Shown: positions 1-33,954 of the stretch, one piece after another
Layout: every line of letters starts with the position of its first letter
Position numbering within the stretch: position 1 is the first letter of the stretch
Assembly (NCBI GenBank): GCA_009379915.1
Contig: WHSV01000032.1
Location: forward strand, 1-33,954
Direction of reading: 5' to 3'
DNA from: Actinomycetota bacterium
GTDB lineage: Bacteria > Actinomycetota > CADDZG01 > WHSQ01
Length of the DNA: 33,954 bases
The notes under the pieces: generated by a model
What the model saw: the letters and a program-made list of their open reading frames with translations, nothing else
What the model was told of the DNA's origin: nothing
Databases searched by the model: none
Translations under genes and position numbers: made by a program

Positions 1-1698
1 GGGGGCGGCGTGAACGCCGAGCGCGGCCACGCGAACATCCAGGGCAATACCGATAACGCGCAGTCGTGGGAGATCCTGCCCGGCTACATGGCGATTCCGA
101 AGCCCGGTATGAAGACCCTTGACGATTACATAAACACGGCGGCACTGGCCCAGCTCGATCCGAACGCCCTTAACTTCTTCGGTTCCGTCTACCGCGCCAT
201 GACCGTGAGCCTGCTCAAGCAGTGGTTCGGTGATGCCGCAACGAAGGACAACGACTTCTCGTTCTCGTGGCTGCCCAAGCCCGACAAGAACTGGTCGTGG
301 ATGACGTTCCACGACGAGGCGCGCGCCAAGAGGCTCCACGGCCTCTTCAACGGCGGCATGAGCAGCGTCAACATCGGGCCGGATTCGAACCGGGTGATCG
401 AGTCGCTGTCGAACCTGAAGTGGTTCGTCGTGATGGACCCGTTCCCCACCGCGTCCTCGGAGTTCTGGCAAGCGCCCGGCGTTGAGTCTGAAGAGGTTCA
501 GACCGAGGTGTTCTTCCTGCCGACAACGCACTGGATCGAGAAGGCGGGTGCGTTCGTGAACTCGGGCCGTTGGGCGCAGTGGAAGCACCAGGCCCTTCCC
601 CCCGAGGGCGACATCAGGAACGACAACTACATCATGGCGCAGCTCTTCCTGCGGATGAGAAAGCTCTACGAGGAGGAGGGCGGCGTCTTTCCCGACCCGA
701 TACTCAATCTCACCTGGGCCTACTCGGACCAGGATGACCCGCCGATGGAGGACCTCTCGGCCGAGATCAATGGGAAGGACCTCAAGAGCGGGCTGCTCCT
801 GGACACGTTCCTCGACGCCAAGGACGACGGCACCACCGCGATCGGAAACTGGCTCTACACCGGCTCCTACACGGAGGCGGGGAACATGATGGACCGGCGC
901 GGCACCGACGACCCCACTGGCATGGGCTTCTACCACAACTGGGCGTGGTCCTGGCCCGCCAACCGGCGCGTCCTCTACAACCGGGCTTCGGCCGATGCAA
1001 AGGGCGATCCCTGGGACGAGACGCGTCCCGGGATCCGCTGGAACGGGAGCCTCTGGGTCGGCGACGTCCCCGACTACGTGCCTGACTCTCCGCCCTCCGA
1101 CGGCCTCGGCGCGTTCATCATGACGGGGGAGGGAGTCGGGCGACTGTTCGTGCCGGGCGGGCTGGTGTTGGACGGACCCTTCCCCGAGCACTACGAGCAG
1201 ACCGAGTCGCCCATCACCAACCCGTTCAGCGGGACCAACAAGAACCCGGTTGCATTCATGTACGAGGACGCCCCGGCGAGCTTCGCAGAGGACGACAGCG
1301 AGTTCCCCTACGTGGCCACCACCTACCGGCTCACCGAGCACGAGCACTTCGTAACCCAGCACGTGCCTCAGCTCGTGGAGGCCATGCCCGACTTCTTCGT
1401 CGAGCTACCGGTGGAGCTGGCCGACAAGAAAGGCATCGCCAACACCGACATGGTGAGGGTGCGCTCCAAGCGCGGAGAGGTCGAGGGGCTGGCGCTGGTG
1501 ACCAAGCGCATGCGTCCGCTGAAACTCGGTAACAAGGTCGTCTACCAAGTCGGCATTCCGGTGCACTGGCACTACGCGGGGGGCCATGGCAAGGGCAAAG
1601 CCGCCCAGATGGCGAATCTGTTGACGCCTTACATCGGCGACGCGACGACCGCGACGCCGGAGTTCAAGGGGTTCCTCGTCAACGTCGAGAAGGTCTAG
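1..1698 (+). CDS. fdnG: Formate dehydrogenase (N/O type) alpha subunit, C-terminal part, cut by window edge
   Basis: This is the C-terminal ~565 residues of the large molybdopterin subunit of a respiratory formate dehydrogenase, which oxidises formate to CO2. The reading frame is open from base 1, so the first GTG (base 10) is internal and the true start lies outside the window; full-length relatives have about 1000 residues. The segment begins at the RGHANIQGNTD motif, which matches the RGESNVQGSTD region of E. coli FdnG. It ends in a molybdopterin dinucleotide-binding domain (about residues 430-565, TTYRLTEHEHF to FLVNVEKV). The N-terminal iron-sulfur site and the selenocysteine or cysteine ligand are not visible here. 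The beta, gamma and fdhE genes follow directly, so family and role are well supported; the choice between N and O type is not. Confidence 0.93.
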   Translation, partial: GGGVNAERGHANIQGNTDNAQSWEILPGYMAIPKPGMKTLDDYINTAALAQLDPNALNFFGSVYRAMTVSLLKQWFGDAATKDNDFSFSWLPKPDKNWSWMTFHDEARAKRLHGLFNGGMSSVNIGPDSNRVIESLSNLKWFVVMDPFPTASSEFWQAPGVESEEVQTEVFFLPTTHWIEKAGAFVNSGRWAQWKHQALPPEGDIRNDNYIMAQLFLRMRKLYEEEGGVFPDPILNLTWAYSDQDDPPMEDLSAEINGKDLKSGLLLDTFLDAKDDGTTAIGNWLYTGSYTEAGNMMDRRGTDDPTGMGFYHNWAWSWPANRRVLYNRASADAKGDPWDETRPGIRWNGSLWVGDVPDYVPDSPPSDGLGAFIMTGEGVGRLFVPGGLVLDGPFPEHYEQTESPITNPFSGTNKNPVAFMYEDAPASFAEDDSEFPYVATTYRLTEHEHFVTQHVPQLVEAMPDFFVELPVELADKKGIANTDMVRVRSKRGEVEGLALVTKRMRPLKLGNKVVYQVGIPVHWHYAGGHGKGKAAQMANLLTPYIGDATTATPEFKGFLVNVEKV

Positions 1699-1709
1699 GG
1701 GGTGGCGCC

Positions 1710-2678
1710 ATGACAACCGAGCTCGGTCTCGCGGTGAAGCGGAAGTCGGCGACTCCTTCCTCCGGGACGAATATCCGCCGGGACCACTCCATCAAGCAAG
1801 TAGAGGTCTCCAAGCTCGTAGACATCGACCTCTGCATCGGCTGCAAAGCATGCGAGGTCGCCTGCAAGGAGTGGAACGACCTCCAAGTCGAGGAAACCCA
1901 CAACTTCGGCGGCTACCAGAGCCACGAGGACCTCACCGCTTCGACGTGGGACCTCATGCGCTTCAACGAAGTGGAGCTCGAGGGCAACGACATCGCCTGG
2001 CTTATTCGCAAGGACTCGTGTCTGCACTGCGAGGAACCTGGTTGCTTGCTTGCGTGCCCCGCGCCGGGGGCGATCGTGCAGTACGAGAACGGGATCGTCG
2101 ACTTCGATCAGGACAAGTGCATCGGTTGCCAGTACTGCGTGAGCGGATGCCCGTTCGACATCCCGCGCTTCGACACCGAAACGAAGAAGGTCTACAAGTG
2201 CACGATGTGCGTCGACCGCATCAGCAATGGGATGGAGCCGGCTTGCGTGAAGTCGTGTCCCACCGGGTCAATTCGTTTCGGCACCAAGGAGGACATGCTT
2301 CTCTACGGCGAGGAGAAGGTGGGCAAGCTCAAGGCGCGCGGCTTCGACGACGCTCTCCTATACGACCCCGAGGGGGTCAAGGGCGTGCACATGATGTATG
2401 TCGTGCCGCGCGGTGAGATGCTCGACGAGTACGGGCTCCCGGAGGAGCCGACCGTAAAGGGCGCCAGCTTCTTCCCCGCCATGAGCGGGCTTCGCAAGCT
2501 CGGGTCGGTCGCCACCTGGGCGGGTTTGATCGGGGCGGGGATCTTCTTCCTTCGAACCGGCCGCAGGTTGCCGCCCTCGGAGGACAAGGCCGTTGCCTCC
2601 GCCAGGGAGAAGGGCCGCGAGGCCGAGAGGCAAACCCAGCTCGAAGAAACGAAACAACAAGAGGATGAGCGCTCATGA
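1710..2678 (+). CDS. fdnH: Formate dehydrogenase beta subunit, four [4Fe-4S] clusters
   Basis: This is the electron-transfer subunit of the respiratory formate dehydrogenase. Its 322 residues carry four cysteine clusters: CIGCKACEVAC, CLHCEEPGCLLAC, CIGCQYCVSGC and CTMC...CVKSC. This is the ferredoxin-like arrangement of FdnH/FdoH. A single hydrophobic segment near residue 275 (ATWAGLIGAGIFFL) would anchor it in the membrane next to the cytochrome b subunit, as in the E. coli enzyme. A charged C-terminal tail of about 30 residues follows. The ATG lies 11 bases after the alpha stop and is preceded by a G-rich Shine-Dalgarno-like stretch. The stop overlaps the next start as ATGA, so the subunits are translationally coupled. 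Confidence 0.95.
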   Translation: MTTELGLAVKRKSATPSSGTNIRRDHSIKQVEVSKLVDIDLCIGCKACEVACKEWNDLQVEETHNFGGYQSHEDLTASTWDLMRFNEVELEGNDIAWLIRKDSCLHCEEPGCLLACPAPGAIVQYENGIVDFDQDKCIGCQYCVSGCPFDIPRFDTETKKVYKCTMCVDRISNGMEPACVKSCPTGSIRFGTKEDMLLYGEEKVGKLKARGFDDALLYDPEGVKGVHMMYVVPRGEMLDEYGLPEEPTVKGASFFPAMSGLRKLGSVATWAGLIGAGIFFLRTGRRLPPSEDKAVASAREKGREAERQTQLEETKQQEDERS

Positions 2679-3340
2679 GTGTGCAAGCCGAACGAGACGA
2701 GGGGATCCTTCGTTATTCGCTTGCCGAGCGCATCCTGCACTGGTTCGTTGCCCTCACCTTCATCTACCTGATGCTCTCGGGCTTCGCGGTCGGCTACCCG
2801 CGCATGGCGTGGCTGTACGACTTCTTGGGCGGCGGTCAGACGGTTCGATTCCTGCACCCCATCGTCGGCGTGGCCTTCACCATCGGCTTCGTGCTGATGC
2901 TCGTTATGTGGCTGCGGGACATGGTCTTTGACGACAAGGACCGCGCCTGGGCTCGTGACCTCCGTACCTATGTCCGCGAAGGCCACAGCCGCGTCGACGT
3001 CGACCGTTTCAACGCGGGCCAGAAGGGTTACTTCTGGTTCGCGGTCGTGACCGGAGCGGCACTGTTCATTACAGGCCTCCCGCTCTGGTTCCCGGGTCTC
3101 ATGAGCGGTGGCTGGAACCAGTTGGCGCGACTGTTGCACCACGTCGTCTTCCTGCTAACCGTGGGCGGTTTCATCATCCACGTCTATATGTCCACGATGA
3201 TGCTGCCGGGCACCATTCCGGGCATGACCGGAGGCAGGGTCACGCGGGCGTGGGCCGCCTGGCATCACCCGAGTTGGTTCCGCAAGCGCGAGGCGGCCTC
3301 GGCCGGACCGCAAGAACAGCCAGGGGCCGACCGCAGCTGA
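2675..3340 (+). CDS. fdnI: Formate dehydrogenase gamma subunit, cytochrome b556 type
   Basis: This 221-residue integral membrane protein has four hydrophobic helices (about residues 20-40, 53-82, 113-136 and 147-172). Histidines sit in or next to them (ILHWFVALT, RFLHPIVG, LLHHVVFLL, IIHVYMS), as expected for the two b hemes of FdnI/FdoI. It would receive electrons from the beta subunit and reduce quinone in the membrane. The start overlaps the beta stop by four bases (ATGA). The C-terminus is a charged cytoplasmic tail. The downstream fdhE frame can be read back into the last 91 bases of this gene, so a long overlap is possible. Confidence 0.93.
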   Translation: MSVQAERDEGILRYSLAERILHWFVALTFIYLMLSGFAVGYPRMAWLYDFLGGGQTVRFLHPIVGVAFTIGFVLMLVMWLRDMVFDDKDRAWARDLRTYVREGHSRVDVDRFNAGQKGYFWFAVVTGAALFITGLPLWFPGLMSGGWNQLARLLHHVVFLLTVGGFIIHVYMSTMMLPGTIPGMTGGRVTRAWAAWHHPSWFRKREAASAGPQEQPGADRS

Positions 3341-4203
3341 AGGCCCAGCGAGGGGGGCCGGGCGACTTCGAGTTCCGGTTAGCGCGTGCCCAGGGAGTAG
3401 AGCGCTCAGCGGCCTCGGCCGCTCAACTCGCGTTTCTGTCGTCGGTGCTCGGACACGAGCGCGCCCGCGCCTCGTCGCCGGCGGTACGGACCGCGGCGGC
3501 CCGGGTGGGGGCGGAGTCGTTCAGCAGCCGTTTAGTCGAACGCTTCCCATTGCTAAACCTGGCCGCGTCGGTGGAAACCGTGGTGGCCGAGATCCCTATT
3601 GCGGTCGATGCGCTGAGACCTCCTTCGGCCCCCGGCCCCCTCTGGGACGCGGGCAAGGATCTGGTCGCTCGTAATGGGACGGAACAGCGCGATCTCGTAG
3701 AGCGCTGGCTCGACGATCCCTCTTTGCTCGACGCTCGCATCGCCGCCTGGATATCGGTGTCGGCGGGGCCGGTGCTCGAGCTAGCCGCCGCAGCATTGAA
3801 GCCGATCTCAAAGGAGGAGTGGTCCGGTCCCGCGTGTCCCGCGTGCGGAGGGTTTCCTCAGGTGTCGGTGATCCGCGAGCAGTCGGGTGAGTTCATGGCG
3901 GGATCCCCTCGCTATCTCGTGTGCGGCCGGTGTGCCATGTGGTGGAGCTTTGCGCGCGCCACCTGCCCGTGGTGTGGCGAGGACGATTCGAGACGGGTCG
4001 GATCCTTCGCTCCCGAGGGAGAACGCTTGGTGCGGATCGATGCATGCGACACATGCCACTCTTACGTGAAGACCTTCGACCTCAGGGAGCAAGGGGGCAG
4101 GGACATCGTTCCCCTTGTCGACGACGTGGCCACGCTAACGCTCGACGTATGGGCGCACGAGAAGGGGCTGCAGCGTTCCGGCGTTTCGCTTGCCGGGGTC
4201 TGA
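3250..4203 (+). CDS. fdhE: FdhE, formate dehydrogenase maturation protein
   Basis: FdhE proteins are cytoplasmic factors needed for active respiratory formate dehydrogenase; they bind the catalytic subunit before export. The C-terminal half has the family's paired zinc-ribbon pattern, with four CxxC motifs at residues 196/199, 225/228, 239/242 and 266/269 (CPAC, CGRC, CPWC, CDTC). The ending DIVPLVDDVATLTLD is typical of the family. Length counted from the GTG at 3250 is 317 residues, close to the 309 of E. coli FdhE. That start overlaps the gamma gene by 91 bases and has only a weak ribosome site. A CTG at 3337, overlapping the gamma stop, is the only other start codon near the gene junction. 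The start is therefore uncertain and the family assignment is firm. No fdhD is visible nearby. Confidence 0.9.
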   Translation: MGRLASPELVPQARGGLGRTARTARGRPQLKAQRGGPGDFEFRLARAQGVERSAASAAQLAFLSSVLGHERARASSPAVRTAAARVGAESFSSRLVERFPLLNLAASVETVVAEIPIAVDALRPPSAPGPLWDAGKDLVARNGTEQRDLVERWLDDPSLLDARIAAWISVSAGPVLELAAAALKPISKEEWSGPACPACGGFPQVSVIREQSGEFMAGSPRYLVCGRCAMWWSFARATCPWCGEDDSRRVGSFAPEGERLVRIDACDTCHSYVKTFDLREQGGRDIVPLVDDVATLTLDVWAHEKGLQRSGVSLAGV

Positions 4204-4236
4204 AACTCACGCCAGAGTTCCAGGGAATGTGCACTT

Positions 4237-4485
4237 TCAACGGGCGCGTCCTCCGCGCAGCATGGTGACCGATTTGCCGATACGACGCCGGCGGCTCTCG
4301 GAGGTCTTGGCGCCCTCGATCGAGAGCACGTGCCACCTCTTACTGCTGTACGTCAACCCATCGAAGAACTTCCTGGCGCCTACATCCCGGTTGAGAGCCG
4401 CCGCGAGGTCCGGAGGCACAATCACCACACGGGGGTCGACGTCGACATCCACCTCCTCGGTGGGCCATGAAGTCGCTGTACTCAT
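4237..4485 (-). CDS. Small YdeI/OmpD-associated (OmdA-type) domain protein
   Basis: An 82-residue protein on the minus strand. The stretch PPDLAAALNRDVGARKFFDGL followed by SYS-like residues, RWHVLSIEGAKTSE and RRRRIGKSV matches the C-terminal domain of the 'bacteriocin-protection YdeI/OmpD-associated' family. It lacks the DUF1905-type N-terminal domain often fused to it, so this is the short stand-alone form. A clean Shine-Dalgarno (GGAGG) sits seven bases before the ATG, which fixes the start. It is convergent with fdhE, with a 33-base gap containing a weak hairpin. Biochemical function is unknown; the family name reflects genetic links in enterobacteria and should not be taken as proof of bacteriocin resistance here. 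Confidence 0.75.
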   Translation of the reverse strand: MSTATSWPTEEVDVDVDPRVVIVPPDLAAALNRDVGARKFFDGLTYSSKRWHVLSIEGAKTSESRRRRIGKSVTMLRGGRAR

Positions 4486-4658
4486 CCCTAACCTCCCATC
4501 ATTTCGATTCCTTGATGGTTCGACTGGGTGGCGGCGAGAAACTCATCGCTGCAGCGCCGCTCGATATACCTGCATCGAGGAAGGCTCTACTGGATTACCC
4601 GGACGGTGATCGTGGGGCAGAAACGCTGGTAACGAGCCACAGGAAGGGGTCGGCGTAC

Positions 4659-5000
4659 ATGTACGCTGTCAAGCGCGATCAACTGCCCACCGCCAACGAG
4701 TTCGAGGGCGACGACCACGGGGGACTGGGCGTCTCGTTTCTCCTGGTCGATGCGGCGCCCGGCGGCGGACCCACGCTCAAACCAGCACGATTACGCCGAG
4801 GTGTTCATCGTGCTGGAAGGCGAATCGACCTTTATCGCGGGCGACGAGGAGCGGCCGGTTCACGCCGGCGAGATCGTCGTCGTCCCGCCCAACACGCCGC
4901 ACCGGTTCTTCAAACGCAGGTCGGGGAGCACTCCCGGCAGGTCGACATACACGTGAGCCCGTTCGTCACCGAATGGCTGAGTGGTCCCGGCTCGAGGTGA
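4659..5000 (+). pseudogene. Cupin-domain protein with two compensating frameshifts
   Basis: Read across frames this is a single-domain cupin of about 110 residues. It starts MYAVKRDQLPTANEFEG (ATG 4659, preceded by AGGAAGGGG) and runs to APGGGPTLK. It then continues one frame over with QHDYAEVFIVLEGESTF and AGEIVVVPPNTPHRF, and returns to the first frame for RQVDIHVSPFVTEWL, ending at a TGA at 4998-5000. The two cupin motifs, including the HDYAE and PPNTPH residues, are intact. The first shift falls near 4780 and the second near 4915. No continuous reading frame covers the gene, so it is either decayed or carries two base-call errors. Its 3' end overlaps the convergent hydrolase gene by 35 bases. 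The enzymatic role of small cupins cannot be predicted from the fold. Confidence 0.65.
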
Positions 5001-5799
5001 TGCGGGGCAGGAAGCCTTCGACGGTGTCGAGGACACCCGGGTCTCGCAGTAGCGGGTTGTGGCCCAGGCCGGGGGCTTCGACGAGTCGCGTGTCGGACCG
5101 TCGCTCGGCCAGCGCAGCCGAGGTGGCGAAATCCGCGTCGGGATCGGCCGGGTCGTGCACCAGCAGCAGCTCGGTTCCCGGCATGTCGCTCCCGGCTCCC
5201 GCGGTGAGGACCGGCCACCACTCCCCGATGAAGCGCCTGGCTCTGCGATGAAGGGAACGAGTCGTCCACGGCGCGAGCTTCGCTCGGCGCGAGAAGAGTT
5301 GCAACGGTAGGCGCAGGTCCAAGACCGGTGCCAGCCAAACGGCCCTATTCGGGGGCCGTTCGGTGAAAGCGATCAGGGCCGCCATCGCGCCGAGCGAATG
5401 AGTGATCAGGGCAGAGGGAGGACCGAAGCGGGCCTCGACGGCCTCGAGACCGGCGGCCATCTGGAACCCGTCCGAGGTTCGTTGCTCGTCGGTGTTGTGT
5501 CCCGGAGAGTCGATGGCCACTGCTCGATACCCGGCGCGAGCGGCGGACCCGGCCAGGTCGAGCATTTGAGCGGCTCGGCCTCCCCATCCGTGCGCCAGGA
5601 TCACCAGGGGACCCTCGCCGGTCGTGAACCCGGGTCGTTCGCGTCCGTTAACCGTCACCGTGATCGGCTCCACCGTCTTGAGTTTGTCGGCGTCGCGCTT
5701 CACGGCCCGGGCCGAGGGACGGGGAGGGGTGAACCAGATTCGCTCGGCGACCGGCGGGAGAAGCCGCACCGGGAGGGGAACTCTCACCGCGCGCCCCAC
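4966..5799 (-). CDS. Alpha/beta hydrolase family protein
   Basis: A 277-residue alpha/beta hydrolase. The oxyanion-hole motif is HGWGG (about residue 90). The nucleophile elbow is T-H-S-L-G-A, with threonine in place of the usual first glycine. A late acidic loop (DPADPDAD) and GLGHNPLL supply the candidate Asp and His of the triad. The substrate is not evident; the sequence resembles small serine esterases or lipases. The GTG start at 5799 lies inside the end of a 34-codon ORF with a much better ribosome site, so translation is probably coupled to that ORF, or the two were once joined. The gene is divergent from an HxlR regulator, which by position is its likely controller. Confidence 0.85.
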   Translation of the reverse strand: MGRAVRVPLPVRLLPPVAERIWFTPPRPSARAVKRDADKLKTVEPITVTVNGRERPGFTTGEGPLVILAHGWGGRAAQMLDLAGSAARAGYRAVAIDSPGHNTDEQRTSDGFQMAAGLEAVEARFGPPSALITHSLGAMAALIAFTERPPNRAVWLAPVLDLRLPLQLFSRRAKLAPWTTRSLHRRARRFIGEWWPVLTAGAGSDMPGTELLLVHDPADPDADFATSAALAERRSDTRLVEAPGLGHNPLLRDPGVLDTVEGFLPRITSSRDHSAIR

Positions 5800-5888
5800 C
5801 CGATCATCCCCGGGTCGAGATCGGCCAGCAGATCCAGTTCGGTCAGGTCGAGCGGTGGCAGCGATGGGGCGGGTCGAGAGCTGCTCAT
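5784..5888 (-). CDS. 34-residue leader ORF overlapping the hydrolase start
   Basis: A short ORF beginning MSSSRPAPSLPPLDL and ending GMIGWGAR. Its ATG is preceded by a strong AGGAG ribosome site, whereas the hydrolase GTG 89 bases further on has none. Its last 16 bases overlap the hydrolase start in another frame. It may be a translated leader that couples expression of the hydrolase, or the original N-terminus of the hydrolase separated from it by a frameshift. The peptide matches no family that I recognise. Confidence 0.4.
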   Translation of the reverse strand: MSSSRPAPSLPPLDLTELDLLADLDPGMIGWGAR

Positions 5889-5901
5889 GGTGACTCCTCT
5901 C

Positions 5902-5928
5902 GTGTGCATTTCAATTTGAAACTCACAC
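5902..5928. promoter_or_regulatory. 27-bp operator-like dyad upstream of the hydrolase operon
   Basis: A dyad centred on base 5915 pairs 11 of 13 positions per arm: outer arms GTGTG/CACAC and inner arms TTTCAA/TTGAAA around a single T. It lies 14 bases upstream of the leader ORF start and downstream of a possible minus-strand promoter (TTGCAT, 18 bases, TAGTGT, about 5952-5923). That is a position where a bound dimer would block transcription. HxlR-family regulators bind such dyads as dimers and the hxlR-like gene is divergent from it, so this is its probable site. Confidence 0.6.
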
Positions 5929-5940
5929 TAGCCGGAGTAC

Positions 5941-5970
5941 GTTGCAAAATGCAACCCAGTTCCCTAGAAT
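5941..5970 (+). promoter_or_regulatory. Promoter of the HxlR gene with an embedded perfect palindrome
   Basis: GTTGCA-AAA-TGCAAC (5941-5955) is a perfect 6-bp-arm palindrome. It contains the -35 element TTGCAA (5942-5947), followed by a 17-base spacer and the -10 element TAGAAT (5965-5970). Seven bases further on is the ATG at 5978, so the transcript would begin at or next to the start codon (leaderless). A protein on the palindrome would cover the -35 box, which suggests autorepression by the HxlR product. Confidence 0.6.
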
Positions 5971-5977
5971 GAGCGTC

Positions 5978-6457
5978 ATGCCCGCTAGGAAAAACCTGGA
6001 TTACCTGGACTGCTCGGTTGCCAACGCGCTCGACATCATCGGGGATCGATGGAGCCTGCTCATCCTTCGGGATGCGTTTCTGGGGGTGCGCCGTTTCGAC
6101 GATTGGCAGAGGGACCTGGAGATCGCCAGGAACATCCTCGCCCAGCGGCTCGACCGCCTGGTCGAGGCGGAGGTCCTGGAGGCCCGTCGCTACCAGGAGA
6201 ATCCTCCGCGCGACGAGTACGTGCTGACCGCCAAAGGCAAGGACCTACTCGATGTTCTGCTCACGCTGTGGCGGTGGGGCGACCGATGGGCCCCGCCCCC
6301 TCCGGAGATGCACCGGGACCTCGTCCACCTCGATTGCGGGCACGTGACCCACGCGGTACCGAGTTGCGCGCACTGCGGCCAAGAGTTGACGCGTTCCAAT
6401 CTGCGCATCGAGCCCGGCCTCGCCGTCGTGGACCGGCGTTCGGTAGTCAAGACCTAG
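5978..6457 (+). CDS. HxlR-family winged-helix transcriptional regulator
   Basis: A 159-residue DNA-binding protein. The HxlR (PF01638) core covers about residues 8-105: CSVANALDIIGDRWSLLILRD, then FLGVRRFDDWQRDL with the recognition region IARNILAQRLDRLVEAEVLE, and the wing RDEYVLTAKGKDLL. The C-terminal extension has C-G-H and C-AHC-G motifs (LDCGHVTHAVPSCAHCGQEL), a possible metal site or redox-active cysteines. The start was set at ATG 5978 because a -10 box ends seven bases upstream; ATG 5969 overlaps that box. The gene is divergent from the leader ORF and hydrolase, with two dyads in the gap, so it most likely controls both directions. The inducer is unknown. Confidence 0.87.
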   Translation: MPARKNLDYLDCSVANALDIIGDRWSLLILRDAFLGVRRFDDWQRDLEIARNILAQRLDRLVEAEVLEARRYQENPPRDEYVLTAKGKDLLDVLLTLWRWGDRWAPPPPEMHRDLVHLDCGHVTHAVPSCAHCGQELTRSNLRIEPGLAVVDRRSVVKT

Positions 6458-6498
6458 ATTCGCTCCGCGCGGCGCCGACAGCCGGCCTGGGTTTGAGT

Positions 6499-6900
6499 CT
6501 AACGATGCGTGCGCCGCTTCGTCGTTGCATCGAGGTGGTCACGGAATCTACCTGACGAGACGGTGCGTGAGCCGAGCGCCTGTACTTGATCCCTCAAGCG
6601 CTTGTCAGATGTGACTACCGTCAGAGACGATGGGGCGGCCTCGCGCTTGATCATCTCGACGATCTCGTGATCGGCAGCGTCGCGCCCCTTGCGGGAGGCA
6701 GCGGTAACGACCGCATGTGTGGTCTGGGTCGGCGTTCTCGGGGCTTTGTCGAAGACGACGGTCACATCATCACCCGTCAATGCGGCGTACTCGTCGAGAG
6801 CTTTCGTGAGTGAGTGCATCGCTCGATCGGGATCGTTCCACCACTTGTCCGGTCTCGATCCGATCACGTTCATGCCGTCGACAAGCCATCGCGTGGACAT
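6499..6900 (-). CDS. NYN-domain (YacP-like, PIN-fold) protein
   Basis: A 133-residue protein that opens with the PIN/NYN strand WLVDGMNVIGSRPDKWW. Further acidic positions appear in VVFDKAP, GRDAADHEIVEMI and VVTSDKRLRDQV. These are the four acidic patches expected of the metal-dependent NYN ribonuclease fold seen in YacP proteins. It is shorter than YacP of Bacillus and consists of the single domain. The start at ATG 6900 is preceded by AGGAAG. It lies 17 bases downstream of the VOC gene on the same strand, so the two form an operon. RNA cleavage activity is inferred from the fold only. Confidence 0.78.
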   Translation of the reverse strand: MSTRWLVDGMNVIGSRPDKWWNDPDRAMHSLTKALDEYAALTGDDVTVVFDKAPRTPTQTTHAVVTAASRKGRDAADHEIVEMIKREAAPSSLTVVTSDKRLRDQVQALGSRTVSSGRFRDHLDATTKRRTHR

Positions 6901-6917
6901 CTTCCTGGCCCGGCGGC

Positions 6918-7307
6918 TCACACCTCGTAGGTGGTGATCTCGATCAGGTGCCCGTCCGGATCGTGAAAGTAGATGGAGTGAGCGATGCCATGGTCGTTGA
7001 AGCTGTACCGGATGTCCCGAGCGTCGAGATCCTCTTTGGCGGCATCGAAGTTCCGCCTGTCTGCCCCGAAGGCCACGTGCCACATGGCGAGCCCCCCCGG
7101 ATGACCCTGGGGAGGCGGTGGATCCGAGCTTTCCGCAGGGAACAGAGCAAGGCCGGTCGACCCACTAGTGAGAAACGCAGGGTTCCGTCCCCACTCCTCC
7201 TCGTGGACGTGTTCCAGGCCGAGAACATCTCGGTACCACTCGATGGAACGGCTGACGTCGGCCACGGTGAGAGCCACGTGGTCGAGACGCTCGAGATCGA
7301 ACGGCAT
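6918..7307 (-). CDS. VOC (glyoxalase/bleomycin-resistance) superfamily protein
   Basis: A 129-residue vicinal-oxygen-chelate protein. It has the paired beta-alpha-beta-beta-beta layout with likely metal ligands at LDHVALTV (His), MWHVAFG (His) and HLIEITTYE (Glu). The stretch FHDPDGHLIEI is a hallmark of the family. The ATG at 7307 has an excellent AAGGAG site six bases upstream, which fixes the start. The reaction cannot be assigned; relatives include dioxygenases, glyoxalases and drug-binding proteins. An insertion sequence ends about 16 bases upstream of the ATG, so the native promoter has been displaced. With the element removed, the gene would follow the copper ATPase by about 40 bases. 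Confidence 0.85.
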   Translation of the reverse strand: MPFDLERLDHVALTVADVSRSIEWYRDVLGLEHVHEEEWGRNPAFLTSGSTGLALFPAESSDPPPPQGHPGGLAMWHVAFGADRRNFDAAKEDLDARDIRYSFNDHGIAHSIYFHDPDGHLIEITTYEV

Positions 7308-7323
7308 GGTTCTCCTTATCTGT

Positions 7324-7335
7324 AGAGGGACCCCC
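7324..7335. repeat. Left inverted repeat of the IS element
   Basis: AGAGGGACCCCC is an exact reverse complement of the sequence at 8918-8929. It lies at the transposase 3' side of the element, immediately beside a pair of hairpins. Confidence 0.8.
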
Positions 7336-7371
7336 CGGTCAACAACCGGGAACCCGTGTCTTGAACGGGTT
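7334..7371. other. Two adjacent perfect hairpins inside the IS end
   Basis: Hairpin one is CCCGGT, loop CAACA, ACCGGG (7334-7350). Hairpin two follows with no gap: AACCCGT, loop GTCTTGA, ACGGGTT (7351-7371). Both stems pair without mismatch. They could fold in the element RNA, mark the recombining end in single-stranded DNA, or stop transcription into or out of the element. Confidence 0.65.
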
Positions 7372-7774
7372 TGTTCTTGAAGTGTTTTGTTTCCCCTCGT
7401 AGCCACCATCCGCGACGACCCGCAGCCGGGGTCAAGCTGGAGCGCCCGGAGCGCAGCGAGGACGAACGAGCTTTGGCGCCGGCGAGGACCGTCGCACACT
7501 GGGGCGTTGGGGGAAAGGGTGTTACGCGATCGACACCACCTCCCGACGAGCTGTCAGGGAGACGTCGTCGCGCGCGCGGTCGCCCAGCCTTATCTCGGTG
7601 CTCGGAGCATGCTCCGGCGACATGATGAGTGATGGGGTGGACCCCGGGTGAAACGTTGCGGCCGCTCGGTCTTTCAAGGACGTCCACGGACGAGTCGTGG
7701 CGACAGGAGAATTGCGGGAGCCGGCCGCAAAGAACATCGGCATGATGTGGGACACGTCGCGCGCGGCGGCCATC
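7372..7774 (-). ncRNA. Non-coding 3' segment of the IS element, candidate seek/bridge RNA region
   Basis: About 400 bases between the transposase stop and the element end have no credible gene. They are rich in local symmetry: CGGAGCATGCTCCG (7603-7616), GGGGT-GG-ACCCC (7634-7645), CGTCC-AC-GGACG (7681-7692) and GACCC...GGGTC (about 7417-7433). In IS1111-group elements a guide RNA that pairs with target and donor is encoded 3' of the transposase on the same strand. I cannot set its ends or guide loops by eye, so the whole segment is given. Confidence 0.4.
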
Positions 7775-8845
7775 TCAGGCGGCGACCTCGACGCGTCCGG
7801 TGGACGCGGTAGCTGGGTCGATGTCGACCTCAACCGGCTGGAGCGCGGCGACGCCAAGTTCCTTGAGGATGTGGTGAGCTCGCCGGCACAGCTTGCGGGC
7901 GATCGCGAGGCACGCTCTGTTGTGGTCGATGCGATCTCTGGTCTCGAGGTAGTACGCGTGGTCCGGCGACGTCCTGCGGGCCCCGCTTTGGGCCGCTTCG
8001 TAGAGCGCCCAGCGCAGCACTTCGGGGCCTTGGCGCGACAGGTGCCCGGGCGGGCGCTTGCCGTTGGACTCGTAGACGGTGATGTCGGGGCCCGAGTAGC
8101 GAACCGCATCATCGGAGTTCGAAAAACGGCGGCAATCTCCGAGCTCGGCGAGGATCGTGGCGCTGGTGAGGTGCCCGACGCCGAACAGGCCCATGAGGGC
8201 GCGACAGCCCGGTTGAGCCTTGGCAAAGGAGATGAGGTGGGCATCGAGCGGGAACATCTGCAGGTCGCAGGCGTCGAGCATCGCGATGCCGACGGTGATG
8301 AGCTGGCGACCGGCCGAGGACAGCTCTGCTTCCGCGAGGCGCGCCCGGCCCTTCGCAGTGCTCAGCCCGCTGCCGGGCGCAATGCCCTGGTGGTAGAGCT
8401 GCGCCTGGACGCGCTGCTGCCACACCCGCCGCTCGTCGAGCAGGGCCTTGCGCAGGCGCACCCGGGCGCGCAGCTCGAGGATGTGCTCGGGCGGTATCCA
8501 CGACTCCGGCACGCGCCCCTGGAGCAGCAGGTCGACCATGAGGTCGCAGTCCTTGTCGTCGGTCTTGGCACGCCGCTTCGGTCCCCGCCGGAGGCTCGTC
8601 TCGGCGGGCTCAGCGAGATGCGGGGTCACGCCGATCCGCTGCATCTCCTCGACCACGAAGCGCCACCCGGTCGTCGCCTCGAGCACGACGTGGGCATCGC
8701 GGCCCTCGAACTGGCTCAACCACTCGCGCACCGCAGCACGCGCCGCCGGCATGATGCGGCCGCGCTTGATCTCTCCGGTGCTCAGGTCTTGCCACTTGAA
8801 AGTGATCTGTCTCCGGTGCAGGTCCATCGCGCCTACGATCTCCAT
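7775..8845 (-). CDS. IS110-family transposase (DEDD)
   Basis: A 356-residue transposase/recombinase. The N-terminal RuvC-like DEDD domain shows D8 (GAMDLHRR), E56 (VLEATTGW) and the TDDKDCDLMVDLL segment around residues 95-107. A helical region spans about 120-200. The C-terminal Transposase_20 domain runs from about 216 (LMGLFGVGHLTSATI), with the conserved serine S270 in GHLSRQGPEVLRWAL. All expected catalytic positions are present and the frame is open, so the enzyme is probably functional. The ATG at 8845 has a GAGGAGG site six bases upstream. Known IS110-family enzymes act with an element-encoded RNA that specifies the target. Confidence 0.93.
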   Translation of the reverse strand: MEIVGAMDLHRRQITFKWQDLSTGEIKRGRIMPAARAAVREWLSQFEGRDAHVVLEATTGWRFVVEEMQRIGVTPHLAEPAETSLRRGPKRRAKTDDKDCDLMVDLLLQGRVPESWIPPEHILELRARVRLRKALLDERRVWQQRVQAQLYHQGIAPGSGLSTAKGRARLAEAELSSAGRQLITVGIAMLDACDLQMFPLDAHLISFAKAQPGCRALMGLFGVGHLTSATILAELGDCRRFSNSDDAVRYSGPDITVYESNGKRPPGHLSRQGPEVLRWALYEAAQSGARRTSPDHAYYLETRDRIDHNRACLAIARKLCRRAHHILKELGVAALQPVEVDIDPATASTGRVEVAA

Positions 8846-8917
8846 GAGGGGCCTCCTCGAGCTCCTAAAACTCTTGTGCCTTAGAGCACGTTTGCGTGGT
8901 TAACACGCTTGTGCCGA

Positions 8918-8929
8918 GGGGGTCCCTCT
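8918..8929. repeat. Right inverted repeat of the IS element
   Basis: GGGGGTCCCTCT is the exact reverse complement of 7324-7335. It lies on the transposase 5' side, 22 bases beyond the stop codon of the copper ATPase. Confidence 0.8.
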
Positions 8930-8951
8930 TCATGTCATCTTTCGCTGGTAC

Positions 8952-11021
8952 TCAAGCACGCTTTCCTCGCGGTGTGAGGTCGAGACCGCGCAACAACTGG
9001 GCGTTCGCGGCCACGATGATGGTCGAGAGGGACATGAGGACGGCACCGACCGCGGGGGAGAGCGTGATGCCCGCCCAGGCGAGGACGCCGGCCGCTACCG
9101 GAATTGCGAACGCGTTGTAACCCGTGGCCCATGCCAGGTTCTCGATCATCTTTCGATAGGCGGCCCGCGATAGCCGGATGACGCCCACCACTGCGCGCGG
9201 GTCGTCGGACGCAAGTATCACGTCGGCCGATTCGATGGCCACGTCGGTCCCCGCTCCGATCGCGATGCCGACCTCGGCCCGGGCGAGCGCGGGTGCATCG
9301 TTCACCCCGTCTCCGACCATGGCCACCCGGTGACCTCCCCTCTGAAGGTCGGTGACGGTTGCATCCTTATCCTCAGGGAGAACCTCCGCAAAGAACTCGT
9401 CGATGCCCAACTCTTTCGCCACTGAGGCAGCGACCTGCCGAGCATCACCGGTGATCATCGCCACCTTGACTCCGAGATCGTGGAGCGCGCGCACCGCATC
9501 GTGGGACTCCGGCCGCACCTCGTCTTCGAGTGCCAGCGCCCCAAGGGCGCGCTCGTCATCCAGGAGCCAAAGAACGGCGGCTCCCCGCTCCATCCACTTG
9601 TCGACCTGGTGGCGGAGACTCTCCGGGAAGTCCACGCTGCGCTCCTGCATCAACTTGGGGCCGCCGACGGCAAGCGATCGGCCCTCGACCTCTGCCTGAA
9701 CGCCCCGGCCGGTCATGGAGCGGAAGTTGCCGGCCGTCGGAACAGAACCCTTCTCTTGAGCCGCCTTCACGATTGCGCGCGCAAGAGGGTGCTCACTGTC
9801 CGATTCGACGGCGGCGGCGGAGGCCAGCACTCGATTCTCCCGGCCCTCCTCCACCGCTACCACCCCGGTCACGATGTGATTGGCCGCCGTCAAGGTGCCC
9901 GTCTTGTCGAAGAGCACGACATCCACCCGGCGCATCTGCTCGAGCGCGAGGCGGTTCTTGATCAGAATGCCGTTCCGAGCGGATAGAGATGTCGAGATCG
10001 AGATAACCAGCGGAATGGCCAACCCGAGGGCGTGAGGACACGCGATCACCAACACGGTCACTGTTTTCTCGACAGCGCTGCGCGAGTCGCCCAGTAGGCT
10101 CCACGCGATGAACGTCACGACCCCGGCGCCCGTCGCGACGTAGAAAAGAAACGCGGCCGCCCGGTCGGCGAGGGCCTGCGCGCGGGAGTGCGACCTCTGA
10201 GCTTCCTCCACCAGCCGCTGGATTCCGGCGAGCGCCGTGTTCGGTCCTACGGCTTCGACCCTGATGCGCAGCGCGGAGTCCGTCACGACCGTCCCCGCCG
10301 TTACGCTCTGTCCCTCTGACTTGGGAACCGGATGAGATTCGCCGGTGAGCATGGACTCATCGATGTCCGCGCTTCCCTCGACGACTGCTCCGTCGACGGG
10401 GACCCGGCCGCCCGGACGAACAAGGACCACGTCGCCCTCATCCAGTGACGCGATCGGAACCGACTCGACGCCATCACCCGTCACGCGCTCCGCTTCATCC
10501 GGCAGCAGCTCGGCGAGCGCGGCGAGAGCGTCGCTCGCTTGGCCGATCGCCTTCATCTCCTGCCAGTGCCCCAGCAGCATGACGGCGATCAAAGCCGCAA
10601 GCTCCCACCAGAAGTCGAGGTCGAAGGCACCGAACTCGGTGGCGAGGCTTGCGCCAAACGCGACCGTGATCGCCAGTCCGATCAGCAGCATCATCCCCGG
10701 AGCGCGCGATCGAGCCTCGCTATAAGCACCTACGAGGAACGGCCGGCCTCCGTAGACGAAGATGACCGTGCCCAGCACGGGAGAAATCCACTCGCTGCCT
10801 GGGATGTCGGGCGCGCGGTAACCGAGGAGGCCCTGGAACATCTCGCTGAAGAAGACGACCGGAAGGGTGAGAGCGAGGGTGATCCAGAACCGATCTCGAA
10901 ACATGGCGGGGTCGTGTCCGGCGTGATCGCCGTGACCATGGTCGTGTTCGTTCGAACCGTGGCCTTCGTGTTGATCGGTGGCGTGAAGCTCGTCGTGTGG
11001 CGTGTCGCGATGGACGGTCAT
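8952..11021 (-). CDS. copB: CopB-type copper-exporting P1B ATPase
   Basis: A 689-residue heavy-metal P-type ATPase. The first 36 residues hold ten histidines, a CopB-style metal-binding tail in place of ferredoxin-like MBD domains. The transmembrane metal site is the CPH motif (VIACPHALGLAIP), which marks the P1B-3/CopB class. Further motifs are TGES in the actuator domain, DKTGTLT (phosphorylated Asp), SEHPLA (HP motif), MITGD and MVGDGVNDAPAL. It should export copper, or silver, across the membrane. The ATG at 11021 was chosen because more upstream starts fall within or before the promoter and CsoR operator. It is divergent from csoR. An insertion sequence begins just after its stop. Confidence 0.93.
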   Translation of the reverse strand: MTVHRDTPHDELHATDQHEGHGSNEHDHGHGDHAGHDPAMFRDRFWITLALTLPVVFFSEMFQGLLGYRAPDIPGSEWISPVLGTVIFVYGGRPFLVGAYSEARSRAPGMMLLIGLAITVAFGASLATEFGAFDLDFWWELAALIAVMLLGHWQEMKAIGQASDALAALAELLPDEAERVTGDGVESVPIASLDEGDVVLVRPGGRVPVDGAVVEGSADIDESMLTGESHPVPKSEGQSVTAGTVVTDSALRIRVEAVGPNTALAGIQRLVEEAQRSHSRAQALADRAAAFLFYVATGAGVVTFIAWSLLGDSRSAVEKTVTVLVIACPHALGLAIPLVISISTSLSARNGILIKNRLALEQMRRVDVVLFDKTGTLTAANHIVTGVVAVEEGRENRVLASAAAVESDSEHPLARAIVKAAQEKGSVPTAGNFRSMTGRGVQAEVEGRSLAVGGPKLMQERSVDFPESLRHQVDKWMERGAAVLWLLDDERALGALALEDEVRPESHDAVRALHDLGVKVAMITGDARQVAASVAKELGIDEFFAEVLPEDKDATVTDLQRGGHRVAMVGDGVNDAPALARAEVGIAIGAGTDVAIESADVILASDDPRAVVGVIRLSRAAYRKMIENLAWATGYNAFAIPVAAGVLAWAGITLSPAVGAVLMSLSTIIVAANAQLLRGLDLTPRGKRA

Positions 11022-11060
11022 AGCAGTTGGGTACCCACCCTTCTTGTCTTGGCCGGTTGC

Positions 11061-11090
11061 TTGCGGTACCATACCCCCCAGGGGTATAGG
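11061..11090 (+). promoter_or_regulatory. csoR promoter with operator in the spacer
   Basis: A -35 TTGCGG (11061-11066) and a -10 TATAGG (11085-11090) are separated by 18 bases. The CsoR dyad occupies this spacer and part of the -10 box, so a bound repressor would exclude RNA polymerase. Confidence 0.6.
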
Positions 11091-11098
11091 ATTGTCAA
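11068..11098 (-). promoter_or_regulatory. copB promoter, divergent
   Basis: On the minus strand a perfect -35 TTGACA (11098-11093) is followed by TATGGT (11073-11068) with a 19-base spacer that contains the CsoR dyad. The long spacer recalls metal-responsive promoters. The transcript would start near 11060 and give an mRNA leader of about 40 bases before the ATG. Confidence 0.55.
11071..11087. promoter_or_regulatory. CsoR operator
   Basis: ATACCCC-CCA-GGGGTAT is a perfect dyad with 7-bp arms. It has the A/T-flanked C-run and G-run form known for CsoR sites. It lies between the divergent copB and csoR genes and overlaps both promoters, so one repressor-bound site should shut both genes until copper is bound. 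Confidence 0.85.
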
Positions 11099-11136
11099 AT
11101 CGCCGGACCGTTTGCCATTGAAGGGAGAGAGAGTTC

Positions 11137-11406
11137 ATGAGGGGCTACTACGAGGACAAGGACGAAGTTCTGTCCCGGCTCCGCCGAATCGAAGGCCAGA
11201 CGCGCGGCCTGCAGCGCATGGTCGAGAACGACGAGTACTGCATCGACATATTGACTCAGATCACGGCGGCCTCGAACGCTTTGAAGAAAGTCGCGGTGAG
11301 CCTGCTGGACGATCACATTCGCCACTGCGTCGTCGAGCAGACCGAAAAAGATAAGGACATGGTGCGCGAGGCTACCGCGGCGATCGGGCGCTTGATCAAG
11401 GCCTGA
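11137..11406 (+). CDS. csoR: CsoR-family copper-sensing repressor
   Basis: An 89-residue all-helical DUF156 protein. The Cu(I) ligand set of CsoR is visible as C35 (DEYCIDIL), H60 and C64 (DDHIRHCVV). The N-terminal RLRRIEGQTRGLQRMVE is the DNA-contacting signature of the family. The ATG is preceded by AAGGGAGAG at suitable distance. It is divergent from copB across a CsoR-type operator, so the pair forms a self-regulated copper efflux unit. Related sensors for nickel, formaldehyde or persulfide (RcnR, FrmR, CstR) have different ligand sets or partners, and the ATPase context favours copper. Confidence 0.94.
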   Translation: MRGYYEDKDEVLSRLRRIEGQTRGLQRMVENDEYCIDILTQITAASNALKKVAVSLLDDHIRHCVVEQTEKDKDMVREATAAIGRLIKA

Positions 11407-11456
11407 GCGGGATTTGCGTCAGGGTCCGCCGAAAGAAATAGTGGCCGCCTGAAACT

Positions 11457-11888
11457 TACGGCGAACTCGACGAGGCGGAGGCGCTCGATCTCGGCGCGGA
11501 TGACTACCTCGTCAAACCCTTCGCCTACGTGGTTCTCGTTGCGCGCCTGCGCGCTCTCATCAGGCGTGGGGCCCCCAAGCGGCCCTCCATCCTGCAGGCG
11601 GGCGATGTGAGGCTCGATCCAGGCTCGAAGAAGTCTGGCGAGGCGGAACCCAAATCGATCTGACGGCTCGTGAGATGCCCCTCCTCGAATTCTTGTTGCG
11701 CCGGAAGTACCAGTGGTTTCCAAGCGCGAGATCCTCGAGCATGTCTGGGACTATGACTTCGAAGGCGATCCGAACATCGTCGAGGTCTACGTCCGGCATC
11801 TCCGCAACAAACTCGATCGCCCTTCGCCCGCGACTCGATTCAAACGGTTCGCGGCGGGGGCTACCGGCTGGACGACGATGAACTCTGA
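11457..11888 (+). pseudogene. Decayed OmpR/PhoB-type response regulator
   Basis: Only the end of the receiver domain remains ([22 protein letters not shown]), then RLRALIRRG. It is followed, after frame changes, by pieces of the winged-helix domain: [50 protein letters not shown] and a final GYRLDDDEL with TGA at 11886-11888. The first ~80 residues, including the phosphorylated Asp, are absent, and at least two frameshifts break the rest. No ribosome site or start is evident. The end overlaps the kinase remnant's ATG by 11 bases, as in an intact two-component operon. It cannot make a working regulator. Confidence 0.82.
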
Positions 11889-12893
11889 CAAGCGAGACCG
11901 ACGCCGGCAGCTCACGACGATGGGTAGCGTGCGAGTTCGCACGACGATGGGGGCCGTGGTCGTCGTTGGGGTGGCCTTTGTGATCGCAGCCTCGGCGATG
12001 CTGATCATCCTGCGTCGATCCCTCACAGACAACGTGCGAACGACCGCGCTGCAGCGCGCCGATGCGGTCGCGAGTTTCATGTTGAGCGGTGCATCTGGCG
12101 ACCCGACGCGGGCGAAAGACGACGACGAGTTCGTTCAAGTGCTGGACGGCCGCGGCCGCGTCGTGTTGGCGAGTTCCAACGCAGAGGAAACGCCGATCGT
12201 TGATGATCTCAGCTCCGGCGAGAGTCGAGAGATCGCGGTTCCCTTCGAGGATGATCCGTTTCTGGCAGTGGCATCTGAGGACCGACCGGGGAATCACTCG
12301 ATCGTAGGTCGAACCTTGGATGAGGTACTCGAATCAACCGAGGTGGTCGGAACCCTGCTGCTGGTTGGGGCGCCTCTCCTTCTGCTGTTCGTCGGCGCAG
12401 TGACCTGGAGAGTCGCGGGGCGCGCTCTCGCGCCCGTCGAGTCGATGCGCGCAAGATCGTTCTCGATCTCGACGACGTCGTATTCGAGGAGGTCGCCCGC
12501 CACCGTGGCTCCGACCGAACGATCGACGGCGCCGGAGTCTCGGCGGGCCGGGTCTTGGGTGATCGCAAGCAGCTTGCCAGGCTTACCGGCAATCTCCTCG
12601 AGAACGCGCTACGCCACGCCCGTAACAGGGTTGCGGTGTCGCTCAGCCAAGATAACGAGTGGGTCGTGCTGCGCGTGGACGACGATGGCACGGGGCTTCC
12701 GCCCAGGAACGGGGGCGCATCTTCGAGAGGTCGTTCGACTGCAGCAGGCCAGGGACCGTGACTCGGGGGGGACTGGGACTCGCCATCGTCGGCGAAGTGG
12801 CCGCGGCGCACGGCGGGGCCGCAGTTGCGGGATTCACCACTGGGCGGCGCTCGCTTCGAGGTCTCCCTCCCCGGTGCTCTGGCGGATGCCTGA
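11878..12893 (+). pseudogene. Decayed sensor histidine kinase with internal deletion
   Basis: The N-terminal sensor part is readable from ATG 11878: a first membrane helix ([19 protein letters not shown]), an extracytoplasmic region and a second helix ([20 protein letters not shown]). Just after APVESMR (about 12450) the frame changes, and the sequence resumes in the ATPase region ([31 protein letters not shown]). The HAMP linker and the phospho-accepting His domain are missing, roughly 110 residues. Later shifts lead to [26 protein letters not shown] and [11 protein letters not shown], with TGA at 12891-12893. At least three frame breaks plus the deletion make this a pseudogene and not a sequencing slip. 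Confidence 0.85.
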
Positions 12894-12967
12894 GAGTCAG
12901 GCGGGGCTCAGGCGAGCTGGGGGAAGCTGAGATCCGGACCTCTATCTGCACCAGGAGAGGTGAGTGG

Positions 12968-13295
12968 ATGGACAAGAAGAGGAAGCTGATCGCCGGCGCC
13001 GCGGCCGTTCTGGCGGTGCTGGGTGGGGACCGGGGGTGGGCATTGCCTCGAGTACCGACGACGACCAGCCCATCGAGGGCAATTCCCGCCGGCGTGCAAC
13101 CGATGCGGCCCTCGAGCACGTCGGACGGGGCACCGTGATCGAGACCGAGATGGGCGACGACGGAGCCGTGCACGGCGTCGAGATTCGACTCGACGACGGG
13201 AACGTGCTCGAAGTGGAGCTTGACGAGAACTTCAACGTCGCGGAACCGAGCAGGACGACGACTCGGACGAGGTCGAGGGCACAGGCGACGACTGA
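12968..13295 (+). pseudogene. Frameshifted PepSY-like secreted protein
   Basis: Across frames this reads as a signal peptide (MDKKRKLIAGAAAVLAVLGG), then, after a frame change near 13030, GVGIASSTDDDQPIEG and a PepSY-like domain: ATDAALEHVGRGTVIETEMG, VHGVEIRLDDGNVLEVELDENFNV. After a second shift near 13240 it ends in an acidic tail (EQDDDSDEVEGTGDD) with TGA at 13293-13295. Small PepSY proteins often sit beside two-component systems, as here. No single frame covers it, which fits the decay of the two genes upstream. Confidence 0.7.
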
Positions 13296-13380
13296 TTCCC
13301 ATCGTGGATATCCCCCCGAGGCCGGCTGATTCAGGGTCCCCTGCGGATACAATCTGGGCTCGACGCGACAAGGGGGCCGA

Positions 13381-13620
13381 ATGTCCGAGCTATCCGACCG
13401 CTTCCAGCAACTGTTGTCCGACTTCGAAGACATTACCGATGAAGTCACTCCAGCCGAAGCGCCGGTTTCACTTGACGACCCGGTGCTACAGAAGTTCTGG
13501 CGTATCTGGCCGGATCTGAGCCAGTGGGCCGGATCGCTGTGGCGCGAGCTCAACGATGATATCGACGAGTCGGCTTCGCCTGCGGCCGATGGTGTCACCG
13601 ATGTGGGCGGTAGTGGTTGA
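13381..13620 (+). CDS. Small acidic protein of unknown function
   Basis: A 79-residue protein, unrecognised. It is acidic, with a helical N-terminus (MSELSDRFQQLLSDFEDI) and a tryptophan-rich middle (VLQKFWRIWPDLSQWAGSLWREL), and ends in a small-residue tail. There is no membrane segment or signal peptide. The ATG has an AAGGGGG site, and a -10-like TACAAT lies at 13348-13353, so it probably has its own promoter downstream of the pseudogenes. Its TGA is one base before the ATG of the CBS-pair gene, which indicates an operon and perhaps translational coupling. Confidence 0.6.
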   Translation: MSELSDRFQQLLSDFEDITDEVTPAEAPVSLDDPVLQKFWRIWPDLSQWAGSLWRELNDDIDESASPAADGVTDVGGSG

Positions 13621-13621
13621 G

Positions 13622-14008
13622 ATGTCGACCCTCAAGGACGTCATGACGACGGAGGCCTTCACCATCAGCGCCGATGCTTCCATGGTCGAGGCGGCCACGG
13701 GAATGGCGAAGGGCAAGCTGGGATCCGCTCTGATCGTGCAGGGGTCGTGGCTCGCGGGGATCATCACCGAGCGGGACGTATTGCGCGCCGCCGCTTCGGG
13801 TGAAGACCTCAACGGGGTCAAGGTGAAGGATTGGATGACCAAGGATCCCATCACCGCGTCACCCGATACCGATACCGAGGAAGCCGCGGCGACGATGTTC
13901 ACCCATGGATTTCGTCATCTTCCCGTCACCGAGGGGAATGAGATCCTCGGAGTGGTCAGTCTGCGCGACGTCCTCAGCGCCCGCATCCGGCGCCGATCTA
14001 GGAGTTAG
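13622..14008 (+). CDS. CBS-domain pair protein
   Basis: A 128-residue protein made of two CBS motifs. The first covers about residues 7-60 (VMTTEAFTISADASMVEAAT to GIITERDVLRA) and the second about 72-125 (WMTKDPITASPDTDTEEAAA to GVVSLRDVLSARI). CBS pairs bind adenosine nucleotides and often regulate a partner protein. The final GVVSLRD and GIITERD motifs are intact. It starts one base after the stop of the small acidic protein and ends overlapping the convergent adenylate kinase by four bases. Adenine-nucleotide binding by the family and an adenylate kinase next door are suggestive but do not show a shared pathway. Confidence 0.85.
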   Translation: MSTLKDVMTTEAFTISADASMVEAATGMAKGKLGSALIVQGSWLAGIITERDVLRAAASGEDLNGVKVKDWMTKDPITASPDTDTEEAAATMFTHGFRHLPVTEGNEILGVVSLRDVLSARIRRRSRS

Positions 14009-14640
14009 CTGCTCTCCAGTTCGCTCAGCACGCGCTCGTAGACCTGGTCGGGGTCGCCTGTTCCATCCACCCGGTGAAGGAGACCCTTGCCGTCGTAGTA
14101 GTCGAGGACCGGCGTGGTCTCTCGCTTGTAGGTGGCGAGGCGTTCCTCTACGACTTCCTCGGAGGCATCTTCACGTTGCTGCAATGGCAGCCCGTCGATG
14201 TCGCACACACCCGGCGTCTTGGGCGGACTCCTCCTCACGTTGTACACGTGACCGCTCGGACAAGTGCGTCGACCCGCAATCCGAATGAATACCTCATCGT
14301 CTGGGACCTGGAGGACCACGACGGCCTCCGGCCCGAGCTGATCCTCGAGGGCTTGCGCCTGACTCAGCTCGCGCGGGAATCCGTCGAGGATCCACCCGTC
14401 GGCCGCGTCGGGCTCAGCAAGCCGGCGCGTGGTTATCTCGACCACGATCTCGTCCGGCACCAGCTCTCCTGCATTCATGAAAGCCTGAGCGCGCGAGCCG
14501 AGGGCGGAGGCGTGGGCGACCTCGAGGCGCAACATGTCGCCGGTCGAGATGTGGGGAACGCCCAGATGCTCGGCAAGGCGGGAGGCAAGAGTTCCCTTCC
14601 CGCCTCCGGGGGGGCCGAGGATTACGAGTCGTCTGTGCAC
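14005..14640 (-). CDS. adk: Adenylate kinase
   Basis: A 211-residue nucleoside monophosphate kinase (ATP + AMP to 2 ADP). It has the P-loop GPPGGGKGT (residues 9-17), the AMP-binding HISTGDMLR, the DGFPREL motif and a full-length lid. The lid carries CPSGHVYN and PPKTPGVCDIDG. The second of the usual lid cysteines is absent, leaving C, H, C and D as possible zinc ligands. The GTG start has AGGAG only one base upstream, too close to act as a Shine-Dalgarno, but a -10-like TAATAC sits six bases before it, so a leaderless transcript is likely. The gene is not in the ribosomal-protein/secY context common in bacteria, so it may be a second copy. Confidence 0.93.
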   Translation of the reverse strand: MHRRLVILGPPGGGKGTLASRLAEHLGVPHISTGDMLRLEVAHASALGSRAQAFMNAGELVPDEIVVEITTRRLAEPDAADGWILDGFPRELSQAQALEDQLGPEAVVVLQVPDDEVFIRIAGRRTCPSGHVYNVRRSPPKTPGVCDIDGLPLQQREDASEEVVEERLATYKRETTPVLDYYDGKGLLHRVDGTGDPDQVYERVLSELESS

Positions 14641-14646
14641 ACTCCT

Positions 14647-14652
14647 GTATTA
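14647..14652 (-). promoter_or_regulatory. Probable -10 box of the adenylate kinase gene
   Basis: TAATAC on the minus strand is six bases upstream of the GTG start. It would place transcription initiation at the start codon. No good -35 box is visible at the right distance, and the rest of the 200-base gap to the next gene shows nothing else clear. Confidence 0.4.
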
Positions 14653-14839
14653 CCCCGGCCACCGGCTCTCCGCTTCTTTCTCAAGCGGGTTGCGAATCGT
14701 CGAAAGAGGGCCCGAGTTCGGGCAGCGAGCGTGCACGGTGACGGGGAGGTGACGTCGCGGTGACGCTCGGCTGCCAGGCTCTTGCCGCACATGCGCGCCC
14801 CTGCGGCCTGCGTTCGTCCCATCGTTGAAAGGACATCGC

Positions 14840-15429
14840 ATGTCGGTTCTCTCCGATCCAACCGTAGTCATCGAGCAGACTCCGCCGACCGAGATTCAGC
14901 TCAACGGCCACGAGAGCGGCTCGCCGGAAACGGCCACGATCGGCACGGGCCCAACGAAGCTCGGGTCGGTCGGCCCGTTCAGGTGCACCTCGAGATCCGC
15001 AACGACGGCGAGCGCGCGCTTTGGATGGTCGGCGTGGTCGACGGGAGCGAGGGGGGACTGCGTTTCCCGCGCTACATGCCGACGGTCAAGCTCGGGGGCC
15101 GGGTCGTCGCCGCACCTCCGCCACCGGAGGATCCGCTCGTCGGGCCCCTGCGTGCCGCGGACTTTCGCCGTCTCGTCCCCGGAGAATCCTTCGACCCGAC
15201 CCGGCCGTCACACGGATCCGCGTATCTGCCTCTATCGACCTTCGCCAACTTCATTCCATCGAAAAAGGGCGTGTATCGCTGCGAGGTCCAGTTCTCAACC
15301 GAGAGCGACTCTCCCGAGCGGTGGCTGGGCCGGTTCAACCAGGAAGACGAACGAGCCTCGGTGCTCGGGTTGATCGACAAGGTGCCGCGAGTGACCGTGA
15401 CCGCCGCACTGGAAGTCGTGGTGGGCTGA
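14840..15429 (+). pseudogene. Unknown protein interrupted by one frameshift
   Basis: A well-placed ATG (14840, after AAAGGA) opens MSVLSDPTVVIEQTPPTEIQLNG. The downstream coding-like sequence is in another frame: VQVHLEIRNDGERALWMVGVV, RFPRYMPTVKLGG, SAYLPLSTFANFIPSKKGVY, then VTVTAALEVVVG. The join falls between about 14910 and 14980. The product would be about 195 residues of beta-strand-rich sequence with no signal peptide or membrane span, resembling a small immunoglobulin-like or carbohydrate-associated fold; I do not recognise the family. Either the gene is broken or a base call is missing. The part from about 14985 to the stop is clearly under coding constraint. Confidence 0.5.
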
Positions 15430-15441
15430 CCGCAGGATGGG

Positions 15442-16356
15442 CTACGCGGTCGCGGGCTTCGCGACCGTCCGCGGCGCGCTCTCTCGTCTCGTGGCCTCGG
15501 CGATGACAATGAAACCGATACCCCACGCGATTGCGAACAGCGACCAGTACGCCTTGATGGCACTGGCATCTCCCGGGTTGGCGATCGACGCGACACCGAA
15601 CAATACGGCCGAGAGGCCGGCGGACCAGGCCGGCAGTCTCCAACCGGGGGGCCGCAGCGCGGCCACCCATGCAAGCCCGATCAGAATGAGATTGAAGGCC
15701 CCCATGGCCGACCAGTGGCCATAGTGGACCACCTGCTCGGCCTCGGCGGCCGAATCCGTGGCACGTCTGGCGGCGGCGTTGAACTCCTTTTCGAACTCGT
15801 CGTCCGACAGAGACTCATCGATGTCCTCCAGGATCTGCGGCGCGACCCGAGAGGCCTCCAAGCCGATTCGAACCTGCACGAAGGCATCAACCAGGAGCGG
15901 AATTGTGGCTACCAATGCGAGCGTCATCAAGGTTTTGCTCACGTTCGTGGAGGGTCGAAGAAGGTTCCCCCGGTTGGGGTGCAGAAAAACGAGGAGCAAC
16001 GGCAAGATTAGGAATGAAATGACGACAGGGTCGATGAGACGGTCGACAATGATCGTGGTGGCGACTATGAATCCGAGGGCGATCAGCACCTGATACATCT
16101 GAGCAACCTTCGCTTCCGGTCGACGTAGATGGGCCAGTAGCCCGACGAAACTCAGCACGAAGACCCAGCCGAAGACCACCAGGTGGATCCGGTGGGAGAT
16201 CGCTCCTTCATCTGCGAACCACCCCAGCAGGGCCCCGATCATCACGTTGAAGAGAACGTGCACGAGCGCGAAGAGCACCAGGAAGACGAAGAAGGCGATC
16301 TTGCGAGCCTTGCGGGCTCCCTCGGCTGAAGTCTGAATTGTCGTATTGGTTGTCAT
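15442..16356 (-). CDS. Multi-pass membrane protein of unknown function
   Basis: A 304-residue protein with about eight hydrophobic segments: ARKIAFFVFLVLFALVHVLF, LVVFGWVFVLSFVGLLAHL, VLIALGFIVATTIIV, VVISFLILPLLLVFL, LMTLALVATIPLLVDAF, then FNLILIGLAWVAAL, LSAVLFGVASI and LFAIAWGIGFIVIAEA. Between the fifth and sixth lies a polar loop of about 50 residues, rich in Glu and Asp (about residues 165-215). No catalytic motif or transporter signature is recognisable. The ATG at 16356 is the first in-frame ATG past the divergent phosphatase promoter region. A 6-bp GACCGC/GCGGTC stem (15428-15451) spans its stop and that of the convergent gene. Confidence 0.7.
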   Translation of the reverse strand: MTTNTTIQTSAEGARKARKIAFFVFLVLFALVHVLFNVMIGALLGWFADEGAISHRIHLVVFGWVFVLSFVGLLAHLRRPEAKVAQMYQVLIALGFIVATTIIVDRLIDPVVISFLILPLLLVFLHPNRGNLLRPSTNVSKTLMTLALVATIPLLVDAFVQVRIGLEASRVAPQILEDIDESLSDDEFEKEFNAAARRATDSAAEAEQVVHYGHWSAMGAFNLILIGLAWVAALRPPGWRLPAWSAGLSAVLFGVASIANPGDASAIKAYWSLFAIAWGIGFIVIAEATRRESAPRTVAKPATA

Positions 16357-16495
16357 CTCGATCGTCCCGTTCTGGGTACGGCCACTAGAAAACTCCAATT
16401 CATCCCCGACCACAATGTGGGTAATCCGGATATCTCAGACGAACTACGTATCAAAACCCCTGGTTGTCACGGGGACACATAAGGATAATGACTCC

Positions 16496-19036
16496 GTGCA
16501 ACTCGGAGACTCCCTCAGCGGCCGTATCTCTCGTCGCGCATCTTCGACGACTCAGTCGTTCGGTGGGCGGACTGTATGTCGCGGTCCTTACCTGCTCGCG
16601 CTTCGCGTTGCCTGGATCGCGGTGGCCGTCTTCGCCCTGGTCCCGGCGGTCGCCGGCTTCTGGGCCCTGTGGGGTGAGAGCTCCCTCGACGCGCTCTTCC
16701 AGTCGGGAGTTTTCTCCGTAGATTCGGAACTACCGGAGCGGTTGACGGAGATTGGAATCGGAACCGACGCCTTGCTGCTGGTGGACCTGCTGTTCCGGCT
16801 CCTGAGCTTCGGAATCTTCGCACTGACGGGCATCGTCATCTTTGCCCGAAAATCCGATGACTGGATGACCGGGCTCTCCTCGGTTCTGTTGTTGTCGGCC
16901 GGGATGACCTGGTTCGCACCACTCAACCTCTTGGGCGAGAACTCCGTGCTCTTCGAGATCTCTCAGTACGTCGGACACTCCAACCCCTTCTCGCCCGAGA
17001 CGGCCAGAACCGTGCTCGGCATGTCGCTGCTGCTCTTCTTGTTGCTTTTTCCCGACGGCCACTTCGTTCCGCGCTGGGCTCGCTACCTGGCGGTTGCGGC
17101 GGCGGTGCATGTGGTGCTGTGGATCATGTTGCCTGGGTCGGTTATCGACCCGGCGACCTGGCCTGAGGCCCTCAGTATGTGGGTGGTCGTGATGGGGGCC
17201 GGGTTCGGCATCGCCGCTCAGATCTACCGTTATTTCGCGGTGGCGAGCCCCATCCACAAGCAACAGACGAAGCTGGTCGTCTCCGCGCTGGGTGCCATGG
17301 CCTTCGCCGTGGTATTCCTATTTGCTTTCAATCCCGGGCTTGGTTCCGGCTTCGAGAACCTGACGCTCGTGACGCCGCGCGTGGAGGCCATTTACAACCT
17401 GGTGCTGCTGGTGCTGCTCGCGCTGGCCGTGTTGCTACTGCCGATCTCCATCGGCATCTCGGTGCTTCGCTACCGGCTGTGGGACCTCGACGTGCTCATC
17501 AACAAGACGCTGGTCTACGGCGCCCTGACGGGCATTCTCGCTCTCGGCTACGGAGCCATCGTGGTCACGATCGGTACCTTCGTGACCAGGTCCTACTTGA
17601 CCGTCGCCGTGGCGACGCTGCTCGTGTCGCTCGCGGCACAGCCACTGCGCCGGCGGATCCAGGATCTCATCGACCGGCGGTTCTACCGGGCCCGGTACGA
17701 TGCCGCCCGCACGGTGGACGATTTCACGGCGCGTCTGCGCCAGGAGATCGATCTCGAGACACTGTCCAATGAGTTGTTGACCGTTGTCTCGCAGACCGTG
17801 GCGCCTACGGGTGTGTCGGTCTGGGTCCCGAGGAACACACGCGGTGTCCTCAATGCGGACGCCGAGACGATGTACCGGATCGCCTTTTCGGTCGCGGGCG
17901 GAAGTGAGCGAATCAGGGGCATCGACTTCGACGAGATCGAGCTCGACTCCGTCGCTATGGACACCCTGCGCCGGGCGCCGGGCCCCCTCGACCTCGACAG
18001 GGACGACCTTGCGTCTGCGTCGCTCGAGAGCTTTCGCGACGTCTACGTGAGGCTGGCCGTTCCGCTTGTCAGTCAAGGGGAACTGGTTGGGGTGCTCAAC
18101 CTCGGCCCTCGCTTGAGCGACACGGACTACTCCACGCAGGACTACCGCCTGCTCGAGAAGCTGAGCAGCCATGCCGCCGCAGCGGTGCGAGTCGCTCTGC
18201 TGGTGCGCGAGCACGACCACGACCTCCGAGAGCGCGAGCGCATGGAGAGTGAGATGCGCGTCGCCCAGATGATCCAGCAGCAGCTCTTACCCCGGAGCCT
18301 TCCGCAGGTGGAGGGTTGGGACGTCGAGGTTCACTATCACCCGGCGCGCGAGGTCGGCGGAGACTTCTACGACTTCATGAACCTTCCCGACGGCCGTATT
18401 GCAATCGTCGCCGGAGACGTCACGGGCAAGGGAGTTCCCGCCGCGCTGGTGATGGCAACGACGCGCAGCCTGCTGCGCGGGGAGATCGCGCGCAAGCTGA
18501 GCCCCGCCGAGGTCCTGAGGTGCGCCAACGATCAGCTCTGCAACGACATCCCGCAGAACATGTTCGTGACCTGCATGTTCGCCATCATCGACCCGTCGAC
18601 CGGTAAGACGGTCATGGCCAACGCCGGGCACAACGTCCCCTACATCTGCAATGGTCTTCGGCTCAGGGAGTTTCGGGCGACCGGCATGCCGCTGGGTCTC
18701 ATGGCGGGAGTCCACTACGAAGAGAGCGAAACCAACCTTCGGCCCGGCGACTCATTCGTGCTTCACAGCGACGGGGTTGCCGAGGCCCGCAACGAAGATG
18801 GCGAGATGTTCGGCTTCCCTCGCATGAAGATGGTGCTCGAGCAAAACCAGGACCATGAGAGTGCGATCAGCAGCCTCCTTGCCGAGCTGCGCACGTTTGC
18901 CGGGCCTCAGTGGGAGCAGGAGGACGACATAACACTCGTCGTGCTGCGCCGCCTGGCCGAGAAGCAGTCTTTCAGGGCTCTGGTCCAGCCCAAGGTCGCG
19001 AACCCCAGAACCTCTGAGACGACGCGCGGCGTCTAG
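16496..19036 (+). CDS. Membrane-bound GAF-SpoIIE protein phosphatase
   Basis: A protein of about 846 residues. An N-terminal block of about ten membrane helices (to about residue 395) ends in a segment typical of sensor kinases (LWDLDVLINKTLVYG, RRRIQDLIDRRFYRARYDA). A GAF-like domain follows (about 420-570), then a coiled coil (DHDLRERERMESEMRVAQM) and a SpoIIE-type PP2C phosphatase (about 590-820). Metal-binding acids are seen in GGDFYDF, AGDVTGKG, HSDGVAEA and QEDDITLVVL. It should dephosphorylate a serine or threonine on a partner, probably an anti-sigma-factor antagonist (STAS type), in response to a membrane or ligand signal; no such partner gene is in the window. GTG 16496 was chosen because AAGGA precedes it; longer in-frame starts run into the divergent gene. 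Confidence 0.88.
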   Translation: MQLGDSLSGRISRRASSTTQSFGGRTVCRGPYLLALRVAWIAVAVFALVPAVAGFWALWGESSLDALFQSGVFSVDSELPERLTEIGIGTDALLLVDLLFRLLSFGIFALTGIVIFARKSDDWMTGLSSVLLLSAGMTWFAPLNLLGENSVLFEISQYVGHSNPFSPETARTVLGMSLLLFLLLFPDGHFVPRWARYLAVAAAVHVVLWIMLPGSVIDPATWPEALSMWVVVMGAGFGIAAQIYRYFAVASPIHKQQTKLVVSALGAMAFAVVFLFAFNPGLGSGFENLTLVTPRVEAIYNLVLLVLLALAVLLLPISIGISVLRYRLWDLDVLINKTLVYGALTGILALGYGAIVVTIGTFVTRSYLTVAVATLLVSLAAQPLRRRIQDLIDRRFYRARYDAARTVDDFTARLRQEIDLETLSNELLTVVSQTVAPTGVSVWVPRNTRGVLNADAETMYRIAFSVAGGSERIRGIDFDEIELDSVAMDTLRRAPGPLDLDRDDLASASLESFRDVYVRLAVPLVSQGELVGVLNLGPRLSDTDYSTQDYRLLEKLSSHAAAAVRVALLVREHDHDLRERERMESEMRVAQMIQQQLLPRSLPQVEGWDVEVHYHPAREVGGDFYDFMNLPDGRIAIVAGDVTGKGVPAALVMATTRSLLRGEIARKLSPAEVLRCANDQLCNDIPQNMFVTCMFAIIDPSTGKTVMANAGHNVPYICNGLRLREFRATGMPLGLMAGVHYEESETNLRPGDSFVLHSDGVAEARNEDGEMFGFPRMKMVLEQNQDHESAISSLLAELRTFAGPQWEQEDDITLVVLRRLAEKQSFRALVQPKVANPRTSETTRGV

Positions 19037-20193
19037 AGAACGGCGCTCTCGATCGTTAGATCGCCTTCGGCGAAACGCGCGAGCCGAAGCGCGTGGAGGT
19101 CGAACGAACGGCAGGCGCCGCGCGTGATGAGTTCCGCCACAGCGCGACCCGCGGCGGGGGAATGCATGATCCCGTGCCCGCCGAATCCGGCGCACAGAAC
19201 GAACCCCTCGACCTCCCCACAGAAGCCGACTATCGCGTGGTGATCAGCTGTTTCCGGATAGAGTCCGGCCCAACAATGCCGGGGGTCGATGGGAACCTCG
19301 GACACGAGTGGGAAGCGGTTGCCGATTCGCTCGGCGACGTCGTCGAGAAAACGGGGATCCACAGTGGTGGCCCAGCCGGGTTCGTCCTCGGGATTCGAGT
19401 AAGCGATCAGATAGCCGCCCCCGACCTCGCGCCTGACGAGCACTCCCGTGTCGAAGTCGACGCACATGGGGATCAGATCGGTCGGGTGGCCGGGTGACCG
19501 GGCGAAGGCGAGGTTTCGACGAATCGGCCAGACGGGCACATCGAGGTCGAGCATCCGCCCAATGCTCCTGGCTTCGGCTCCCGCAGCATTGACCACGTAC
19601 CGAGCGTGCAGAACATCCCGATCGGTTGTCACGACGAAGCCATTCGATGCTCGCTCGAGGGCGCGAACCTCCGAGTTGAGCCGCAGCTCGGCCCCCAGCC
19701 CGCGAGCCTCGCGTCTCATGACCTCCACGACACCGTAGGGATCCAGAAATCCGTCGCGCGCGTGCCATGTGCCACCGCGCAGTCCGTCTGCCCGCACGAT
19801 CGGCGCGCGTTCTAGGACCTCGGGCGGGGTCAGCCATTCGACTGCGAGGCCGAACGAGCGCTGCAACTCGAGAGAACTTCTCAGAAGAGCTTCGCCCCGC
19901 TCCGTGCCGGTGGCGAAGAGGTAGCCGGTCTGGTGAAACTGCAGAACGTCGCCGTGCGCGGTCGCAAGCCGTTCGAACTCCTCGATCGAGTGAAGGGAGA
20001 AAGCGATGTTGATCGAGGTGGCGAACTGAGCGCGAACACCGCCGTTCGCGCGCGACGATGACCGCTGCCCGACCGCCCCTTCGCGCTCTAACACGACCAC
20101 CCGGTCGACTCCATGCCCCTTCAGTTCACGTGCGACGGAAAGTCCGATGACGCCTCCGCCCACGATGACGACGTCGTAGCCCGGCTCGCTCAA
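19033..20193 (-). CDS. FAD-dependent oxidoreductase, DAO family
   Basis: A 386-residue flavoprotein of the D-amino-acid oxidase/sarcosine oxidase beta group. The dinucleotide-binding motif is VIVGGGVIGLSVARELK near the N-terminus, and a second FAD contact is VVNAAGAEARSIG. The C-terminal GFGGHGIMHSPAAGRAVAELI is the usual FAD-closing motif. The likely reaction is oxidation of a secondary or primary amine at a C-N bond; the substrate is unknown. A TTG start at 20193 is preferred because it overlaps the stop of the upstream gene (TTGA) and starts right before the FAD motif. It is the last gene of a three-gene minus-strand run. Its stop overlaps that of the phosphatase gene by four bases. Confidence 0.85.
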   Translation of the reverse strand: MSEPGYDVVIVGGGVIGLSVARELKGHGVDRVVVLEREGAVGQRSSSRANGGVRAQFATSINIAFSLHSIEEFERLATAHGDVLQFHQTGYLFATGTERGEALLRSSLELQRSFGLAVEWLTPPEVLERAPIVRADGLRGGTWHARDGFLDPYGVVEVMRREARGLGAELRLNSEVRALERASNGFVVTTDRDVLHARYVVNAAGAEARSIGRMLDLDVPVWPIRRNLAFARSPGHPTDLIPMCVDFDTGVLVRREVGGGYLIAYSNPEDEPGWATTVDPRFLDDVAERIGNRFPLVSEVPIDPRHCWAGLYPETADHHAIVGFCGEVEGFVLCAGFGGHGIMHSPAAGRAVAELITRGACRSFDLHALRLARFAEGDLTIESAVL

Positions 20194-20765
20194 GGAGAGC
20201 GGTTCTCGAGTCGGGCGCGCCCGTAGGCGGCAAGCGACAGAGCGACGAGCAGGTGCCACGCCCCGTGTAGCTGCACGGACGAATCGGGGTCGCACAGCGG
20301 AGAAGACGTCCGGCCGAGGACGAAGGCGGCCGCTCCGATGCCAATGGACGCCAGCGCCACGCGGAAGGCATTGGCCTCGGCCGCCCGGCCTCTCAGCCGG
20401 TATCGCACCTCGTAGTAGGCAACCTGGGACGCCACGGCGATAATCGAGAGATCGTGCACGGTGTTCGCGTGGGACGGCTGGGGGCCGTGGTACAGAACGC
20501 TGCCGAGGCCCGTTGCGACCACCGAGGCCCCGAACACCAAGGGCTCGACTCTGGGCTTCGGCGGAGCTCCGCTGCGCCTCGCCGAGGGGAAAGGCTCGGT
20601 ACCCGCCCTACGGGCGGGCAGGTCTTGTCGCTGTGGGGCGCGAAGCGCTCGGGCAACGATCAATCCGCCGGCAAGAACGAACCCCAGACTCGTTATCGAG
20701 TTAACGGGTTGAGCGAGGGGGCCGGTGGCAACGCGCTCGCAGTCGGACGCGCCCAAGCTCGGCAT
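20190..20765 (-). CDS. Ceramidase-like CREST-superfamily membrane hydrolase
   Basis: A 191-residue multi-pass membrane protein matching alkaline ceramidase-type proteins (PF05875). The diagnostic positions are present: a Ser and His in GLGSVLYHG, an Asp in HDLSIIAVA, and two His in LHGAWHLLVAL after CDPDSS. These correspond to the Ser, Asp and three His that form the zinc site of the CREST superfamily. In bacteria these proteins are membrane amidases or lipid-modifying hydrolases of mostly unknown substrate, and sphingolipids need not be present. The ATG follows the YbaK-type gene's stop with no gap, and its TGA overlaps the next start, so all three are one operon. Confidence 0.72.
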   Translation of the reverse strand: MPSLGASDCERVATGPLAQPVNSITSLGFVLAGGLIVARALRAPQRQDLPARRAGTEPFPSARRSGAPPKPRVEPLVFGASVVATGLGSVLYHGPQPSHANTVHDLSIIAVASQVAYYEVRYRLRGRAAEANAFRVALASIGIGAAAFVLGRTSSPLCDPDSSVQLHGAWHLLVALSLAAYGRARLENRSP

Positions 20766-21260
20766 CTACTTCGCCAGGTCCGCAACGACCGTCATGTTCG
20801 GAGCGTGCCGGAGAATCTCCGGAGACGTCTTGATCTTCGACGTTCGGTTTCCGCCGCCCAAGATGACCCAGTCGCGTTCCATCACGCGCTCGTCGACAAG
20901 CAGCGGCACGTCGTCGGGAAGGCCGAACGCGGTAACGCCGCCGATCCGCATTCCCGTCAGCGCTGCGGTCTCCTCCGCGTTCGCGAAGGACGCCTTCGAT
21001 ACGCCCATCTGGCGTTTGACCGAGTTGTTGACGTCGAGCGAGGTGGTGGCGAGCAACACACACGCCGCATAGCGCTTGGGCCCCCGCTTGGACGCGACGA
21101 GGATCGTGTTCGCGTTGTTCTCCATCGGGAATCCGTAGTGATTCGAGAATGTCTCGGTGTCGGCCAAGTGCTCTTCGCAGGGCAGGACGTCATAGGGGAG
21201 GCCCGTGGCCTCGAGAGCTTCTCGGACGCGCTCGTCGAGCTGCGGTTGGTCGGCGGCCAT
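20766..21260 (-). CDS. YbaK/EbsC-type aminoacyl-tRNA deacylase-like protein
   Basis: A 164-residue single-domain protein of the YbaK/ProX family. Typical features are a HLADTETFSNHYGFPMENN-like opening helix and strand, the conserved lysine region ASKRGPKRYAACVL, then KRQMGVSKASFANAEE, TGMRIGGVTAFGLP and a closing VILGGGNRTSKIKTSPEIL. Members hydrolyse mischarged aminoacyl-tRNA or bind related adducts in trans. The ATG at 21260 gives a normal N-terminus; a GTG at 21287 is possible, and neither has a strong ribosome site. It is the first gene of the run that continues into the ceramidase-like and flavoprotein genes. Confidence 0.85.
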   Translation of the reverse strand: MAADQPQLDERVREALEATGLPYDVLPCEEHLADTETFSNHYGFPMENNANTILVASKRGPKRYAACVLLATTSLDVNNSVKRQMGVSKASFANAEETAALTGMRIGGVTAFGLPDDVPLLVDERVMERDWVILGGGNRTSKIKTSPEILRHAPNMTVVADLAK

Positions 21261-21306
21261 GGTCAACAACGATAGCCGCCGCGCCACGAAGCGGCGTTCT
21301 ACGAGA

Positions 21307-21951
21307 TTAGACCAGGCGGCGGTCGGTGGCCCAGCGGGTCAGCTCGTGCCTGCTGGATAGCTGCAGCTTGCGCAGCACTGCCGAGACGTGGCTCTCGACC
21401 GTCTTCGTCGAGATGTGGAGCTCGCGTGCGACTTCCTTGTAGGAGTAACCGCGCGCGATGTAACGCATTACCTCGCGTTCCCGCTGAGTGAGCTGGTCGA
21501 GCTCGGGGTCGATGGGGGCCTGGACAGATCCCGCGAACGCATCGAGTACGAAACCGGCGAGGCGTGGCGAGAACACGGCGTCGCCGCCGTGCACCCGGCG
21601 GACGGCACTGGCGAGTTCCGACGGCGAAATCGTCTTGGTGACGTACCCGCGCGCTCCGGCCCGGATGATCGCGATAACGTCCTCGGCCGCGTCCGACACG
21701 GAGAGGGCAAGGAAGCACGCGTCGGGGTTCGACTTGCGCACCTGCTCGATGACGGCAAGGCCCCCGCCGGCGGGCATGTGGACGTCGAGCAGGATGACGT
21801 CTGGCTCTTTTTCGAGAATGCCCTTAACCGCGCCTCCAACGTCGCCGGCCTCACCCACGATCGCGAATTGGTCCCCGAGCTCCGACCGAACACCGGACAG
21901 GAAGAACTGGTGATCGTCGACGAGAAAGACACTGATGGTTGCGTTCTTCAT
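21307..21951 (-). CDS. LuxR/NarL-type response regulator
   Basis: A 214-residue regulator. The receiver domain has the acidic pair D12-D13, the phospho-acceptor D56 in DVILLDVHMP and the conserved lysine in GYVTKTIS. A LuxR-type helix-turn-helix covers about residues 146-205 (LTQREREVMRYIARGYSYKE, STKTVESHVSAVLRKL). The ATG overlaps the stop of the upstream histidine kinase gene (ATGA), so the two are made together. With the kinase and the facing PspC/LiaF-like gene it resembles LiaR/VraR of envelope-stress systems. It probably binds the intergenic region between its own operon and the facing one. Confidence 0.92.
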   Translation of the reverse strand: MKNATISVFLVDDHQFFLSGVRSELGDQFAIVGEAGDVGGAVKGILEKEPDVILLDVHMPAGGGLAVIEQVRKSNPDACFLALSVSDAAEDVIAIIRAGARGYVTKTISPSELASAVRRVHGGDAVFSPRLAGFVLDAFAGSVQAPIDPELDQLTQREREVMRYIARGYSYKEVARELHISTKTVESHVSAVLRKLQLSSRHELTRWATDRRLV

Positions 21952-23282
21952 AATGACCTCGCAAGGCTGAGTCTGACCTCTGTCCCTTCGCCCGGCGCAC
22001 TGACGATCTCGGCGCGGCCTCCGATGCGTTCCATGCGGGCCCTGATCGACTCGGCGATTCCGCCGCGGTCCGGTGGAACCTCGGCGGGATCGAAGCCTCT
22101 GCCGGAATCGCGCACGAACGCCGTGATCATTTGGTCCTCTACTTCGACGTAAACCGCGACCGAGTTCGCTCCGGAGTGCTTAGCGGCATTCACCGCCGCC
22201 TCGGCGGATGCATGCACCATCGTCATCAGCCGCTCGTCCATCGGGCGATCGCCAACCACTACCGCCTCGATGGGAACGTGATGAACGCTCTCGACTCTGC
22301 TCGCCATCGTGTCTATCGCGGTGCTCAGCAGGTCGGCCGCGGCATCTCCGCTCTGACCGAACAGCCAGGCGCGCAACTCCCGTTCCTGGACGCGCGCAAG
22401 GCTCGATACCTTTTGCGGGTCGTCCGTTCGTTGGATCAGTGCGAGGGTCTGCAGCACCGAGTCGTGAAGGTGAGCGGCCATCTCGGAGCGCTCCTCCGAA
22501 CGAATCCGTTCTCGTCTCTCGTCCGATAGTTGCTGCGCAAGTCGCCACAACCAGGGGCCGAAGATGAGACTGACTCCTACGATGGTGACGAGGATCGGCA
22601 CCAGCACGAGCCCTGCGCGCGAGAGCGGCACGTTGGCCGACAGGAGCGCACCCATCCCAGCGAGAATGAACAGTCCGCCGGCGGCGGTGCGGCGCAGCGA
22701 CGCCTTCGATGCGAACACGGCTTCGAGAGGGTTGGTGGGCGCGCGGCCGGACAGGGGACTGTCGGTTGCGTCGTTACGAACCCAGATCAAGGTGGCGCCG
22801 AAGGCTGCCAGGGCGAGGGGCCACACGAGTGAGTCGGCAACCCAAAGACCGGTGCCTCGCACGACGAGAAGCAATCCGAAGCTGATCGCGCCTAAGGCCG
22901 TGGCCTGCCGCAACGGACTCTCCGTGATGGACCACCTCGGCCGCTGGGCCTCGCCGGTCGCAGCATCCGACCATGCCCATGCGAAAAGGTAGAGCACGAT
23001 GCCGAATCCCGAGCCCAGGGACAACACGACGAACGCCATTCGTACTACCGTCGGATCGATACCGGTGATCTCTGCGAGACCTCCGGCCGTCCCGGTCAGT
23101 ACGCGATTGTCGGCACTGCGCCGGAACGCAAAACCAGAGACCCGCTGTCTGAGCTGCCGGCTGCTGGATTTCGTCGGAGTTGTTTCCTCGTCGTCCCGGG
23201 TTGCTGCTCGTGCGATGTGCGACTCCTTTGCCGGTTCCGCCGGTCGAAATCGGAACCCTTCGTATCGATGTTCGCATAGCAC
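21948..23282 (-). CDS. PspC-domain sensor histidine kinase
   Basis: The protein is 422-444 residues depending on the start. An N-terminal PspC domain (RRSADNRVLTGTAGGLAEITG, GFGIVLYLFAWAW) is followed by five or so membrane helices. Then comes a HisKA_3 dimerisation segment with the phospho-acceptor His in MAAHLHDSVLQTLALIQR, and an HATPase_c domain (NAAKHSGANSVAVYVEV, FVRDSGRGFDP, APGEGTEVRLSL). This architecture is common in actinobacterial cell-envelope sensors. GTG 23282 is the only ordinary start codon in the right range but has a poor ribosome site. An AAAGGAG site sits six bases before an ATC at 23216, a possible non-canonical start. The gene is divergent from a PspC/LiaF-like gene. 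Confidence 0.88.
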   Translation of the reverse strand: MLCEHRYEGFRFRPAEPAKESHIARAATRDDEETTPTKSSSRQLRQRVSGFAFRRSADNRVLTGTAGGLAEITGIDPTVVRMAFVVLSLGSGFGIVLYLFAWAWSDAATGEAQRPRWSITESPLRQATALGAISFGLLLVVRGTGLWVADSLVWPLALAAFGATLIWVRNDATDSPLSGRAPTNPLEAVFASKASLRRTAAGGLFILAGMGALLSANVPLSRAGLVLVPILVTIVGVSLIFGPWLWRLAQQLSDERRERIRSEERSEMAAHLHDSVLQTLALIQRTDDPQKVSSLARVQERELRAWLFGQSGDAAADLLSTAIDTMASRVESVHHVPIEAVVVGDRPMDERLMTMVHASAEAAVNAAKHSGANSVAVYVEVEDQMITAFVRDSGRGFDPAEVPPDRGGIAESIRARMERIGGRAEIVSAPGEGTEVRLSLARSL

Positions 23283-23390
23283 CCTCGTTGCGCCTACTAG
23301 GGACCTCCCCGATCTTGTCAGGGCGATCTCAGGGTTTTCTTGGGGGCATACCTGATGTCCCGCGGGCTCGGCCCCCACGATGATGGGTCC

Positions 23391-24821
23391 ATGAAAGAGA
23401 ACGACGAAACGCAGCCGAGCCCGGCCGAGAATGCCGGGCAATCCGAGGGCCACCCCTCATCCGGCTCCCCGCCCCGCCCCGAGCCTCCTCCCCCCGGAGG
23501 CTACGGACCCCCGAGGGCCGAGGGGCACCCCGAAGGCGCCTACGGCCGGCCGCCCCGCCTGACTCGTCGTGCCCACGGGCAGGACAGGGTGATCGGCGGT
23601 GTGGCCGGCGGTATCGCCGACTATTTCGGCATCGACCCGCTGTTGGTGAGACTCGCCTTTGCTGGTTTCTCACTGCTCGGGGGAGGCGGGATAGTCCTCT
23701 ACGTTCTGGGATGGATCTTCATCCCAGAACGGGGGGAGGGGGAGATCGTCGGGAAGGCCGGGAGGGCTCCGAGGGCCGACGTGGCCAAGTACCTCGGGCT
23801 CGGTCTGGTCGCCATCGCCACCCTTATATTCATCGACGGGATCGGATTCGGGCCCCGCGGACTGGGTCCGTTCGAGCACGTCTTCTTCGCAACCATCCTC
23901 GTCGGTCTGGGCGTGTACCTGCTGCGGAAGGAGTCCGCTCCGGAGCCGAGTCCGGTACAACCGCCGCCACCTCAGGCACCCCCATCGGGACCGCCCGCCG
24001 GGCAGGGCGCCGGTGACGCGACGACCTCCCGGATGGTTGCGACCGAACGGGCGCAGCCGATTCCCAGCGCGACCCTTCCCGAGTCCTCCATTGGCTACGA
24101 GCACGCGCGCAAGCAGAAGAAGCCTCGCGAGCGTTCCAATCTTGGCCTGTTCACTCTTGCGGCCGTGCTGCTCGTGACGGGAACCGCAGCTCTTCTCAAC
24201 AACCTCGACGTGACCTCGTTCGACGGCGGGCAGTTGAGCGCTCTGGCCCTCACAGTTCTCGGGGGAGGTCTCATCGTCGGCGCGTGGTGGGGGCGGGCCC
24301 GGTCGCTCATCTGGATCGGGGTGGTGATGTTTCCGTTCGTTGCTTTCTTGAGTCTCATAGACCTATCCATGGTGTCGCTCGACGGTGAGGTCGGGAGCAT
24401 CAACGAACGTCCCCGTGACCAGATCGAGATCGCAGGCGGCTACGAGGTACTCGCCGGTGAAGCGGTTTTCGACATGAGCGACTTCGAGTTCGTCATGGAC
24501 GAGCAGGCGGAGCTGAGCGTCGACATGGCCGTGGGCCAGGTGACCGTCATCGTGCCCCGGAACGTCTACGTCGACGCGGATGCGAGCCTCGAGGCCGGGC
24601 AGATCGTGTTTTTCGACGACCGGCGCGCCGGCCAGGGAGTGAGCATCGTCGATACCGATGGTGACTCGGCGTCGGAGGCTCGCTTGTCGCTGGACATCGA
24701 GGGGGCGCTCGGCCAAATCGAGATTCTGCGCTCCTCCGGCCGCGCTGTAGTGGAGGGCGAGACCTCCGACCAAGAAAGGAACCCGCAAAGACCCGGGAGA
24801 CGCGAGAGGGAGAGGCCCTAG
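23391..24821 (+). CDS. PspC-LiaF-like membrane protein
   Basis: A 476-residue protein. A Pro/Gly-rich cytoplasmic tail (about residues 1-60) precedes a PspC domain (RRAHGQDRVIGGVAGGIADY, GGGGIVLYVLGWIFIPE; about 60-115). Two membrane helices follow (YLGLGLVAIATLIFIDGI and VFFATILVGLGVYLL), then a second Pro-rich linker and three more helices (about 250-350). The C-terminal beta-rich domain (about 365-455) reads GGYEVLAGEAVFDMSD, AVGQVTVIVPRNVYVDADAS and GALGQIEILRSS, the pattern of LiaF/YvqF C-terminal domains. Such proteins restrain or tune a LiaS-type kinase, and the divergent PspC kinase is the obvious partner. ATG 23391 was preferred over an upstream ATG at 23355 because it leaves room for the divergent promoter. 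Confidence 0.85.
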   Translation: MKENDETQPSPAENAGQSEGHPSSGSPPRPEPPPPGGYGPPRAEGHPEGAYGRPPRLTRRAHGQDRVIGGVAGGIADYFGIDPLLVRLAFAGFSLLGGGGIVLYVLGWIFIPERGEGEIVGKAGRAPRADVAKYLGLGLVAIATLIFIDGIGFGPRGLGPFEHVFFATILVGLGVYLLRKESAPEPSPVQPPPPQAPPSGPPAGQGAGDATTSRMVATERAQPIPSATLPESSIGYEHARKQKKPRERSNLGLFTLAAVLLVTGTAALLNNLDVTSFDGGQLSALALTVLGGGLIVGAWWGRARSLIWIGVVMFPFVAFLSLIDLSMVSLDGEVGSINERPRDQIEIAGGYEVLAGEAVFDMSDFEFVMDEQAELSVDMAVGQVTVIVPRNVYVDADASLEAGQIVFFDDRRAGQGVSIVDTDGDSASEARLSLDIEGALGQIEILRSSGRAVVEGETSDQERNPQRPGRRERERP

Positions 24822-25091
24822 GTGAAACGTCATGACATTGACCCCCTATCACTGGTGTTCGGACTGATGTTCGCTGCAGCGGGAGCGCTCTTCATGTCGG
24901 CCAACCTCGATTTCGCCGACGTCAAGGGGGAGTGGGTGTGGCCCATTCCATTCGTGCTGGTCGGAATCGTATTGCTCGTGAGTGCCCTTGCTCGGAAGGA
25001 CGACGAACCCGTGGTCGCCGAATCGCAGCGGGAGGCGTTCGAGGAGGAAGCGCGCGAGACGTCGGAGACGAAGCCCGATGAAGCGCGCTAG
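24822..25091 (+). CDS. Small two-helix membrane protein
   Basis: An 89-residue protein with two hydrophobic helices (LSLVFGLMFAAAGALFMSA and VWPIPFVLVGIVLLVSAL) and a charged, Glu-rich tail. The GTG start follows the upstream TAG with no gap (TAGGTG), so it is translated by coupling with the LiaF-like gene. No family signature beyond small DUF-type membrane proteins that accompany PspC/LiaF genes. It is probably an accessory of the same envelope-sensing module. Confidence 0.7.
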   Translation: MKRHDIDPLSLVFGLMFAAAGALFMSANLDFADVKGEWVWPIPFVLVGIVLLVSALARKDDEPVVAESQREAFEEEARETSETKPDEAR

Positions 25092-25236
25092 CCGACCAGG
25101 GTTCGACCCTCCGCCATCGCGTCGATGCAGGCGGCGTGGACAGAGGGTACATCCACCAGATCAAGCCCCACGATGGCCGGAAGTCCACTGGCCGGGAGTG
25201 TCCCCTTCATATATGTAATTCAAGCGCCGTCTCTCG
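25092..25236. other. Intergenic gap before the M15 peptidase gene
   Basis: No gene is seen. A short direct repeat (TGGCCGG, twice within about 25 bases near 25172) and an AT-rich patch (TTCATATATGTAATTC, about 25207-25222) that could hold a -10 box are the only notable elements. The promoter of the secreted peptidase gene is probably here. Confidence 0.35.
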
Positions 25237-26961
25237 GTGACGATGTTCTGGAGGTGCCGCCGGGAACGCGGCGCCAATCTGACGGGCATCCGATTGATCG
25301 TGGGGGCAAAGACTTTGCGTTTCGATGTTGGGCCGGTTCTGAGCCGTGCTACGAGCGCGCTGCTGGTGGCGACGGCCGCCTTTCTGCTTACGGCCGGACT
25401 TCCACTCGCTCAGGCCTTGGACCCCGTCGGCGAAGACCCTCCCGCCCCTGCGATTCGCGTCAACTTCCAGCCCGAATCCTCTGAGCTCGTCTGCGGTTAC
25501 ACGCCCGACTTCGGTTATCCCTTCGCCGAGCAGAACGGCCTCAGCTTCGGTTGGAACTCGGATCACACGGACGGCATGCGCGACCGGGGGGCCGGTGACG
25601 ATAGGCGTCTCGACACCCTCGCTCGGTTCCACGCCGGGGGTATGTGGGAGGTAGCAGTTGCGAACGGGGAGCACGAGGTGCGGGTCGGCGTCGGAGATGC
25701 CGAAGAGTCCTCGACCAACGTTCTCAACGTCGAGGGTGTGGCCTTCTTTTTCGGCGAGGAGGTTCCAGCCGGGCAGTTTCGAGAGTTCACGGGCACCGTC
25801 ACGGTCACCGACGGAAAGCTGACTCTGGACCAGGGCTCGGCCCCCGACTTCGCCACGCGGATCAACTTCATCGAGATCGACGCGCTCGGTGCGCCCGAGG
25901 GCTGCGATGAAGGGGGCGAAGAGGGCACGGACGAGCACGATCCCCCCTCCGAGTCTTCGCCCACGGCGGTCTCCGACCTCCCGACAACCAGAGCGGCGGG
26001 GGCGTCGCCGCCGGCTCCGATCAACATCAACTTTCAGTCCGCCGGCTCACCCGTGGCGTGCGGCTACACGCCGGATCGAGGACGGCTCTTCGCCAAGCGG
26101 CACGACACATCGTTCGGCTGGAACCTCGACCACACCAAGAGGGCGCGGGACCGGGGAGTGCGCCTCGATCAGCGCAAGGACACGTTCGTTCGATTTCTCG
26201 CCGGAGGTGTGTGGGAGATCGCGGTGCCCATCGGGAACCACAGGGTCAAGATTGCGGTGGGAGACACCAACTTTGCGTCCGTCAACACGATCAAGGTCGA
26301 AAAAGTCGGGTTCTTCGACGAGCTGAGGCTCGGGGCAAACCAGTTCGCGACTCGCATCGTCGATGTGCCAGTGAGCGATGGGCGGCTGACCATCCACATG
26401 GGAAAGTCGTCCATAAGGAAGACGAAGATCAACTACGTCGACATCAATTCGCCCGGCGTCCGGTCGTGCCAGGACACGGCCCCCATCACAGGAGACGCAT
26501 CCACCGGACCTCTACCCGCGCGCCCCTACGGGTTGACCGGGCTGCGCCGGGTCTTCGGCCAGCACTGCAGTCCCGAGGCGAACGATGGGCGGGCCTACTT
26601 TCCGTCGGCGGGAGGGCGCGGCAGCTACGGCTACGTCTACTTCCACTCCCGGCTCTCGAAATTGGTCGGCGGGAAAGTCCTCCCGGAGGTCAACGCCAAG
26701 AAGAGGGCCAACGACTACGGGGTGTGGGGATACGCCTGCCGGATGAAAACCGGAGGCACGTCCTGGAGCGTGCACTCCTGGGGTGCGGCCATCGACACCA
26801 ATACGCTCCGTAACCCATTCGGACAGCGTCACTGGAACGGACGAGGCTGGAACGGAAAGCGGTTCGGAAGGTTCCTCCCGAATATCTGGATGGGCAGGGG
26901 CTTCTACTGGGGCCTCAACTTCAACGACCCCATGCACTTTCAGTACGTGAGTGGCTACTGA
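25237..26961 (+). CDS. Secreted double-malectin M15-type peptidase
   Basis: A 574-residue protein with a hydrophobic signal segment (SALLVATAAFLLTAGLPLAQA, ending near residue 61). Two homologous malectin-like domains follow (about 72-215 and 262-404). Each starts with a VNFQ/INFQ strand, repeats CGYTPD, SFGWN and DHT near its start, and continues with WE(V/I)AV and the KI/RI-N-(F/Y)-(I/V)-(E/D)-I end. An acidic Ser/Pro linker separates them. The C-terminal 150 residues are an M15-type zinc peptidase: H513 and D520 in VHSWGAAID and H567 in DPMHFQY match the H-D-H ligand set, and NPF and WGLNF are also typical. It should cut peptide cross-links of the wall while binding glycan. The GTG at 25237 or the ATG at 25243 may be used. 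Confidence 0.8.
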   Translation: MTMFWRCRRERGANLTGIRLIVGAKTLRFDVGPVLSRATSALLVATAAFLLTAGLPLAQALDPVGEDPPAPAIRVNFQPESSELVCGYTPDFGYPFAEQNGLSFGWNSDHTDGMRDRGAGDDRRLDTLARFHAGGMWEVAVANGEHEVRVGVGDAEESSTNVLNVEGVAFFFGEEVPAGQFREFTGTVTVTDGKLTLDQGSAPDFATRINFIEIDALGAPEGCDEGGEEGTDEHDPPSESSPTAVSDLPTTRAAGASPPAPININFQSAGSPVACGYTPDRGRLFAKRHDTSFGWNLDHTKRARDRGVRLDQRKDTFVRFLAGGVWEIAVPIGNHRVKIAVGDTNFASVNTIKVEKVGFFDELRLGANQFATRIVDVPVSDGRLTIHMGKSSIRKTKINYVDINSPGVRSCQDTAPITGDASTGPLPARPYGLTGLRRVFGQHCSPEANDGRAYFPSAGGRGSYGYVYFHSRLSKLVGGKVLPEVNAKKRANDYGVWGYACRMKTGGTSWSVHSWGAAIDTNTLRNPFGQRHWNGRGWNGKRFGRFLPNIWMGRGFYWGLNFNDPMHFQYVSGY

Positions 26962-28133
26962 TGAGGCACTTCATGCGTAATCGCGTTGCACTGCTCGCGG
27001 CCGGCATCGGCATCGCCGCGGGAATGGTGTCGTGGTTAGGGACCCCCTCCGAGGAGGCCGCCGGCATCGTGTCGCCGCCGGTGCCCGGACAGCAGATCGA
27101 GTCCGGCATCGTCCGCCACGTCGTCGAACGCCCCGGGGTGGGGACGGCTTTCGTCGTGGACCACGCCGGGCCCGATGTCTTGAACGTGTCGATCGACGGC
27201 GCCACCGAGGCCCCGCCGACCGAAGGCGAGATCACCAACCCGGCGATTTCCGAATCGGGCACCGTCGCCTGGGCGGAGGACCAGGCTCGCATCAAGGTGT
27301 GGGACCCTCGCACGGACGAGGTGACGACGCTCAACCGGCCGGACTCCACGACCGCCGTCTTCTCGCCCACGTTCGTGACCAACGACAGGATCGCGACGGT
27401 CGGCCAGCAAGCGGTGCCGGGAGTGCCGGGTGAGGACGACGGACTCAACAACCTGTTCGAAATGGACCTGAACGAGGGTACCTGGGAGCCTCTGACCTCC
27501 TTCGCCGGGGCACTGACCGATTGGACTGCGGTGCGCACCCCGGTCACGAATCCCGAGGGCGATGTGCTGTTCATCCGGGTGCGCGGCGATTCTCAGGCAA
27601 CGACTCAACCCGGCTTCGAGCTGTGGACGAGCTCCGGCCAGGAAGTCCGCAGAGTGACCAAACTGCCGGGAGAGATGTACCTGGCCGGATTCAGCGGGGA
27701 TCGCCTGATGTGGAACGCCCCGAGCGAGGCCTGCGACGACTGGGGCCTGTACCAGGAGACGCCGGGCGGGCTCGAGCAGGTCGGCTGCGGCGCGGTTCTC
27801 GCCGACCCGCTCGACGCCGTCGATCCCGACCTGGAGCAGGAGGAGCACGTCGACTTCGCAGCCCCGTCCCCGCAGGCCGAGGGCGACCTGGGCGTGATCG
27901 TGGGCGACTTCGCCTCCGAAGGTCAGGCGGCCGCCGCCGAGTCCCAGATGCGCGACGTCCCCGGCCAGCGTGTCGTCACGCACGATGCGCTGCCCCACGC
28001 GGTGGCGCCGGGGGCCTGGGTTGTGCTTCGTCCGGTGCCGCAGGGGATGTCACCGGATGACGCCCTGAAGGACGTGCGTCACGAGGTGCCGTCCTACGCA
28101 GGGATGGCCTTCATCGTCCCCCTGGGCGACTAG
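26961..28133 (+). CDS. Secreted protein, TolB-like propeller and SPOR-like end, unknown function
   Basis: A 390-residue protein with an N-terminal export signal ([21 protein letters not shown]). Repeated beta-strand units resemble a TolB/WD-type propeller: [35 protein letters not shown] and [15 protein letters not shown], then later units to about residue 285. The last ~90 residues ([48 protein letters not shown]) look like a SPOR-type or similar small alpha/beta domain. Family assignment is by pattern only. The ATG shares one base with the peptidase stop (TGATG), so the two secreted proteins are made together and may act together at the wall. Confidence 0.65.
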
Positions 28134-28215
28134 GCGAGCGATTCCTACGGATTTTCACGCAGCGTTGCTAATGCGGCTCGATTGGATGCCGATAATTCCC
28201 AGGGTGAGCCAGCGC

Positions 28216-30054
28216 GTGGAGCACAACGTGACGATGCTGCCCGGGAGAGCCGGGGCATCGTCGTTTGCGCGCGCCGTGGCCGTCACCAAGAGGCGGGTTT
28301 TCGGCCGCGGAGTGACGTCAGCACTCAAAGAGTCACAGCAGGCCCTCCGTGAGAACGAGAAGAACCTCGAGTTCCTCGTCAACCACGTCCCGGTTGTCGT
28401 GTACAAGGCCGAAACGGGCCAGCTCGGCCGCTGGTGGTACGTCAGTCCTCAGATCGAACAGCTGCTCGGCTACGCGCCCGACGAGTGGTTGAACGACCCA
28501 GCGCTGTGGTGGCAGCGAATTCATCCCGACGACCGGGATCAGGTGCTGGCGGACGAAGAGGCCATGGTGGTCGCCACGGCCTCTCACTCGGATCCGGTTC
28601 AGTACCGGATGGTTACGAAAGAGGGCCGTATCGTCTGGGTGAACGACGACGCCGCGGTGATCCGAGACGAGCAGGGTTCGGCGCTCTATTGGAGCGGTGT
28701 GCTCTCCGACATCACCGAGCGCAAGGTGCTCGAGGACCAGCTCAAGCACCAGGCTCTTCACGACCCGCTGACGGGGCTCGCCAATCGAGCCTTGTTCGTC
28801 GACCGCGTGGAGCATGCGCTCGAGAGAGCGGACCGTGAGAGCAGGCGGGTCGCGGTTCTGTTCTTCGACCTCGACGACTTCAAAACCATCAACGACAGCC
28901 TGGGCCACAACTGCGGGGACGAGCTGCTCGTGTCGGTGGCGACCCGTCTCAGCGAGGGCCTGAGGCCGGGAGACACGTTCGCCCGCTTCGGGGGCGACGA
29001 GTTCGCAATCTTCCTCGAAGACACCTCGTTGTCGAGCGCGACGAGCGTCGCCTACCGCCTCATTCAGGCCCTCGGCGAACCATTCACGATCGGAACCAGG
29101 GAAGTGATGGTGCACGCGAGTGTGGGCATCGAGTTCGCCGACGCGGCAACGACCAGGGCAGACGAGCTCCTCCGCAACGCCGACGTGGCAATGTACGTCG
29201 CCAAGGGCAAAGGGAAGGCTCGTTACGAGCTTTTTGATCCCAGCATGCACACCGCAGCTCTAAGACGTCTCGAGGTCAAGAGCGAGCTCAAGCACGCTAT
29301 AGAGAAGGACGAGTTCGTCCTTCACTACCAGCCGATCGTCGGTCTCAAGGAGGGTCCGCTTCTCGGTATCGAGGCCCTGATCCGTTGGAAGCACGAGCGC
29401 CGGGGTCTGATCCCCCCCGCCGAGTTCATCCCTCTGGCGGAGGAGAGTGGACTCATCGTTCCGCTCGGGCGCTGGGTGCTGAGAGAGGCCTGCCGTCAGG
29501 CGCGCGACTGGCCGATCAACGATCCCGAGATCAGCCTGAGCGTCAACGTTTCGCCCAAGCAGTTCCAGCATCCCGGGCTGGTCGAGGACGTCGCCAACGC
29601 GCTGTGGGACTCGGGAATCGACCCGAGCATCCTCACCATCGAGATCACCGAGAGCGTGCTCATACACGACACCGAGGCCGCAATCGAGAAGCTCGGCCGG
29701 CTCAAGGACTTCGGGGTCCGGATCGCCGTAGACGACTTCGGGACCGGGTATTCGTCTCTCGGTTATCTAAAGCGCTTCCCGATCGACATCCTCAAGATCG
29801 ACAAATCCTTCATCGAGGGCGTCGGGGACGGCACCGAGGAAGCGGCAATCGCACACGCGATCATCAAGCTCGGCGGGTCGCTCGGGCTCGAGGTGGTCGC
29901 CGAGGGGATCGAGGATCCGGAGCAGCTCGACGCTCTGCAGACGCTTCGTTGCGAGAGGGGCCAGGGCTTCTACTTCTCGAAGCCCGTCGATGCGGACACG
30001 ATGGGCGAGATCCTGACGACGGGCCGTTTTCCGCTCAAGTCGAGCGACGAGTAG
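28216..30054 (+). CDS. PAS-GGDEF-EAL cyclic-di-GMP protein
   Basis: A protein of about 612 residues with a PAS domain ([17 protein letters not shown] to LSDITERK), a GGDEF domain and an EAL domain. The active-site FGGDEF is intact, and RPGD five residues before it is a complete RxxD inhibitory site. EAL is intact in GIEALIRW, with the further catalytic motifs [22 protein letters not shown] and EGIEDPEQ. It could both make and break cyclic di-GMP, with the PAS domain as the switch. No membrane segment is seen. A -10-like GATAAT (28191-28196) lies inside any longer reading frame, and AGGGTGAG precedes the GTG at 28216, so that start was preferred over an ATG at 28171. An ATG at 28234 is possible. 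Confidence 0.92.
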
Positions 30055-30613
30055 CCCGGACCGAGTCCGGCGCATCACCGGCCGATCGGCTCGTGGGGCG
30101 ACACGGTCTTCGCATGTCTGGAGCGTCGAGTGAGTAGATCCGCTGGGGAAGACCGAAAAGTTGGGTGTCCTTCTCGTGCCTCATGCCGACCTTTCGCGCG
30201 ACGGCTTGAGAGGGCACGTTGTCGGGATGAATGATCGAGATGAGCCGGCGGAGCCCCAAAACCTCGAAGGCGTGGTCGCGGCAGGCGATCGCCGCCTCGG
30301 GTGCGAAACCCTGTCCCCAGCGAGCCCGCTTGATGCTGTACCCGAGCTCGATCTCACGGGCTCCGTCCACCTTCTGAACGACCAGGCCGCACTCGCCGAG
30401 GAACTCCCCGGTGCTCTTGAGCTCGACGACCCAGAGACCGAACCCGTTCCGCTCATAGGAGAGAAGGTTCCGGTCGATCCAGGCGACCGTCTCGTCCCTG
30501 GACTTGGTCCGGGGGTAGTAGCGCATCGTCTGCCTGTCGGCAAACATCGCGGCGCGCTCGTCGACGTCGGCCGGCAGATACGCGCGCAGCCGCAGACGGC
30601 TCGTCGAGATCAA
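30035..30613 (-). CDS. GNAT-family N-acetyltransferase
   Basis: About 192 residues. The opening [20 protein letters not shown] matches the RimJ/RimL branch of GNAT proteins. Motif A is seen in [20 protein letters not shown], with the acetyl-CoA-binding G-x-G-x-A, then [20 protein letters not shown] and [13 protein letters not shown]. It would acetylate a protein N-terminus or small amine with acetyl-CoA; the substrate is not evident. The frame is open much further upstream, but homology starts at about 30613, where a TTG ([10 protein letters not shown]) is a reasonable start; TTG 30670 is an alternative. The C-terminus overlaps the GGDEF-EAL stop by 20 bases on the opposite strand. Confidence 0.82.
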
Positions 30614-30854
30614 GGTCGTCCCAGTTGATCCCGGGGAATCACTCGCCGAATCCTCACCTTTCGCTGACAACCCGCCATTAGACCCACTCCGAGGGCGGAG
30701 CACGCCAGTTGCCAAAGTCTCGCCGTGCCTGGGAGGCGGCCCAGATATTGAGAAATGGTACAAACTGGACTGACGTTCGGAGGTTATCTGGCCCGAGCAG
30801 AGCCGATCCGTCGCTGGAGAACCCCGACAACCGTGGGTAAGGGCAAGTATCAGC

Positions 30855-31688
30855 ATGAACCGAAGACGATTCCTTGCATATTTTGGGATTGGAGCGGCGG
30901 GGAGCCTCGCCGGGGGCGCGCTCGCTCATTCGCGGCGACCGAACGACGTTCCCCGACCCCGCCAGGCCCGAGAGGCCTCGATCGGTGAGGTCACGACCCC
31001 TACTTCGACAGGGATGCAGCGCATCATCTGGTCGGTTGACACCGAGGAGCCCGTCGCCGCCGTGACCTTCGATGACGGCCCCGATCCCGCGTTTACACCG
31101 CGCATCCTCGACCTACTCGATCGTTTCGGAGTAACCGCTACGTTCATGGTCATGGGCTACAACGCCGTCCAACACCCCGATCTGCTGCGGGATATCGCGG
31201 AAGCGGGACATGAAATCGGCGGGCATGGCTGGAAGCACCTGAACCTGGCCGAGATCAGTCCCGAAGAGACCAGAGAAGAGATCGAGCACGGCAACCGGAT
31301 TATCGAGGAGCGGACCGGGGTTCCGATCCGGGTCTTCCGGCCTCCGTACGGACGCTTCGATGAGGATACCGTGAGGCTGCTGGCCCGATCGCGGCGGGAC
31401 CTCGTCGTGTGGTCGGTGACTCGCGGGATGCTGTCCTGGCGGGAGCCCGAGCAGATCTCGTCCCATGTCCTGAGCGCTCTCGGTCCGGGGGACATCGTCG
31501 ATCTTCACGATGGGATCGGGCGGGCGACCTTCAATCCCCGCAGCGAGTCCGCCCGGCGGATCCGGAGGCGCCGAGAGGATGAGTTGTCGGCTCTTCCGCG
31601 GATTCTGGAGGGCGCGAAGGCGAGGGGACTTCGGCTCAAGTCGGTCTCCGACCTCATGGCCGCATGGCAGGGCCCCAGCACAAGATGA
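30855..31688 (+). CDS. Polysaccharide deacetylase, NodB type, Tat-exported
   Basis: A 277-residue carbohydrate esterase family 4 protein. The N-terminus (MNRRRFLAYFGIGAAGSLAGG) is a twin-arginine signal with RRxFL, indicating export in folded form. The NodB motifs are present: TFDDGPD, GGHGWKHL (zinc His-x3-His with the upstream Asp), RPPYGRFD and, towards the end, DIVDLHDG. It should remove N- or O-acetyl groups from a surface glycan or peptidoglycan. The stop overlaps the next start (ATGA), coupling it to a membrane acyltransferase. The 240-base gap to the divergent GNAT gene has a TTGAGA but no convincing full promoter. Confidence 0.9.
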   Translation: MNRRRFLAYFGIGAAGSLAGGALAHSRRPNDVPRPRQAREASIGEVTTPTSTGMQRIIWSVDTEEPVAAVTFDDGPDPAFTPRILDLLDRFGVTATFMVMGYNAVQHPDLLRDIAEAGHEIGGHGWKHLNLAEISPEETREEIEHGNRIIEERTGVPIRVFRPPYGRFDEDTVRLLARSRRDLVVWSVTRGMLSWREPEQISSHVLSALGPGDIVDLHDGIGRATFNPRSESARRIRRRREDELSALPRILEGAKARGLRLKSVSDLMAAWQGPSTR

Positions 31689-32818
31689 CCACTCGCCCGA
31701 GTAGGCGTGCTGGTCCCTCGCCGGGTAACCGCGACGCGGAATCAGACGGCCAGCATCGTGCGGAGGTGCTCGCCGGCGAGCGGGGTGGACGGACTCTCTC
31801 CGAGGAGCGCGCTGCAACTCGCGCCGGGAGGCTGCGCTCGCTCGACGCACTACGCGGCCTGGCCATAGTCGTCATGTTGCTGGCCGGGAGCCCATTCATG
31901 CGTGAGGACCTTCCCATTCAGCTGAAACACCCACAGTGGCACGGACTCAGATTCGCGGACCTCTTCTTTCCCCTGTTCCTGTTCGTGGTGGGCATCGCAA
32001 TGACGTTGTCACGCCGGACCGGACAACCACGGCTGGTACTGAAACGGGTGGTCCTCCTGGCTTTTCTCGGCGTGGCCTTGACGTCACTCAAGCACCAACG
32101 ACTCGCCATTCCCGGAGTGCTCCAGCACATCGCCGGTTCCTATCTGCTGGCCTGGCTGGTGCTCCGATCCCCCAGGAAGCTGCAACCCGTGCTCACCGCG
32201 GGGATCCTGGTGGGGGTGTGGGCTGGTTTCCTGCTTTGGGCGGGGGCAGGTCAGGAACCTTGGAGCATGGAGGATTCCTTGGCGCATAGCGTCAACGAGT
32301 GGTTCTTCGGCGGGTTCTCGACCGAGGGATTCGTACAAACCATTGCGAGTTCCGTCACCGTGTTGGGCGGTGCGTTCGTCGGGCGGATGGTGAAGGATCA
32401 ACGCAATCCCCCTCTCCTCGCGCGACGGCTCGTATTTCATGCGGCGTGGCTGATCGCGGTTGCCCTGCTCATATCCATCGAGGTTCCGATCAACAAGCGC
32501 TTGTGGACCCCCTCCTTCACTCTGCTGACGCTCGGAACGTCTTGCGCTTGGTTCGCGCTACTTATCTGGGTTATAGACATCCGTCGCCATCGGTGGTGGG
32601 TCACTCCCCTGCACGAACTCGGGGCGAACCCGATCGCGGTCTACGTGGGGTTCATCACCGTGAGAGCATTCGTCTCCGGATACCAGGACGTCGCGCCCCA
32701 GTTGGCGCCGTTCGGGAGCGAACTCGCCGGTTCCATGACGTACGCACTTGCGTGGGTCGCTCTCGCATGGCTTTTCGCCCATCTGCTTTACCGCCGCGAG
32801 GTCTTCCTCAAGCTCTGA
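31685..32818 (+). CDS. HGSNAT/NagX-like membrane acyltransferase family protein
   Basis: A 377-residue integral membrane protein. After a polar N-terminal stretch of about 45 residues comes the family signature LRSLDALRGLAIVVMLL, with a His-Trp loop (LKHPQWHGLRFADLFFPLFLFVVGIAMTLSRR) typical of heparan-alpha-glucosaminide N-acetyltransferase-like proteins (DUF1624/DUF5009). About ten membrane helices follow. These proteins move acetyl groups from cytoplasmic acetyl-CoA across the membrane onto sugars. The ATG at 31685 overlaps the deacetylase stop. An acetyl-adding and an acetyl-removing enzyme in one operon suggests control of the acetylation state of an exported glycan; that link is inference. 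Confidence 0.82.
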   Translation: MTTRPSRRAGPSPGNRDAESDGQHRAEVLAGERGGRTLSEERAATRAGRLRSLDALRGLAIVVMLLAGSPFMREDLPIQLKHPQWHGLRFADLFFPLFLFVVGIAMTLSRRTGQPRLVLKRVVLLAFLGVALTSLKHQRLAIPGVLQHIAGSYLLAWLVLRSPRKLQPVLTAGILVGVWAGFLLWAGAGQEPWSMEDSLAHSVNEWFFGGFSTEGFVQTIASSVTVLGGAFVGRMVKDQRNPPLLARRLVFHAAWLIAVALLISIEVPINKRLWTPSFTLLTLGTSCAWFALLIWVIDIRRHRWWVTPLHELGANPIAVYVGFITVRAFVSGYQDVAPQLAPFGSELAGSMTYALAWVALAWLFAHLLYRREVFLKL

Positions 32819-32833
32819 ACGATTTGTTGGAGA

Positions 32834-32846
32834 CCTCTAGTAGAGG
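32834..32846. terminator. Weak bidirectional hairpin between convergent genes
   Basis: CCTCT-AGT-AGAGG is a perfect 5-bp stem with a 3-base loop in the 58-base gap between two convergent stops. A short T-run (CTTTA) lies 5 bases further right. Position favours a terminator, but the stem is short. Confidence 0.4.
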
Positions 32847-32876
32847 ACGGCTTTACTGGATCGGCGGGTGGGATCG

Positions 32877-33722
32877 TCAGCCGCCCGCTATCAGCGCTAC
32901 TCCCAGGGCCGAGCAGGCGAGTCCGACCAGTTGCAGTCGGTGCAGCCGTTCGTGGAGGACGAACCGGGCGAGGACGACGGTGGCTCCCGGGTACATCGAA
33001 GTCAGCACCGCGACCAGCGATAGAAGGCCGACCCGGCTCGCCGCGAGGAAGAGCAGGTTGGCCGTCACGTCCAGGATCCCGGCGCTCGCAATGAGTCGCA
33101 GCGATCCGGGGAGTGGCCGAAGGTCACGCCGCCCGACAACCGCAATGAGCGCCACGACTCCGAGGGACGCCGTGCGCGCTCCGATCAGCGGCCACAGTCC
33201 GGAGTCGCCACCCGCGCGGCTCAGCAGGATGAAAAAGACTCCGAAGGCCAGGCCCGCTCCCACGGCCTCCCTGATCCCCGAGTAACCGCCTGTTTGTCCG
33301 GCGTGGTCGGGCGACGCCGAGACGAGTCCTACCGCGATCAGCGCGACGACGACTCCGATCAGGGACAGAGCTCCGGGTCGCTCACCGAGAAGGAGCCCGG
33401 CCAGGACGGGAACACCCGCTGCGATGACGCCAGTCGTCGGGGCCACGACGCTCATCCGGCCGAGGGCCAGTCCCCGGTAGAGCAGCAGAACTCCCAGCCC
33501 GCCCCCCAGCCCGGAGCCCATGCCCCAGCCGAACGCCTCGATCGTGAAGGGGGCGTCCAGGAAGAAGGGGAGCGCGGTGAGCAGCACCGCCGAGCCGATG
33601 ACCTGCGAGCACACGACGACGGAGAACTCGTTCGTCCGCTTGGTCGAGAGGCCTCCAAAGAAGTCGGCTGCGCCGTAGGTCAGGGCCGCACCGAGCCCGA
33701 GCAGGATCGCCATGGGCAGCAT
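32877..33722 (-). CDS. EamA-family (drug/metabolite) transporter
   Basis: A 281-residue transporter with ten hydrophobic helices in two repeated halves, as is usual for EamA/DMT proteins. Half one starts at AILLGLGAALTYGAADFFGG and contains APTTGVIAAGVPVLAGLLLGE. Half two contains AVGAGLAFGVFFILLSRAG and ends with MYPGATVVLARFVLHERLHR, then QLVGLACSALGVALIAGG. The paired PTTGVIAAGVPV...GE and SMYPGATVVLARFVLHE motifs are the family's hallmark. The substrate is unknown. ATG 33722 was preferred over ATG 33713 because a GAGA-type ribosome site lies eight bases upstream; the frame extends further but into non-coding-like sequence. Confidence 0.88.
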   Translation of the reverse strand: MLPMAILLGLGAALTYGAADFFGGLSTKRTNEFSVVVCSQVIGSAVLLTALPFFLDAPFTIEAFGWGMGSGLGGGLGVLLLYRGLALGRMSVVAPTTGVIAAGVPVLAGLLLGERPGALSLIGVVVALIAVGLVSASPDHAGQTGGYSGIREAVGAGLAFGVFFILLSRAGGDSGLWPLIGARTASLGVVALIAVVGRRDLRPLPGSLRLIASAGILDVTANLLFLAASRVGLLSLVAVLTSMYPGATVVLARFVLHERLHRLQLVGLACSALGVALIAGG

Positions 33723-33954
33723 CGTGCCATCTCGTGCGCTTTCCTCGGGCCGGGGGGCCCCGAAGGGTACATGAGCCCGTTTTGGGGGCCGCTCGGGTTG
33801 GAACCGGGTTGAAAACCGGGCATCGAGGGGGAAATTGTGTGGGGTTTCGGGTTCTCGGGGCCACTCACGTGGGTTTGGGGGCTGTGCGAGGGGAGGTTCG
33901 GACAGGTTTTTGGCGTGACAACCGCCAGGCGAGACTGAGGCCAAAAATAAGGTG
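33723..33954. other. G-run-rich tail without a gene, possible contig-end artefact
   Basis: This stretch has many G-runs on the plus strand (GGGGGG, GGGG and GGG repeated) and small repeats such as AACCGGGTT and AAACCGGG. It lacks codon structure on either strand. It would hold the upstream promoter of the transporter, but its composition differs from the rest of the window, and sequence quality at a contig end may be poor. Confidence 0.4.

Follow-up and report, generated by a model that had tools for sequence, protein, structure and literature searches.

An actinobacterial IS1111-type insertion sequence with a predicted four-guide RNA

The window examined here, a stretch of 33,954 nucleotides from an actinobacterial genome, carries an insertion sequence that we read, with a probability of about 0.93, as an IS1111-type RNA-guided element whose RNA would hold a target loop and a donor loop with two guides in each. 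Its placement in the IS1111 type draws on its layout, its repeats, and the order of its guides. Comparison with related elements shows a conserved RNA fold, to guides that match the flanks and ends of the element that encodes them, to junctions and empty sites in two relatives, and to natural retargeting through a change of guide. RNA-guided IS1111 elements were already described in 2024 (PMC11187229, PMC11208160), so it is the RNA and its target that are new, and not the kind of element. An earlier note on this DNA had suggested an undescribed RNA-guided recombinase with its own target specificity; the specificity stands, as it can be read from the guides, while the claim to an undescribed kind does not.

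The element, its limits, and its insertion site

A contig scan of genomes yielded 15 loci at 48–69% identity, whole-genome searches gave two further loci, and plasmids supplied three Rhodococcus copies at 53–54%; the viral contigs that were searched held no relatives. The comparison set comprises 18 related elements (48–69% protein identity), or 19 sequences with the window copy, and the nearest relative, L025, shares 69% of its amino acids with the window transposase. There is one copy of the element in the source genome, which is 95%-complete. A scan of 397 genomes for the right-end pattern gave mostly single chance hits, except in G000, G003, G063, and G317. Both ends of contig C113 of G000 (L045, 50-78, and L046, 1501-1529) carry right ends of another such element of the same genome; these represent two insertions, their right flanks both start AAG-GGGCGA, and the contig breaks within the element.

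The element of the window and its surroundings are laid out as follows.

7318-8941, minus strand: whole element, 1624 bp with one AAG core counted
8939-8941, minus strand: AAG core, left copy, placed from the empty sites of relatives
8930-8938, minus strand: left terminal extension ATGACATGA, whose ATGA is the partner of the right donor guide
8918-8929, minus strand: left sub-terminal inverted repeat AGAGGGACCCCC, exact 12 bp
7324-7335, minus strand: right sub-terminal inverted repeat GGGGGTCCCTCT, exact 12 bp
7318-7323, minus strand: right terminal extension ACAGAT, whose AGAT is the partner of the left donor guide
7315-7317, minus strand: AAG core, right copy, placed from the empty sites of relatives
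8942-8945, minus strand: left target flank GCGA
7308-7314, minus strand: right target flank GAGAACC; core and flank together give AAGGAG, a Shine–Dalgarno site

Read on the minus strand, the window copy begins with AAG-ATGACATG at its left end and closes with CACAGAT at its right. Nearly all loci share these ends, with (A)AAG-ATGNCATG on the left and TTGAC...CAGAT-AAG or CAAGT-AAG on the right. The exact 12-bp inverted repeats by which the earlier note had bounded the element are present at both ends, and they are not due to chance, because the repeats and junction sequences recur in L025, at a different locus. The limits drawn from them (7324-8929) were slightly short, as the element extends past the repeats on both sides. 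When the repeat is taken from TG, the extensions beyond it are 6 and 3 bp, plus a 3-bp core that can be assigned to either side; counted from the exact 12-bp repeat alone, they are longer. The IS1111 family is marked by sub-terminal repeats of about 11–13 bp and by extensions of 7 (or 6) bp on the left and 3 bp on the right.

The position of the core comes from two Rhodococcus relatives. The occupied site of L057 reads CGTTCGA-AAG-ATGACATG ... CACAGAT-AAG-GAACCTC, and the matching site without an insertion, on plasmid pDK3 of strain DK176, reads CGTTCGA-AAG-GAACCTC. The empty site of L058, in pRHL1, is CACCCGA-AAG-GATCCATG, which begins CACCCGA-AAG-GATCC. Together they identify AAG as the stretch common to the target and the joined ends, and with this core the window element extends over 7318-8941. 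GAT, considered as a duplicated target, was dropped, as the empty sites put the core at AAG. Because the window copy's own empty site was not found, its junctions rest on these relatives; its pre-insertion site would have read CAGCGA-AAG-GAGAACCATG.

The insertion adjoins a glyoxalase-like gene (Pfam Glyoxalase) with its ATG at 7307, and AAGGAG still stands beside that ATG after insertion. The target was probably GA-AAG-GAGAA, in the Shine–Dalgarno region of this gene. A general preference for Shine–Dalgarno sites was considered and dropped, as the targets of other members include AAGC among others.

The transposase

7775-8845, minus strand: transposase/recombinase gene, an intact ORF of 356 amino acids with D8, E56, D96, D99, and the catalytic serine S260

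The protein matches both Pfam IS110 domains (DEDD RuvC-like and Transposase_20) above cut-off, and with NCBIfam NF033542, an equivalog model for RNA-guided IS110 transposases whose cut-off is 140 bits, it scores 174. This agrees with the family named in the earlier note, as does the distribution of non-coding DNA, with about 440 nt downstream of the gene and about 85 nt upstream, for the IS1111-type layout proposed there. The catalytic residues listed there required some revision. Across 17 homologues, D8, E56, D96, and D99 never change, while D97 varies; the serine is S260, which corresponds in alignment to the catalytic S241 of IS621 and is invariant in the same 17, and not S270, which is A or T in several homologues. 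In place of the C-terminal IS1111 signature GL-P----S(T)G, the clade has GLD and then SD, and the window copy GPD and then SN.

These last differences bear on whether the window copy can still move. Its S260 is followed by N, and its residue 253 is P, where the homologues compared all have D at the first position and L or I at the second; as a single copy in its genome, it could be an element of the right type that is no longer mobile. We consider such a loss rather unlikely, as the ORF is intact, the catalytic residues are all present, the repeats are intact, and the guides still fit the flanks.

A conserved RNA domain 3' of the gene

7561-7731, minus strand: predicted bridge RNA (seekRNA) domain of about 170 nt, conserved in the aligned non-coding regions and carrying guides in two loops
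7718-7728, minus strand: basal stem 5' arm GCGGCCGGCTC, which encloses the target loop; the helix is 100% paired in 19 sequences
7658-7667, minus strand: basal stem 3' arm GAGCGGCCGC, of the same helix

An RNA encoded in the 3' segment had been anticipated before relatives were compared, and the homologues share a fold there with compensatory changes. The basal stem reads GCGGCC-R-GCTC / GAGC-GGCCGC across relatives. In a stated structure of 28 pairs, 92.2% of cells pair in the 19 sequences, compared with 32–47% when the structure is slid, although the percentage paired is biased upward, as the sequences could be seen when the structure was written by hand. The double changes are not due to that bias alone: 23 cells have changed on both sides, against a shuffled mean of 8.5, and the covariation score is 0.141, against a shuffled mean of 0.067, with none of 500 shuffles as high.

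A thermodynamic fold of the single sequence was no better than shuffles (z = -0.87) and is uninformative, so the structure is visible in comparison only. Run on a MAFFT alignment, RNAalifold recovered hardly more than the basal stem, and the other stems appear only via the hand-written structure. Rfam, searched at gathering and relaxed thresholds, returned nothing relevant. A covariance model detects the domain in the window and at one further locus, L080, which lay outside its training set and at which the left donor guide agrees with the right flank. L080 (G317:C93, 1470-1950, minus strand) is a right-hand remnant fused to the end of an amine oxidase-like gene, with the transposase gene and the right target guide lost.

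Four proposed guides and their matches

7705-7711, minus strand: right target guide (RTG) TTCTCCT, complementary to AGGAGAA
7671-7675, minus strand: left target guide (LTG) GAAAG, identical to the target GA-AAG
7624-7628, minus strand: right donor guide (RDG) TCATC, complementary to G-ATGA of the left end
7588-7595, minus strand: left donor guide (LDG) AGATAAG, followed by a single G (7588) that covaries with the first right-target base

The loop closed by the basal stem carries the RTG on its 5' strand and the LTG on its 3' strand. In the second loop, the RDG reads N'CATC across loci, complementary to the left-end ATGN, and the LDG reads AGATAAG or AAGTAAG, which is the right end plus the core. 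From 5' to 3', the RTG precedes the LTG and the RDG precedes the LDG, so that the top-strand guide lies 5' of the bottom-strand guide. GATAAGG was at one point taken as a target guide and was dropped: the empty sites assign GAT to the element, which makes GATAAGG the donor guide plus one target base.

The earlier note had also proposed comparing loop sequences with insertion flanks, and here the RTG gives a clear answer. It matches its own right target at positions +1 to +5 in 19, 17, 18, 17, and 16 of the 19 loci, or 87/95 positions. Own pairs match on average at 4.9 of 6 bases and other pairs at 2.1, and none of 200,000 permutations gave as good a total. When every window across the non-coding region was scanned without anchoring, the RTG position came out on top (z = 6.6; next best 3.9). 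Covariation between RNA and flank is noisy column by column with 18 sequences, but the five-column diagonal test is clear. The RTG of L030 matches at 4/6 only. In genome G063, four right junctions all read AAGG(G/A)GC, as the RTG GATGCTCCT predicts with G-U pairing.

The AAG core and the A before it are nearly constant across the clade, as they might be if the transposase protein read A-AAG and picked the target itself, with the RNA incidental. Target positions +1 to +5, however, vary widely and track the RTG of the same element. Moreover, the Rhodococcus elements L057 and L058 are 94% identical over matched stretches, yet they have different targets that fit different RTGs: GGTTCCT at AGGAACC in L057 and GGATCCT at AGGATCC in L058. 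This comparison contradicts a protein-only account, to which we attach almost no credence, and the retargeted pair is also the best counter to the objection that the matches reflect shared ancestry. Target choice through the RTG is the reading that we retain.

The other guides are short and were named after inspecting the alignments, and the loci throughout share ancestry and are not independent. Base -2 of the LTG matches in 13/14, and the variable base of the RDG pairs in 13/14, in three states (A-U, G-C, and U-A). The first two bases of the LDG (GA or AG) match in 19/19, and the base after it (LDG+1) matches the first right-target base in 17/19. Mismatches fall at the LTG in L029 and L042, at the RDG in L034, and at LDG+1 in L034 and L032.

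Whether the second loop pairs with the element ends at all is a fair question, given that an 82-nt RNA with two matches was reported as sufficient for ISEc11 (PMC11187229). If there were two guides only, as in the seekRNA model, the resemblance of the donor loop to the ends would be common inheritance and not pairing; the donor-loop matches are indeed short and have few states, and GA or AG in the LDG may track phylogeny. We nonetheless think this improbable. All three states of the RDG variable base pair, the LDG agrees at every locus, LDG+1 tracks a target base of G or C even between the near relatives L028 and L033, and the layout is that of the IS621 donor loop with the guide order reversed. 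Four guides, two of them for the donor, thus remain the preferred assignment.

Predicted circle junction and working model

7337-7342, minus strand: -35-like TTGACC, 18 bp from the TAAGAT formed at the joined ends in the predicted circle

Circularisation would join the ends as CACAGAT-AAG-ATGACATG, and the joined ends would form a promoter consisting of TTGACC, 18 bp, and TAAGAT. In the integrated copy, the right end is without this -10 hexamer. Of the 19 loci, 18 would place a TTGAC-like box 16–18 bp from TAAGAT once their ends are joined, the hexamer being CAAGAT in L029. Circle-junction promoters have been reported for the IS1111 family, and the window junction is consistent with them (PMC11187229).

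From such a circle, the promoter would drive the transposase gene and also the RNA that follows. The target loop of the RNA would offer the RTG 5'-TTCTCCT and the LTG 5'-GAAAG, and its donor loop the RDG 5'-TCATC and the LDG 5'-AGATAAG. Together with the DEDD/serine recombinase, the RNA would bridge the circle junction and the chromosomal GA-AAG-GAGAA site, and strand exchange would occur at the common AAG. The fold and the guide matches were read from sequence comparison; transcription, circle formation, and activity are inferred, as is the empty site of the window copy.

A second conserved hairpin

7419-7489, minus strand: second conserved hairpin, separate from the guide RNA, with the near-invariant apex CGTTCGTCCTCGCTkCGCTGCGGGCGCTCC

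The stem of this hairpin covaries, with 16 cells changed on both sides against a shuffled mean of 3.5. It is missing from the nearest relative, L025, and so is not essential to this element type. It also occurs in other clades, 3' of their IS110-type transposase genes (L003, L006, L103, and L109), in an ISL3-family element with at least 10 copies in genome G161, and in intergenic actinobacterial plasmid DNA, at 50 places in 35 plasmid records; the loci at which the hairpin family was seen include, besides L003 and L006, L101-L105, L108, L110, and L124. None was found in phages, and no Rfam family matched at gathering and relaxed thresholds. As a guess, it may act as a terminator or 3' end element. 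It is possible, and we suggest it only tentatively, that the hairpin is a functional module (e.g., a terminator or host-factor site) that unrelated mobile elements have repeatedly recruited, or that it is itself mobile.

Two of its settings deserve description. L007 (1494-1559, minus strand) has the hairpin just upstream of an ArdC-like antirestriction gene, and no IS110 transposase was found near it. L003 (G000:C123, 131-1636) is a decayed element, IS110-type but from another clade, and its ends differ; it adjoins sequence resembling the end of a tRNA gene, and the second hairpin is present.

Discussion

The analysis provides a complete four-guide assignment for an actinobacterial IS1111-type clade, together with empty sites and a natural retargeted pair. 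It bears on whether the RNAs of IS1111 elements carry target guides only, as in a seekRNA, or donor guides too, as in a bridge RNA, and it would add a recombinase with a readable, apparently programmable target rule, A-AAG-NNNNN.

Known elements close to that of the window lie on the Rhodococcus plasmids pRHL2 and pDK3, and their transposases (WP_011599898.1 and WP_016881807.1) belong to the same clade at 53–54% amino acid identity. These elements have the same RNA fold, ends, AAG core, and second hairpin, but differ in target guides and targets. In the pRHL2 copy (L057, 3082-3370), the donor loop is duplicated by a tandem repeat of about 107 nt.

Among characterized elements, the IS1111 seekRNA elements ISEc11, ISPa11, and ISKpn4 (Siddiquee et al. 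2024, PMC11187229) likewise have a DEDD transposase, sub-terminal repeats of about 12 bp, a long 3' non-coding region, a top-strand guide that comes first, and a promoter expected at the circle junction. The window element differs from them in its targets and in having four guides, spread over two loops, where those elements have two. Its extensions beyond the repeats sum to 12, with the repeat taken from TG, against 10 in IS1111, and the serine is followed by N or D in its clade, against G in IS1111 (PMC11187229).

The IS621 bridge RNA of the IS110 group (Durrant et al., PMC11208160; Hiraizumi et al., PMC11208158) shares with the window RNA the division into a target loop and a donor loop, with left and right guides in both loops that take in the common core, and its S241 is the residue aligned with S260. 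As a base whose partner lies in the target and not in the donor, LDG+1 is similar to the IS621 handshake guide (PMC11208158) and may be its counterpart. In contrast to IS621, the window element has its RNA 3' of the gene, the order of guides within each loop reversed, long sub-terminal repeats, and AAG, not CT, as the common stretch.
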